Source: Mycosarcoma maydis (taxonomy: Eukaryota > Basidiomycota > Ustilaginomycetes > Ustilaginales). Taken from it: a DNA stretch of 64,000 bases. The DNA lies in NCBI RefSeq assembly GCF_000328475.2, contig NC_026482.1, forward strand, positions 868,001 through 932,000, read 5' to 3'. The position numbers were made by a program, and so were the translations under genes. The notes under the pieces are model-generated. The model did not search any database. It saw only the letters and a program-made list of their open reading frames with translations, and was not told the origin of the DNA. Positions 1 through 64,000 of the stretch are shown piece by piece (position 1 is the stretch's first letter; each line of letters opens with the position of its first letter).

Positions 1-2
1 CC

Positions 3-1502
3 GCCTACAGCTCAAGTGCGGGCGACGCCTCTGTTGCCGGTCTATCCACATCAGCTTCTGGCAATTTCCTTGCGAATCAACGGCCCATGTTCGGAACGGG
101 CTTCAACTTTTCCCACCAGTCCGGGTTCACATCACCAACTAATCCAGGTCCTGCCGCAGTGATGATCCCCGGAATAGCAAGTGCCTCGGACTCCTCTGCA
201 TCTTCAGCTACAGGCTCTCGCAGGTCGTCGGCCGCCGATGACCCGTTCGCCGAGCTGCAGCAGTTTCAACAAGTTAATGCCAAGTCGTCTGGAGCTGGGC
301 AAACTAACCACGCTGGCAATCTTGGGGCTGACTCGATGCAGAACTTTGCTGATCAGTTCTCCAATTCTCCCGGCGATGCCGCGCAGTGGAACGTCGACTG
401 GGATCTAGGCAACATCTCGGACTCTGGGCTTCAATCGGAGGACGTCAATGAGCTGCTCGCCTCTTTGCCGCTCTCACATTCCCCTTGGGCCGGCGATCTC
501 CATCATGCACCCACCGCTACCGGCACCGATGTTGCCAGTGGACAGAGTACCGCTTTCATGGGTGCTAACGAGGCACATATACCACCAACCCAACTTCATC
601 AGCTCGAGACGAACAGCAATCTGTCAGGGAACAACGCATTCGCCGGACCAGGACCGACTGCAGACGATGTCGTTCTCGGTCAGATGAACACTCTTGACGG
701 TCTCGCTCAGCCGCAGCAATCTCAGGGCCAGCGCCTGCCGAGCAGCAATCAAGTGGGCAATGCCTCGAATACCGATGGCAGCGTGTCATTTGCCAGCGTG
801 ACCTACGGTGATCCGCTCGTTCGCGAAGGTAGAGAAGGTTCACCCGACTCGCTTGAGCTGCAACGCGAGCAGACATTCACCGCCAAGGATGTCGGCAAAC
901 GGCTCGCACGCGATGGGCCCGACAACGACAAGGACGTAGAAGAGTCTGACGACGATCAACGTCGTCGTTCCACCGATACGCTGCGTCACGCTGAAGGTGC
1001 ACTCGACTTGGCGCTCGAATCGGTTGAAGACACACGTGCTTTGGCCTTTGCGCAACAGTTTCAGCGCGATGTAGATTCGGACGATGACTCGGACGAGGAA
1101 GCGGATGAGGATGGATACGAAGAGGACGAAGAGGACGACAATGAGCCCGACTATGAGCTCGATGGAACTGTGCAGGATTTCAACTTTCAGCAGGTGTTGG
1201 ACGAATTGCAAAGCACCGAAGGGATCTCGGGCGAATTCTTCGATGGGCCGTTTGACGGCGGCATCGGTGCAACACCTGGTGCCCCTGTTCAGCCGGGTCT
1301 CGAAGCCAACGATCTGTCTCTATACCCCGACTTGGGCAGGTCAGTTGTCAGTCGCCAGCAGCATTTGGCGGCGCAGGCGTCGAACAGTTCACCAATCGAC
1401 GGCGTTCGGGGACATGCAGGTGGCGCTGCTGCTGCTGCGGGACTGATGAACCAGGTCTGGAATGGTGGAATGCCGGTGGATCAGCAGCGGCAGCAGCATT
1501 AG
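3..1502 (+). CDS. Acidic low-complexity protein, C-terminal part (5' partial)
   Basis: The reading frame is open from base 3, with no stop before the first in-window ATG at 87, so the gene almost certainly starts outside the window; 499 codons are visible. The protein is Ser/Gly/Gln/Asn-rich in its first half. A strongly acidic block follows (DDDSDEEADEDGYEEDEEDD, encoded around 1080-1145) and then a DFNFQQVLDEL segment with amphipathic character. Acidic stretches plus isolated hydrophobic segments are typical of activation domains or nuclear scaffolds, but no catalytic or DNA-binding domain is visible. I do not recognise the family. The tail is Gln-rich and ends at a TAG (1500-1502). It converges on NCS2, leaving 295 bp between the two stops. 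Confidence 0.75.
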   Translation, partial: AYSSSAGDASVAGLSTSASGNFLANQRPMFGTGFNFSHQSGFTSPTNPGPAAVMIPGIASASDSSASSATGSRRSSAADDPFAELQQFQQVNAKSSGAGQTNHAGNLGADSMQNFADQFSNSPGDAAQWNVDWDLGNISDSGLQSEDVNELLASLPLSHSPWAGDLHHAPTATGTDVASGQSTAFMGANEAHIPPTQLHQLETNSNLSGNNAFAGPGPTADDVVLGQMNTLDGLAQPQQSQGQRLPSSNQVGNASNTDGSVSFASVTYGDPLVREGREGSPDSLELQREQTFTAKDVGKRLARDGPDNDKDVEESDDDQRRRSTDTLRHAEGALDLALESVEDTRALAFAQQFQRDVDSDDDSDEEADEDGYEEDEEDDNEPDYELDGTVQDFNFQQVLDELQSTEGISGEFFDGPFDGGIGATPGAPVQPGLEANDLSLYPDLGRSVVSRQQHLAAQASNSSPIDGVRGHAGGAAAAAGLMNQVWNGGMPVDQQRQQH

Positions 1503-1797
1503 CAGGCGCCTTCCGTCGAGTCTTACTACCAATCACGAATGCTGGTACCGAGCCGACTACGCCACACCTGCGAGCCACGTTTAGCGAAACAATCGCCACT
1601 CACACATAGCTGTCGTGACCATACCGCTCGTTTCGGGGCTTTGGTCGAGGTTGGGACAGTGTCGATCTCTTTCTTCATCGTCACAGCCACGTACGTGTTG
1701 GTTAATGACAAAGCTGCGCATCTAACACGTTACATGTGATTGGGTGGAAGAGTGAGTATGTGCCGACTGATTGTGGTCTGGTGAATGGAGCGTGTGT

Positions 1798-3861
1798 TTA
1801 TTCGATCAGAAACTCGCTGATGTGCGCCTTGATTTGGGACGGCTTGAGTGGCTGTGGGATGGGGTTTGGCATGTTGTGCGTGGCACAAGCGGCTTGATTG
1901 GTTTTGTGCTCAGGGGGAAGCTCGTGGTCGTCTGCGAGCGGTCTCGAGGCGATGTGGTGTGGATGTTGCGCACCAGCATGGTGAGTCGAACGGTGGATGT
2001 GGTGTAACACGGTGGACGGTAACATGGCTGGATGTGCTGACGAAATTGCGGGTGAGAGAACGAGTAAACATGCGTAGCAGAGGTGGTTGCACAATTCGAG
2101 CCAGTCTGCTTGCTCGCTACTCTGGCACGTAGCTTGCGTTTCGACAGTCTGTCGACTACGAGGCGCAGTTTCTGCTAAGGATGAGATCGTGATATCTCTC
2201 TTCCACCACCTCGCTTTCGGATGTTGGCTCGGCATTGCACAAAGTGCGCAGCCATTGATCGAGTTCCATCGTACGCAGTTGGCACTTAGCTGCGCCAGCT
2301 TGATCCCGCGTGATCCGATCCTTGGCTCGCACTGCGTCTCAGCGAGTGTCACATTCGCCATCCGGTGCGTGAGGCGCGACGATAGAGATACGCTCGGTCC
2401 AACGTCCCGAAATGCGCTCGTTGAATGCGCAACATCTGTCCAAGTGGTGGTGGGAAAGCCAGGAGCCCCGTTGAGGACGAGCTTACTGCCCGTTTTGCCG
2501 ATCGTAGTCACCGTGCTGGGTACGCCTTTTTCAAGGTTGAGGATAAACGTCTCGGTCAGCCTGGCGATAGAGCTCTTATCCATAGCTGGAGTGGAGCTGT
2601 TGGAGGCTAGGATGCCAGTGGTCGACACGGTAGGTGCGACGATGGGTTGCTCGGGCTGCAATGGATCGAGGTTGAGTTGGGACGTGTAGAAAACGACTTC
2701 TTGGAGAAGGTGCGTTTTCAATGGTCGCACGATCAGGAGGTCATCGATCCACGCTGCGTCAGATCCCTGGACGGGTATCTTGTGACCTGCACCTTTGGCT
2801 AGGTCTTCGATCAGGCGGATCGAGATCCGCGTCGCTGTGTCTCCGAGCAAGAGTGCAGCGCAATCGTACTGTTTCGCGGTGCGTCGTAGCAGCGTTGAGA
2901 TGAAAATTCGATGCAGATCTTCAATTCGGGTTCTGGCTGATGCTGCGCCTGTGCGAGGCGTATCTACGGGGCAAAGCGATGAGAAGAGGTCCTTGAGCGC
3001 CTGTCTTGGATCAGAGACGTCCGAGATACTAGCCGAGACCTGCTGGTGGTCCACATCGACCGATCTCCAAGCCACACCCTGAAATCCGCCGTCATCATCC
3101 GCACGGAAAACATCGTGCAGCTTCAGCCCGACAAAATGTAGGTCCGCACAGCCTTCCTCTTCCACCATTCTACGTGCCTGCTCCGTCCGATCCACACCGT
3201 TCGGTACCACAGCGCTGTCGTCTATGTAAAACACGTAGATCTTGCCCACTTCGTTGAACCTTCCGGCTGCGGTAGATGCACCACGCATCGATTTAGATGA
3301 GATCGAAGCTGTGCCGCTGTCGTTATCGTTGTTGTTGCTGTCGACGACTTGGCCACGAGCCTTTCTGCGCCGTGTGTCTCGGTTGGTGAAAGCGGTAGCG
3401 GGTCGAAAGTACTGCGTGGCCGAGCGCAGGAGCGCTCTTGAGCTAATACCGCCTGAGAAGGCGATGGCGATGTTAGCCGAGACATTCTCTTCGGCGTTTC
3501 CGCTGCCATTGCTGACGTGCTTGATGCGCCGTTTGGTTGTTGCTTCTCCATTTGCGGCTGGAGGAAACGTAGAAGTGGACGAGGAAAACGTCTGTCTTGA
3601 TTCGGCGGGGCTCCCAGCTGCAGAGCTCGCTGCTTTCGCTGCAGCGACGTATTTAGAGAGCCCTGCACCACGTGCATACTCAAGTCCGGCTTTTGCTTTT
3701 TGGTAGAAGACAGCAAGCGCACAAGCTTGGCAGTAGATTGAATCGCGAAGGATGGTGATCGCAGGGTTGGTTTTGCACCGAACACATGTGGTGGACGGGT
3801 GGGTCCCATGAGCCGTCACTGCGTCAGAAGGCGGTGGATCATCAGGTTGTGGACACGGCAT
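1798..3861 (-). CDS. NCS2: Cytoplasmic tRNA 2-thiolation protein 2 (Ncs2/Ctu2)
   Basis: Partner of Ncs6/Ctu1 in the cytosolic complex that thiolates wobble U34 of tRNA Lys, Glu and Gln, using sulfur relayed by Urm1. The N-terminus has two CxxC pairs (Cys26/29 and Cys44/47 of 687 aa) in the family pattern CVRC...YCQAC. Near residue 135 is FSGGISSRALL, the degenerate PP-loop of Ncs2. Further on is ALLLGDTATRISIRLIEDLA, and near the C-terminus another zinc-type pair (CALC) with LCYAC. The protein ends in an acidic/hydrophobic tail (ISEFLIE) like other family members. I chose the ATG at 3861 because translation upstream of it is not family-like. Yeast Ncs2 is shorter (about 490 aa); the extra length is low-complexity sequence. 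It diverges from KAE1, another tRNA-modification gene. Confidence 0.9.
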   Translation of the reverse strand: MPCPQPDDPPPSDAVTAHGTHPSTTCVRCKTNPAITILRDSIYCQACALAVFYQKAKAGLEYARGAGLSKYVAAAKAASSAAGSPAESRQTFSSSTSTFPPAANGEATTKRRIKHVSNGSGNAEENVSANIAIAFSGGISSRALLRSATQYFRPATAFTNRDTRRRKARGQVVDSNNNDNDSGTASISSKSMRGASTAAGRFNEVGKIYVFYIDDSAVVPNGVDRTEQARRMVEEEGCADLHFVGLKLHDVFRADDDGGFQGVAWRSVDVDHQQVSASISDVSDPRQALKDLFSSLCPVDTPRTGAASARTRIEDLHRIFISTLLRRTAKQYDCAALLLGDTATRISIRLIEDLAKGAGHKIPVQGSDAAWIDDLLIVRPLKTHLLQEVVFYTSQLNLDPLQPEQPIVAPTVSTTGILASNSSTPAMDKSSIARLTETFILNLEKGVPSTVTTIGKTGSKLVLNGAPGFPTTTWTDVAHSTSAFRDVGPSVSLSSRLTHRMANVTLAETQCEPRIGSRGIKLAQLSANCVRWNSINGCALCAMPSQHPKARWWKRDITISSLAETAPRSRQTVETQATCQSSEQADWLELCNHLCYACLLVLSPAISSAHPAMLPSTVLHHIHRSTHHAGAQHPHHIASRPLADDHELPPEHKTNQAACATHNMPNPIPQPLKPSQIKAHISEFLIE

Positions 3862-4320
3862 GTTGCAGCGGATAGAAGGATGATCAAAGTGAAGAGAAGG
3901 GTGGGAGTAAAGAAACGTCAAAGGGTGACGATCCGAAGGATGTGTCTCTCTGAGTGTGGAGGCGTTTACCTTGTTCGCAAGTCACCGTCACGAGTCTGTT
4001 TGGGGAAAGCACATTCGTGATTCACGATATTGAGGTGTCGTCCCTGTCTTGAGAAATTATTCGTAGTCACTTAGCTGTGAGTTATTTTCTGCCTCAGAAA
4101 GCAAAATTTTGGTAGTAGCGTTCGGATCTCGGAGTAACTTAACCAAGAAACAAAGGCAGATTCGTAATTGTGATTGGAAATGCGCCAGCCGCTCTGGCTA
4201 GCTGTTACTTGTTACTCTGTGACTGCTGACTACCACCGAGCCCATCATCACTGTTCGTCAGGCTACAGTTAGTTGCGTCCAGCAGCTACTTGCACAGCAA
4301 CATCTTGTACAGCAGCAACA
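3862..4320. promoter_or_regulatory. Shared divergent promoter region NCS2/KAE1
   Basis: 459 bp separate the two start codons, so both tRNA-modification genes must draw on this segment. It holds an AAAATTTT palindrome at 4103-4110, also seen upstream of NOC2 in this window, and a TTCGTGATTCACGA-type smut intergenic repeat at about 4014-4027. No protein-coding signal is evident. Co-regulation is inferred from geometry only. Confidence 0.5.
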
Positions 4321-5676
4321 ATGCCTTCGAGGACTCGCGTACGGAAACCCGACCCGCTGCCATACCCAACGAGGCCATACCTCGCGCTAGGTCTCGAAGG
4401 AAGCGCCAACAAGCTAGGCGCCGGTATCGTGCTGCACAAGCCATTCGACCCTTCTGCACCTTCATCTTCTTCTACTTCAGTACCTTCGTCGATCTCCTCT
4501 CGATCTGTGGGTCGAGTTGAAATCCTCTCCAATGTTCGCCACACGTACGTCACGCCACCCGGCTCGGGCTTCCAGCCAAGCGATACCGCCAAACACCACA
4601 AGGAATGGATCATCCGAGTCATCTCCGAAGCTGTTCGTCGCTCTGGTATCAAGTCATTAGCAGATGTCGACTGCATCTGCTACACCAAGGGCCCCGGAAT
4701 GGGTGCCCCGCTTCAGAGCGTCGCTGTCGTAGCTCGCACGCTTGCTCTCATGTATAGCAAACCACTGGTCGGCGTCAACCACTGCGTTGGTCACATTGAA
4801 ATGGGAAGGACTATCACTGGTGCACACAATCCTGTTGTCCTCTATGTCTCAGGTGGAAACACACAGGTGATCGCATACTCTGCGCAAAAGTATCGCATCT
4901 TTGGCGAAACCCTCGACATTGCCGTGGGTAACTGTCTCGACCGGTTCGCGAGAGTCATTGGGTTGAGCAACGACCCAAGTCCAGGACAGAACATTGAAAA
5001 GGAAGCCAGGAAGGGTACCAAGCTCCTACCGCTGCCATATACCACCAAGGGAATGGATGTGAGTCTCGCCGGCATTCTCAGTGCAACAGAGGCATACACA
5101 CGGGACAAGCGCTTCAAACCCAATGCTCACGTTGAGTACAACGATGCAGCAGTCGGAAGCTTGGCAAATGGTGACGTGTGGACGGGAGAAGGAGGTGGAA
5201 AGCATATCATCAACATATCTGACAACGCTCCAACACTAACATCGGATGCAGATGCAGACGCACCAACTGCGCGTACCGATGCTGATGTCGACGTCTCCCA
5301 ATCCGGCGTCTCTCAGCTGGATTCTAGCGTCGACACCATCACCCCTGCCGACTTGTGCTTTTCGCTGCAGGAGCACATCTTTTCTATGCTCGTAGAGATC
5401 ACGGAGCGCGCTATGGCACATATCGGTTCCAAAGAGGTGCTCATCGTGGGTGGCGTCGGGAGCAACCAACGGCTGCAACAGATGATGGGCGTCATGGCCA
5501 GCGAGCGCGGTGGAAGCGTGTTTGCGACAGACGAGAGGTTCTGTATCGACAATGGCATCATGATTGCTCATGCGGGCCTGCTGAGCCACAGGATGGGGCT
5601 AGACACGAGTTTGGACAAGAGTACGGTTACGCAAAGATTTCGGACGGACACGCCCAATATTACATGGCGGGCGTGA
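4321..5676 (+). CDS. KAE1: tRNA N6-adenosine threonylcarbamoyltransferase, KEOPS catalytic subunit Kae1
   Basis: Transfers the threonylcarbamoyl group to A37 of ANN-decoding tRNAs as the catalytic subunit of the KEOPS/EKC complex. The 451-aa protein has the ASKHA-fold signatures of Kae1/[18 protein letters not shown] near the start, the metal-binding HxxxH (His154 and His158 in [11 protein letters not shown]), [14 protein letters not shown], a [10 protein letters not shown] segment, and the C-terminal [11 protein letters not shown] and [13 protein letters not shown] motifs. The ATG at 4321 begins directly before the conserved N-terminus. Two insertions relative to yeast Kae1 (386 aa) are visible: a Ser-rich loop near residue 50 and an acidic linker around residues 270-340 rich in D/A/T. 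No mitochondrial presequence is visible, so this is the cytosolic/nuclear form rather than Qri7. It diverges from NCS2. Confidence 0.95.
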
Positions 5677-6165
5677 CCACGCTGTTTGCTCGTGCAGTGC
5701 CATTTTCCCAATCGTCAGAGCAGTGTACACAAGCTCCCTTGAGAAGGTTTGCGAGAGATGAGAAATCTGCCTAATGGAACGACACTCCGAGACTGTGGGG
5801 TGGGATCTCGTTGTCCCTCTGCGTAACGGGTGCCAAAGAGGAGCGTGGAGGAGAGAGCACGAGCCAAGGTGCAAGTTCACGACTCGTGACTGCGTATGTC
5901 AGAGCGTGTTGCGCGACTTTGGGATCTATGGAAATCCAGGGTCCTTTTTGAAAGCACAGATCGTGAATTACCACGAATCGTGCGTGAATCGTGAATAATG
6001 GTGACCTGTTGCGGCCAAAAAGCGTTTCGTGGTGGAACAGCGTGTCGTTGTTCGCACATCCAGGTGAAGCGACAATCGTCACTTGAACGCTTAGCTCGAC
6101 CACCATCACTTTACATTGTTGCAGCATTGTTCATCGCTGCTGCTGGTTTGAGCGGACTTGCGACC
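5677..6165. other. Intergenic KAE1-ATG5 with heptamer-type repeats
   Basis: No gene is supported here. Bases 5961-5997 carry several copies of the TCGTGAAT/CACGAATC intergenic motif. An in-frame ATG at 5998 precedes ATG5, but the intervening translation is not family-like. Confidence 0.5.
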
Positions 6166-7689
6166 ATGAGCCAAGTGCCGGTGGCTAGCTCGCAGCAGCG
6201 CTCCGTTTCCGCAGGCAATCACCCTTCCTCTTCTTCTACTTCTTCCTCCTTCGCCGTGCCATTTTCATCAACATCAGCTACATCAACCCCGCTCCTTGCT
6301 CAGGGCTCGCTCCACGCAGGTAGCCCAACATCGAATCATCTTTCATCATCACCCTACGCTGCAGCGGGTTCTCTACCCGCCGCTGCCACGCCTGCATCAC
6401 TGTCCCACCAGCATAGCTCGTCGCTTGTTGGGACACCGGCCATCCTCGCCACAACTTCGTTTCGAAAGCTCGTCTGGGACGGCACCATCCCGATCTGTGT
6501 CTCAGTAGACCCAGCTGAACTACCGCCAGGCTCCGATGCAACCATCGACTCGACGTACCTCGTGGTGCCTCGGATCAGCTATCTCCCGCTCATTATCGCT
6601 GACGTCAGGAGGAATCTGCTCGAATTGGTCTTGGAACAGCCTGCGCTCAACGTTCTTAATGAAAAGGAGCTCTGGTTCGAATATGAGGGTCAACCGTTGA
6701 GATGGCATTGGCAGATTGGGTTGCTCTACGACTACCACACTTCGAATCCAGCTCGCACTGCGATTGCATATCAGTCGTCATCAACCAACACGACTGGGCT
6801 AGGCTCTCTGCGCCCCAATACCCCTTTGATACCGCAGGGCGGATCGGATACCGAATTTTCATCGGCAGCGCAACCGTCGCGACTTCCATGGAACATTCGG
6901 CTGCGGCTGTCAAAACTGCCTGTAGAACGACTGCACAGCAACTCGGGGCTCGAGTCCTGCAAGACATCGTTTATGTCGATGATCAAAGAGGCCGATTTTG
7001 TACGCTATGGATCTACCAAAAAGGTGGTCAACCTCCGAAAACAGGAGCAAGACACGCTGTGGGACAGTGTCGTTTCGCACGACTACGAGCTATTCTGGAG
7101 TATTGCCAACAAGCTGGTCCCTAATGCAGGCGTATCTGGCTCTGATGCCGCAGCTGGCAACGGTCTGGCCTTGGGGCGATCTCCAATTGCAGCGCGCACA
7201 ATGTCTCTGAACCTCGGTGGCACTCAGGAGGATCGAACGAACGCGTCGGCTCAACGCAGCTTGACGACACTGCAGAACGAGTCACAAGCAAGTCTTGCAC
7301 CTAGCACGTTGTCGACCTTGACCAGCACCACCTCTTCCGATCCAACGTCGGCAACCAACAGCACACCGACGTCTAGTGCAGGCAACTCGGTGCGCAGCAT
7401 TCCCATCCGATTTTTCCTACCGGATAACGCACCAATTGTACAAGAGCCAGTGCCGCCCACGCTCGACGACGGCAGAGCAAACACACTAGCTGCCGTGCTT
7501 TCGGCGCTGTTCCCCTTGCTGTTTCCCCCGCCCCCGAGCTTCAGCAGCTTCCAAGCGCCCGCACCGCCGCTGGCTTATGCGCTGGTACAGGGCGTCAGGA
7601 TGCCCTTGGATACAGAGATCGCTTGGTTAGGAAGCGCTCTTGTAGGACCAGATGGCTGGGTCTCAGTAGTGGTTGGATTGGTGAGCTGA
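6166..7689 (+). CDS. ATG5: Autophagy protein Atg5
   Basis: Atg5 is joined covalently to Atg12 and, with Atg16, forms the E3-like complex that drives lipidation of Atg8 on the phagophore. After a Ser/Thr-rich N-terminal tail of about 95 residues comes the family start KLVWDGTIPICVSVDP. The first ubiquitin-like fold follows, then the helical WHWQIGLLYDYH and PWNIRLRLSKLP segments. The conjugation site is in SFMSMIKEADFVRYGS, the lysine being Lys274 (AAA at 6985-6987). A variable Ser/Thr-rich linker precedes the C-terminal ubiquitin-like fold (IPIRFFL to GWVSVVVGL). Yeast Atg5 is 294 aa; the 507 aa here come from disordered insertions. The ATG at 6166 (context CGACCATGA) is preferred over an in-frame ATG at 5998, whose extra 56 residues look like leader sequence. 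Confidence 0.92.
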   Translation: MSQVPVASSQQRSVSAGNHPSSSSTSSSFAVPFSSTSATSTPLLAQGSLHAGSPTSNHLSSSPYAAAGSLPAAATPASLSHQHSSSLVGTPAILATTSFRKLVWDGTIPICVSVDPAELPPGSDATIDSTYLVVPRISYLPLIIADVRRNLLELVLEQPALNVLNEKELWFEYEGQPLRWHWQIGLLYDYHTSNPARTAIAYQSSSTNTTGLGSLRPNTPLIPQGGSDTEFSSAAQPSRLPWNIRLRLSKLPVERLHSNSGLESCKTSFMSMIKEADFVRYGSTKKVVNLRKQEQDTLWDSVVSHDYELFWSIANKLVPNAGVSGSDAAAGNGLALGRSPIAARTMSLNLGGTQEDRTNASAQRSLTTLQNESQASLAPSTLSTLTSTTSSDPTSATNSTPTSSAGNSVRSIPIRFFLPDNAPIVQEPVPPTLDDGRANTLAAVLSALFPLLFPPPPSFSSFQAPAPPLAYALVQGVRMPLDTEIAWLGSALVGPDGWVSVVVGLVS

Positions 7690-8300
7690 CAATTCATGCC
7701 TGCGTACATCTGCACCGGGGTAGGCAAGTGATCATTCACAATTGAACTTCCCAGAGATACCGTGTGAGAAGTGAAACAATCATGGCATCGTGCGTGATTA
7801 CAGTGGTGCTGATACCAATCGTGAATCTCGATAGCACCGGTGTTGGCAACAAGGCCGAGGGCGATCATGATGGCCATCGTGCGTCACGCGCGTGGGATGC
7901 GGGGGCAAACGTGTTAGATTGATGAAAAACGGATCGGCGATCTTGATGAGGTTCACCGTTCACGGTTTCGTTTTTGCGTGTGAAGCGAAAGCTGGAATTC
8001 GGACGAGCAGATCACGCTGCACGCGCGCATCCAACTCTGACGCAGGCTGCTCATCGGTACCTTGGATCACGTACAGCATCAGCGGGTCATCGTGTTTTTG
8101 CCTTCAGTTGTGCATCTGAAGGCTTGCCACGCTTTCAAAGGACATTGCACGCGCATTCATTCAGCTGGTGACGACCGGTGTGTCTGGATCAGCAACTTTT
8201 CCGGCTCCTTTGCTCTGACGCGCGCGTCTAGAATCGCCCATCAGCTCGCGACTGTCGAGTGCGCCATCAAGTCGCAGTTACATTGTCACAGTCAACAAGC
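7690..8300. other. Intergenic ATG5-TAF12
   Basis: Tandem gene arrangement. Motif copies (ATCGTGCGTGATT, CCAATCGTGAATC) occur at about 7785-7830. The remainder is presumably the 3' end of ATG5 and the promoter/5' leader of TAF12. No convincing gene is visible. Confidence 0.4.
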
Positions 8301-10634
8301 ATGAACAACCAGGGTCAGCAAGCGCAGCAGGCGCAGCAGGCGCAGCAGGCGCAGCAGGCGCAGCAAGGCCAACAGCCTGGTCAACCGCAGACCGCCGCAC
8401 AGGCTGCTCAGTACAAGGCTGCGCTCATCCAGCAACAGCAGATCCAAGCCATGCGTGCTCAAGCGCTCGCGCAGCAGCAGGCTCAACAACAAGGCCAATC
8501 ATCGGCTCAAGTGCAACAGCCGCAGCAACAGCCGCAGCAACAGCCGCACCCCCAGCAGCCACAACAGCAGGCCGCAAATCTACAGGCTCTCCATGCGTTG
8601 GTACAGAACAACCCACAGGGTCTGGCTGCTTTGGTTCAAGCCGCACGCGAAGGCAGAATGAGTCCCGACCAGCTCGCTCAGCTCAAAGCGTTTATAGGCG
8701 CCCATCAGCAACAGCAACAGCAGCAGCAGCAGCAAAACAGGCCGCCCCAGCAGCAGAATCAGCAACAAGTTCGTCCCCCTCAACAGCAGCAGCAGCAAGC
8801 GCAGCCGAACTTGCAACAGCAACAGCAGATGGCAGCTGCACTCCAACAACAACTGCAGCAACAACAGCAACAGCAACGAAACGCACAAAATGCTCAACAA
8901 CAGCAGCAACAGCCTCAACAGCAGCCCCAACAGCAAAACCTTGGACTAGCACGTCCCCCTCAAGGCCCTGCGCAGCCACAGCTGCCCCAAAATGAGCAGG
9001 CTCTGCTGGAGCAATTCAATCGCATTGCACAGCCTCTCAGGATAAAGGTGCAGGCATTGGAGAGTGCGCTCAACAATCCGAACCTGAAACCGGACGAGAG
9101 GCAACAGTGCCAGAACGCGTTGCAGGAGACAAGAAATCAGCAGGCTGCGCTCGCCAAGCAGATCCAGATCGTCAGGGAGAGCTTTAGGCTCCAGCAGCAG
9201 CAGCAGCAGCAGCCGCAACAACAACAAAGGCAGCAGCAGCCGATGGGACAACAACAGATGCCACAAATGAATCCTGCGACGGCACAAGCGGGCACACCCC
9301 AGCAACAGCAACAGCAGCAGCAGCAAACGGCGAGTCCAGTCGTGCTTCCTACGGCGGCTACGGCGGCCGGAACCCCGGCGACGCCTGTGCCTGTACCACC
9401 ACCACCAGCAGCAGCAGCAGCGGCGGCGAGCACACCAGCGGCTACGGGAACGCCCAAGACGCAGGCGAAAGCTACACCCAAGGCACCGGCTAAGAGCAAA
9501 GCGGCACAGAAAAAGGAAAAGGAAGCCAAGGAGAAGGAGGAAAAGGAAAAGAAAGAAAAGGAGGCCAAGGAGACAAAGGCTGCCAAGGGCGGGGCTAAGG
9601 CTAAAGCTGCTGCGGCAGGAGGTACGAGTGCTTCTCCTGCTCCTACTGCTGCTCCTGCTCCCGCTTCTGCTTCTGCTGCGGCTACTGCAAAGGCTTCGCC
9701 TGTGACTGGGACGCCAGCCGCCGTGGGAGGGGCTGGATCTGCTGCTGGTGGAGGCGGTGCTCCTGGGGGTGCAGGCGCGGCGGGGAGCGCTATGATGACT
9801 CCTACCTCTGGGTCTGCTGGCGCTTCGGCGCCTGCTTCCGGCAGCGTAGCCCCCGGTGCACCGTTGGCGTCTCCCGCCGGCGCTGGCGGTGCGAATGCGC
9901 AAAATGCGGTGACAGCTATGTCGACCAACACGGCGGCGTCGTACGCTAACGCTGCCATCGCACCGGTGCTGAATGTAAATGCAACATGGACACCGGAGCC
10001 GTATCCGAATGCGAGTGGGCCACGATCGAGCATGACGGCCGGGCTGGGCGTGGCGGCTGTGCTGGGTACACCTGCGGTACTGACTCGGCCTACGCCGACG
10101 GAAGGAGGCCAAGAGGCTCTAGACGAGCTCTTGGGTCTATCGGCCAAGACGGCGAGTGTTGGAGCGGATGAACTGCTCGGCTTGCCCACTGACGATCCCG
10201 AGGTAGCGAGTGCAGCAGCGCTAACAGCGTCGGCGGCGCTGTCGTCTACTGCACTCCCCGCACTCGCGCTCCCGGCACTGCCGCTCTCCTCGACGCACGC
10301 CGCGCACGCCTCGGTCTCTACATCCGGCTCGATGCTCACCAAACGCAAAATCTCGGACCTCATCTCGGAACTCGACTCAAACGAAAAACTCTCCGGTGCC
10401 GTCGAAGACCTGCTCCTGGAACTCGCCGACGAATTCATCGACAGCGTCACCTCGATGTCGTGCAAACTCGCCAAACACAGACACGCCGACAAACTAGAAG
10501 TCAAAGATGTCCAGCTACATTTGGAGAGAAACTGGAACCTCCGAATCCCCTTTCCAGGTAGCGCCCCCATCGCCCCGCCCAGAGTCAAGCCAAACCCTGC
10601 CCCTGCTGCCAACCCTTTGGCCACCCACAAGTAA
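8301..10634 (+). CDS. TAF12: TFIID/SAGA histone-fold subunit Taf12
   Basis: Taf12 is a shared subunit of TFIID and SAGA that pairs with Taf4 or Ada1 through a histone fold. The diagnostic domain is at residues 678-755 of 777: [14 protein letters not shown], then [15 protein letters not shown], then [20 protein letters not shown], the last being the most conserved Taf12 signature. The start at 8301 opens directly into a glutamine-rich region that fills about 350 residues and is encoded by interspersed CAG and CAA codons. Next come a Lys/Glu charged block (near residues 405-435) and Ala/Gly/Pro-rich linkers. Most of the protein is therefore low complexity, with the conserved domain at the extreme C-terminus. 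Long antisense frames here are by-products of the CAG bias. Confidence 0.95.
8310..9340 (+). repeat. CAG/CAA-rich coding microsatellites in TAF12
   Basis: Several runs of CAG/CAA triplets encode polyglutamine, for example around 8705-8735, 8780-8900 and 9194-9240. A (GCGCAGCAG)-type repeat lies at about 8320-8365. Because CAG and CAA are mixed, the tract is less prone to slippage than a pure CAG run. Length variation between isolates would be expected. Confidence 0.8.
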
Positions 10635-10856
10635 TCCGCCCCATCACCTCTGCTGTCCAATCCAATCCATCCACCCAGTCTGTGAGAGTGTCCGTCCGGC
10701 ATAGCAACCCGCTTCTGAGCGCGTCCGCGTCTCGCCATCAAGCCGAATCAGACGCCTGCATTACCTCATGTACACGTTGACGTGCAACTTTGAAAACAGA
10801 CCCGACACATACACCTCGATACACGACCATGCTGTGCTTCTGTGGTTCTGTGGTTC

Positions 10857-12668
10857 TTACAAGCCGACGTATCCATGCCAATGGTCGCGACCGGGCCGTT
10901 GGCTGGGCAGAAAAGCTTTCTTGTATACCACGATTTCATACCTGACCGGTTTGGCTTCACGTGACTGAGGCTGCTCTGTCGCCAAAGCTGTACGGGTCTT
11001 GGAAGTGGTATTGCGCCCGAGATGATCCGAGGAATGTTTCGTACGGTTGCCAACGCGATCCTTAGCTCTTTTCGCCGCTCTGACACTTCCAGAAGCTTGC
11101 CCTGCCTTGTCCGCAGATGACCGCTCCGCCTGACTGTTGGGTCTTATGCCTCCGGTGGTTGCTGACTTGCTACCAGCCGCTCCAGTACTCGACTCGCCCA
11201 GCACAGCAAACTCGAACTCAACCTCGTCGCCAGCACTCTCGTGTGCACCTTTGCTTGTCGAAGCCTTCTGCTTCTGCGCATCTGCTGTCATCTTTGCAAG
11301 CGCATCTTCGGTCTGTTGCAGAAACGTGCTTTGAGCCGCTTTGGCAGTAGGTCCTTCGTCAGCCTGTCGAGTGATGACGGTGCTGCTCGGAGCCAGCGGA
11401 CGTGTCAAATCTGCTTTCTGAGGCCCACAGGCGAGATTGAGACCGACAGAGGCGATGCTAGACGTGAAACTGGGCAAAAGCTTGACGACACCCACCGGCA
11501 GAGTATGGCTGGATGGATTCTTCGAGATCTGAGACGACGTGAGAGTGTTCGAGACATCCCCAGAGTTTTCGTTGTGCCCAGAAAGTTTCGACTCGGCAGC
11601 CTTTCCTACCGGAAGCGTCTTTCCCACCTTTGCTTCCAATGCACTCTCCTCTACAGTCTTCTGCTTTGCCTGTCCACGATTGACAAGGCTCGAGGCGGGT
11701 TCTTTGGCTGCATTGAGACTGCTCCCCCCATATACATCCGTTTTCGCTGCGAACCTGTTTCCTGTCCTGGATCTCTCCATGCCGTCCTTTGTCATCTTAA
11801 GCTTATGTCTGGACCTCGTTTCGGCGGCCGTCACAGCAGCTTCGAACGCAAGATGCTGCATCGACGTAAGAGGGTTCTCGTAATAATCAAAGAGCTGCTC
11901 ATAATATGACCTATCGTCAAAATAAGGCATGTAGCTGGTTGGATCGTCGAAAACAATTTCGGCGTCGTCGGTATCGCTGTCGTCAGAGACAAAGTCCAAA
12001 TCGTAGTTATCATCGCCATGGTCGTCACGGCGGACGTTGAGTGAGTTTATCTCATCGTCATCGCCTCGTTTGAGGCGGCGCCCTGCGTTAAAGGTCGGCA
12101 AATGCTGGAAATGCTTTTCGCTATGCAAGTAGCTGGCGTTGTAATCTTCCATATCAATATAGATCCAGCTTGGCGTGATCTTGTATCTGTCTTTCTCTTT
12201 CTCGGCCCAGTTGGGCCCAAGGAACGCGGCCAACGTGAGCTCGCCAAACTTGATGAGGGCTTCCTTTCGGCCTGGAATATCGTCGTCATATGCTGGCAGC
12301 TCGACGTCGCGAAAGTGGCGCGTCTTGTGAAGCATAAAGAGATCCTTTTGGAAGACATGGTCGGTGGCTTGGCGGGGTGTCAGGGCGTGCAGGTTGAGTA
12401 AGGGAAGATGTCTCTGAACCGGATTCAGAGCTTCTTTTTGCAGCTGCTCAAAGGGACACGTGATGAGGAGACGATTTGCGGTCATTTCGGCAGTCGAGCG
12501 CTTGTACGTTCGAAGCTCCTCAAGGTATGCCGAGGACGCGGACGGGTCGAGGACAGGGTCTGGTACAGCATCCGTCTCAAAAGGGTTGGAATAGGTATAT
12601 GGTATCGCGTCCACCATGAGCTGCTGGAAGGCTTGCAAGGCCGCAGAATCGGTCACAGGTGCCGCCAT
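10857..12668 (-). CDS. Hypothetical protein with conserved-looking N-terminal half
   Basis: 603 aa from the ATG at 12668 (MAAPVTDSAALQAFQQLMVD). Translation upstream of that ATG is unlikely to be coding, being a string of leader-like hydrophobic residues. The first 210 residues look globular, with many aromatic and charged positions (for example RYKITPSWIYIDMEDYNASY and DVELPAYDDDIPGRKE). A strongly acidic stretch follows (DDDEINSLN...DDSDTDDAEIVFDD) and then a second aromatic segment (YMPYFDDRSYYEQLFDYYEN). The C-terminal 250 residues are Ser/Ala/Lys-rich and apparently disordered, ending in a short conserved-looking basic tail (RYEIVVYKKAFLPSQRPGR). I do not recognise the family. It converges on TAF12. 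Confidence 0.8.
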   Translation of the reverse strand: MAAPVTDSAALQAFQQLMVDAIPYTYSNPFETDAVPDPVLDPSASSAYLEELRTYKRSTAEMTANRLLITCPFEQLQKEALNPVQRHLPLLNLHALTPRQATDHVFQKDLFMLHKTRHFRDVELPAYDDDIPGRKEALIKFGELTLAAFLGPNWAEKEKDRYKITPSWIYIDMEDYNASYLHSEKHFQHLPTFNAGRRLKRGDDDEINSLNVRRDDHGDDNYDLDFVSDDSDTDDAEIVFDDPTSYMPYFDDRSYYEQLFDYYENPLTSMQHLAFEAAVTAAETRSRHKLKMTKDGMERSRTGNRFAAKTDVYGGSSLNAAKEPASSLVNRGQAKQKTVEESALEAKVGKTLPVGKAAESKLSGHNENSGDVSNTLTSSQISKNPSSHTLPVGVVKLLPSFTSSIASVGLNLACGPQKADLTRPLAPSSTVITRQADEGPTAKAAQSTFLQQTEDALAKMTADAQKQKASTSKGAHESAGDEVEFEFAVLGESSTGAAGSKSATTGGIRPNSQAERSSADKAGQASGSVRAAKRAKDRVGNRTKHSSDHLGRNTTSKTRTALATEQPQSREAKPVRYEIVVYKKAFLPSQRPGRDHWHGYVGL

Positions 12669-13926
12669 GTTGAAAGTACGTGCTTGACAGAGTAGGCTGT
12701 CAGAGGAGACGATGAAAGATGACGCGGAAAGAGGGAATCGTGAATAGAAATATTGACGTTCGTCGATTGAATCGACAGCGGGATAAAGGGGCAAAGGGAA
12801 GAAAGAGGAGCAGTTGGTATCAAAGGCGATGTGAAAGAACAGATATGGACGAGCCAGGAGGATGGGAAGCTTCCGTGTCCCACTTTCTACTGCTGACTCT
12901 GTTAGATACAAGAGGAAGGAAGCAAAGAAAGAACGACTCAGCACAGTGCAGCTGGTGCGTGTGCACTGGTGCGTGTGCTTAATCACGAATATCACTCGTG
13001 ACTTTTCTCATCACATGCTTCTGCGCTAATACTCTGTGACTGCTGCTGCCAAGCGGCTAAGCTTGTGGAGCGGAGCTGATGCGTTACGTGACGATCAAAG
13101 GGAAACAGTGACTTATTCAAAGGACCCCCCAGCCAAGCTATGCAAATCCCCTTTATCATTCGTGATTCGTGATTCACTCACGACTGATTCTTGAATTTAC
13201 TTTATGAATACTTTCTCGCATTTACGATTGTGATTCGTGATTCATAATTCTCTGCCGCAGCGCATTGACGATGGATACGCAATCACGAATCCATTAGGGT
13301 CGTGCTCGGGCCTTCTTTCCCACACGCTGACTGCGCACACTCGTTACTTTCGCGCGGTTCGCTTTATCTGCCATTGATGTTGTTTCGACATGCTTTGCGA
13401 ACACTGTGGTGACTTGTAGCAGATTGTGCCGCAATCTCAAGTTTACCAAGCTTCTCATTGCACGATGTACTGATTTCGTATTCGAGATCAGAAGTCACAA
13501 GTGTTTTAGCAAATTTGAGTCGTATGGCGACACTCACTCTGTGACTTGTGCGCAGTCGTGACATCACGTTTTGTTGATGTAGTGGTCTGTGAGTCCTGAC
13601 GCACAGAAACGGTATCACGTTTGCTGTAACTTAGGTCAACGAGGGGCCATTTCACTCACACAGGGGTGGTGCATGGCCAAGGAAACTTATCTTCTGAATT
13701 CACAAGCCAAGCAACGACACTTACTGACTCTCACGTCTTGCTCGAACCCGACGCTTGACGCTCGAACCAGGCACAGATCAACGCTAGAGTACGTACTGGA
13801 CCTACCGTGTTCGATTTGGTATCTTCTCCAAGCTTACGAACACGAGCAAAAGTCTCGCCGAAAGGCAACGGTGCAAGCATGCTTTCCAATACTAACGGTA
13901 GGATCACGGACCTGCCTTACGGCAGA
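12669..13926. other. Intergenic region rich in TCGTGA/TCACGA repeats
   Basis: About 1.26 kb between the NOC4 stop and the start of the upstream unknown gene. Repeat clusters lie at 12980-13005, 13158-13196, 13221-13250 and 13281-13290. No reading frame here has family features, and the frames that exist run through the repeats. Confidence 0.5.
13158..13290. repeat. Cluster of smut intergenic heptamer-type repeats
   Basis: Directly visible copies of CATTCGTGATTCGTGATTCA, TACGATTGTGATTCGTGATT and AATCACGAAT, separated by short unique spacers. Both orientations of the TCACGA core are present. Confidence 0.8.
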
Positions 13927-16473
13927 TCAAGCAAAACTGAACAGCGTAGCGCAGACGTCGTGAGTGCCTGTCTGGTCCACTTTACGCTTTTTGGCCCTCT
14001 CGGTGCGCTTCAACTCTTCTATGGCTTCGCGTGCTTCTCTTTCCTCGTCGTCCTCCTCGTCGTGCTCACCACCCACCTCGCCTAATCTACGCTTGCGTTC
14101 CGCACGTTCTCTTTCAATCTCCTTCTCTTCCTCGCTCTGTGCTTCCGCCAACGAGTGTTTCGCGCGCGTCCTGCCGCTTTCACTCGGGAAAATATCCACT
14201 CGGTTATGCGCTGTGGTATCGGTCGATCCACCAGCACCAAACCCTCCAGGCAAGCTATACGCTAGTGCAGGGGCGCGCTTTCGGCCATCTTGAGGCTTTT
14301 TCAACGTCTTGCGCGTCTCGGTTTCGAACAAGGTTGCATAGGTGATGTCGAGGAAATCGTCCAAGCTGTAGCGTTCTCTGGTGAACGGTTCGGCCAAGAT
14401 GTGCGCGAGACTCGTCACCGATCCCAAAAAGTGTGCTTCTCCGGCAAGATTGCTGACTTGGTCACTGCGCATCGCCGGACCGCCACTATTGCCACGCGCA
14501 GCCGCGGCAGCACCAAATGAGGCTAGCTCCCAGAGCGAGCTGTCGAGCGCGTGCGTGAGAAGCGGATCAGATTCATGCGCGTTGAAAGGATCCGAAACAC
14601 CAGCAGGGCCAATATTGAGTCGGTCACCATCCCATTCTTTGTGCACCATGGACAAGCATCGTGGGTGTTTCTTGAGCAGGTTGTAGACAAAAGGTACGAC
14701 CGAAGCGATGGCGGCAGGTGGCGCGCGCAGGCTCAATCGCGACAGACGCTTGACGAAACTCGCTACAAGCGTCGAGGATAGATGTGTTGAGGACAGAAAT
14801 GTTTCGAGCAATCGCAAGAATCGCGCTCGGTACTTCATGTGCAGTACGGATGCATCGAGCATGGCGTAGAGTCGATTGTAGAAGTGCGGGTAGTCGAGGT
14901 TGTGTTTGGTGACCAGGGTAAAGATGGCATTGAGCGCAAGAAGGGCAGTGGCTCCACTAGAGTCGAGACACGAAACGAGAAAGTCGTGCAGCATGGTGGG
15001 TTTGGTGAGATGTGGAAGGATCTGGGCGTGCAAACGAACTAGCACTTCGTGTGTGGCAACCAGGCTGAGGTCACCACCGACGATCGAGCCTTTTGCGACA
15101 CCGGCGGCTGCGGCCGAGTCGGCAGTCTGGCGTCGGGGCAGCAGGACGTCGAGCCAGGCAGCAGAGAAGGCGCTACGTTGAGCACCGATGCTGTGCAGTG
15201 CTTGGTGGAACGTCTTTTGCCTGCGTTTTCTGGCAGCCGCAGAGCGCGCAGCAGAACCGAGACCACCCACAGCCTTCTTGTCTGCTGCTCGTCGCTGCTC
15301 ACCCGCTGTAGCTCCTGCTTGGGCTCCACGTTCTTCGTCAGAATCCGAGAACCAGCCTGTCATGTCGTCTTCTTGCTCTTCTTCTGCCTCTGAATCTCCA
15401 TCGTCGATGACTGCACGATTTTCGTCGTTCGCGATGCCACCACCTGCGCTCTTTTTCTTCTTCATCTTCTTCGTTCCGGCTGCCCCAAGAGGTGGTGTAG
15501 AGAGTTCATCGACCAAAAACTGGTTGAGATCATCCGATGTGGTCGGAATAGCCGTGAGCTGTATCAAGAGTGCCAGCGTATGTGCTCGCAACAGAGTGCT
15601 ACCAGCGAAGCTCGGCGAAGGCTTTCGCAGCGCATGGCTGATCTCGCGCAAAGTGGCAAAACGAACATCGTCATACTTGTGCAAGCCAATTTGAACGAAT
15701 TGGTTCCTTACATCCTCCGGGACTCCTGAATGTACACGGACGACCGTATACCTTGTACCTGCATCACCGCTTCCAAGCTTTAAGAGACTTGGAGGTCCGG
15801 CGATGAGAGCAAGCGATAGCGCGCGCCATGGCGAAGCCGACCACAAGGCTGATGTGGCTTGCACGGATTCGGGAGAATCCTTGTTGCTAGCAGACGTGAT
15901 TTTTGCCTGGGTCTTTGCAGCGGCTGAAGCGGCCGAGATACGCGTGAGTGACGAGGATGCAGTTGTCTGTAGATCCATCAGCATCTGCAGAGCTTCGAGA
16001 CGAAGGCTTTCGACCGGATGACCGAGAAGACCACAGAGGAGCTCGATTGTCTCGTTCCAACGCATTCGCAACCAGTCTGTCACTTTCGCTTGTGCTTGCT
16101 TGGCGTTTTCAGAAGAGGCTGTGGCGTTGTTGCTAGCCTTGGCGCCGTACGATAGGATGTACCCGTCCTGGTCAACATCCTTATCGAAAGGAATCCTATC
16201 CTCGGCGCTGAGCGATTTGATGGATTTCACGAGTACAACGAGTGCACGATGAACCGCGACTGCTGCGTCCTTCCTCTCATTTGCTGGGCGATCATCACCG
16301 ACGTTTGCAAGTTGCTTCGAGAGTGTGAGAAGCTCAGAGAGCGGGTTGAGGTCCGAAGACGATACGAGCGCTGATTGGAGTGCTTTCACCTGTTTCAACG
16401 GCGGTGCTGTGGCAGAGTCCGAAGTGTGGCTCGAGCTCGAACCAGCTTTCTTGCTGCAGGAAGCCTTGACCAT
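13927..16473 (-). CDS. NOC4: Ribosome biogenesis protein Noc4 (CBF/Mak21 family)
   Basis: Noc4 works with Nop14 in the nucleolus in maturation and export of the 40S subunit and is part of the SSU processome. The 848-aa protein has N-terminal helical repeats (RWNETIELLCGLLGHPVESLRLEAL). Its C-terminal half matches the CBF/Mak21 domain of Noc4: ALNAIFTLVTKHNLDYPHFY, LHMKYRARFLRLLETFLSST, FVKRLSRLSLRAPP, NLLKKHPRCLSMVH and DSSLWELASF, ending with the FTRERYSLDDFLDITYATLF motif. A Lys-rich/acidic insertion lies near residues 330-380. The C-terminus is a charged Glu/Arg coil with a nuclear-localisation-like KKRKV. Yeast Noc4 is about 550 aa; the extra length is low-complexity insertions. The upstream flank has an A-rich tract but no exact AAAATTTT element. 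Confidence 0.93.
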   Translation of the reverse strand: MVKASCSKKAGSSSSHTSDSATAPPLKQVKALQSALVSSSDLNPLSELLTLSKQLANVGDDRPANERKDAAVAVHRALVVLVKSIKSLSAEDRIPFDKDVDQDGYILSYGAKASNNATASSENAKQAQAKVTDWLRMRWNETIELLCGLLGHPVESLRLEALQMLMDLQTTASSSLTRISAASAAAKTQAKITSASNKDSPESVQATSALWSASPWRALSLALIAGPPSLLKLGSGDAGTRYTVVRVHSGVPEDVRNQFVQIGLHKYDDVRFATLREISHALRKPSPSFAGSTLLRAHTLALLIQLTAIPTTSDDLNQFLVDELSTPPLGAAGTKKMKKKKSAGGGIANDENRAVIDDGDSEAEEEQEDDMTGWFSDSDEERGAQAGATAGEQRRAADKKAVGGLGSAARSAAARKRRQKTFHQALHSIGAQRSAFSAAWLDVLLPRRQTADSAAAAGVAKGSIVGGDLSLVATHEVLVRLHAQILPHLTKPTMLHDFLVSCLDSSGATALLALNAIFTLVTKHNLDYPHFYNRLYAMLDASVLHMKYRARFLRLLETFLSSTHLSSTLVASFVKRLSRLSLRAPPAAIASVVPFVYNLLKKHPRCLSMVHKEWDGDRLNIGPAGVSDPFNAHESDPLLTHALDSSLWELASFGAAAAARGNSGGPAMRSDQVSNLAGEAHFLGSVTSLAHILAEPFTRERYSLDDFLDITYATLFETETRKTLKKPQDGRKRAPALAYSLPGGFGAGGSTDTTAHNRVDIFPSESGRTRAKHSLAEAQSEEEKEIERERAERKRRLGEVGGEHDEEDDEEREAREAIEELKRTERAKKRKVDQTGTHDVCATLFSFA

Positions 16474-17100
16474 GTTTCTGAGCGAGCTTACAGTGCAATG
16501 GTGTCAAGACGAGAGTTGCATGTCATACCGGTATTTGAATGTTGCACATCTTCTCTCGAATTTTTTTTTTCCCCTTTGCTGCTCTGCATCGGTCCATCAC
16601 CCACAAAAAACCCGCACCGCGAAGAAACACCACAGAAAAGCAAAATTGCCACGAAAATCTTCGGAATTCGGAACTTTGTAGCCATGCTGGTGGACTTAAC
16701 ACTCTGGCTTTTCAATCGTGAATCACGAGTCACCAGTCACTCACGACTCACCACTGACTTGTGTGACTGACGCTGATCAGATTCACGATTCACGATTCTG
16801 AGCATACAGAGCGCCCTCAAAGTGCGCCACGTGCACATGCGCCATGTGCATATGAATCTGTGATCAATCACGACTGCGAGAAACGGTTGAAAGAAGGATG
16901 CTATTGTGTAAATGCAGCGAGACAAGCTTGTGCGTATGTATAGGAGCATGGGATGCCAATGCAACGGTCGAGGACGTCACCAGGACGAAGAAGACCGGTA
17001 AGATGTTGATTATAGAGAATTGATGAGATGCTGAATGCGAGCAATTAAGAGGGCAAGAAGTGGCGATTGCGAAGTTTGTGCGACTGACGCTGACGAAGCA
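16474..17100. other. Intergenic NOC4-kinase with T-tract and heptamer repeats
   Basis: 627 bp between the NOC4 start codon and the kinase stop codon. It holds an 11-T tract at about 16560-16570 and a cluster of ATCGTGAATCACGAGTC/TCACGATT copies at 16713-16798. No coding signal. Confidence 0.5.
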
Positions 17101-18202
17101 TCAACGAAGAAGCGGCTGAAATTCTTGTACCTGGTACCAGAGTTCCTTGCGCAGATCCTCCTTGGTGATGCTCTCCTTTTGCATGTCAAAGTAGAAAAAG
17201 TCTGGGTCGAGACGTGGCGCACCAGGCTCGTCATCAGGATCGTGATAAGCCGACAAATAAGGATGCTGGAGACACTCTTCTACCGTGAGACGGTTGCGGG
17301 GGTCAAAGGTGAGTGTCTTTTGCAAGAAATCGATTGCTTCAGGTGAAGCTTTTGGAAAGAGAGTACGGAATTCTCGACGCTTGCGGAAGGGCATCGATCG
17401 AATGTAGTCGCGCGATCGACGGCTGTTGATGTTTTGGAATTCCTCGAGTGTCGGCGTTCCCAGCACGTCGAGGATCAGCGAGAGTTGCTGGTGGTAGTCG
17501 CGACCAGGGAACAGTGGCCGACCGGTGAGCATCTCAGCGAGGATGCATCCGACTGCCCATACATCGATCGCTTTGGTGTACTGCTTGAAGGTAAGCATAA
17601 TCTCCGGAGCACGGTACCATCGCGTGGCGACGTATTCGGTCATGAAGCCGGTGTCCTGGTCCGCAGTGAGCACTGAACGAGCCAAGCCGAAATCGCAAAC
17701 CTTGAGATCGCAGTTGGCGTTGAGCAGCACGTTGCTCGGCTTGAGATCGCGGTGGATCACGTCGGCACAGTGCATGGGCTTGAGAGCGCGAAGGGTCTGA
17801 TACGTGAAATACTGACAATGGTCGTCAGACAGCTCCTGGGTACGGATGACTCGATGCAGGTCGGTCTCCATGAGCTCTTGAACCAAGTACACCTCGGTGA
17901 ACGCTTCATAGGTGCTGGGTTTGATAATGTCGAGGATGCTGATGATGTTTTCCGAGACGTCGCATTCTTGAAAGAAGCGCAGTAGCTTGAGCTCGCGCAA
18001 GGTTCGCAGCGCAAACATCTGGTGCTCAAAGGGTTGGATCTTCTTGATGGCGACCTTTTGACCGGTGGCGCGGTGGATGGCGCTGCAGACAACACCATAG
18101 GCGCCTTCGCCGATGATCTCGCAGACCTTGTACTTGCTACCCACGCGGAAACTAATGGCGTTTTTGTGGTTTTCGTTGCGGAGTGCAGAATGGGAGGGCG
18201 GC

Positions 18203-18245
<43 letters not shown>

Positions 18246-18783
18246 AACGAGCCGCTTGTGCATTCGTTTTGGTGGTTGCAGACGTTGCAACGATTTGGGG
18301 CGCAGGCGATGGCGGCAGCGGTTTGCCCACGCGATCGAGATATGCATCAGCAGAGGCACGAACCAGTTTGGGAATGACGGCCATTTCGAAGCGTACATCG
18401 TCGGCATCATGCGTTGGTGTGGAGGGTGCATTCGATGAGACAGATGCCAACGAGTCGACCGAGGAGATCGAGTGGGATTTTGAAGGTGGCCGATGTGAAT
18501 TGGTCGTGACGGTGACGGCCGATACACCCGAGGCGACCATCGCAGGTACATACGTCGGGCGATATCCGAAAGGGCGCGGTGAGGGTAGTGTCGACATGTT
18601 ACACAGAGCGGATACGGATGTACAAGCGGATGGACAAGGATCGGCATCAGCGGCGTCCAAGTCGTGAGAAGCAGTCGAAGAAGAGGCATTGGCAATCGAC
18701 ATGTTAGACATGTCGCGTTGGAGAGAGGTGGATACGGAGCAGTCGTGATCGAGGTGAACACGAGCATGATCAATGGCGGCCAT
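17101..18783 (-). CDS. kpp6: Fus3/Kss1-type MAP kinase with N-terminal extension (Kpp6-like)
   Basis: Serine/threonine kinase of the pheromone/filamentation MAPK class. The kinase domain starts near residue 218 of 560 (YKVCEIIGEGAYGVV). It carries the lysine of VAIKKIQPF, HRDLKPSNVLLNANCDLKVCDFG, and the TEY activation loop (Thr382/Tyr384 in GFMTEYVATRWYRAPE). The common-docking region (YHDPDDEP) is near the end. Segments such as LILDVLGTPTLEEF and FRTLFPKASPEAIDFL are those of Fus3/Kss1/Kpp2 rather than Slt2 or Hog1. The roughly 215-residue N-terminal extension is unusual for MAPKs and is the hallmark of U. maydis Kpp6, which is known to be needed for efficient plant-surface penetration. The ATG at 18783 opens MAAIDHARVH. 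A polyalanine run sits just before the kinase domain. Confidence 0.85.
18203..18242 (-). repeat. CAG/AGC trinucleotide run encoding polyalanine in the MAPK
   Basis: About 13 consecutive AGC triplets on the + strand, read as GCT (Ala) on the coding strand. They sit in the linker between the kinase N-terminal extension and the catalytic domain. This is a nearly pure repeat and so likely to vary in length. Confidence 0.85.
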
Positions 18784-18938
18784 GATGACAGTTAATGGTA
18801 GTGGTGCAAGAGGAAGGAGGAGCAACTCGTGTCAGAGACGATGAAAGAAAGGCAGAAGCGCATACAAGACGACCAGCGGGATGGATGCGGGAAAGCAAAG
18901 AAACGACGACCGAGAGCTATACACGATCAAGCTCGGAC

Positions 18939-18947
18939 TGTATATAT
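18939..18947 (-). promoter_or_regulatory. TATA-like element upstream of the MAPK
   Basis: TGTATATAT lies about 160 bp upstream of the kinase ATG at 18783, in a region otherwise lacking A/T runs. It is a plausible core promoter element; transcription start is unknown. Confidence 0.35.
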
Positions 18948-19097
18948 CGTGATGATCAGCGGCATCCGAAACGAGACTTTGAGTTCAACTCGAAAGCCTG
19001 GAAGAAGGAAGCCGCCGAAAACAGCGGAACGAGGCAAAGAGATGCAAGAAGTTTCCAAAGAAGCCTGCTTGGTGCAGCTCAAGAGAAGACAGAAGAC

Positions 19098-19135
19098 ACA
19101 AAGGGTGGAGGTGGGACGAGCGTCGAACAAAGGGA
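19098..19135 (+). promoter_or_regulatory. Pair of Prf1-type pheromone response elements
   Basis: ACAAAGGGA at 19127-19135 is an exact match to the PRE bound by the HMG-box regulator Prf1 of U. maydis. ACAAAGGGT at 19098-19106 is a one-mismatch copy in the same orientation, 29 bp away. They lie about 315-350 bp upstream of the MAPK start codon. The sites are seen directly; Prf1 binding is inferred. Confidence 0.6.
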
Positions 19136-21261
19136 ACGGACAAGCAAAGCAGGGAAAGGGGTTGGGCTTTTTAAATCGAGCAAGCTGGTCTGACCCGACC
19201 TTGTGCTTCGGCAATCGTAAATCATGAAGAAAGTATCTGAGGCAAAAGGAACGGGACAAATTCACGATTGGCTCGAGTATGGTCAGGCAGACACCAGCCA
19301 CCGTGCTCACTGCTGTTGCTTGTGTCTTGGAAAAGCGTAGCTGTGCATGCGCCTCGAAGCCCCGTGCGTGCGCGATAAATAAACTGAGTGTGCATGAGCG
19401 CCGCTAAAGGGCGCGCTGTGAGGGAAGGGTCCAAGCGGACAATCACGAATGTGGACGTACTGTAAGAGGATGCAAATCAAAAGCATGACCGATTTTGAGG
19501 GGACCTCCGGAATACGCTGGCGCAAGAAAGTCGGTGAACGCGGAGGGATCATGAATGTATCAAGGCCATGTGGACGTGTGTTCGAGACGGCGAGGAGAAC
19601 AGTCCAACGGTCCAACAGTTTCATGCTGCCACGCAACGTTGCAACCAACGAAGCCAAGCAAAAGGGGACCACAAGCTTGCAAGTTTGCTGCTAGCTTGCT
19701 GGCGGTCTCTACTTGACGCTAATGGATCATGACAACAGGCAACGCTAGGCTCGTGGCTGGGCTGCCAGGAATACCAATTTAAGCGCGATTCTTGATCATT
19801 TTGATTCGTGATTGATCCTTCACGAAATACTGTGCGATCCACGATCAACTTTTAGCTGGCAACTCGAGGCGAGCGAGACCAGCTTTAGGGGTTTTTTTTT
19901 CTTTTTCTTTTGACAGCTGCAGATGCGTGGTTTGAGGGCGTACGACGTTGCGCCTTCTACAGCCATTCACGATTGGCGCAGAATTGCAAGTCCGCACTTG
20001 CAAATGTACTTACTTCCCTTTGAGGGCAAGCGAAACGAAGCGCATGGTTCGGCCTGGTTTCGCTGCAGCCCTGTTTTAGCCGAGAAGAAGCATGTAAAGG
20101 GGGCGACAACCAATGAATGGCCTTGGCAACCATGCGAAAGCACCTTGCGTCGCAATTTTGGCAGCACCACAAGAGTCGTGTGCCATTCGTGGTTCGTGGT
20201 TGCATTCACGATTGCTTTGCCAACTGAATAGAACAAGAAAACAACCATGAAACAAGCCGCTGCAAGGAGGAAGATGCATTCATTACCCACGGTAAAGCAG
20301 CCTTTTGGAGCAACCCACTCGCCACGCAATCCAATCGTACAGTGCTTGAACGATCCGCACCAGCCTCGGCGTTGCGCTGTCAACATCACGTCGGACCAGA
20401 CGGAGTGCCGATCTAGAAGGCGGAAAGCGAGGTCGAAGCGGCAGAAACAGACCCAGAGCCAAGAAATCGCCAACCAACAAAAGCAGGGTTTGTGCCTCGT
20501 TTCTCTTTTCTAAAAAACGAGGGTTCGACTAGACCTTGTTGCACAAGAAAAAGCGCCAGGCTTATCCATCGTACAACATGTCATGGTCATTGCCAGAACG
20601 ATTGCCCTGACAACCACCGCAAAACTACTTTGTGGCTGAATTGGCGTGCAGAAGCAACCATGCTTCCAGCGCAGCCCGGTTCTACGTTGTCACTTTGCGT
20701 AGGTACTATCAAGGCAAGAGAAACTTGAATTTTAATCCAAAAGAGGATCGCCATTTCCCCCCTCGGCTGCGCTGTCACTCACGACTTTTGAAACCGGCAA
20801 ACAAAAGTCCAGCCGAGACATACAACTATGCCAAAGACGAGCAGCAGGATACCCCATATCAGGCCGAACGCGACATGTCCGCAAGCAAAAACGAGCTTCG
20901 CTTTCTCCATCCGACGTGAACAGAGATGCGACAAGCCGGGAGAAATGCGATCACGATGACTTTACTGGATCAACGGAAGCGAGCAGCGAATCGAGTTCTG
21001 ACCAGATGGAAGCGCAGCAGATCAAAACGAGAGAATGCAGTCATCTCTCTACAAGGCCTACTGCGTACTGCGTACTGCTGTGCCTTGAGTGTGGCACTAC
21101 ACCAAAACAGGATTGTGCCTGTCGCGGCAGATCCAGTAATATCGGCCACACCGAGGACAGCGGCGTCGCCTCGCACCGCACACTCCGCCGCGCTCTCGCA
21201 TTGCATTGACAACAGCCAGAGCACGACGATCTGCCGATCAGAAACAACCAACGTCGCCATC

Positions 21262-21895
21262 TCATCGTCGCAATTTTCTGTAGCTGTGCCAATGTCAAAG
21301 AAGACAATCAAACGTAGCCAACTTACCGCACTTTTCGAACGGCCGAGCTGGATCCGTTGTCACCAGCTGGATCCGCATTACGTTCCGTCTGCGTCTGATT
21401 CGCATCTGCAGGTTTGACCGCTTCATCCTTGATAGAGTTGCAGGCATTGACTTCCGGCAACACCTCGGCTTTCATCGCCGTATCATCAACCATCATTGCC
21501 GAGGTGGTGGCTGTATTGGTGCTCGTCGTCACCATCGTTGAGGATATAGGTTGAGCGCACACTGGCTCTACGTGGTACTGGTCGTTAGTCAGAGCGGCTT
21601 CGTCGGCCTTGCTAATGCTCGAGCTGGCCTCTGTACTCCGATAGGCGCTATGTTTGTTGTCGAACGAAGGATTCTGAAAGATCGAGGCGGTGCGGTGGTG
21701 AGCAGGAAACGCGTTGGCAGTGCAAGAGGGAGGTGGCTGTTGAAGAGCACACGACACAGCAGCACCCGGTACATGAGACTGGGCGACAGCAGAGGAAGGA
21801 TACATTTCCACATTGCAGACTATCTCGTTCCCCGTCTGGTGGAGGTATTCCGTCTCCTTAGCTGCAGCTTGCGAGACCTTAAGATCGGATGACAT
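21262..21895 (-). CDS. Small hypothetical Ser/Thr/Ala-rich protein, probable 3' intron
   Basis: The frame runs from ATG 21895 and reads 190 residues before a TAA that is part of a consensus donor (GTGCG|GTAAGT at 21327/21326). A candidate acceptor (GGCACAG) at 21285/21284 gives a 42-nt intron and a short last exon ending in a TGA at 21262-21264, so the protein would end in a basic tail. Without splicing it stops at 21323. The sequence is low complexity (repeated Thr/Ser/Ala, SAMMVDDTAMKAEVLPEVN, poly-Pro QQPPPSC) with no recognisable domain. The function is unknown and the intron is tentative because of its shortness. Confidence 0.5.
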
Positions 21896-22777
21896 TGGAG
21901 CACGTTCGGTAGGCAGGTGAGGCGCAAGAGGCAGGTGCCTTGAGCTGGATCCCTTTCAACTTTGATGGAGAGAAAGAGAGAGAGGAATGAGAACAGTAAC
22001 TTGACTCTCAGAAAGCTTGCGCCTATCGTAAGTTTCTTCACCTCTCCAAGTAAAGAAAGCGCCTCACTCAGGCTTGAGCTCTCCAATCCTGATCCAAGTT
22101 CAGCCTCTTTCACCCAGCCAAACTAAGCTCATCAACCTACATGCAGCCTACAGTCAACTACATCGCATCAGAGCCGTACACATGAAGCAGGTGGGACCAA
22201 ATCTCTTCCTTTGTAGAGTCACACAAACTTCTTTGATGAACTCTGGCTGCAACCGGACTCCACATCTCTTGACTCTTGTTCATGAGATCAGTGCAGACCT
22301 CTTGCCCGCATCAAAAGCTCGGTGCTCTAGATCTCTTGATTGAAGTCCTCATGAAACGAACAATGCCAAGGATCTGAAAATTGCAAGAGCAACGCACCTC
22401 TTTGCTCGAGCACGGACTCCCAACGCCCTCAGGTATGCCCACGCTTCGTTCCTATCTCGCGCAGCCTGTGCCCGGATACCCCTGCATTTTGTCTAAATCG
22501 CTACATCGAGACTTCAGAGGAGTGGATTGAACACCGCAAATCGACTTCAAACCACAAGCGGCGCGCCACAGATTGCAGCGTTACGAGATGAAGCTAAAAC
22601 CCAATTTGCTTGTGGGAACAAAGTTCAGGCGGCACGGTAGACACCGTCATACGACATGGGAAAAGGGCACACAAAGCAAAAGAAAGAGAATGTTCTAAGC
22701 TGGCTGGATGATAGGCTTTCAAGCCGCGGGCTTTGTGCTTGGGCAAAAGAGCGTTGTCTTAGGGAATGCTCTGGATT
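21896..22777. other. Intergenic, no supported gene
   Basis: About 880 bp between the small hypothetical gene and the 3' end of the membrane-protein gene. Small frames on both strands have no recognisable features. Unusually, this stretch appears to lack the TCACGA-type motif seen in most other intergenic regions here. Confidence 0.4.
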
Positions 22778-24610
22778 TTAGAACCGGATCACCTCGTCCA
22801 CCATGGCCGACTCGCGCTGTAGATCAATTACAGTACAAAGTGGATGACTCGAACTTCGATGTACCATTGCTTCGGCATCCTTTGAGTTTGCATCCCAGCT
22901 ATCTTTCTGCGGCCTGGTCAGAGGAGACCCGTGAGTGATTGTCGCGCTGCGTTGTCGCATGCTCACTGTGGTCGAGGCACGTGGCGACAAAGCCGAGGAT
23001 CGACACGGAGAATCATTTTGCCATGGCACCGTAAAGCCTTCGTCAGGACTATCAGTAGTAGGTCCATACCGCACCGAAAGGTTGGTTTCCGTCATGTATC
23101 CGTCGTAGTAGTCAGCGTACTCAAAGGCAGAATGCGGCTCGCTAAAACCTGGCGAGGATTCCAGTACGTCGGAATTGCCAAGTTCACCACTGACATGCTT
23201 TCCCTCGTGGTGCGATTTCGAACTGTACCGCCAATGATCTGTGATGTTGTGCTGCACTTCAGTCTGTCTCTGTATCGACACGGAAGACGACGATATGTCG
23301 TATCTGGACGCTTCCGAGGGAATGAACGTTTCTGAACTAGCCTTGCTCGATTCGACACGGTGGGTGGAAAACCTTGATAGACGAAACCCCTCCATCTTTG
23401 CCTTAGCAAGAGCCTCGTCGTTTAGACGAATCTGCGACCTACGGACCTTTTCAAGCAGATTGGCGGTTTTGGTAAACTTGATCATGCTTCGACGGCCAGA
23501 GTTGTCCGGGTCCGGGTCCGGGTCCAGAGGTGGAGCAAGCTTCGTTGCAAAGTCTCGATCCTGCGTCAACGGAGATCTTGGATTTGACGGCGCTTCAGCT
23601 GACACCCGTTTCATGTAGTAGCTTAGACAGCGATCGATCTGTGCTTCCTCGCCTTCGACCGTGATTTCTGCATCATGTAGACCAAACCTGTGAGGTGTCC
23701 CTTCCGGACACGGGAACAAGTTCTCGGAGTTCGTCTTGGGCTCTTGTTGCTGAATAATAGGGTGCTCTGGTAGAGTTACTGATGGCAGATCGAGGGTTGC
23801 TGAATTTACCTGGCCACGCTCAGCCAGTTCAATCCCTGGAATGGGATTCGATCGATTGCTGACAACACTGGCGTGTTCTTGCCGTGACGCTTTCTCAAGG
23901 CATTCTGCTATCGAGTTACGCTGAGCCAACTGCCGTTCTCGCGATCCTGGTGTGAAGCTCGGAAACTTTGAATCTGCTGGACTTTCCGTCAGCTCATTCC
24001 TCGTCGTAAACCAAGCCTCGGGAGGTCGATTTGCAACGCCATCGTCGGCATCCGGCTCGTTCTGTGATGTAGTCTTCTTACGGCAACGAAACTTGTACAC
24101 TACAACACCAATTAAAGTGAGTACAAACACAAGCCCGCCCACCGCTACTCCACAAATGACGCCAAGGTTCGGCCCTGAGACAAGCGACTGAGGAGGTGGC
24201 AACTGACCGCTTAAGGCTGTGGGTGGCTGCTCCAATGGCGATGGATTGGTTTCGAGAGTCGGCAGATCCTCTGGCGGCAACCGAGTGGTTGCAGGAGTTG
24301 GTGGATTCTGCGATAGCACCTGCTCGCCAGTTGCTTGACTGATAGCCACCTGCGGTGCTTCAGAGCTCTTGACATCGCTTGATGTGGTAATGGGTGAGTA
24401 TGGCTCCTGCTGCAGAGAACGATCAAATGTATTCGAGCCATCTTGCCAATTGTCGTGCTGTTGCTGTGGATGCTTATGGTGCTTTTTGTGATGGTCATGG
24501 TTCTGTTGATTCCGTTCATCCTGCTGGCCATCCGACCGCCTGCCTAGCTGAGGCTCTCGCCGAACTTTTCTCGGCGTCTTTCCTGCCAACCTCTTCTTCT
24601 CTTGCTGCAT
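22778..24610 (-). CDS. Single-pass membrane protein, unknown; N-terminus uncertain
   Basis: Counted from the first in-frame ATG (24610), the protein is 610 aa. A basic, His/Gln-rich N-terminal stretch (HDHHKKHHKH) leads into a Pro/Ser/Thr-rich region. Then comes one clear membrane span at about residues 149-175 (LGVICGVAVGGLVFVLTLIG) followed by the stop-transfer KFRCRKK. The C-terminal 430 residues are Ser/Arg/Glu-rich and look disordered and phosphorylatable. This architecture is that of a type I cell-surface sensor or receptor-like protein, but no signal peptide is present at this start. A 5' exon therefore probably lies between 24611 and about 25000, where a Cys-containing frame (YWCNTCGCQ) exists on the same strand. 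I could not fix the splice sites. Confidence 0.6.
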   Translation of the reverse strand: MQQEKKRLAGKTPRKVRREPQLGRRSDGQQDERNQQNHDHHKKHHKHPQQQHDNWQDGSNTFDRSLQQEPYSPITTSSDVKSSEAPQVAISQATGEQVLSQNPPTPATTRLPPEDLPTLETNPSPLEQPPTALSGQLPPPQSLVSGPNLGVICGVAVGGLVFVLTLIGVVVYKFRCRKKTTSQNEPDADDGVANRPPEAWFTTRNELTESPADSKFPSFTPGSRERQLAQRNSIAECLEKASRQEHASVVSNRSNPIPGIELAERGQVNSATLDLPSVTLPEHPIIQQQEPKTNSENLFPCPEGTPHRFGLHDAEITVEGEEAQIDRCLSYYMKRVSAEAPSNPRSPLTQDRDFATKLAPPLDPDPDPDNSGRRSMIKFTKTANLLEKVRRSQIRLNDEALAKAKMEGFRLSRFSTHRVESSKASSETFIPSEASRYDISSSSVSIQRQTEVQHNITDHWRYSSKSHHEGKHVSGELGNSDVLESSPGFSEPHSAFEYADYYDGYMTETNLSVRYGPTTDSPDEGFTVPWQNDSPCRSSALSPRASTTVSMRQRSATITHGSPLTRPQKDSWDANSKDAEAMVHRSSSHPLCTVIDLQRESAMVDEVIRF

Positions 24611-25269
24611 TTGTGCGCGAGTAGCTCTTCTCAGAATACGTACGCACCGTGGATTATGGACGTTGACAAAAGTCAGCAAGTTATGAATGATGCCTCTTGA
24701 CTATTCACGGCAAATGTGTCGAGGCTGAGCTCGCAAGCTGAAGCGGTGCCAGCAACCCTTTTGGGCCCACGTTGCAACGAGTGGGATGAGTCGCGGGTCT
24801 GGTGTGTCACGGTCATCTGGCCACCTTCATCCCACACGGATGAAATTTGACAGCCACATGTATTGCACCAGTAGGTATACCCCTGTGGCGACTCTCTCCT
24901 ACGTAAGCACATGTTTCGGACAATCTTGTGCGTTTGGCGATGGTAACACGATGGGACAGCTGAGCAGCGTTGCCCTGACGTGACAATCACCAATCACGAA
25001 CCAAGTTTTACGACTGGAATCAGCACGCACCGACGGTGACTTTCGCGGCGTGTCCTCGGGAAATTTGTTTGCCAAGATCCTTTCACAATCACGAATTTCG
25101 AGAAGAAACGCCCTTCACGATTCGTGATTCAGTTGCAGCTGTAGTCACCCACGACCATAAACATAATTGAGTGGGGGTATGTGATGCATCCCTCCATCTC
25201 CATCTCCATCATCACACCAACTATCACGGTTACCCACTTCCAACACCAAAAGAACACGACTAGATCACC
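24611..25269. other. Intergenic/possible 5' exon region between membrane gene and DTD1
   Basis: Holds the Cys-containing minus-strand frame (24673-24993) that may belong to the membrane-protein gene. It also has motif copies at 24985-24999, 25087-25097 and a perfect TCACGA-T-TCGTGA inverted repeat at 25115-25127. DTD1 is transcribed away from it. Confidence 0.4.
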
Positions 25270-25983
25270 ATGCGAGCCGTTCTGCAACGTGTCAAAGGCG
25301 CAACAGTTCACGGTGGGTCCTTGTTCCGTGCATAAGTCTTTCATGTTGAGGTCGATGGCTAAGACTGACATCCCATCATGACTCATACATCCACTTTGAC
25401 AGTCGATGGAAAGCTCGTTTCCAAGATTGGACCAGGAATCGTAGCCCTGATTGGCATTTCGACCGAGGACACTGCAGCAGAGATCGTACCACTGGCGAAC
25501 AAGATTCTCAACACCAAACTATGGAACGAGAACCAGCAAGCGGGGCAAATCACCATACCCTCGCAATACGAGCCCGAGCCCGAGCCCTTGTCCTCTACCA
25601 GCGCCTCTGATCCAAATGGCTCGGTACCCCCGCCTGTCACTGCACCAGTCAACGGCGAGTCGAGCGGCGAAGGCAATGCGAGGGCAGAGCAAGTATGGGG
25701 AGGCAAACCGTGGAAACGATCCGTTGTCGAACTTGGCGGAGAAGTGCTTTGTGTGTCTCAATTCACGCTCTTTGCTCGAACGGTCAAGGGCACAAAGCCA
25801 GACTTCCACCGTGCCATGGGCGGCGATTCGGCAAGGGTCATCTACGAAGCGTTGCTCCACAAGCTCGGTGACAGCTACTCGCACGAGCGCATCAAGGATG
25901 GCGCATTCGGTGAGATGATGGATGTTTCGCTGACAAATGATGGGCCCGTGACGATTTTACTGGATACCGCCGAGAAGAAGTAG
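25270..25983 (+). CDS. DTD1: D-aminoacyl-tRNA deacylase (DTD), two exons
   Basis: Hydrolyses D-amino acids (and Gly) wrongly attached to tRNA, recycling the tRNA. Exon 1 is 25270-25312 (MRAVLQRVKGATVH). Intron 25313-25402 (90 nt) has GTGGGT...ACAG ends. Exon 2 is 25403-25983. Splicing joins G to TC to give the family sequence ATVHVDGKLVSKIGPGIVALIGI, which is strong evidence for this model. The catalytic-site motif SQFTLFA and the C-terminal NDGPVTILLDT (the GP motif that positions the cross-subunit cis-proline) are both intact. The 207-aa protein is longer than bacterial or yeast DTD (about 150 aa) because of a disordered insertion (PSQYEPEPEPLSST onward, roughly 50 residues) before WKRSVVELGGEVLCVSQ. 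Confidence 0.95.
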
Positions 25984-26175
25984 ATCATCACCCTCTGTAT
26001 CGACTAGTTTGTACCGGGCATGCTGTTTATAGATCATGGCACGCCGTCAAAGCCGCATTGGAACACCTGCAGATGTGCTTGGTAGGGGTGTCGCATGTGA
26101 GCAAACAGCTGCGCTACTCCAGTCACACGTGCGATCGAACGAAAACTGAATAATAGAGGACGTCTCGGAGGGGCT

Positions 26176-27498
26176 CTATCCGATGCTGGTCTGAGCAGGT
26201 GTCGCCTTTAGTTTTTCGACATCAGCCTCATCTATGAGTGTTGGTTTTTCGAGGCGTGCAATTCCTGCCGTCGCAGGAGCTGATTCTTGAGGCTGCCTGT
26301 TTGCATCGTCTCTCTCTTTTCTCCGGAGGAATCTGCTGCGATGACCGCTCTGCCACCGAACTGGTTCCTTTGCTTTGAATAGACTGCATCGCTTCTGGTC
26401 CGCACAAGCACAGCTCTGCAGCGCCTCCTCAGCCCCTATTTCACCGGAAGGCGACCCCCAAACATGCTCCAAGCCTGGCCAAGGATTGTCCCGAACATGC
26501 TGGACCTTTTCTGGCCAGCACCTGGCAAAGTCTTTTGCCACCATCCAGCGAAAGACGCCCCCAGGTACCTTTATATCTGCGCCCGCAAGTTGTCTCCGTG
26601 TTTCGATTTCGGTTCTGGTCGCTCTCGCCAGCTCGTCGTCTGAAATGTCCGAGGGAGCGGTGATTTCGGACGACTGAGCATCCGTGTCAAAGACGACTTC
26701 TACGAAGTTCCCCAGATCGACACCGAGGCGTTCCGGGAAAAGAGCCAATGCCTTCTGCACCGCCCCAGTCTTTGATGTAGAGGAGTTGGTGCCTGAGATT
26801 GCTGCTTGCGAGTTTGCGGATGCTGTGTCGCGGTTTAGCAAACGAGCCAATCGAGTGACTTGAACGAGCTGTGCAAGGAAAAGCCGTCGTCGGTGTTCTG
26901 CTTTCTGCCGTTTCCGTTTGGCGCGACGTGCTTTGGCTTTGATCCGCACGTCCAGTGGCGGTGGCTTCTGCCGAGACGGCCCCGGTTGACGTGGTACGGG
27001 CGGTGGCAGGATACCATGAGTATATTCCGCAACTTCTGCCCAGCTGAACGTCGATTTCGACTTGTCGAATTTTGAAAAATCATCCCTGTGGTGGTCCACT
27101 CGGTACAAGCCGGAAAGAGAAGCTGGAAAGTCGGAATCCCGTGGGTGGATCAAGTCTAGGCGCCACGGCGTAGCTCTAGATGCTGGCTGTTGCACATACT
27201 CGGGCGCCCTCGTTGTGCTCCCAGTTTTTTGAGATTCGGTGGACTCAGCAGGATGGATTTTGCTGCTAAGACTTTGCCATGGTAAAGTACAAAGAGCTGT
27301 TGAGAGTTCCGACCTTGAGCTTTGATGCGCGATGTATACTGACGTGTCAGAAATTTCTCTGGTCGATGTTGGCGACGATAGCACTGACGGCTGTGTGGAT
27401 GACTGCATTGCATCACAACGTGTCCGGTGAAACTCGTCCCAAAGTCGCAGTTTCGTGATGCCCATACCGAGCGGTACCGCACCCTCGAGAGTGGACAT
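26176..27498 (-). CDS. Hypothetical protein
   Basis: 440 aa from the ATG at 27498 (MSTLEGAVPLGMGITKLRLWDEF). The first third is Ser/Thr-rich. A mid-region has a basic helical block (KAKARRAKRKRQKAEHRRRLFLAQLVQVTRLARLL). Near residue 330 lies a compact Trp/Cys-containing segment (FRWMVAKDFARCWPEKVQHV then PWPGLEHVWGSPSGEIG) that looks conserved. I do not recognise the family. It converges on DTD1, with stops 192 bp apart. Confidence 0.75.
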   Translation of the reverse strand: MSTLEGAVPLGMGITKLRLWDEFHRTRCDAMQSSTQPSVLSSPTSTREISDTSVYIAHQSSRSELSTALCTLPWQSLSSKIHPAESTESQKTGSTTRAPEYVQQPASRATPWRLDLIHPRDSDFPASLSGLYRVDHHRDDFSKFDKSKSTFSWAEVAEYTHGILPPPVPRQPGPSRQKPPPLDVRIKAKARRAKRKRQKAEHRRRLFLAQLVQVTRLARLLNRDTASANSQAAISGTNSSTSKTGAVQKALALFPERLGVDLGNFVEVVFDTDAQSSEITAPSDISDDELARATRTEIETRRQLAGADIKVPGGVFRWMVAKDFARCWPEKVQHVRDNPWPGLEHVWGSPSGEIGAEEALQSCACADQKRCSLFKAKEPVRWQSGHRSRFLRRKERDDANRQPQESAPATAGIARLEKPTLIDEADVEKLKATPAQTSIG

Positions 27499-29458
27499 CG
27501 TGAGAGGAAAGATGCGAGCTAGGCAAGCGGTCCCAAGGAATGGTGTGCTTGTTGCCTTTTTGAAAGATCGACACTACGTTGGCCGAGGACACGCTAGCCC
27601 ACACAATCCGACTCGGTTTGGCGTCCAGCATGTCGGTTAGTCGGTAACTTGAAGCCTCGGCTAGCTTTCCGGTCAGTCACTGGCGGTCTTTAACGGCCCG
27701 ATGCGTCCAGCTGCTCATCTAAGCTTGAGCAAGCGTTTCACCTCTAGCTCAGCTTACAGAAGGTTAGGATTTGTACATCAAGTCACACAGAATATGAAAT
27801 TCTGCTACCCTCTTGAATGAGCAAATAGAGTAAGAAAGTTTCGCTGACGTAATGATGAAAGGCTATGGTACCGGCTGAGCTTGTCTAGCCGCGGCTTCTT
27901 CAACGGATTGGTCCACAATCGACAACCGTAACAGCCCTCTCACTGGCATGTGGCGCTCGTTTACGAGGTTCCAGTCGGTTGGTACGATATGCATGGTGCG
28001 CTTGAGGTTTCAAACGGTTCCAAGCAGTTGGCTCAAAGAGTCTACAGTGAGCCGCAGCCAATATGTTGTTCCAGTAAGTTTTTAGCATAAGCCGATGAAC
28101 GGCCAAAGTCGATTGTCTCGTACCTGCAGGCACTCCTTGACAATCTTGGAGCTAGCTGAACTCGAGGCAGTGTTTGGTCTCGTCGACATACCAAGTTCAA
28201 GCCCACTTAGGGCAATCTGTATGCCTCTATTCAAAAAGGTACTTGAGAGTGTTCCCACACTGCAGATCATGACATGTTCCACGAGCTTCTGCTCCGATCC
28301 TACAGAGCATTAGAAAACTGATGACCTGCACATGAGCCAGCCCGGGCCTGTGATTTCAGTAGGATTGATTTGATTTCAATAAAGGTTCGGCGAAATTCAG
28401 TCACTTTTGGTCGAGCTTGATTCGGCGTAGGTACGTAGACTTCGTGAAGTCTGTAGCAGTAAAGAAGTTCGCTCTTGTTATAGATGTGAAGAGGCTGACA
28501 AGGACAAAGGGCCCAAGGCATCAGCAAGCATGTTTGTTGCATGCATACGCGTACTTCTCCTCTACATCACTGTATGTCGAATCGTGAATGCAGTAGTCGG
28601 TAGTAAGCTTCGAGCCTCCTTTCAACGGTGGAGCGGCAAGAGACACTTTGTCGATCTCGGCTGTTTCCCCTTTGTTCATAGTTGAGCTCGAAAGCAAGGG
28701 CACCAAGCGCTTGTGGTTCTCGCCCTACTGGTTCGGTCCATCAACAAACCGAGGGGATTCTGTGGGAGCGCCATGTGGATGGATCTTCCGTTGCTACCAT
28801 AGTAAACGGAGTCAGTAGCAATCACACCAAGACATACCGTATCAGCATCGAGTGTGCAGTCTCTGAAGTGTCCACGTCAAATTGTCTGGTGCAGCTGTCA
28901 CGGCTTGTCTGCGTGACTCGTGACTGCTGCTCCGTACACAGCCTCAAATCGAGAATGTGGTCGTGGATTCTTCCTAGTATACCGCGCGAGTGAAGCGTTT
29001 CTTCGGTAAAGTGAATCACGAATTATGCATTTCATCAACCAACCTCGCAAGCTCACGTGGGCCCGATCCGGCGATGGCCATCGTACTCATCGGCGCCTAG
29101 GTAGATATTGGGCTGTATCTTGAACTGACAGACCTACGTCACAGCCACATGCCAAAAATACTCTGCGGAAAAACACAGCACCATGCGACACTCCCAACTC
29201 CACATTTTTTTGGTTGGTTCACGGTTTGGCATGCTGAGTGTGAAAGGGCTGGCAGGCTTGCACGATGCGGCTGGCTGTGTGCGACTTGCCTTGTACAAGT
29301 ACAGCTCATGAGCGTGTCTGGAAGGTACATCCATCTTTCTTTCCTAACACCATCATCATATCTGCTCCTCTGGCAGCTTCTCTTCCACACAGACACTACA
29401 ACATCGGCTTCTCCCTGGTGGCAGCGATTCAACAAGCGTCAACGCATAGATCCTCATC
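27499..29458. other. Gene-poor stretch with one exon-like block
   Basis: Nearly 2 kb with no complete gene I can assemble. Repeat copies occur at 28577-28590 and 29010-29022. The exon-like block at 28124-28299 is described separately. The last 300 bp are presumably the promoter of the DUF4112 gene. Confidence 0.4.
28124..28299 (-). other. Exon-like open block, possible undetected or decayed gene
   Basis: On the minus strand, a TTTTCTAATGCTCTGTAG acceptor-like sequence is followed by a 58-codon open block (SEQKLVEHVMICSVGTLSST... to KIVKECLQ) and a CAG|GTACGA donor-like sequence. The composition looks like protein. However, neighbouring candidate exons (27863-28000 and 28550-28760) could not be joined in frame, so this may be a relic or chance. 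Confidence 0.3.
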
Positions 29459-30244
29459 ATGGCCAGCTACCTCGCTAGCAAGGTGACCAAGCGCTTCGTT
29501 TCGGGCCAAGCCAAGAAGTACGAGCCCGAGGACCCACTATACGAGTTCTACACAGCGTCCAATGGCAAGCAAAAGCGTCGCAAGCGCGCGCTCCCACCGG
29601 GTCTTACACGCAAGCAGGCCAAGCTTCTAAAAAAGATCAAGAAACGTGCACACTATCTAGACAAGGGCTTCCATGTTTGTGGTCTGCGTTTCGGATGGAC
29701 TTTCTTCATCGGTATCGTGCCCGGTCTTGGTGACATTGTTAACGCAGTGCTCAACCACACGCTCGTGGTCAATCCAGTCAAGAAGGAGTTCGATGACCGA
29801 CCCGACTGGCTGATCCGACAGATGATGTTCAACAATGCTGTGGCGACGGGAATCGGCTTCGTGCCGCTTGCGGGTGATGTGATTATGGCAGCGTGGAAGA
29901 CAAATTCGAGAAACGCGAGATTGCTCGAGGAATTACTCAGGGTAAAGGGCGAGGAGAACATGGCCAACGGTCTGCCCGACCTGACGCCTCGCTCGCCTCA
30001 TGACTCTCAGGCTTTGCAGAATGCCGCGCAGGGATACGTGCAGCAATCCACAGGCGCGGCTGCATCCGCGACTTCGGCTGGAGCAAACAGCTCTGTCACC
30101 AACTCGACGTCGAACCTTGTTCAGGGCAACATTCATAAAGCCACAACGCAAGGTGTTGGCCAGGTGCACCAGCAGCCAATGCACGACACTTCGGCCGTGC
30201 CAGCGTCCGGCGCTGCTACCAAGAAGAAATGGTATTCTCGCTAA
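29459..30244 (+). CDS. DUF4112-domain protein
   Basis: 261 aa. The N-terminus is basic (KQKRRKRALPPGLTRKQAKLLKKIKKRAHYLDK). It is followed by the DUF4112 signature in two halves: FGWTFFIGIVPGLGDIVNAVLN and AVATGIGFVPLAGDVIMAAWKTNSRNARLLEELL. The two hydrophobic helices each end with a G-D pair in the family manner and may insert in a membrane. The Ser/Ala/Thr-rich C-terminal 90 residues look disordered. The molecular function of DUF4112 proteins is not established. The ATG at 29459 is the first in frame and begins MASYLASKVTKRF. Confidence 0.85.
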   Translation: MASYLASKVTKRFVSGQAKKYEPEDPLYEFYTASNGKQKRRKRALPPGLTRKQAKLLKKIKKRAHYLDKGFHVCGLRFGWTFFIGIVPGLGDIVNAVLNHTLVVNPVKKEFDDRPDWLIRQMMFNNAVATGIGFVPLAGDVIMAAWKTNSRNARLLEELLRVKGEENMANGLPDLTPRSPHDSQALQNAAQGYVQQSTGAAASATSAGANSSVTNSTSNLVQGNIHKATTQGVGQVHQQPMHDTSAVPASGAATKKKWYSR

Positions 30245-30525
30245 AGCAGACACAATGCCTCGACATTAGCCGCGTGACCAGATTCTCGATTCTTCGAACA
30301 GCAAAATACCGTTTAAACCAGCCGCAACCAACATCTCATCTCGAACCGATACCCTCACTCACGACTGTAAGCGCTTGACGCTGCTCACCGTAAAACGTTC
30401 TTTGTTCACACTTTTTGCATCGCCAGTAATCCAAAGCGCCATATGCCACAGAACCAGGGATTTGAAATGGGTGTGTGGCGGCTTGCATTTCTAATCGTGT
30501 GCTACGTCAACCGGGCACGTCTGGC

Positions 30526-31974
30526 TCACTTGTATGGAGTGTAGCGCTGCGATCGTGACGGAGTGGCATTGCGCGAGCCACCGGATCTGCTCGAGCCTGG
30601 GCTACTTGTTAATCCTGCTGGTGCCGAGATCGAGTTCAACGCAATCGATCCGGTCGACGCTACCTGGTGAGCTGAATCAAAGTTCCAGAAGCATAGATTG
30701 CCATCTTCTCCGCCAGTATAGAGCGTATTTGTGGCAGCGTCCCATTCAACCGAGCGGATAATATCCGAGTGCCCGTAGAATGTACCATCGCCTTGTTCAG
30801 GGAAAACCGCTCGAAGACGCCATGAACAAGTGTTGCTGGTGGAAGCGATTGTGGGGATCGAGATCGCGGCAAACGCACCTTCGGATCTGCCGACGAAGAG
30901 CGTCAATGTTTCGTCGAGAGAAGGATTCGGGAACGAGCCGAGTGCGGTAGACGCGTCGATCACGTAGTCGGTCGACCAAGGCGGGCGGAGTGAAGAAGAC
31001 GAACGAACATCGGTGGTGGCAAAGATGGGCTCAAACTTGTCGGCATCAAACAGCGCTAGTGTCTGCATATCACCCACCGCCCACACCTTGCCCAGTGTAC
31101 GACGACGTGCTTCGGTCTCAACTTGTATCAAATCTGCTTGCTCGTCAACCCCATCCATATGCGTGTCCATTGCACCTGCCGGTGAGCTTGACGAACTTGC
31201 TGCTGCTGAAGACGATGATGATGTCGAGTAAATCCATCCTGCTCTCGCAACAGAGTTGCCCGTGTTGCCTACCGAAATCACCGCATCCTCTTCCTCCGCA
31301 ATTGTGGTGTCGATCGCCGATACCAAGCCATCCGTTGACCCGCTCAGCAAGATCCCGGCGTGGTGCGCGGCATCAGGGTGGTACTGAAGAACAGTCACGT
31401 CGTCGCTGTGCACCTCGTTGTACTTGCTCCTGGGCGCTGCTTTGGAACGTATGTCCCAGATGTCAATATCGCTGTCTCCATGACCGTACTGTTCGGTACC
31501 CACTACCACGGTATTGGCGTCATTTGGCGACGGTTCGACGCACAGATACGGCGCTTTCGACGTTCCCTGCAGCGTCCATACGGGCTTTGTGAGGCCTGTC
31601 CTAGTATCCCAGCAAGCTACGGTTCCATTCGAGACACTTGCTACGAATTCTCCGGCAGCTCCGGATGAGCAGCTCAAAGGCTTGGCTTGCGTAATTCTTG
31701 CATCCTTGAAAGCACGACACGACTCGGCCACTACGCCAGAGGTCTTGTCGATCAAGGTAAGCGTGCTATCGTCAGCAACTGCGAGTAGTGTAGGTGTTCC
31801 GTATGATGTTGACAGCGAGAGCAGGTGGGTAACGTAGGCGGGAGAAGCATTGGCGTGGGCATCGGGTGGTATCACTTGAACATGAAACGGTTCTTTCGCT
31901 CGAAACAGGTTGGGCGAGGAGGCGAGCGCTGGAGCGCGTGCTGCACCTGACAGCGTCAAGTCCATAGCCTCCAT
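30526..31974 (-). CDS. WD40 repeat protein, WDR89-like
   Basis: 482 aa. A beta-propeller is indicated by repeated WD-type strands: VACWDTRTG, DIDIWDIRSK, LLSGSTDGLVSAIDTTI and LYTGGEDGNLCFWNFDS. The segment with YHPDAAHHAGILLSGSTDGLVSAIDT, followed by EEEDAVISVGNTGNSVARAGW, is the arrangement seen in WDR89 and its fungal relatives. A Ser/Ala-rich loop (SSSSSAAASSSS) interrupts one blade, and the C-terminus is a Ser/Gly/Arg tail. WDR89 has no firmly established role, so none is assigned. Its 5' side has an AAATTTTGTGGG element about 215 bp upstream and a G-quadruplex motif about 40 bp upstream. Confidence 0.8.
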   Translation of the reverse strand: MEAMDLTLSGAARAPALASSPNLFRAKEPFHVQVIPPDAHANASPAYVTHLLSLSTSYGTPTLLAVADDSTLTLIDKTSGVVAESCRAFKDARITQAKPLSCSSGAAGEFVASVSNGTVACWDTRTGLTKPVWTLQGTSKAPYLCVEPSPNDANTVVVGTEQYGHGDSDIDIWDIRSKAAPRSKYNEVHSDDVTVLQYHPDAAHHAGILLSGSTDGLVSAIDTTIAEEEDAVISVGNTGNSVARAGWIYSTSSSSSAAASSSSSPAGAMDTHMDGVDEQADLIQVETEARRRTLGKVWAVGDMQTLALFDADKFEPIFATTDVRSSSSLRPPWSTDYVIDASTALGSFPNPSLDETLTLFVGRSEGAFAAISIPTIASTSNTCSWRLRAVFPEQGDGTFYGHSDIIRSVEWDAATNTLYTGGEDGNLCFWNFDSAHQVASTGSIALNSISAPAGLTSSPGSSRSGGSRNATPSRSQRYTPYK

Positions 31975-32686
31975 GCTTGTCGAATGTCTGCGCTACTCAG
32001 CAGGATGAAACGGGTGATGGGGAGGGGGGCAGGGGGGGCGAGCAAGGTGGTTGAAACCTTTGAGGAGCTCGACATGTCGGAGCAAGCTTGGAAGAATCAA
32101 GAATCTGAGCAAGAAACCAAAAAAAAAAGTCATGAGGTGAGTCGTGAGTCGTGAGTGTTGCCGGCATCAGACGCGAGAGGCGAATTCTAAATTTTGTGGG
32201 CCGAGATGGCTATCACGTGGATCACCGATGTTGAAGCAGTATGTTAAGTCGGCTTTCGAACCTATCGTGACCCAAGCATAGAAAAGTTGTGCGTCGGATC
32301 GGTGATTCAAAACGCAGCACAGCAAAAGAGTCACGAGTCGTGAGTGTGCGGATGCGGATGCGTCATTCAACAGGGGCATTCGTGATTATCCAACATACTT
32401 TGAACCCTGTGCTGAAGCTTTTATCATCGACCACCATCCTCGTTGCACAACTATCCATTCGACATCGCCCTGCACTGCTGGCTTTCCCTTGACTGCACAC
32501 TACTACAACAACAACTTACGTGCGGGCTATTCTCCTCAATCTTGGCTGCGCCTCCAACACACAATTCCCACTAACACGGCCCGTAATCCCAACCACCGCG
32601 CTTGCACACTTCCCATCCTACAAGGCTGCCCATTCTAAACAACAGCGTCGTCGTCTTCTGCCGCTCGCTCTCCCTTCTCCAGCATA
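31975..32686. promoter_or_regulatory. Divergent promoter region WDR89-like/PEP12
   Basis: 712 bp between divergent start codons. It contains four G runs (GGG, GGGG, GGGGGG, GGGGGGG) at 32012-32038 with loops of 4, 1 and 2 nt. There is a tandem GTGAGTC repeat at 32137-32156 and an AAATTTTGTGGG element at 32189-32200. Further TCACGAGTCGTGAGTG and ATTCGTGATTAT copies lie at 32330-32395. Confidence 0.5.
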
Positions 32687-33613
32687 ATGTCGTTTAACGA
32701 TCTCGAAAGCGGCTCGTCTTCTCGGCAAGGTGGCTCTGCAGGTGGAGGAGGTGGGTCTCGCAAAACCCCTTTACCCCTGTACCGCGACGAAGTCTCCCCC
32801 TCGTTACCCCCCGAGTTTGAAAAGCTCAGCAACAAGATTGGCATCCAAATTTTTAAGATCAACTCAAACGTCACAGCTATTCAAAAGCTTATCTCGCTGT
32901 CGTCTTCCAATGCATCGGCCAAGGCAGCAGCACAGGACTGGAGCAAACGCATCAACGACTTGATAGAGACAACGCGCGAGCTCGTCAAGGATGCCACTAC
33001 CGATATCAAGCAGCTTTCGACCTTCCCGCTCAGACCAACCAATGGCGGTGCCAAGCTCACCCAGGGCAAGCTGCAACGCGACTTCCAAGCTGCTGCGCTG
33101 CAATTCCAACGAGCGCAAAAAGAGGCGGTTGCAAAGACACGCGCCAAACTCGAACAGGATAAGCAGAAGGAACGGCAGATGATCAAATCGCGCAACTCAC
33201 AACAGCTTTTGATCGACACGGAAGAATCGGATCGCTCCAATGCAACAGGTGGGGCCGAAGGTGGTGTCCAAGCCGAGGCGCTCGACTTGTTACCCGAAGG
33301 CCCCACTCAGGCAGATCTGGAATACCAAGAATCGCTCATCACTTCGCGCGAGGCCGAGATCAGAGAGATCGAGTCCGGTGTCCAGGAGCTCAACGAGATC
33401 TTTCGCGATCTAGGCAACATTGTGCAGGAACAGGGTGGCATGATTGACAATATCGAGTTCAACATCAATTCGATAGCCGAGAACACGGCAGGCGCAGATC
33501 AAGAATTGGTGGTGGCGCATGAGTACCAGAAGAAAGCGGGAAGAAGGTGTATCATTCTTCTGTTGATCGTTGGATTCGTAGTATCCGTTGTCTTGCTGGC
33601 TCTCCTCAATTAG
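32687..33613 (+). CDS. PEP12: Endosomal/vacuolar Qa-SNARE, Pep12/syntaxin-7 type
   Basis: Target SNARE for fusion at the late endosome/prevacuolar compartment. The 308-aa protein has a Gly/Ser-rich tip and an N-terminal three-helix regulatory region (residues about 40-155; KLSNKIGIQIFKINSNVTAI and AALQFQRAQKEAVAKTRAKL are typical). The SNARE motif is at about 214-276 and holds the central zero-layer glutamine in NIVQEQGGMIDNIEFNI. A C-terminal anchor follows (RCIILLLIVGFVVSVVLLALLN). The sequence LITSREAEIREIESGVQELNEIFRDLG places it with Pep12/Vam3/syntaxin-7 rather than Sso1 or Sed5. Pep12 is favoured over Vam3 because basidiomycetes commonly carry a single such syntaxin; this is an inference. 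Confidence 0.88.
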   Translation: MSFNDLESGSSSRQGGSAGGGGGSRKTPLPLYRDEVSPSLPPEFEKLSNKIGIQIFKINSNVTAIQKLISLSSSNASAKAAAQDWSKRINDLIETTRELVKDATTDIKQLSTFPLRPTNGGAKLTQGKLQRDFQAAALQFQRAQKEAVAKTRAKLEQDKQKERQMIKSRNSQQLLIDTEESDRSNATGGAEGGVQAEALDLLPEGPTQADLEYQESLITSREAEIREIESGVQELNEIFRDLGNIVQEQGGMIDNIEFNINSIAENTAGADQELVVAHEYQKKAGRRCIILLLIVGFVVSVVLLALLN

Positions 33614-34386
33614 ACCGCCCAACGCTGTATGGATTCAGTGCATGAACGCGCATGAACGCCGCTTCCCGGGAGGTGGTGCAAGTGTACAAGGCCTTAACCT
33701 TGGCATTGGTCTATTTCGCCCCCCGCCCTTCCCCCCCTTTCGTGTTCTATGCTTTCATTCTTATGTCCTGTCGTTTTGTTTATCGTAATGGATTTCTGAT
33801 GCTCGAGAGTTGTGTGTTCTGTGATGTTTGGAATGGGGGCTTACAGCTTCTTAGCGATACGCCGAGAGCCATGATAGAGCTTTGGACCCATATCGTGAAA
33901 TAATCGCTGAAACCCTACACGAATCGTGGACACGTGGGAGCACAGAACCTTGCGATAATTCGTGTTTGTTGCTTTGAGTGGCCTCACAAAGCCGATCGAA
34001 AAAGTGGAGAGTGTGGTACACGAAAGAACTCGCAACGTGCAGTGCAACTCACGAACTCGTGACTGCAGTCAGAGGCCGAAACCCGAAGTCCAAATTTTTC
34101 AATGCAGGTTTTGGAAGAAGACGCAACAAAACGAATCTATGAATCACGAATCGTGAATGTAAGCTTTCGTTACATCAAGTCTCTCATCTCGACGTCTGCA
34201 TTCGGTGCTTTCTTCATACACACGCGGCCGCAAAGTAACGGAGGACAGTAGATCAAGAGTCGTCTTGGCTTAAAGAGACTCGCCGGCAGACCGCAAAACC
34301 CACGACGACAGTCTAGCGGTATCTAACGCCTCTCAGGACTGCACATCTTTTCCGTCTTTGCCACCTCTCACCAAAGTATATCCAAG
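33614..34386. other. Intergenic PEP12-IMP3
   Basis: 773 bp. C-rich runs at 33717-33741 follow the PEP12 stop. AAATTTTTCA at 34092-34101 (reverse complement TGAAAAATTT) resembles the yeast RRPE. A perfect TCACGA-A-TCGTGA inverted repeat lies at 34144-34156. No gene is visible. Confidence 0.5.
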
Positions 34387-35028
34387 ATGAGACAGCTCAA
34401 GTATCACGAGCAGAAGTTGCTCAAAAAGTGAGTAGCAGCAAGAACCACATTTCTGCGTGATGTTGTGTTGATTCTGACGCATTCGCTCGCCCGCCCGCTG
34501 CCTTCTGATCGGTTTTACAGGCATGACTTTCTCGATTGGAAGCAAGATGCTGGTATGCGCGAGATCAAAGTGATGCGACGATACCACATTCAAGACCGCG
34601 ACGACTATCACAAGTACAATAAGCTTGTTGGCAAGCTTCGCCACCTCGCGCTGCGACTCTCTACGCTACCTGTGGCGGACCCTTTCCGGGGTAAGCACGA
34701 ACAGGGCATGCTTGCCAAGCTGTACGACATGGGATTGCTGGATACGGGTGCCAAGATGTCTGACATCACCAACAAGCTCAACGTGTCTGCTTTTTGCAGG
34801 AGGCGATTACCGGTGGTCATGGTGCGATTAAAGATGGCCGAGACGGTGGGCCAGGCGGTCAAGTATGTCGAGCAGGGTCATGTAAGAGTGGGCCCGGATA
34901 CGATGAGTGATCCGGCGTTCATGGTGACTAGGAACATGGAGGACTTTGTTACCTGGGTGGATACGAGCAAGATCAAGAGGACCATTGCGAGATATAACGA
35001 TGAGCTGGACGATTTCGACTTGCTCTAG
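34387..35028 (+). CDS. IMP3: U3 snoRNP protein Imp3, two exons
   Basis: Imp3 helps pair U3 snoRNA with pre-rRNA in the SSU processome and belongs to the S4/uS4 family. Exon 1 is 34387-34427 ([14 protein letters not shown]). Intron 34428-34520 (93 nt) has GTGAGT...TTACAG ends. Exon 2 is 34521-35028. The join restores [16 protein letters not shown], matching the family start, and gives 182 aa (yeast Imp3 is 183). Visible landmarks are [19 protein letters not shown] and the S4 RNA-binding domain ([20 protein letters not shown] onward, with [16 protein letters not shown]). A RRPE-like element lies about 290 bp upstream. Confidence 0.95.
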
Positions 35029-35831
35029 TAAGATCGAGCATCTTCCTCTGTCCTTGCTTGGAAAGAGTTCGAGCTCATATGTACTTGTTCCTGTACCAGC
35101 ACCGTTCAGATCACCTCGTTCGACACTGTTATACTGGCCCTCACGCTCAACACACTCTCACGCATTGTATTTGTATCCATTTGTATAACATTCTCCCCCC
35201 AGTCCGCTTTTTGGAGGCGTCGTGCGATGCATGGTGGCGTCTCACTTGTGAGAATCCGGGTTTGTGCAGCTGCGTACCTTGCAAGATACGAACTTGCAGT
35301 GTGAGCTTTACGGTATCGTTGTTCATTACCGAACATAATCACGAATGTGTGATCAGTCACGAGTGCATGTGCCGCGTTGGCTGTTGGGAATATTTCACGG
35401 GTTGAAATTTTGACTCGACAACTCGTGACTCTTTTCGTGATTCGATTCACGCACGATTCACGATTCACGATTCACGATTATTCACGATTATTGTTGTGCA
35501 GTGATCGTACGGAATGCTTTGCAAGTACAGGACGCGTACTGCGTGGTTGCAGCTGGTGTTTCTTGCTGCGCAACGTGCAAGCACAAAACTCCACTTTACT
35601 CGTCAAGTTTGAGTCAAGTTGTGCCCAAATCACGAGTATTTATGATTTCTGCGCCACGCAGCCCGCACCAGCCAGCCAGCCAGGTCTCTGATACTGCCTA
35701 ACAAGCAACGTCCCAAGACGTTTTCAGGTTGGTTCTTTGCTTTTCTTGCTCTCTGCCACACAACCTCCTTTTGCTCTTCTCGTTCGGTTTTGTTTGGCGC
35801 TGCAACCCATCTTGCGAGCGTTACCGCACTC
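35029..35831. other. Intergenic IMP3-UBP6 with a heptamer array
   Basis: About 800 bp with a dense repeat block at 35421-35492. TGAAATTTTGA lies at 35403-35413, and a short AGCC tetranucleotide run at about 35675-35690. No gene is visible. Confidence 0.5.
35421..35492. repeat. Tandem CACGATT heptamer array
   Basis: Four contiguous CACGATT units at 35452-35479, a 3-nt spacer, and a fifth unit at 35483-35489. They are preceded by the opposite orientation (CTCGTGACT, TTCGTGATTCG). This is one of the clearest demonstrations that the intergenic motif has a 7-bp period. Confidence 0.9.
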
Positions 35832-37493
35832 ATGGCAAAGATGGCTTCCACAATCCCCATCAAAGTCAAGCACAATGGCAAGCTGCACGAAATCAACCTC
35901 GACACAGCTCAGCCCGCCACTGCATTCAAACAGGCCATCTACGAAAAAACGGGAGTGCCTTCGGATCGCATGAAGGTCATGGTGAAAGGTGGCATGCTAA
36001 AGGACGATCACGACCTCACCAAGATCGGTGCACGCGCAGGACAGACGTTCATGGTCATCGGCACAGCGGGCGAATTGCCCAAGGCGCCTACGGGAGCGAT
36101 TACATTCATTGAAGACATGACGGACTCCGAGCTTGCGCTAGCGACCAAGTCGAGAGTGGGTCTGACCAATCTGGGCAACACGTGCTATCTGAATGCGACG
36201 TTGCAGGTGCTGCGTGCGATTCCAGAGTTGCAGACGGCGCTTGGTCAGTTTGACGGCAACCTGGGCGGCGCGGATGGCGAACGCAATTTAACGGCTGCTT
36301 TGCGGGATCTGTACAAGAACCTGTCCGAGACCACCGAGCCTTTTCCGCCTTTTGCGTTCTTGACCATTTTGCGACAGGTGGCGCCTCAGTTTGCCGAGAT
36401 GACGCGCGACGGTCACGGTTTCGCGCAGCAGGACGCCGAGGAGGTGTGGGTGCGAATCATCCAGGCGCTCCAAAACAGCCTTGATGGGCTCTCTGGTGAA
36501 GCTACGCTGGACCCATCGCGCAAATTTGTCCAACAGTACCTTACCGGCCACATGGTTATCAAACGGTCCACTGCCGAAGCACCCGACGAGCCAGCGTCGA
36601 TAAGCAAGGATCCGTTCTCGATCTTGCAATGCAACATTTCGTCTACCACCAACGAGATGACCTCTGGCATTCTCGACTCGCTCAACCAGCAGGTCGAAAA
36701 GACGTCTTCGACGCTCAATCGCACTGCCGTGTACGACGAAACGTCACGCATCGATCGACTGCCCGCCTACCTGGCCACGCACTTTGTTCGATTCTACTGG
36801 AGGCGCGACATCAACAAGAAAACCAAGATCATGCGCAAAGTCAAGTTCCCGTTTGTCCTAGACGCTACGCCGTTCCTGTCGGACGAACTCAAGGAAAAGA
36901 CCAAGCAGACGAATTTGGTCATGAAGAACATCGAGAAGGAGCGCGATGAGAGGGCCAAGATTCGCAAGAGGGCCAAGGCGAGCAAGATTGCGCAAGAAAA
37001 AGCGGCCAGGGAGGCCAAGAACGGGAGTGATGTGGGTATCGCGGATGCGAGCTCGAGTGGTGTTGTGGTGCGCGAAGCTGAGGCGCAAGATGGCGAAAGT
37101 GGTGCGCGCGCTAAGCTCGCGATGGTGCTGACGGAAGAGCAAGAGTTGGCTGAGCGCGCCAAGGAGCGTGAGGCGATTCGAGCATCGATGCATCCCGACT
37201 TGCTTGCTGATACGGGATGCAACGTGTCTGCGCTGTACGAGCTTGTGGGCGTTGTCACTCACAAAGGCGCCGCCGCCGACGCTGGTCACTATATCTCGTG
37301 GGTCCGAGCCGACCTCGATCAACCGCGCCATCCCAGCGCTCGCGATCTCGACCAATCCGACGCCGACCAGCACTGGTACAAGTTCGACGACGACAAAGTC
37401 TCGCGTGTCTCAAAAGACAAAATCCACGCCCTCGACGGCGGCGGCGAGGACAGCGTCGCCTATATCTTGCTATACAGGTCCAAGTCTCTCTAG
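35832..37493 (+). CDS. UBP6: Proteasome-associated ubiquitin carboxyl-terminal hydrolase Ubp6/USP14
   Basis: Deubiquitinase that docks on the 26S proteasome and trims ubiquitin from substrates. An N-terminal ubiquitin-like domain of about 75 residues (IPIKVKHNGKLHEINLDT to KVMVKGGMLKDDHDLTKIGA) leads into the USP domain. That domain has the Cys box GLTNLGNTCYLNATLQVLRA (Cys118) and an acidic QQDAEEVW. The His box is KGAAADAGHYISWVR (His486), followed by WYKFDDDKVS. A charged Lys/Glu/Ala insertion lies around residues 370-440. The protein is 553 aa from ATG 35832; the in-frame ATG three codons later (35841) is an equally good start. Yeast Ubp6 is 499 aa. Confidence 0.95.
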   Translation: MAKMASTIPIKVKHNGKLHEINLDTAQPATAFKQAIYEKTGVPSDRMKVMVKGGMLKDDHDLTKIGARAGQTFMVIGTAGELPKAPTGAITFIEDMTDSELALATKSRVGLTNLGNTCYLNATLQVLRAIPELQTALGQFDGNLGGADGERNLTAALRDLYKNLSETTEPFPPFAFLTILRQVAPQFAEMTRDGHGFAQQDAEEVWVRIIQALQNSLDGLSGEATLDPSRKFVQQYLTGHMVIKRSTAEAPDEPASISKDPFSILQCNISSTTNEMTSGILDSLNQQVEKTSSTLNRTAVYDETSRIDRLPAYLATHFVRFYWRRDINKKTKIMRKVKFPFVLDATPFLSDELKEKTKQTNLVMKNIEKERDERAKIRKRAKASKIAQEKAAREAKNGSDVGIADASSSGVVVREAEAQDGESGARAKLAMVLTEEQELAERAKEREAIRASMHPDLLADTGCNVSALYELVGVVTHKGAAADAGHYISWVRADLDQPRHPSARDLDQSDADQHWYKFDDDKVSRVSKDKIHALDGGGEDSVAYILLYRSKSL

Positions 37494-37776
37494 TTGCACC
37501 ACACACCCGAACGCACCCCCCATCCACTCATACTCTTGCCTCCTTCCGTCCTTCACCTTTCCCATCCCCCGACGCTCGTGTTGTTCGCGTGTTCGCTCGC
37601 CTCTTCCATCCATTTTCTCACACCATCGTCCAATCACGAATCGAGCACGTCCCACAGAATCATGCCATCTTTCAACATGACATCTTCGAAACCCAATGTA
37701 ATCTAACTTATGAAATCTTTATCCGAGGCCAACTCGCCGTTTGATGATCTAAACGAAACATATATACAACTATCTA

Positions 37777-38197
37777 CTAGCGCAGCTCGATAGCCACCGA
37801 TCCACGACCAGCATACGTCAGCGCGGTAGCAAACACGCACAGCGAGCGCTTTTCGAGCTTCGTCGTCACTTCGGCAACATCAATGGCGTCGGTGAGGTGA
37901 GCATCGCTCGTCGTGGATCGCGCTGGAGAAGCCGGCACCTCGCTGGCAGGGCTAGCGACGAGGTTTGCGGTTGAGGATGGAGGAGACCATGTGAGGGTGG
38001 TCGAGACCAGCGGGTCGGCGGTGGTGGCGGTGACGATCGGTGGGGTGGCAGCACCGTCAGTGCGAGGCGATTGAGAGCGAAGCCCCGCAAACGAGAGGTG
38101 GAAGCCACTGCGCCCGTTGGACGTGTTTCGGCGCCAGAATCGTGGTGCAGGCGCTGCAACACCAGCAGCAACTGCACTACCGTTAGCAGCAGTAGTG

Positions 38198-38232
<35 letters not shown>

Positions 38233-40974
38233 TTCGGCCATAGCCGGATGTGCGAGCGTCGAGCTACGTCTGGGAGAACGACCAGAGGAACGACGTCCAC
38301 GGCTCGTTGCACCTTCGGCGAGGTCGCCAGCTTCGTTCTCACTGCCGCTAGTGCCATCGCTGTTAGGCTTCTTGAGCTCAGGCACTGACTGCGACATTGC
38401 TTCAGGCGCATCGCTGTGCGCATCCTCATCCTCATCCTCATCGTCCTCCTCCGAGTGCAACGATCCGCCGCCGCGCGCAAGGGCCGACTTACCCCTGGAC
38501 AAGGGTCCGGACACGGAGCGCGAAGATCGCACAGCTCCAGTCTTGCCACCGCCCGCAGCCGCCTTGTGCTCCAAGCCGGCCAGTCTTTCATCCTGTCGAA
38601 TCGCGATGGATCTCCAAGCCTTTTCGATCTCAGGCTTGTATCGCAATGCAACGGCTTGAGCCCATTGCTCACCCCCGGCAAACCCAGCAATCGCTTTTTC
38701 GTAGTCGGTCCACGTGTAGCCGAACAAGGCAGGCGGCGCAGGCAGCTCGAGACGACCGGGAGCCATGGGAAGACGGTTGTAGAGAATGTGTAGGAGCAAC
38801 AGGTTTGGGATCGCATCAAGGGCTTTAGTGACCTCAGTGCCCAGAGCGATCGCGGAGGAAGCAGAGTTGCCTGTGGGGTCAGCCTCGGAGTTACCGGGAA
38901 GACTCTTGAGCTGCTCGAGACCGGCGCAAATGGTGGCCGGCTCACGCTCGAGCGACAGCAACACAATGATGGTGCTGCGCAGCGCATGCATGGCCTCGGC
39001 GAGTGCGGCACGCGCAAGTTCGTCCTCCTCGTCAGGATCGTAAGCCGAGAGGTCAAGAACAGGCTGATTGGCGCCGCCAAGGCTTGCACCGCCGGACGAG
39101 AACAAAGCAAAGCGGGATCGCTTGGTATCCTTTACGGTCTTCTTGGACTGCGTACCTGGTTTGCGCAAAAACCCATCGCAGAATCGAAGCATCAACTTTT
39201 CAAAGGTTTGGAGCTCAGCGAGTTGGTGTGCACAAAGGCGGGCGCTGACGAGCGAAAAGGGTGCGATCGAGCTCAAGCCAGACGCGGTAGCACAGTACGA
39301 AGGGCTCTGGCGACCCGAATCGGAAACGAGACTGGCAGGATCCAGGCTTCGACGCTTGCTGCGGCTCGAGCCTACACCAACAGCCTTGAGGGCTGAGCTG
39401 AGCTGGGCAGGTGAAGGACTACGCTTCTGGTTGACCTCGCCCATGAGACGGTCAAAGGCAGAAGCGCTGGCAGCATTGCTTCCCGAAAGCAGCTCCGAGG
39501 CGGCGTTGATGGGCAGTGCGACGGAACGAGAGGTGAGGATCATGAGACCCTTCCAGATGACATGAATGGCAACAGAGATGAACCAAGCTTCGCCATCCTG
39601 GCCACAGCGTTCCTCGATGCGAGGCAGCAGGAGCTTGCGAGCGCCTTCGAGACGTCCGTCGAGCTCGCGTAGCCAGGCCGAACCGGGACCAGTCTCAGGG
39701 ACGCGATGAGGCGGAGACATATTGCCGGGAGTCGTGGCTGTCAGGGCGGCGGTGGATGCAGCGGCAGAAGGAGGAGGAGAAGCAGTGCGACTGTCACCGC
39801 CTGAAGAAGCGGCGGCGGCGAAAGCAGCGCCACCATGGGTGCCACTTGCCGAAGTTGTGGAGGGCGAAAGCGTGACTGGGCTGACAAAGGGAGTGGGAAC
39901 GGCGGTGGAGATGCATCGCGCAATGGACTGCTTGGTCTGCGCCAGGATGGGCTGGATGATGTGGAGGATGGTGCCCTCCATCCTCTTGCGAACAGGCGTG
40001 AGGATCTCGGAGACAAAGTGTGGCATGCCGTCGTGGACGGCACCATTCTCATCAGCGATAAGCTCTCCGTGCGCGTCGCGATCGCCCTCGATACAACGCT
40101 CGAGGCTGTCCTCAACGATCCACTCGAGCGTGACCAAGCCGAGGTTGAACTCCATGGCGGCGGGGAGATGAAGACCTTCCTTTGCATTGGTGGGAATGCG
40201 GACTGCGCCGGGATCCTTGGTGGGTGAGACGAGAAGAGAGTCGATGCGAGCGGCAAAGAGGGTGAGCGCCTTGAGGATCTGGCGCGAGACAGCACGCAAG
40301 AGGTAGGCATCGACGGCTTCAGCGTAGCGAAGCTCACCGACGACGAGTTGAGTGATCTCGATGATTTTGGCCTTATCAGGAAGATGTTTGCCTTCGTAAG
40401 TGATCTGGTTGATCTTGGGAGTGGTAGGGCCCTTGGCTGCCGCAGCGACGTTGGAGGCTACCGAAATGGTGTGGGCAGCAGGGGCGCTAGCGGCGGCGCA
40501 GGGGACAAAAGCCTTGTTCACGAGGTCGCTGAGCCGGAGCGAGAAGTGAGTAAGGTGCGACGGATCCGGCGTAGAAGGTGGACCCATGAGAGCGCCAGCA
40601 CCGGCGCCGCCGTTGATCGAAACGGAAGCAGCTCCGGTAACGCTGTCGGCCACAGGCACAGTCGAGGGCGACTGAGGGGCGGAAGCGCCGGACTTTGTTC
40701 GACCGAACGACATGAGGTCGACAGCCTTGGGCTTGCCGGTAGTGAGCGAAGCGAGCTGGCCGAGGCCACGACCGAAGCTGGAAGAACGCTTGGGCTTGAC
40801 ACGCTCAGCATCAGCACTGGCATCGGGATGACCAGGCTCAGGAGAAGGCCTGCCGCTGAAAGAGGCAGCGTGGACTGCGGGGAGGGGTAGCGGCACCTCG
40901 GAGCAAGGGGTGGTCTCGCCAGCGGCGCCAGAGCCTGTGTCCTTGTTGCGTCGGGGCAAGGCAAGAGCCACCAT
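37777..40974 (-). CDS. Large hypothetical protein with helical conserved core
   Basis: 1065 aa. The N-terminal 180 residues are Ser/Pro/Ala-rich and probably disordered. A helical core runs from about residue 190 to 780: ELRYAEAVDAYLLRAVSRQILKALTLF, LVTLEWIVEDSLERCIEGD, FVSEILTPVRKRMEGTILHI, and WFISVAIHVIWKGLMILTSRSV. The C-terminal third is charged and repetitive (acidic DDEDEDEDAHSDAPE; a polyalanine run; RGRRSSGRSPRRSS). I do not recognise the family. The helical core suggests a scaffold or trafficking role, but this is speculation. It converges on UBP6, 283 bp from stop to stop. Confidence 0.8.
38190..38235 (-). repeat. AGC trinucleotide run encoding polyalanine
   Basis: A run of AGC triplets (+ strand) read as Ala codons on the minus strand inside the large hypothetical protein. 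It resembles the run in the MAPK gene. Confidence 0.8.
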
Positions 40975-41084
40975 GGTAGAAGCAGCAAAGGTATGAGATC
41001 AGATGGCTGCGTGTAGATGGCACCCGAGATGGAAGGCGCGGAGAGAATGAGATGCGTGACGGCAGCGTGATAAAAGAGTAAGAG

Positions 41085-41112
41085 AGGCAAGAGAGGCAAG
41101 AGAGGCAAGAGA
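41085..41112. repeat. Tandem GAGAGGCAA repeat
   Basis: Three in-phase copies of a 9-bp AGAGGCAAG unit about 65 bp before the assembly gap. Repetition here may explain the gap. Confidence 0.75.
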
Positions 41113-41175
41113 AGAACGACTATCGAGTCGAGTCAAGGAGGCTTGAAGGTGGTGCTGGGATGCGGCAAGGTAGCG

Positions 41176-41275
41176 NNNNNNNNNNNNNNNNNNNNNNNNN
41201 NNNNNNNNNNNNNNNNNNNNNNNNNNNNNNNNNNNNNNNNNNNNNNNNNNNNNNNNNNNNNNNNNNNNNNNNNNN
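41176..41275. other. Assembly gap (100 N)
   Basis: Exactly 100 undetermined bases, the usual placeholder size, so true length is unknown. It falls in the 5' flank of the large hypothetical gene, not in a coding region I can recognise. Confidence 0.99.
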
Positions 41276-42061
41276 TCGTCGTAGGTAGATGATGTGAAGA
41301 GGTGGTGTAGCACCGAGAGGGAGATGCCGAGTTGTTGTTTGGAAGGATCGAGAGCAAGGTAGATCGTGCGATGGAAGCTGATCGACAGAGCAAGGGAGGC
41401 AAGCCTATCCGAAGCGGAGCAAAGCAAAGGGATATGCTTCGTTAAGGAGGGCGATCGGACGAGTCGAGGAAGAGAAGCAGTTGGCCGACGAACGGGCAGC
41501 TTGCCTGAGATCGAACAGGAAATGAAGCAGGCTGATAGGGTCTACAACTGGGGTCAAGCATAGGTTATCTGAATACAAAGTTTGTGCGTGTTGAAGAGGA
41601 TGTGACTCCTTGGAAGCTTGGGGCAGGAATCGGGTAGTAATAAGAGTAGATGTGGTAATGGTAAGAGATGCTAAGGGAAGGGAGAAAGCAAGGCAAAGCG
41701 ATCTCGACTGACTGTGAGTTCTGAGTGAGGGTTAACCAAGCTTGGATTTCTGCTCGCACTCATACACACACTTTCGACATCGTTACTCAGTCACAACTCT
41801 GACAAACAAATCGACAGGCTGTGGACAGCTCACTTCTAACTCTATCTGTCCTTACGCGACCACAGGCAAAGAAGAAAAGGCGAGAGAAAGAAAGGGGAAA
41901 AAACAAAACAAAAAACAAAAAAAAAAGTCGTGAGTGGGTCGAGGGTGACTGATTCACGATAATTGCCTTTGGCAGCGAGTCAGCGAGTCAGCCTAGCCAA
42001 CCAGTGAATCGAGCCCAATTTTGCCATCGAGTCCACGTTCCACGTTCCTCGTTTGGCAGTG

Positions 42062-42161
42062 CAATCGTGAATCGTGCATCGTGAATAATTTCAAATCAAG
42101 AATCAAGAATCAAGAATCGTGAATCGTGAATCGTAAATCGTAAATCGTAAATCGTAAATCC
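42062..42161. repeat. Nine contiguous heptamers: TCAAGAA x3, TCGTGAA x2, TCGTAAA x4
   Basis: From 42096 to 42158 the sequence is an uninterrupted series of 7-mers in a single phase, changing variant twice. Looser copies (CAATCGTGAATCGTGCATCG) precede it. This looks like a minisatellite in the act of expanding and diverging. Confidence 0.9.
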
Positions 42162-42533
42162 AAATCATCAACCAACACCTCTTTGTGTCTCATCGTGCAC
42201 GTCTCGCTCTCTTGCGTGTTGCCAATCTCGAATGAGATTCCCTCGTTGAATTCCCACTTGTTAATAGTATCAACCTGAGATCTGACTGAGTGCGCTTCTC
42301 TTCTTATCGGAGACAGCTCCTGCTCCAATCAGTCGTGAATTGCTTCGAGTCACGGTTGTGCGCGTAACGCTTCTCTATGTTGGTCCGAGTCCGTGTGCGT
42401 CGCTATTCATAAGTGCAAGCGTGAAGGTACAAGAGTAGAGCCATCACCCATCGTGAGAGGCGGTGCTGCCATAGAATTTCAGCTTCGAGCGTACTTGTAC
42501 AGTACAGCCCCGTGTGTTTCTCCTTTCGGCCAC

Positions 42534-42910
42534 TTCACGATTCTTGATTCGTGATTCGTGATTGTGAATGTCCGTCGAACAAATCACGAATTATCAAATG
42601 TGTGTGTCCGTGGTAGGTGCAGGTACATTCGTGATTGTAGACGATGCTGCGACCAAAGTCGAAATTTCGTTCGGATGGGTGGCCCACAGATAACGGAACA
42701 TGGATCGCGGACCACGGACCACGGATCGTGTACATTCACGATTCACAATTTACGTTCACGATTCAGGCTCGTGAATGTTCTCGCCCGTAACACTTTTGAT
42801 TCGATGTAACAGCCCGAGCATTTCGCCGGGAGCTGAACCGAGGCGCGTGACTTTTTCTCGTTTCCTCTCTACGCGTACAGCAGCACACCGTAAATCACGA
42901 ATCACGATTT
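42534..42910. repeat. Cluster of TCACGA/TCGTGA repeats
   Basis: Copies at 42534-42570, 42585-42597, 42625-42637, 42732-42780 and 42890-42910 in both orientations, separated by unique DNA. Confidence 0.8.
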
Positions 42911-43093
42911 CGGCCTACAAAAACGTGTTGGTCTTGGGCTCCACTCACGACTCATACTTTGGCTAAGCAAGACGGTCTTGGTGGCGGACAGGGCGCAGTT
43001 CAAGTTTCAGCTTGATCTCTGCCAGGTTGAGACGTCAGACTTGCACGACTCTCTTCATACCTCCAACTCGCAGCGACGACCAGTTTACACATC

Positions 43094-43111
43094 ATGGCTG
43101 CCCCTCTGTAG
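43094..43111 (+). promoter_or_regulatory. Upstream mini-ORF (5 codons)
   Basis: ATGGCTGCCCCTCTGTAG encodes MAAPL and ends 24 bp before the main ATG. Its context (ATCATGG) is favourable. If transcribed it could dampen translation of the downstream gene; the transcript start is unknown. Confidence 0.35.
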
Positions 43112-43135
43112 TCTGTTGTCGCACTTTGCCTCGCC

Positions 43136-45709
43136 ATGGTCACCTCTCACATGGGTTCTGCTTCCTCGGCATCATCGTCGTCGCTGGCAGTCACGCTCCC
43201 ACACTCTCCACTCGGACGTGTGTCGCCTTCGTCTCCGCATCCGCATCTCAACGCGCACCACGATGCTTCCGCTTTGCCTCCTAGTCAGCTCAGTCAGTCA
43301 CAGCGTCGCCTCTCTCAAATCATGCCCGCACAAGCTTCATTGACCCGCCGCCAAGATGCATGTACGTCGCAGACAGCACCTATCTGCTCATCCACGAGCG
43401 GCCCAGCGTCGTCCTCGTCCACCACCAATCACGCACCGCTCGTACCGTCTCGGCTGCATACGACACCACGCAAATCAAGTCTACGCCTCAGCCACCCACC
43501 TCCTGCACCCTCGTCCTCCTTTCTTCTCCAAGTCACTCCTCAGTCAAAGAGAACACGTTTCACCTCCCACGAATCCAGCTCGCCAAACATGGCCGCATCC
43601 CCATTCGCCGAGTCTTCAAGTGCTCTCGACAAAGTCATCACTAGCTCCGCCGACACAGGCATATCATCTTCGCCATCTCTCTCTCGCGTTCGCCCGCTTT
43701 CAGGTATCTCACGTCCGCTACCTCTGCCTCCAACGCCATCACGTCCACCGCACCCCCCACACTCCATCACTAGCCCCAACTCCTTGATACCCATGCCTCA
43801 ACACAGTGTTGAAGACTTTCGAAAACTCTTGCCACACCTGCATCCCATAGCCTCCCTCAATCAATGTCCCGAAACTCCAAAGCGCACATTGCTCCAGCAT
43901 ATTCCACCACAACCCCCGATCCCAACACAGACACCCCACTTCCCGGCGTCACCCAGCCTTGACTCGGCTGTCCCTACAATCCAGAAGCTGCTACCCAGGT
44001 CAGGCTGGTTTTTGACCGGTTTCCGCTCCTTTGACCTGGATCTCGATCGCATAGCACAGCTCGTTCAGCTTGAACACCAACGCCTTCACCGTTCTCACGA
44101 CCTTGACATATCCTACGAGCCTCGCATTCAGCCAACTTTTCACTCCTCTGATCACTCCAACCTACCGGTCTTCGGCTACTCAGACCGCGGTCTTCCATCC
44201 GGCTCCATTCTAGAAGTCCTAGGTCCGCCAGGTAGCGGCAAATCAAGTCTGCTCCTCCAATTCGCCATCACTGAAAGGCTGCGTGCGCTACGCCGCGCTC
44301 GAGAATCACTCATCGAGCCGCACGACCTTGCCCAAGCAGTACGAAATACGGACGCTCAAGACGAACCCCATGCTGCTGGTTCGTCTTTCTTTTCAGACGA
44401 GTTCTGGGATGCCGAAATTGCCAATGCAGATCAGGTCTTGATCCTCGACTGCGAAGGCGCAATGACTCCAGAGAAGCTAGCCGACGCCGCTTGGACTGCT
44501 GCGATTACACTATGGACATCTCTAGATCCAACACAAAGCGCCGATCGTGTGGATTCAATCTATACAACGGTGCAAGACCAACGCTCAGCGATGCCCGAGG
44601 AGGTACGTCGCCTAGTGGCAGCAGTTCTCGCAGGTCTTCACGTTAGCCGTGTCACAAGCTTAGCTGGCCTTGTCGCGCTATTACATTCATTGCGGCCAAC
44701 CGATGAGTTGCAGCACGGCTCCACCAGAAAAACCATGCCATCATCCTTACCGTCCAGAACATCCTTGATCCTCATCGACTCGCTCTCTTACTATCTTCGA
44801 CCATCAGGCGGCGGCAGTCAGGATCGCAAGGTAGCTGCACAGATTAGCGAGCGCGTCCGTGATATGCTGATTCGCCTTCAAATGCCGCTCGAGTACCGGC
44901 CACAGTCCGATCAGACGATCGAGGAGCAACTAGCAGCGAGGCAGCAGTGTTTAGACGCTGCCCAGAAAGTGTGTTCCCCTACCATTGTATTCACAAACCA
45001 GCTCGCGATTCGACGCAGCCGCAAAGAGTCGGATGCGTCGGCCAGATCGAGCCCAGCAGGCCGCGCATCAATGGGTGCGCCTAATCGGTCTTCGAACAGA
45101 AATCATGCATGCTCCGAGGGCGTCTCGACGCTGGCACCCCTCTTGAACGGAACAAGGCCGCCGCAACCAGCACGACTCCGCGATGAATGTCCTGCATACA
45201 GCGTCGCGCTGGGTGGACCAGAGATGGTGGACGACAACGATCAGCAAGCGACATTGCCGCGTCATCGGCAGCCATTCGATAGTCGACGTACCGCTTCCCA
45301 GCCCCTGACCCACGATCGAGGTTGGCCACCAAGCTTTCTCGGCCAGGATGTATGGCGTATGCTGCTCTTCCGTCATGGCACATTTGGAAACCGATATGCT
45401 CAGATAGTCTCGGTACCACCAGCAGTTCAAACAGAGCTGAGCGAGCTTTGGACGCAGACAAGGGAGCGTGTGACTGCTAGAGCGCGTGCATGCGAGCAAC
45501 CGCAAGCTTCGGCGCAAACATCATTGCAGCAACCAGCCCATACACAAGGTGGCGACCAAGTGCAGGCAGATACATCATTGCCAACTTGCGCTTCCCATCA
45601 AACCGAGGAAGAGCATGACAAACACATGCTCAAGCTGCTCAGCCAGCTCAGAGCGAGCCTGTTCCGATGGCGCCCCTTTACGATCAATTCGTTCGGCCTT
45701 ATCTCTTGA
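43136..45709 (+). CDS. RecA/Rad51-paralogue ATPase, XRCC2-like
   Basis: Probable homologous-recombination protein. After a disordered Ser/Pro-rich N-terminus (about 280 residues) comes a RecA-fold core. It has GLPSGSILEVLGPPGSGKSS with Walker A at residues 363-370, then LILDCEGAM. Walker B is SLILIDSLSYYL (Asp548), then TIVFTNQLAIRR. The IDSLSxxx form of Walker B and the early beta-strand LEVLGPPGSGKS resemble XRCC2/Rlp1 more than Rad51 or Rad57. The C-terminal part (WRMLLFRHGTFGNRYAQIVSVPP) is consistent with the end of a RecA fold. U. maydis has a described Rad51 paralogue, Rec2; I cannot tell whether this is that gene or a second paralogue. The ATG at 43136 has an excellent context (CGCCATGG). 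857 aa. Confidence 0.6.
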   Translation: MVTSHMGSASSASSSSLAVTLPHSPLGRVSPSSPHPHLNAHHDASALPPSQLSQSQRRLSQIMPAQASLTRRQDACTSQTAPICSSTSGPASSSSTTNHAPLVPSRLHTTPRKSSLRLSHPPPAPSSSFLLQVTPQSKRTRFTSHESSSPNMAASPFAESSSALDKVITSSADTGISSSPSLSRVRPLSGISRPLPLPPTPSRPPHPPHSITSPNSLIPMPQHSVEDFRKLLPHLHPIASLNQCPETPKRTLLQHIPPQPPIPTQTPHFPASPSLDSAVPTIQKLLPRSGWFLTGFRSFDLDLDRIAQLVQLEHQRLHRSHDLDISYEPRIQPTFHSSDHSNLPVFGYSDRGLPSGSILEVLGPPGSGKSSLLLQFAITERLRALRRARESLIEPHDLAQAVRNTDAQDEPHAAGSSFFSDEFWDAEIANADQVLILDCEGAMTPEKLADAAWTAAITLWTSLDPTQSADRVDSIYTTVQDQRSAMPEEVRRLVAAVLAGLHVSRVTSLAGLVALLHSLRPTDELQHGSTRKTMPSSLPSRTSLILIDSLSYYLRPSGGGSQDRKVAAQISERVRDMLIRLQMPLEYRPQSDQTIEEQLAARQQCLDAAQKVCSPTIVFTNQLAIRRSRKESDASARSSPAGRASMGAPNRSSNRNHACSEGVSTLAPLLNGTRPPQPARLRDECPAYSVALGGPEMVDDNDQQATLPRHRQPFDSRRTASQPLTHDRGWPPSFLGQDVWRMLLFRHGTFGNRYAQIVSVPPAVQTELSELWTQTRERVTARARACEQPQASAQTSLQQPAHTQGGDQVQADTSLPTCASHQTEEEHDKHMLKLLSQLRASLFRWRPFTINSFGLIS

Positions 45710-46188
45710 ACTTACGCAACTTCACGTACCTTTGGAGCATCGCAGCTGTGAACTTTCTGTCAGGTGATTCTAGACTGTGCGCCACGGTGCTACTCGTGAC
45801 TATTGTCTATCTTGCTCGAATGTTTGTACTTGTCAACAACATAAGACGGCATAGTCGAACGGCAGGCATGATTCTCGTTAACAATCACGAATTCAATCGT
45901 GAATGGTATCGGCACGTGGCACGCGTAATTGTCATGCTTACCAAGCTTTGCTCCAGGATCCTTGGAATTTTGGCCGCTTTCTTCTGAAAATTTTGTGGGA
46001 CACCAAACAGCAAACAGGGTTCGTTTCCCCCCCCCTTTTTTTTTTTTATCTCCCTCGCGTATTGCGGCAGAACTCACGACTCCACCTTTGAAAGCCTTGT
46101 TTTCCGCTGTCTTCTCCTGCGACCATTTGCTCTTCACGCAACCGACAATTGAGCTTGGCTGCAACCGTAGCAAGCTCCCAGAATCAAG
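45710..46188. other. Intergenic, NOC2 promoter
   Basis: 479 bp with CAATCACGAATTCAATCGTGAATGG at about 45881-45905, the TGAAAATTTTGTGGGA element, and an adjoining C tract and T tract (about 46026-46049). No gene. Confidence 0.5.
45985..46000 (+). promoter_or_regulatory. RRPE-like element upstream of NOC2
   Basis: TGAAAATTTTGTGGGA, 189 bp before the NOC2 ATG. The core TGAAAATTTT matches the rRNA-processing element of budding yeast promoters, which is bound by Stb3. A related AAATTTTGTGGG occurs at 32189-32200. Confidence 0.5.
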
Positions 46189-48417
46189 ATGGGCAAACAG
46201 GCCAAGTCGACCAAGAAGTTCTTGCGCACACAGCTCGATAGCACCATTAAGCGTCGACGCGAACACCAGAAGAAGCGAAAGGTCATCGAGCGTTCTGTTG
46301 TGGCGAAAAAGCAAAAGCAGTTGCGCAGCACCGGAAAAAAGGGTAACGCTGCGAGAGAGGTGGATGATCCACAAGATTTGGCAGAGTACCAAGACGGTGA
46401 GGATGTGGCAGGTAAGACGGACAAATTCAAGGGAATGAGCGTGGATGATTTTTTGGGAGGCGGCTTCAAGAGTGGTGCTGCTGATGAGGATGGTGAGGAT
46501 CAAGATGAGGACCAAGACGACGAAGAGGATGACGACGAAACCGACGACCTAGAGCAAGTCGAAGACATGTCTGACGACGAAGAGGGTGTAGGCATGCACG
46601 CACAGGATCTCGAGAAGCTCAAGGAGAAAGATCCTGAATTTTATGCCTATCTGCAGGAGAATGACAAGGAGCTCCTCCAGTTCGGTCAGCAGTCTGATGA
46701 CGACGACCAAGATGAACAAGACGACGAGATGCCAAGTAAGCCCAAAGCGTCTTCATCCAAAGCTGCGAAAGCAGAGACCGGCCCTCAACGCGTGACGCTT
46801 AAAATGCTTGCCGGCTGGCAAAAGTCGATGCTCACCCATCGATCACTCAAAGCGTTGCGACGACTTCTCATTGCATTCCGCTGCGCCGTCAAACCGGAAC
46901 AAGAGGATCAACGACCTGAAGGCGCCTCTTTCATCGTGGAAGAGGCCCGCGTCTTTAACAAGCTCGTTCTCACTGCACTCAAATACACGCCCGTGGTCCT
47001 ACAACACCACGTACCCATCACCCAAGACAAGCGCGGCAACGTCAAGATCCCATCATCTAACAAGAAGTGGAACTTGATCAAGAAGCCTATCCAGTCGTAT
47101 TTCAGCAACCTTTTCCAGCTCACCGAGACACTCACCGAACCACAGATGCTCGAAATTGTGGTTCGTGAAAGCACACGCATGGTACCATACGCCCTGTGCA
47201 TTCCCAAGACGACGAGGGAATTCATCAAGGTGGCGCTGAATCTGTGGTCGAGCCAGGTATCGGAAGATGGCGTGAGGATGTCGGCGTTCCTGACACTCAG
47301 GAGATTGGGTATGTCGGGCGGTACGGCGTCGTTGGAGAACGTGCTGCGCGGTGTTTATTCGTCCTACATCCAGTCGAGTAGGTCGGTGAGCATCCACACG
47401 CAAGCCATGCTAAACCTGATGAAAAATACAGCGGTGGAGCTGTTCCTCGTCGATTCCGACGTCGCCTACACTCAGGCGTTCGGTTTCATCCGTCAGCTGG
47501 CGATCCACTTGCGCAACTGCATCAAGACCAAAACCAAGGATGCCTTCAAGGCGATTCTCAACTGGCAGTTTGTTTCGGCAATTGACTTCTGGTCTTTGCT
47601 GCTCGCGCGTGCGTGCGATGTGGAGTCGGAACATCAAGCAGGCGTCGAGTCGCCATTGAAGCCGCTCATCTACCCACTGGTACAGGTGGCAACGGGCGTG
47701 GTTGGCTTAGTACCTAATTCGAGATACTTTCCCTACCGATTGCATCTGCTCAAGTCGATGATGCGCATCGTATCTCGCACCGCCACCTACATTCCACTCG
47801 CCCCCTCGATCCTGTTTGTCTTCGAATCGCCCGAATTCCAGCGCAAGCTCAAGGGCAGCACCTCACCACCCATCGACTTCAGCACCACGCTCCGAGCACC
47901 AACTCAACTCGTACGAACACGACCGTACTCGAACCAATTGCTTGCCGAGTACTCGTTCCTTCTCGTCGAGTTCTTGACGTCGCAATCGCGATCGATCGCG
48001 TTCCCCGAATTGGTGCTGCCATTGCAGATCCAACTCAAGAGGCTCTCGAAGAGCACCACCAATGCCAAGTTCCAGTCCGAGGCAAAGCAAATTCTCGACA
48101 AGTCGCTTCAGACTGCACTCTGGGTTACCAAACAGCGCGATGCGATTGACTTCACACCCAACAACTTGGACAAGGTCAAGGACTGGCAGATGGATGCTAA
48201 GGAGAACCCGTTGGAGGGCATGTTCAGGTTGGCCAAGAAGGTGCGAGCTAAGCAGGAGGCGTTGATCCAGTCTCAGGCTCAAGTTGTCAGGGACGATGAC
48301 GCTCAAGACGAGAGCGATGGCGACGAGGACGAGGACCAAGAGGAAGACGACAAAGATGAAGATGAAGATGACGAGATGGAGGTGGAAGAGGACGACGACG
48401 ACGACGACGTCGAGTGA
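46189..48417 (+). CDS. NOC2: Nucleolar complex protein Noc2
   Basis: Noc2 forms Noc1-Noc2 and Noc2-Noc3 complexes that carry pre-60S particles through the nucleolus and nucleoplasm. The 742-aa protein starts with a basic coil (MGKQAKSTKKFLRTQLDSTI, then RRREHQKKRKV). The first 190 residues also hold an acidic stretch with FKGMSVDDFLGGGF and DPEFYAYLQENDKELLQF, which are Noc2 hallmarks. The conserved Noc2 domain follows: KYTPVVLQHHVPI, KKWNLIKKPIQSYFSNLFQL, FSLLLARACD-type helices (FWSLLLARACDVES), PLIYPLVQVATGVVGLVPNSRYFPYRLHLL and SRTATYIPLAP. The tail is a pure Asp/Glu run. The ATG is the first in frame. Confidence 0.95.
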   Translation: MGKQAKSTKKFLRTQLDSTIKRRREHQKKRKVIERSVVAKKQKQLRSTGKKGNAAREVDDPQDLAEYQDGEDVAGKTDKFKGMSVDDFLGGGFKSGAADEDGEDQDEDQDDEEDDDETDDLEQVEDMSDDEEGVGMHAQDLEKLKEKDPEFYAYLQENDKELLQFGQQSDDDDQDEQDDEMPSKPKASSSKAAKAETGPQRVTLKMLAGWQKSMLTHRSLKALRRLLIAFRCAVKPEQEDQRPEGASFIVEEARVFNKLVLTALKYTPVVLQHHVPITQDKRGNVKIPSSNKKWNLIKKPIQSYFSNLFQLTETLTEPQMLEIVVRESTRMVPYALCIPKTTREFIKVALNLWSSQVSEDGVRMSAFLTLRRLGMSGGTASLENVLRGVYSSYIQSSRSVSIHTQAMLNLMKNTAVELFLVDSDVAYTQAFGFIRQLAIHLRNCIKTKTKDAFKAILNWQFVSAIDFWSLLLARACDVESEHQAGVESPLKPLIYPLVQVATGVVGLVPNSRYFPYRLHLLKSMMRIVSRTATYIPLAPSILFVFESPEFQRKLKGSTSPPIDFSTTLRAPTQLVRTRPYSNQLLAEYSFLLVEFLTSQSRSIAFPELVLPLQIQLKRLSKSTTNAKFQSEAKQILDKSLQTALWVTKQRDAIDFTPNNLDKVKDWQMDAKENPLEGMFRLAKKVRAKQEALIQSQAQVVRDDDAQDESDGDEDEDQEEDDKDEDEDDEMEVEEDDDDDDVE

Positions 48418-49014
48418 GTGTCTCAGGCTCGCCTCCACGCTCGGCCGTCCATTCTCGAGCGTTGTTGCAATCCATTCATTTCATTCAGCGGCATGACCTG
48501 CCAGTTTGATCGTATCTCCTGCGCGTATGGCCGATAGTGGCTTCTTGAACCCTCTTACACGAGCAGGGTCCGTGATCAGGTGGCAGTTGAGACCGAGAGG
48601 GCGATATCATCCCGAGTTCAGTCGAGTAGAGAGTATGGTCTATTTGTTCTTCTCGCTATCCCTTTTCTGCGTTTTTTGTTCCTTTGTTTTCTTGCTTTTT
48701 CAATTTCGAAAAAGGAAACAAGTGTAAAGGTGCTGAGCTCAGAAGTCGTGAGCTTGCACCCTTTGGTGTTTGGCTATTCGTGATTCACGATTGTGATTGC
48801 TGCTGAGTCGAATAATTTCTTCCTTTCAGATTTTCAGAAGAAATTCCAGCGCCAAAAAGTGGTGAGCATGTATGTGTTTGCGCAAGTCGCCGCTACAGCT
48901 GCTCTGAACGATGAATAGGCAGCAGGCTCACTTTGCTCTGTTGCTACCGTCACTTCTTGATCTCTGATGAATACGTAGCAGATCTTGCTCAGGAGTACCG
49001 TCTAGACACCCAAC
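48418..49014. other. Intergenic NOC2-IFM1
   Basis: 597 bp with a T-rich stretch (48640-48710), an ATTCGTGATTCACGATTGTG copy at 48776-48797, and AGATTTTCAGAAGAAATT at about 48828. No gene. Confidence 0.45.
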
Positions 49015-52000
49015 ATGCTCTCGAGATCTTCGCTTTCGCTAGCCACCTCTTCTCGCTTGGCGCGCTGGGCATGTGCCACCTCAACATCGACCAGGAATAC
49101 CACGGCAACCACACTCCAAATACCAACAGCTTGTAGCATCACTCGCTGTCTCGCTACCAGTGTTTCGGTTGCATCTGGTCGAGAGGCCTCGTCACCCGCC
49201 TCGAATCGCAATCAAGATCGATCCGATTACCGCCCTCGTCGTAGGGACGAAGATGTTCGGTCGAACCACCGATCGGGTGGACCGAATCATGGTGTACCAG
49301 TAGCGCAGTACAGTCGAAATCAGCGATTTGCTGCTGATGGAACGAGAAAACGTCTGCCCCATCCGAATGCTAAACCTCGTTCCGATCGGGAGGGAGATCG
49401 AAATCAGAGCGCGAATGACCAGCGTTCATCCAGACCCAGAGATGGTCCATCTCGTTTCAAGAAAGCCGGCGAAGCAGGATACTCATCATGGAGAAACAAG
49501 GATGATTCTGCGCTCAAGTTTGGCTACACTGCTCAAGATGGCATGGGCTCGAATTCGGCTTCGAACGCTGCTACCAAGAGGGATTCGACGGTTTCGAGGT
49601 TGAGAGCTCGAAACAACACCCCGTTGGACGATGCCGATGACCGCGGTTTTCGCAACACCGAGGCAGACAGGTTCGGAGACGCAACCAGTATCGAGGATGA
49701 TGCTTCAGCGCGCAGTCCCAGAGGCGTTGCAGTGGATGATGGCATTCTAAAGGGCAACAGCATCCTTGAGAGGTCGGATCGACACCACACCGCCAAGCAA
49801 AAGAAAAAGGAAGGTCGAGGCTCCTTACTCGATCCAGAACATGATCACGATCACAATCCTTCAAGCCGATCTTGGCCGACTTCTTCTTCAAATCGACAGC
49901 CTCGACACGCTTCTGTCTCTCCAGATAACATGCATGCATCCCGCCTTGACCGCGCCCCTACGCCACGAGTTAAACCCAAGCTCCTCCCCAAGGTAGAGCG
50001 GAACATCTTCCTTCCCTCTGTCATCTCGGTCGTCATGCTTGCCACACGCATGGAGAAAAAACTCCGAGCTGTCCAAAACGTAATGAGCGAATTGGGAATG
50101 GAAGACACCCGCCCGGATCTGATGCTCAAATTCGAAGATGCCGAAATGATCGCGGCTCAACTTAACGTCGTTGCCATCCCCAACGACGAAGCCAGTTTCG
50201 ACATCTACCCTCGACCGCCACCTTCGACACCGGAAGAAGCTGCCTCTCTCCCACGCCGCCCACCGGTGGTGACCATCATGGGCCACGTCGACCACGGTAA
50301 AACCACGTTGCTGGATAAACTGCGTTCCACCTCTGTTGCGCAGGGAGAAGCTGGTGGGATCACGCAGCACATCGGTGCGTTCAGTGTACCGATCAGTGGG
50401 AGGGAGCAACTCAAGGGCAAGAGGAAAGGTTACCAAGGTATTCAGACAATCACGTTCCTCGATACGCCGGGACACGCTGCTTTCACAGCCATGAGAAGCC
50501 GTGGTGCGATGGTGACGGATATCGTCGTGCTCGTTGTGGCAGCCGATGACGGTGTGATGCCGCAAACGCGCGAAGTGATCCAGCTGGTCAAGGATGCCAA
50601 TGCCGACATGGATTCTAACGATATCGCCTCTAGCCAGCCGCACGTGCAGATGGTTGTGGCGCTCAACAAGATTGACAAACCCGACGCGGATCCCGAACGC
50701 GTGAAACGCCAACTTGTCGCTGCCGGCGTCGAGCTCGAGGAGCTTGGAGGTGACGTTCCCTGCGTCCACGTCTCCGGAAAGACAGGCAGAGGACTAGACG
50801 ATCTCGAAGAGACCGTCGCAATATTGGGAGAGCTAGCAGAACTACGTGCTGAACGTACCGGCTTACCACAAGGTTACGTGATCGAGTCCAAAGTGGATAA
50901 AGGGCGTGGTAACGTAGCTACCGTGCTCATCAAGCGTGGTGTGCTTTCGAAAGCCTCGCCCATCATTGCCGGCACGGCATGGTGCAAAGTTCGTCAGATC
51001 TTGCATTCCAGCGGTCGGCCGCTCGCCAACGCTTTTCCAGGCGATCCTGTCTTGGTTACCGGATGGAGAGAGCTCCCGAGTGCTGGCGACATGTTGTTGG
51101 GAGCCACCGACGAGCAATCGTGCAAGAGAGCGTGCGAGAATCGAAAGCAGCTACAGGAGCACAAAAAGATGATGCAGGACGTCGAGCAGATCAACGAGGC
51201 TAGGAGGGCGAAAGCCGAACAAGAGGAAGCCGAGGCCAAGAAGGAGTTTGAGGATAGGCAGAGGAGGAGGGCTGCAAGGTTGGCTGCTGACGATGGCAAG
51301 GATCCGTTGGCAGTATTGGCTGCGATGGAAGCTGCTTCTTCCGGCGCTACCGGCGAGACGGTTCAAGTTGACCAGGACGCTGATGGCGTTGAAATTGCCG
51401 AAAGTAAAGACTCGACGACCAGTGCGGGCCAAGGTAAGAAATTGCTCAACGTGATCATCAAAGCCGATTTCTCCGGCACTGTCGAAGCCGTGGTCGGTGC
51501 TATCAGCTCGATCGGCAACAACGAAGCCGGGGTTAAAATCGTCTCGGCCTCAGTTGGAGAGCCTTCGGAATCCGACGTTGCAAAAGCCGCCGCGCTGTCG
51601 GCCACCATCATCGGGTTCAATGTGACGCCTTCGAAAAGCGTCCTTCAGTCGGCTGCTCGAGCGCAACCCGATCCTGTACCCGTAATCGTATCTGACGTCA
51701 TCTACCGACTCATGGAAACTGTCTCGGCACGCGTCTCTACACTGCTTGCACCGCTCACCGAAGCCAGAGTTCACGGCGAAGCGACGGTAAGCCAGATCTT
51801 CGATATCAACCTCAAGGGCAAGACGTTCAAGAAGATCGCAGGATGCAAGGTGACCAACGGCACCATCTCGAAATCCAATGCGGTCAAGGTGCTCAGAGGC
51901 GCAGAAAGGAAGGAGGTCTACAGGGGAAAGCTGGATCAGTTGAAACATGTCAAGAAGGACGTCGCCGAGATGAGAAAGGGTACAGAGTGCGGCATGTCGT

Positions 52001-52077
52001 TCGAGGGGTGGCAGGACTTGAAGGAGGGCGATGTGGTGCAGTGTTTCAGCGAGGTCGAGGTGGCGAGGAGTTTGTAG
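49015..52077 (+). CDS. IFM1: Mitochondrial translation initiation factor IF-2
   Basis: GTPase that brings fMet-tRNA to the mitochondrial small subunit. The N-terminus ([19 protein letters not shown]) is Ser/Arg-rich without acids, as in mitochondrial presequences. A long charged region precedes the IF2-N-like helices and the GTPase domain. G motifs are intact: GHVDHGKT (423-430), [17 protein letters not shown] (551-554) and SGKTG. Next come domain II ([25 protein letters not shown]), a charged coil, domain III ([17 protein letters not shown]) and the C-terminal tRNA-binding beta barrel ([13 protein letters not shown]). At 1020 aa it is longer than yeast Ifm1 (676 aa) because of the N-terminal region and a Lys/Glu-rich linker after domain II. 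Confidence 0.95.
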
Positions 52078-52211
52078 ACGTCTCATGCGCGTTAGGGAGA
52101 CGTTGGGAAGTCACCAATCACAAACAAAGAAAAACAAATTGGCGCTAAGCCAAGTTGAGATTTGGACCGAGTCACGAGTGGTCTTTGCTTGTTGAGACAG
52201 AGAGTGAGCAG

Positions 52212-55200
52212 CTAGGCAGCAACCAATTGACGGCGTCTTGTATGTCGAGCTTGCGCTTGGCCCTGCTCGGTGGTGGACAGCGCGCGTCGCTGGGCAAGCA
52301 TGTGTCTTGCGGCCAATCTTGCGGGATTCGCTTCGACTTGCAGCGGAACCGCGTTCTCCTTGATCTGCTCGCTGGTATCTCTCACAAGTGCGCGTGTTGG
52401 TGCGACGGGGAACACGATCGGCTCGTACGCCTCGTGCGGCGCCTCGGCCTGGCTGGCAAGTGGCTTACTGCGCGCACACCCAGCACTGTCTCCGGCCGCC
52501 TCGACGTGCTTGGCAGCGCTCTTTAGTGCGAATCTCGCATTGCGCTTCACCATCCCCAGCTCCAACTGCTTGGCGCTCAACGCGATGGAAAAATTCACAT
52601 TGTCCTCCTGCAATCCAGCGTTGGCTTTCTGCATCTTGATCAGTTGTAAGCGTAGACTTGAGAGTTGGCGTTGCAGTGGTACAATTTGGTCTGCTGCTCG
52701 TGTTTCTGCGTCTTTCGCTTGAGCCGGTAGAGCCGGTGTGGGTTCGCATGCCTCGGTTCCGAGACGCAGTTGCGATTCCAGCGTCAGTACATGCGATTCC
52801 AGCTGCGTGGTGTGTGCATCGCGCTCGGCGAGCGTTTGCACGACAAGAGCGTGCTGCTCAACAAGCGTTTTGTGTTCAGCAGAGACCGAGACGAGTCGGT
52901 TTTCGGTGAGCGAAAGCGTCTCTTGCAGCCTTGAAAGCTGCGCTTCTCTCTCAACGAGCGTGGTTTGAAGCGTATCGACTTGTTGCGCAAGTTGCTCCTT
53001 CGTGCTGCTGCTCGCGCTACTAGTGCTACTGGTGATATGGCTGTCGTCGCGCAGGTTGCAACGAGCCGTGTCGAGCTCCTCTTCGAGCCTCGCTACGCGT
53101 TCTTCAGCAGACTGTTTCTGTGATGCGATCGTGTCGAGCTCGGAACGAAGGTCTTGTAGCTCTTCGAATCGACGGTCGAGGTGCGAGGTGAGCTCGTCGA
53201 TCTGGCGTTCTAGTTCAGCCTGTACTTCAGAACTGCTCGTGAGAGTGCGCGCAGTAGAAACGGAAGCTAGCTCGTGTTGCAATTGTTCCACTTTGGCAAC
53301 AAGGTCTCGCTGTTCCATGACACGCCGAACGTCAAAGTCCTTCTCCAAGGTAAGCCTTACGTGCTCTTTGACTTGCTCTATTACCGCATGCAACTGCGCA
53401 TCGTTTTCGCAAGCTAGCCCATCTCCGCCGGCATGCGTTGGATTCAAGACGTCAGTGTTCGGGCTGAGCAACCCCTGGATGCGAACCTCGTAGTCGCGTC
53501 GATCTCTCTCTCTTGATCTGCGTTCCTCGGCCAACTGCTGTTCCAGCGCTTGCTCCCGGTCGCTTGCGCTCTCGTGCAATTGCGTCTGAAGCTGCTTGAC
53601 CATTTCTGTCACGGCTGCATCTCTGGCATCGGCTTCCTGCACTAGCTCCTGATACTGCATCGACAGCTCAGACAGATCCGACCGTACTTGCTGTAATTGT
53701 GCCCGCTCCGTTTCCTGCGCCTCGAGCGCATCTTCCAGCTCTTGGATTCTAGCCGTCGAGGCGCAAAGCTGAGAAAGCAGCCGAGAGACGCGCGAATCAG
53801 ATAGATGACCGAGCGAGTCGAAAGCTGTAGCTACCAAGCCGAGTTCCGGCACCGCAGCCAGTTCGGTCGGGAGCGTAGCGGGAGGCGAGATGCGTGAAAG
53901 CTGCATACGGGAGAACCTCGCTGCTGACGGCGAGTCAAGGTGCATCGTCGATGTGAGAGATCCGTCGACCTTCTGGTCCTTCTTGGCACTGTGAGACGAA
54001 GCGTCTTCCGTTGGCGAGGCGTCCGCGCAAGGCTGGCACGACGTCAACAGATCACCGCCTTGCTTCTTTTCCGAGGCAACAGAAGCAGACGAACAGGCAG
54101 AAGACGAAGCAGGTTCTTCCTCCTCTGCTTCAGCCGGTGATTTGGCGCTGGCATCTGGTCTCGCAGCATCGTCCTCGGCTTGCCTAGACTCGGTCCTTGC
54201 AGACAACGCCGCAAGAGACGGCGTCCATTGAGGTGTGCCAAACTCATCTGTGGGCGAAGCAGATGCAGATCCTGCCGAAGCAGCAGCGAGCGGTGTTTGG
54301 AATGCCCCCGCTGATGCCGGTGCCGACAGCTGCTGGGCACGCTGTGATGCAGGAGTTGAGATCAATGCCAATGTTGCCGGAGACCACTGTTGCGATGGGT
54401 TTATAGTTGACTGAAGAGCAGATATTGTGGCAGTCGGTGTGTGAATATGAGACCGTCGATCGCCGTCAGTCGATTCGAGTTGGTCATTTTTCGGGGATGA
54501 CGATAAGTAGTCTTGTGGGGAACCGGATGCGTCATGGAGACCGCCTGCTGAAGGAGGTGGGGAGGATACAGCATCGTTCCTCAGACTAACGGAACTCTGC
54601 CATTGGGATGTAGTTGAACCAGCCGAGCAAGGCGAGAAGTTGACGACGCGAGATAGAGGCGAAGACCTGGCGGGCGTTCCGACTCGGAGCCTAGCAAATG
54701 AGCGCGGCGTGCTCGGAGCGCGAACAGCTGGAGACGAGCGTGGTCGCGCAGAATCCCGCATGGATTGGTTGGCTTGGCAGTCTGATTTGGGTGATCTTTG
54801 GTCCTCCTCTACTCCCGAAGTCTTGCTATGCGACAGCGTAGGGCTATTCTCGTCAATGTGCTCAGGAGATGATGCTGGTTTCGACGGCTCTGTGCCATGT
54901 CTTGAAGCAAAATCGTGGTCCTCAACGGAAACAGAGAAGGACGATGTACCTGTCATGAAATGTACGCTATCACTGGGCGATGCCGATTGCGTAGATTCTT
55001 CATCAACAAGCCGGGCTAAAGGCGAGGTGTGGTCCAGCTCAACAGGACAAGTTGGAAACTGAGATGCGTCTTCGATGTAGGATTCTTCTGGAACCATGGA
55101 CAAGCCTTCTTGCCACTTTTGTGAAGCGCTCAAGCCGAAGCTGTTTGTTTCTGTCGATTCTGGGCGATGGATAGGGGACTCGGTGTTTCCGTGTGGTGGC

Positions 55201-55973
55201 CGGTCCACTGATGGTGAGTCTGTCGTCGACAACTGATCGGGTTGGGCAGAATCCAGAAATGATTGCTTAGTGACATTTTCACTTGTTTCGTGATGAGTAG
55301 AAATTGTACGATGGTAGCCCTCCGGTAGCGTACGCGCGGAAGGGCTCGAAGCTGGACTACTGCCATCTGAAGAAGCCGGGCTGTCGAGCATTCCCGCTTC
55401 GGCCATTCGGGTGCGCAAACTCTTGCCCGTGAAAGGCGTTCTCGGATCAACAGGGCGGATAGGTTTCGCTGTGACTGTAGGTGAAGAGGAGTTGCGATAC
55501 CTGGGTGAGGAAGACGTAGACGAAGGCAGCGGTAGTGGTGCCTCGTCTAGACCTGCCAGCATACGTGCTCCTGCACGACGAAAGAAACTATCGCTGAAGG
55601 AGGCATTACTAAAGTCGAATGTACCCAAGCTTGAGCCCATGCTTTCGTTTGTGTCGGCATCCCTTGCATGTTTAGGAGAAGAGGGTTGAAGCGATCGACT
55701 GTTGGACTTGGAACGTGAAGCATCGGCATCGGGGCTTGGTGTCCAAGCGGCAGCTGACTTGCCGATCGTATGCGTACTGAGACGGCTCGATCCAGGTGTT
55801 GCATTGGGAAGAGGTGGGGCGAGGACTGGGACTGAAGCTGAGTTCGACCTTGGCGATGCTGGCGCTGCAAGTGATGGCAAGTGAGTGTCAAGGAGATGGC
55901 TGCCATTGTCGATGGATGCCGCTGACAGATCCGACAAGCCGCTTTGGTCCGCAAGTAGTGAAGCATCCATCAT
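52212..55973 (-). CDS. Long coiled-coil protein, unknown
   Basis: 1253 aa from tandem ATGs at 55973/55970. The first 700 residues are Ser/Pro-rich and look disordered, with many SP/TP sites of cyclin-kinase type (RSSPLSRVVNFSP, FGTPQWTPSLAAL). From about residue 730 to 1130 there is near-continuous heptad sequence (IQELEDALEAQETERAQLQQV, ELERQIDELTSHLDRRFEEL, VARLEEELDTARCN). It ends with LSSLRLQLIKMQKANAGLQEDNVNF, of the type found in spindle-pole and motor-adaptor coils. A KEN triplet lies near the C-terminus (SEQIKENAVPLQ). A cytoskeletal or mitotic scaffold is possible; I recognise no specific family. Confidence 0.8.
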   Translation of the reverse strand: MMDASLLADQSGLSDLSAASIDNGSHLLDTHLPSLAAPASPRSNSASVPVLAPPLPNATPGSSRLSTHTIGKSAAAWTPSPDADASRSKSNSRSLQPSSPKHARDADTNESMGSSLGTFDFSNASFSDSFFRRAGARMLAGLDEAPLPLPSSTSSSPRYRNSSSPTVTAKPIRPVDPRTPFTGKSLRTRMAEAGMLDSPASSDGSSPASSPSARTLPEGYHRTISTHHETSENVTKQSFLDSAQPDQLSTTDSPSVDRPPHGNTESPIHRPESTETNSFGLSASQKWQEGLSMVPEESYIEDASQFPTCPVELDHTSPLARLVDEESTQSASPSDSVHFMTGTSSFSVSVEDHDFASRHGTEPSKPASSPEHIDENSPTLSHSKTSGVEEDQRSPKSDCQANQSMRDSARPRSSPAVRAPSTPRSFARLRVGTPARSSPLSRVVNFSPCSAGSTTSQWQSSVSLRNDAVSSPPPSAGGLHDASGSPQDYLSSSPKNDQLESTDGDRRSHIHTPTATISALQSTINPSQQWSPATLALISTPASQRAQQLSAPASAGAFQTPLAAASAGSASASPTDEFGTPQWTPSLAALSARTESRQAEDDAARPDASAKSPAEAEEEEPASSSACSSASVASEKKQGGDLLTSCQPCADASPTEDASSHSAKKDQKVDGSLTSTMHLDSPSAARFSRMQLSRISPPATLPTELAAVPELGLVATAFDSLGHLSDSRVSRLLSQLCASTARIQELEDALEAQETERAQLQQVRSDLSELSMQYQELVQEADARDAAVTEMVKQLQTQLHESASDREQALEQQLAEERRSRERDRRDYEVRIQGLLSPNTDVLNPTHAGGDGLACENDAQLHAVIEQVKEHVRLTLEKDFDVRRVMEQRDLVAKVEQLQHELASVSTARTLTSSSEVQAELERQIDELTSHLDRRFEELQDLRSELDTIASQKQSAEERVARLEEELDTARCNLRDDSHITSSTSSASSSTKEQLAQQVDTLQTTLVEREAQLSRLQETLSLTENRLVSVSAEHKTLVEQHALVVQTLAERDAHTTQLESHVLTLESQLRLGTEACEPTPALPAQAKDAETRAADQIVPLQRQLSSLRLQLIKMQKANAGLQEDNVNFSIALSAKQLELGMVKRNARFALKSAAKHVEAAGDSAGCARSKPLASQAEAPHEAYEPIVFPVAPTRALVRDTSEQIKENAVPLQVEANPARLAARHMLAQRRALSTTEQGQAQARHTRRRQLVAA

Positions 55974-56694
55974 GACGTTCCACGATTAACGAGACGTGGC
56001 TTGTAGAGATCGAGACTGACGTGGTCAAAGGCAGAAAGGTGAAGGTAGAGAAGAACGTCTCGAGCTTCCGAATCTGCATTCAAGCTTCGCATCTGCCAAT
56101 CTGTGCGAACCCTGCAGCGCTCAGGCGCGGCAAGAGGCAGTAGCAGCAATCAAGAATCAGTCAATCAATCGTGAATCCAATCAAACAATCAAAACCAACC
56201 TTGTACTCCTCCACTCTGCGTGTTTTTGGCGCGTAGGCGAAGTGGGGTCACGTGCCGAACTCCTTTTTCTTTTTTTCTTTTTTCCTTTTTTTTGTCCTTC
56301 CCTTTTGCCTGAAGACCAAAATTTCAGAAAAGGGAACAAGAAGCTGCAGCAAGGCGAGAGAAGACCAGGAGTAAGACAGGAAGAAAAAAAAAATTGGTGG
56401 CACAGCCAACAAGACGACCGTTCACGGTTGCCATTTAAAGCTCCCACGTCTTTGTCCTTCATCCTCTCCTCTACTCTCTTGACCGCTCTTCAGCGTCCAC
56501 CTCCGATACCAAGCATCCAACGTATTATACCCAGTCCACCACCTCGCATATCTTCAAATATATATTACCAGCATCGCACTGGCTTGCAAGCTGTTTCAAG
56601 CTCTGGTCAGCCTGTAGCCACCTAGTACAGGTGCCCCCCCCGCCCCTTCAAGATCACCCTACGACCGCCGGCTATTGACACTTGACCTCTCGAC
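55974..56694. promoter_or_regulatory. Divergent promoter region coiled-coil gene/MRD1
   Basis: 721 bp between divergent start codons. It holds CAATCGTGAATCC-type repeats at about 56160-56175, long T tracts (56265-56295), CAAAATTTCA at 56317-56326 (reverse complement TGAAATTTTG, RRPE-like), and a C-rich run at 56632-56646 just before MRD1. Confidence 0.5.
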
Positions 56695-59531
56695 ATGTCG
56701 CGACTCATCGTGCGGGGCTTGCCCTCGTACCTCACCGATGCAAGGCTACGAGAGCACTTTTCCCAAAAGGGCGCTGTCACCGATGTTAAGCTCATGCGTA
56801 GGCCAGATGGCACTTCGAGAAAGTTCGGGTTCGTCGGCTACCGATCGGAACAAGAAGCGCAGCAAGCACTCGACTACTTTAACCGCACCTTCATCGACAC
56901 CTCGCGTATCTCGATCGAGCTAGCCAAGAAAATTGGTGACGAGGAGCTTGTTCACCAACGCGAAGAGCGTCGTAACAGGCGCAATGCTGGCGCAGGCCCC
57001 GAAGGCTCCGCTTCTACAAGCGATGCTCGCAAAAGAAAAGCCGACAAGTCCGACACTCAGCAAGAGGAGGGTAGTGGCAAGAAGAAGCCCAAGAAGGGTG
57101 GAGCCATCTCGTTTGAAGAATTCATGTCCGTGATGCAGCCCAAAGCAAAACGCAAAGCATGGCAGAACGAAGATGCGCTGCCCGAGCAAACGATGCAAGA
57201 CATTGTCGCGCCAGAAGAAGCTATCCAGAAAAAGGCTGCTAGGAAGGCGTTAAAGAAAGCTGACGCTGCAGCTGCTGCAACAGCGACAGCAGAGTCCACA
57301 GCAGCGCAGCCCGATTCTGGGCGCGAAGAAACACCAGAGCCAGACGCAGCGGCAAACGATGTTGGCCTCACCGACGAAGAGTACATGCGCCTTCGCATGA
57401 AGCACAGGGTCGGCACCGACCTCGACACCCTCGAACAGTCTTCCTCCGGTCCTGAGTTCGAGCAGTCGGATAACGAGAAAGACGACGACGATGCGGCGGC
57501 CGACTCGGATCCTGAGTCGGAAGACGAACCGATTCACGATCAAGGCTTCGAGTGCAAGCAGGCGGAAATGCAAAGAAAGGCTCAGCAAGCAGCCGAAAAG
57601 GACCAGAAACTGGTCGATCAGATCATGGAGAGTGGCAGGCTGTTCATTCGAAACTTGCCTTTCGCCGCCAGCGGAGACGAGATCCTGGCATTCTTTGAGA
57701 GCTTTGGCACCGTTAAGCAGGTAAGTGTAGACAACGTCCTGGCGGCAGCACAGCAACAGCGCAGTAGCCAGCACTTGTTACTACAATGATGACAGCTTAG
57801 TATAGGGACAGCAGAGCTACATGCGGTGCTGATAACCTACTGGAATCTAGATAGTAAAATGTATTCATATCTGATCCGTAACAAGTCTGGTCAACGTTGT
57901 CATCGCTGCCGTCCGTCTTGATGTGAAGGACAAGAAAGGATTGGACTGCTGACACCCCACCTTGACTTGATCGATCACAGGTTCACATTCCTCTCGACAA
58001 GCAGACCAAAGCCTCGAAAGGTCTCGCCTTTGTCTCGTTCTCGGACCCGGCGCATGCATTGGCCGCATATCGAGCCAAAGACGGCTCCACCTTCCAAGGT
58101 CGATTGCTGCATCTACTACCCGCTGTCAACAAAGACGCGTTGGCCGAGACGGGCAGCAAGAAAACAGCCACCCTCAAGCAAGCTCGAGCCGAACAGAAGA
58201 AGCAGGACGCTACCAAGGACTTCAACTGGTCGATGCTCTACATGTCTTCGGACGCAGTTGCATCGTCTATCGCCGACAGGCTGGGGGTGAACAAGTCCGA
58301 CATTCTCAATCCGGGTGCCAATGGTGGAGCGGACAATGCTGCTGTTCGGCTCGCGCTCGCCGAGACGCGCATTATTCAAGAGACGAAAGAGTTTCTGGCG
58401 CAGCAAGGCATCAATGTCGATGCGTTCCAAGGTGCAAAGGGTCCCAGGTCAGACACGACGATCCTGGTGAAAAACATTCCTTACGGCACGTCGGCCGAAG
58501 AAGTGGAAAAGCTGTTTGGCGAGCATGGTGAAGTGGATAAGGTGCTGATTCCGCCGAGTGGGACGATCGCTGTGGTAGAGATGCCTGTGGTGAATGAAGC
58601 GAGGCTGGCGTTCCGGGCGATAGCGTACAAGCGATTCAAGGGGGGGATTCTATACCTCGAGAAGGCACCTGTTGGACTGCTGACGCAGCACAAGGTGGGT
58701 GAAAAGGTGGTCAAGCAGGCGCCGATCGTGGGCAAGTCGATCGACTCGTCGAACCCAAGCGTGGATTTGGACGGCCCCGCCGGCGCCGGAGCTGGCGACG
58801 AGGCGGTGGATGGAGCTACGCTGTACGTAAAGAACCTCTCCTTTTCGACGACGGATGAACGGTTGACGGCGTTCTTCCATGGGCTGTCGGATTTCGCGTT
58901 TGCGCGAATCCAGACCAAGCCCGATCCGCGTCGACCCGGAGCGCGCCTGTCGATGGGATATGGCTTTGTCGGCTTCAAATCGATCGATGCTGCACGTACC
59001 GCGCAGAAGGCGATGGACGGTAAAGTGCTCGACGCGCATACGCTCGTCGTCACATTTGCGCGTCGCAATGCCGAAGCCTCGACCACGTCCATCTCGTCCG
59101 GCGGATCCACCAAGATCCTCATCAAGAACCTGCCGTTCGAAGCGACCAAACGCGATATCCGCGATCTCTTCTCCTCGCAAGGCCAACTCAAATCCGTCCG
59201 TCTACCCAAAAAGTTTGACAACACAACCCGAGGCTTCGGCTTTGTAGAATACTCGACCGTCCGTGAAGCTCAATCTGCCATGGAAGCCCTCAAACACACC
59301 CACCTCCTAGGCCGACATCTTGTCCTCCAATGGTCCCACCTCGCTTCCTCCACCCAGCAACAGGTTGACATGCAAAGGTCCAAAACAAAACAACACTTTG
59401 TCAACACCCATGATAACGCGGCGCGTGCAGATCCGAGCAAGAGAGCGAAGATCAAGTTGAACAGCGCCCAGATCAGCGAGGCCATCAAACAAGCAAAGAG
59501 GCAACGTGACGATGTCGACGACGACGAGTAG
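56695..59531 (+). CDS. MRD1: Pre-rRNA processing protein Mrd1 (five RRMs), two exons
   Basis: Mrd1/RBM19 binds pre-18S rRNA and is needed for early cleavages and compaction of the SSU processome. Exon 1 is 56695-57720. Intron 57721-57980 is 260 nt (GTAAGT...CACAG, phase 0). Exon 2 is 57981-59531. Splicing joins FFESFGTVKQ to VHIPLDKQTK and completes RRM2. The protein is 858 aa. RRM1 is LIVRGLPSYLTDARLREHF with FGFVGYRS; RRM2 is RLFIRNLPFAASGDEIL with GLAFVSFS; RRM3 is TILVKNIPYGTSAEEVEKLF; RRM4 is TLYVKNLSFSTTDERLTAFF with GYGFVGFK; RRM5 is KILIKNLPFEATKRDIRDLF with GFGFVEYS. That is the same five-domain plan as yeast Mrd1. A Lys/Ala/Glu linker lies between RRM1 and RRM2. The long intron contains a snoRNA candidate. 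Confidence 0.95.
57774..57885 (+). ncRNA. Intronic box C/D snoRNA candidate in MRD1
   Basis: Within the MRD1 intron, CTTGTTAC (57774-57781) and GTAACAAG (57878-57885) form a perfect 8-bp terminal stem. Box C, ATGATGA, is at 57786-57792, and box D, CTGA, at 57871-57874, both correctly just inside the stem. Element 1, ATAGGGACAG (57802-57811), is followed directly by CAGA (57812-57815), a plausible degenerate D' box. Element 2 is CTAGATAGTA (57847-57856). Both elements are antisense to neighbouring 10-nt segments (CTGTCCCTAT and TACTATCTAG, one base apart) of the highly conserved 25S/28S stretch I recall as preceding GCGAAACC. By the D'+5 rule the predicted 2'-O-methyl target is the C at position 5 of CTGTC. 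The C' box is unclear, and element 2 sits 14 nt from box D, so it may be accessory pairing. About 112 nt. Confidence 0.75.
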
Positions 59532-59769
59532 ATCGACAGGTAGCCGACGCAACAAGGATGCGTTTTTCTTTGTATTCTAGATTCATACTGCACACGCAAA
59601 ACCGCATCAAAAAGCATTTGCTGGCATGACAAAAGAGTTGCATAAGCGTGGGTTCGTTTCTACATTTCGTGTATTCGTGAGACGGTCAGCGACGTTGCTC
59701 TGACCGCAAAGGTTTTGAGAGTCGAAACGACGAGCTGGGCAAGACAAGTCGTCGAAAAGGGCTCTGCCT

Positions 59770-61380
59770 TCATTGCTGGTTGAAACTAACAGGCTTACCG
59801 GGCAGCCCATCACTCAAAAGCACAACCGCATACTTGCCACTGATCCTCCAACCGGGCTCCTCGGAATCCAACTTATTCGACACGTCGCCTGGCACACCCA
59901 CCACAACGTCCGACTTGATGGTCCTCAACGAGGCCACGGGTGGAGCACCATCGTCGCTCGCCAGTGGGCCAATGGCCATGTCGAAAGGCGTGTCGCTTGG
60001 AGCTTGACAATCATAGGTGAGCTTGCGGTGGTTCAAATCACCCTTGAACATGACCAAATCGGATTCGGCGAGGTGCAAAAACAGATCGGGAGCTTCTTGC
60101 GAGATGGACCAGAAGGTGTAGCCGGTACACCAGAAGGGATGCTGTTCGTAGATCCACTGACCCTTTCGTTCGTACTCCTTCCAGCGGAGACCCATCTGTT
60201 TGAGCGACTGCACCTCGGCGTCCGAGGCTTGCGAAAAGAGTGAACCGTAGAGCATCGAGTTGAGCAACCAGTCCCAGTCCTTGCGCGTAACGTCCGAGAC
60301 GAACCAAGCGAATCGTTTGCCGTGGAAATGGATCTCGTTGGCGATACCTGACTGGATGAGCCAGTCGGCGTAGACGCAGTCGCAGTACAGCTCGAATCCG
60401 GCATTGTCGAGGACAAAGTCGATTCGGCCTCCCTTCATATTGGAAACGAGCTTCCAGAGACGGTCGAGGTGGTTGCCGAGAATGTTCTTCTCGGTAGCGG
60501 CAAGGTGCTCACCACCGGTGGACTGAAGGTTTTTAATGTCCTCCTCGGTCATGTTGATGAGCAGCGAGAGATCGGTAGCGTTACCCCAGAGACACACCTG
60601 GGTAAGCTCGTGGAAGAGGAGCTCGCGAGCCTTGAGCTTCTGGTCTTCGGTAGCGCCCTCCTCGTAAGCAAAAGGCTCGGCAAAACGAGTTGAGAGCTCA
60701 AAGACGGCGGTGCCGGAGCGAGAGAAAGTGTCGCACTTCTGACGGAAAAAGACATCGTAATCTTTCCAGTACTTGGAGATGCTGAAGCACTCATGCAGGC
60801 GACGGTACTTGTACGCCTCGGCAAAGAGCCAGGGTGCGTTCATGAAATCTTTGCCGCGGAAGAATCTGGCAATCTCCTTGTTCCAGAGAGGAATGTCTCC
60901 CTCGCCGTCGTCAATGATGGGACGCAGCTTGGCGTTTTTCTGGAGGTCGTCCATGAGGACGTGCATGCGCTCGATGCACTTGGCGAGGTCGAGAATCTTT
61001 TCCTCTTCGTAGAGCTCGTTTAGCGTCTTGATGACATCGTCGACGGCTTTGCCCAGGATGGTAGGCAGACGTTTGCCCATGGTTTCCTGTTGTTGCACAA
61101 CGGTCAGACAAAGAGAAACAGGTTAGCTTCTATTCGTTTTGCACCATAGTTTCAGGCGGATATCAGTATACCTCAGTGTGCTAGAGAGACTTACATGAGC
61201 GAACGAGAACTCGTGGTATCCACGGTACGCCGGCCAAGGCGGATTGTTGGGGTCAACACGCGAGGGAGTGCGCGCATATTGAGCTGCAGCGCCAAAGCCC
61301 TGCTTCTTGGGAGGAAGGTTGCCAAGGTTGAGCACCGTCCTGGCGGCGGGCTTGGCGGAAGGGTGATTACGGTCAGCCAT
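59770..61380 (-). CDS. DUF89/ARMT1-family damage-control phosphatase, two exons
   Basis: Metal-dependent phosphatase of the DUF89 family (subfamily III: yeast YMR027W, human ARMT1), thought to remove harmful sugar phosphates. Exon 1 is 61195-61380. Intron 61087-61193 (107 nt) has GTAAGT, a CTAAC branch site and AACAG. Exon 2 is 59770-61086. The phase-0 join gives GYHEFSFAHETMGKRLPTIL; the product is 500 aa. Active-site signatures are DNAGFELYCD (Asp289, Asn290) for metal binding, HGKRFAWFVSDV, and VMFKGDLNHRKL (Asp412, Asn414). The family start, with an N-terminal Tyr/Phe motif before a Thr/Met-Gly-Lys-Arg-Leu-Pro helix, supports the short first exon. Some ARMT1 proteins were proposed to be carboxyl methyltransferases, but the fold and residues here are those of the phosphatase. 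Confidence 0.92.
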
Positions 61381-61793
61381 GATTGCGAGTGGTCAACGCT
61401 GCTATAGTAAGTGGCAGCAATACGTGATCGAGCGCAGATGCGGATAGGGACGGGGAGGGTGATGGTGGAGAAGAAAGGTATCCAGTTAAGCTCAGAGAAG
61501 CTCCCGTTGGAAACAAAGGCAGATGCGAGGGCAAAAGGGCGAGGGATGGGGCACGGGACACTTCACAATCGCCAATGTACTGTATCGTTCAACAACAGGC
61601 TGGCCTCGGGCAGGCTAGCTTAGCCACATTCAGGGACAAGCAAAAGAGACAGAAAGCGGCAGCAGAACGACAGAAGATGGTTTTGCGAGGTGTGCTTGAA
61701 TTGGGATGCACAGATGTATCATCAACGTTTCTGAGGGCCAGACATGTGCGCGAAATTCCGTGATTGGTGATTGTGGTGCCAAGGCCCTTGTAT

Positions 61794-61870
61794 CGTCACT
61801 CGTCACTCGTCACTCGTCACTCGTCACTCGATGGGTTCAGCTTCGGAAGCGTCCGCGTCCGCGTCCGCGT
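61794..61870. repeat. Tandem CGTCACT x5 and GCGTCC x3.5
   Basis: Five perfect 7-bp CGTCACT units (61794-61828), then 20 bp later three and a half 6-bp GCGTCC units. The 7-bp period again matches the heptamer family. Confidence 0.9.
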
Positions 61871-62535
61871 GCTGTGATTCAGAGATTGTCTCTGATCAAG
61901 CCTGGCTTGGTCTCGACCAATCAAAGCCAACCGACAGTCGGTATCGCATCATGCACCAGCAAGGAGGCGTTGTGGGCCAAGATCCAGACGGCAAGATCGG
62001 AGCAAGCCAGGCTGGAGTTGGTCAAAACGTTCGTCGTTTGGTTCTGCACCCCCACAATTTTACCTGAGAATCGCTCAGATCTCTGCACCATCTATGTCCA
62101 GTCTTGTGCGCTTTCTTCCCAGCCGATTCACTATTATTGGCCTTCTACCTTAGTTTTCAGTGCAGTCACTTGTCGTGCAATCTACGCATTCGGTCGAGTA
62201 GCAGTATCCACGATCATCAAGGCATCTGGATCGAGAGAGACGAGTCTTGTACAGCAGGTCCATTTACCATTCTACGCCTGGTCGGAATTTGAACCAGTGC
62301 ACGATGACTGATCAATCGCGTACAAAATAGGCTGTGTAGTCAAAGCACGGCCGCGTCATTCTGAATCACGAGCCGCCTCGCCTGGACCACAGTCTCTGAC
62401 AACAAATCGTGAATTTTGCACGTCCCAATCGTGAATCGTGAATCGCGAATTAAAACTGATTTTCTCTTTGACCACGCGAGAGGCTTTCGGCTTGGCCCCT
62501 GAATCCTTTGCCCTCGGCTGGCCAAATTCGTGCCT

Positions 62536-62636
62536 TAACCCTTTAATATAATAGTTATAGGTAGATTAGCAATCTTTACAATTCCCCGATGAAGCCCGAT
62601 TTCGACCGGCTATAGCATAGGTCCCACACTGTGGGA
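62536..62636. other. AT-rich block plus 7-bp inverted repeat
   Basis: 62536-62586 (CTTTAATATAATAGTTATAG and onward) is far more AT-rich than its surroundings. TCCCACA-C-TGTGGGA at 62622-62636 is a perfect inverted repeat. This could be a worn fragment of a mobile element; no coding or terminal repeats confirm it. Confidence 0.3.
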
Positions 62637-62922
62637 TGATTCTTCCATGACCTTGACAGATGCTTTCAGATTCTTGTTCTCCTCGCCTTGCCCTCTGGCG
62701 TTTGCGAAATGTTCGATCGAGACTTACCCTGTCGTGCACCCTGCGTACGATTTTACATGCGTCCGATCAGGATCTGGTGTACAAGTACAGTTAGCTCAAG
62801 CCACCTCGAGAATAAAGCTAGACACTCAGACACAACCCTTTCCGTCGTCACATCGGCGCTCAGCATACTAGTCCGTTCGTCCATCAAGGCGGCATTGAGA
62901 ATTGCAAAAGAAAACCCTTTTT

Positions 62923-63670
62923 CTAGATTGGCAAAAGCGATGTACCTCCACGCATCAGCATGCTCGCACCGTACCGCAACGTGGTAGTGCCTCCAGGGAA
63001 GTACGCCGCCAAGTAGGTCAGCAGCGCGCCCACTTGGACGATAGCAAACACCATCGTTGGCAGCATCTTGCGTGGACCTACGGCAAAGTAGATGGTAAGT
63101 GCCAGCGATGAAAAGTAGGCAATCGAAAAGGGAAGTCTCTCCTTGCTGCAAATGTGTTTGAGATGCGCCAGGGGCCCTGAGAGAACCGAGAAGCCGATCA
63201 TAAACAGCATACTGCCGAGCGAAAACGCGAGCGCAAACTTTTGCGGTCGAAGAGCTAGAATGGGCGGCGAAAGAAAGATAAAGCTGAAGAAGAAGCACAC
63301 CGCCGCACCAGCGATGCAGGCTAAGAAGCCTAGGAATCTGTAGTATCAACATTCAGTCAGGAGTCAGTGATTCAACGTCAGCAGTAGCACTGCGACAAAT
63401 CATCGCAGGATGCCTCGACCGCCTTGGGCTTGGGCTTGAGCTTGGGCTCGCCACTCACCTCTCCCAGCGACTTAGGCTCAGGTACGCCTCTTCTTCATTC
63501 GTGCGTTCGTTCGACCGCAATGGTACGTAGCCAGAGATGCTATTGGTAATGGTCGACAGATAGCTTGTTGGTCCGGATGACGTGTTCTGTGGCCGTGAGT
63601 CGTCTGTTCTCCCTTGTGCCCATCGAAAGCCCGAAAGCTCAGAGCGGTAGTTGGATTCTGTTGACGCCAT
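62923..63670 (-). CDS. SFT2: Vesicle transport protein Sft2, two exons
   Basis: Four-span Golgi membrane protein (Got1/Sft2 family) aiding fusion of endosome-derived vesicles with the late Golgi. Exon 1 is 63459-63670, starting at ATG 63670 (MASTESNYRSEL). Intron 63338-63458 is 121 nt (GTGAGT...CTACAG). Exon 2 is 62923-63337. The join gives SLSRWERFLGFLACIAGAAV, the family's first helix. Membrane spans are FLGFLACIAGAAVCFFFSFI, FALAFSLGSMLFMIGFSVLS, FSIAYFSSLALTIYFAV and TMVFAIVQVGALLTYLAAYF. Signatures include ALRPQKFALAF, GPLAHLKHICSKERLPF and AYFPGGTTTLRYG. The product is 208 aa (yeast Sft2 is 215). Confidence 0.93.
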
Positions 63671-64000
63671 GGCCGTGTCTGTCAAAAAGCACCCTGTATT
63701 CCTTTTTCGATCTCTGCAGCTTAGAAACTGGAGGCCGGCACGGAAGCTTTGTGTGCTGTGCGTAAGAAGTGGACCAGGTGGCGTACGTCACGCGCTTCTA
63801 TAATGGTGTCGCGCTAAGTCGGTTGGTGTCTGTCAGTGTTGGCGTTGAATTGGTGTTGCGGTGGAGGTAAAGAGCCGCGTGATTGCGGCGAGCCAGGCCT
63901 ATTCACGATTATCGTGCGAATGAATACTTTGTACGAAGTCAAGTGTCAATTTTTGAGGCAAGAAGAAAGGCCCAAAGAAAAAGGTTCCTCGCGCTTCGAA
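63671..64000. other. SFT2 upstream flank, end of window
   Basis: 330 bp with TTCACGATTATCG at about 63902-63915. No further gene is visible before the window ends. Confidence 0.4.

Follow-up and report, generated by a model that had tools for sequence, protein, structure and literature searches.

In Neurospora crassa, 45 of 55 box C/D snoRNAs are intronic and several carry both D and D′ guides (PMC2780460), so that an intronic box C/D snoRNA represents expected fungal biology. The closest described case to the locus analyzed here is N. crassa CD36, an intronic snoRNA whose D′ guide (10/0 match) is assigned to Cm2299 and which has been grouped with the snR64 of S. pombe and S. cerevisiae, snoR44 of A. 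thaliana, and human U74 (PMC2780460, Table 1). CD36 is mentioned once in the main text of PMC2780460, in Table 1, where neither a host gene nor a second pairing is given.

Here we consider a 112-nt unit in the intron of MRD1 of the smut Mycosarcoma maydis, located in a 64,000-nt stretch of DNA (“the window”; contig C5, 868001-932000) from an assembly of 19,664,356 bases in 27 contigs. Judged by its sequence, this intron very probably carries the fungus’s snR64/U74-type box C/D snoRNA, and a genuine one. The unit resembles CD36 in being intronic and in having a D′ guide with 10 perfect pairs; it differs in length, as CD36 is known from a 90-nt cDNA, whereas the unit measures 112 nt including its terminal stem. 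Since family, D′ guide, 10-bp match, and intronic location are already described for CD36 (PMC2780460, Table 1), MRD1 as host is possibly the only new part. A limited literature search, which took in part of PMC3440411, returned no description of an MRD1–snR64-type snoRNA pair. The locus would extend the snR64/U74 kind by an intronic copy in a smut, with a host gene that belongs to the same pathway.

The host gene and its intron

We regard MRD1 as a sound name for the host because four separate RRMs of the protein have RBM19 or RIKEN 1200009A02 entries as matches. Specifically, the spliced product of 858 aa contains five RRM_1 stretches, i.e., the multi-RRM arrangement of MRD1/RBM19, and two RBM19 single-RRM entries together with two RIKEN 1200009A02 entries of the PDB cover the RRMs at 313-400, 494-576, 621-708, and 718-797. 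RIKEN 1200009A02 is presumably mouse Rbm19. The top PDB match was a poly(A)-binding protein (4.2e-30), and no yeast Mrd1 chain was among the best 60 of 222 PDB matches. PMC3440411 describes Rbm19/Mrd1 as a ribosome biogenesis factor that has five RNA-binding domains in eukaryotes other than animals and choanoflagellates. The splice junction, between VKQ and VHIPLDKQ, falls within an RRM, and the host intron of the original prediction (260 nt, 57721-57980, GT..AG, phase 0) was obtained again when re-derived (Table 1).

Table 1. Features of the MRD1 gene and of the snoRNA unit in its intron, with positions in the window.
Feature	Position	Strand	Remarks
MRD1 gene	56695-59531	+	two exons
MRD1 exon 1	56695..57720	+	342 codons, frame open up to GT at 57721
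MRD1 intron	57721..57980	+	260 nt, phase 0, GTAAGT...CAG
Box C/D snoRNA unit	57774..57885	+	112 nt
Terminal stem 5′ arm, CTTGTTAC	57774..57781	+	paired in MFE
Box C, ATGATGA	57786..57792	+	consensus
Guide element 1, ATAGGGACAG	57802..57811	+	pairs with CTGTCCCTAT in the L001 LSU (10 Watson-Crick pairs)
D′-like box, CAGA	57812..57815	+	one base off CTGA; directly 3′ of guide element 1
Probable box C′, GTGCTGA	57826..57832	+	one base off RTGATGA
Element 2, CTAGATAGTA	57847..57856	+	pairs with TACTATCTAG in the L001 LSU (10 Watson-Crick pairs)
Box D, CTGA	57871..57874	+	consensus
Terminal stem 3′ arm, GTAACAAG	57878..57885	+	paired in MFE
Candidate branch point, CTGAC	57949..57953	+	branch A at 57952
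MRD1 exon 2	57981..59531	+	3′ exon

Anatomy of the snoRNA unit

The terminal parts expected of a box C/D snoRNA are present, i.e., a box C near the 5′ end, a box D near the 3′ end, and a terminal stem of 8 bp that is free of mismatches and brings the two boxes together. The 112-nt snoRNA-like unit claimed earlier was thereby confirmed at 57774-57885 in its stem and in both boxes. Intron sequence flanks the unit by 53 nt upstream and 95 nt downstream, and the candidate branch A (57952) lies 67 nt beyond the snoRNA end and 28 nt before the 3′ splice site. The distance of 53 nt from the 5′ splice site is inside the main range in N. crassa, where the corresponding distance is mainly 41-60 nt, and C′/D′ degeneracy of the sort seen here is known in N. 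crassa snoRNAs as well (PMC2780460). Folding stability is only mild: z is -1.74, a fold as good is reached by 7 of 200 shuffles, and the MFE structure contains the 8-bp stem. Another candidate for box C′, GCTGATA, was dropped in favor of GTGCTGA (57826-57832), which agrees more closely with both the consensus and the Rfam alignment.

On the minus strand, positions 57846-57909 gave a weak Rfam match to the Tetrahymena snoRNA TtnuCD34 (14.2 bits at E 8.6, where gathering requires 80). This match, antisense to the intron, is most likely due to chance.

The rRNA target and the guide position

The LSU sequence used for comparison, L001 (JABSRU010000113.1), comes from a gammaproteobacterial MAG, under which it is filed as a contig of 3101 bases. 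A yeast-like 27-base pattern served to retrieve it in a scan of genome contigs, and agreement with that pattern is therefore built in. In Rfam, 702 of its bases (2400-3101) match LSU_rRNA_eukarya at 551 bits, and the consensus alignment runs through the target segment. L001 thus holds eukaryotic LSU rRNA and must be a eukaryotic contaminant in that MAG assembly.

Element 1 is the exact complement of L001 2702-2711 and element 2 that of L001 2713-2722, the two targets being one base apart; the claim of two 10-nt elements antisense to adjoining LSU segments holds, with exact Watson-Crick complementarity for both. The core of the guide target in the LSU reads CTGTCCCTA, and the wider target stretch expected of 25S is CTGTCCCTATCTACTATCTAG. 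The Rfam LSU consensus is identical to L001 at all but two of the 20 paired positions (18 of 20). The two differences (yeast-like numbers) are U2342 -> c, which ends the target of element 1, and U2347 -> g, in the element 2 target, so one pair per element could be lost against the fungus’s own 25S. When the assembly was searched for the fungus’s own 25S rDNA, two patterns had no match; an LSU query of 702 bases also came back empty, a result that is uninformative. LSU patterns had no match in viral contigs, nor had a 131-base LSU segment any in plasmids.

As element 1 abuts the D′-like CAGA, the D′+5 rule picks one C in the LSU: the base in fifth position before CAGA is G57807, and its partner in the L001 LSU is the first cytidine of a CCC. 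We take this C to be yeast 25S C2337, and the targets of elements 1 and 2 to be yeast 2333-2342 and 2344-2353, respectively. Setting the selected C at 2337 places U at 2340, 2347, 2349, and 2351, positions that we assume to be modified uridines in yeast, and we likewise assume that the yeast snR63 site is A2256. In N. crassa, CD33/snR63 targets Am2218 and CD36 targets Cm2299 (PMC2780460, Table 1). Measured against the L001 LSU, the unit itself has the guide of the snR64/U74/CD36 kind, namely a D′ guide, 10 pairs, and a C at D′+5. The offset of 38 between A2256 and Am2218 makes Cm2299 correspond to yeast 2337, and CD36 and the unit therefore share one LSU cytidine, to the extent that the numbering can show this (Cm2299 vs. 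yeast C2337). An snR64-like role at C2337, suggested at the outset as a possibility, is firmer now, since the guide adjoins the D′-like CAGA and G57807 pairs with that C.

Relation to Rfam families

In a 701-base scan, the best Rfam match of the unit was RF01513 Afu_335 (20.3 bits, E 0.45, gathering 50) and the second-best RF00530 snoMe28S-Cm2645 (18.1 bits, E 0.98, gathering 48), the latter presumably a Drosophila snoRNA. Scores so far below gathering imply no Rfam membership for the unit, only a shared target and layout; in whole-window scans, both at gathering and at E ≤ 10, the unit was not among the matches. A genome-wide search with RF01513 at E ≤ 10 gave no match and is uninformative, as 6 of 14 control genomes did give matches, none of them over the cut-off.

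Box C and AUAGGGACA are in register with the unit in both family alignments. That of Afu_335 spans all 96 positions, and the comparison with Cm2645 leaves out 35 family positions that are absent from the printed alignment. The CAGA of the unit aligns with CUuA of Afu_335 and CUGA of Cm2645, and its GTGCTGA with AUGAUGU of Afu_335. The likeness to Afu_335, from A. fumigatus, extends to box C, spacing, the AUAGGGACA guide before D′, the C′ region, and a further element able to pair with the adjoining LSU stretch—though this further element has only 8 nt and is shifted by 3-5 nt, and D′ is CUuA vs. CAGA in the unit. With Cm2645 the unit shares box C followed by AUAGGGACA and D′ (CUGA in Cm2645). 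The score of the alignment between the unit and the Afu_335 consensus was reached by 0 of 3000 shuffles with boxes C and D held fixed, by 19 of 3000 with the guide fixed as well, and by 60 of 3000 when D′ and element 2 were fixed too. These sequence comparisons suggest a modest resemblance to Afu_335 beyond the constrained parts.

Chance expectation and genomic occurrence

Shuffling the interior of the unit (stem, box C, and box D fixed; n = 200,000) produced some 10-mer antisense to L001 in 43,455 cases and two 10-mers adjacent in the rRNA in 23, such that a lone 10-mer says little and an adjacent pair says much. The combination of RTGATGA, CTGA, and an 8-bp stem occurs at one place in the window, on either strand, and at none in 30 shuffled windows, for which 2-base blocks were moved. 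With a 6-bp stem, the same box descriptor has three places in the window (shuffled mean, 0.13). The two further places lie at 11371-11421 (+), without an obvious snoRNA layout, and at 25129-25215 (-), in a GGAGAT-repeat stretch; both are probably chance occurrences.

A genome-wide pattern, TGATGAN{4,20}ATAGGGACA, has a single place in the 19.66-Mb genome, the MRD1 intron (reversed control, 0); having been written from that very site, it is informative only on the absence of a second one. A search with the whole 112-nt unit returned the self-match and no second copy in the genome at E ≤ 0.001. The looser pattern TAGGGACAN{0,2}CNGA has six genome places (reversed control, 16), among which only the one in the MRD1 intron has RTGATGA ≤30 nt upstream; one other, L006, is preceded by the variant GTGAAGA. 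Adjoining one of six TAGGGACA sites, around position 1501 of L007 (minus strand; contig C20 near 518181), we observed a tandem AAAATT run followed by GGGTGAGGGTTTGGGTTAGGG, which is telomere-repeat-like.

Element 2 and competing explanations

The original prediction had combined a guide with an accessory pairing. The guide stands, as element 1 at D′; for element 2, an accessory role is plausible, with weaker support. No D-like box follows element 2 at the proper distance, which is why it does not qualify as a guide; its target is the ten rRNA bases that begin one base beyond the guide target. Elements and targets both run 5′ to 3′, i.e., they are non-colinear, which requires the 35 nt separating elements 1 and 2 to loop across. 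From the sequence evidence, element 2 is probably an accessory rRNA pairing, which we prefer over a chance match; extra rRNA pairing by snoRNAs was reportedly treated by van Nues et al. in 2011. We consider it unlikely, though a serious contender, that a real snR64-type guide is accompanied by an element 2 that matches repetitive rRNA by chance and plays no accessory role. The target segment holds CTATCTA twice, and the alternative 7-bp register so made possible eases a second match. In Afu_335, the equivalent complement (rRNA 2341-2348, yeast-like numbers) is only 8 nt long, has a shifted register, and overlaps the guide target by 3 nt; even so, it lies at the same place and overlaps the element 2 target. 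With an rRNA stretch that was picked after the match had been seen, 267 of 20,000 shuffles were as good as the Afu_335 complement, vs. 19 of 20,000 shuffles of the D′-D region for a match of the grade of element 2, i.e., 10 perfect pairs one base from the guide target.

An accessory pairing is also preferred over a second modification, in which element 2 or the D-side region would guide, e.g., Um at the 2347 equivalent or act on some other target; this we judge very improbable. Yeast Um2347 falls inside the element 2 target, yet the base that pairs with U2347 is not followed by a D-like box 5 nt further on. Several N. crassa snoRNAs do have D plus D′ double guides (PMC2780460), whereas the D-side region here offers nothing convincing as a guide to the LSU (at best 10 pairs to L001, 3 of them G-U). 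It is likewise very improbable that the unit represents the relic of a snoRNA, decayed or inactive, or that the intron looks snoRNA-like by chance. Sub-threshold or absent Rfam matches and the mild folding stability would fit such a unit, and a more diverged guide may exist elsewhere in the genome to stand in for a relic. However, the constrained parts are intact (the mismatch-free 8-bp stem, consensus C and D, and a correctly placed 10-nt guide), and TGATGA with an exact ATAGGGACA within 4-20 nt occurs nowhere else in the genome, so there is no obvious substitute of that form.

Proposed pathway and implications

Under the preferred reading of a genuine guide with an accessory pairing, the unit would be transcribed as part of the MRD1 pre-mRNA and freed after splicing by debranching and then exonuclease trimming down to the terminal stem. 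Joined by box C/D proteins, it would direct, through the D′ guide, 2′-O-methylation of that C in 25S which corresponds to yeast C2337. Element 2 would pair with the next ten rRNA nucleotides and stabilize the complex or aid pre-rRNA remodeling, with no methylation of its own, and the D-side guide looks vacant against the LSU sequence at hand.

A wider proposal, which we put forward tentatively as possible rather than likely, is that smuts as a lineage have conserved the MRD1 intron as the site of their snR64-type snoRNA and that the snoRNA forms a two-helix rRNA clamp. If so, hosting by MRD1 would mean that a 25S methylation guide and a pre-rRNA processing factor are supplied in a coupled manner, and two non-colinear 10-bp helices—guide and accessory—would hold a contiguous rRNA stretch of ~20 nt. 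This two-helix arrangement, in outline common with Afu_335 of A. fumigatus, would possibly have been selected as a pre-rRNA folding clamp. The presence of adjacent 10-bp complements in one snoRNA makes accessory rRNA pairing testable by comparison.

A third pairing, in which GGAATCT (57842-57848) would bind LSU 2324-2330 shortly before the guide target begins, was considered and dropped, as 487 of 20,000 shuffles match under strict pairing and 3624 of 20,000 with G-U allowed. Its counterpart in Afu_335 is G-U-rich, with 18,703 of 20,000 shuffles (strict) and 928 of 20,000 (G-U).
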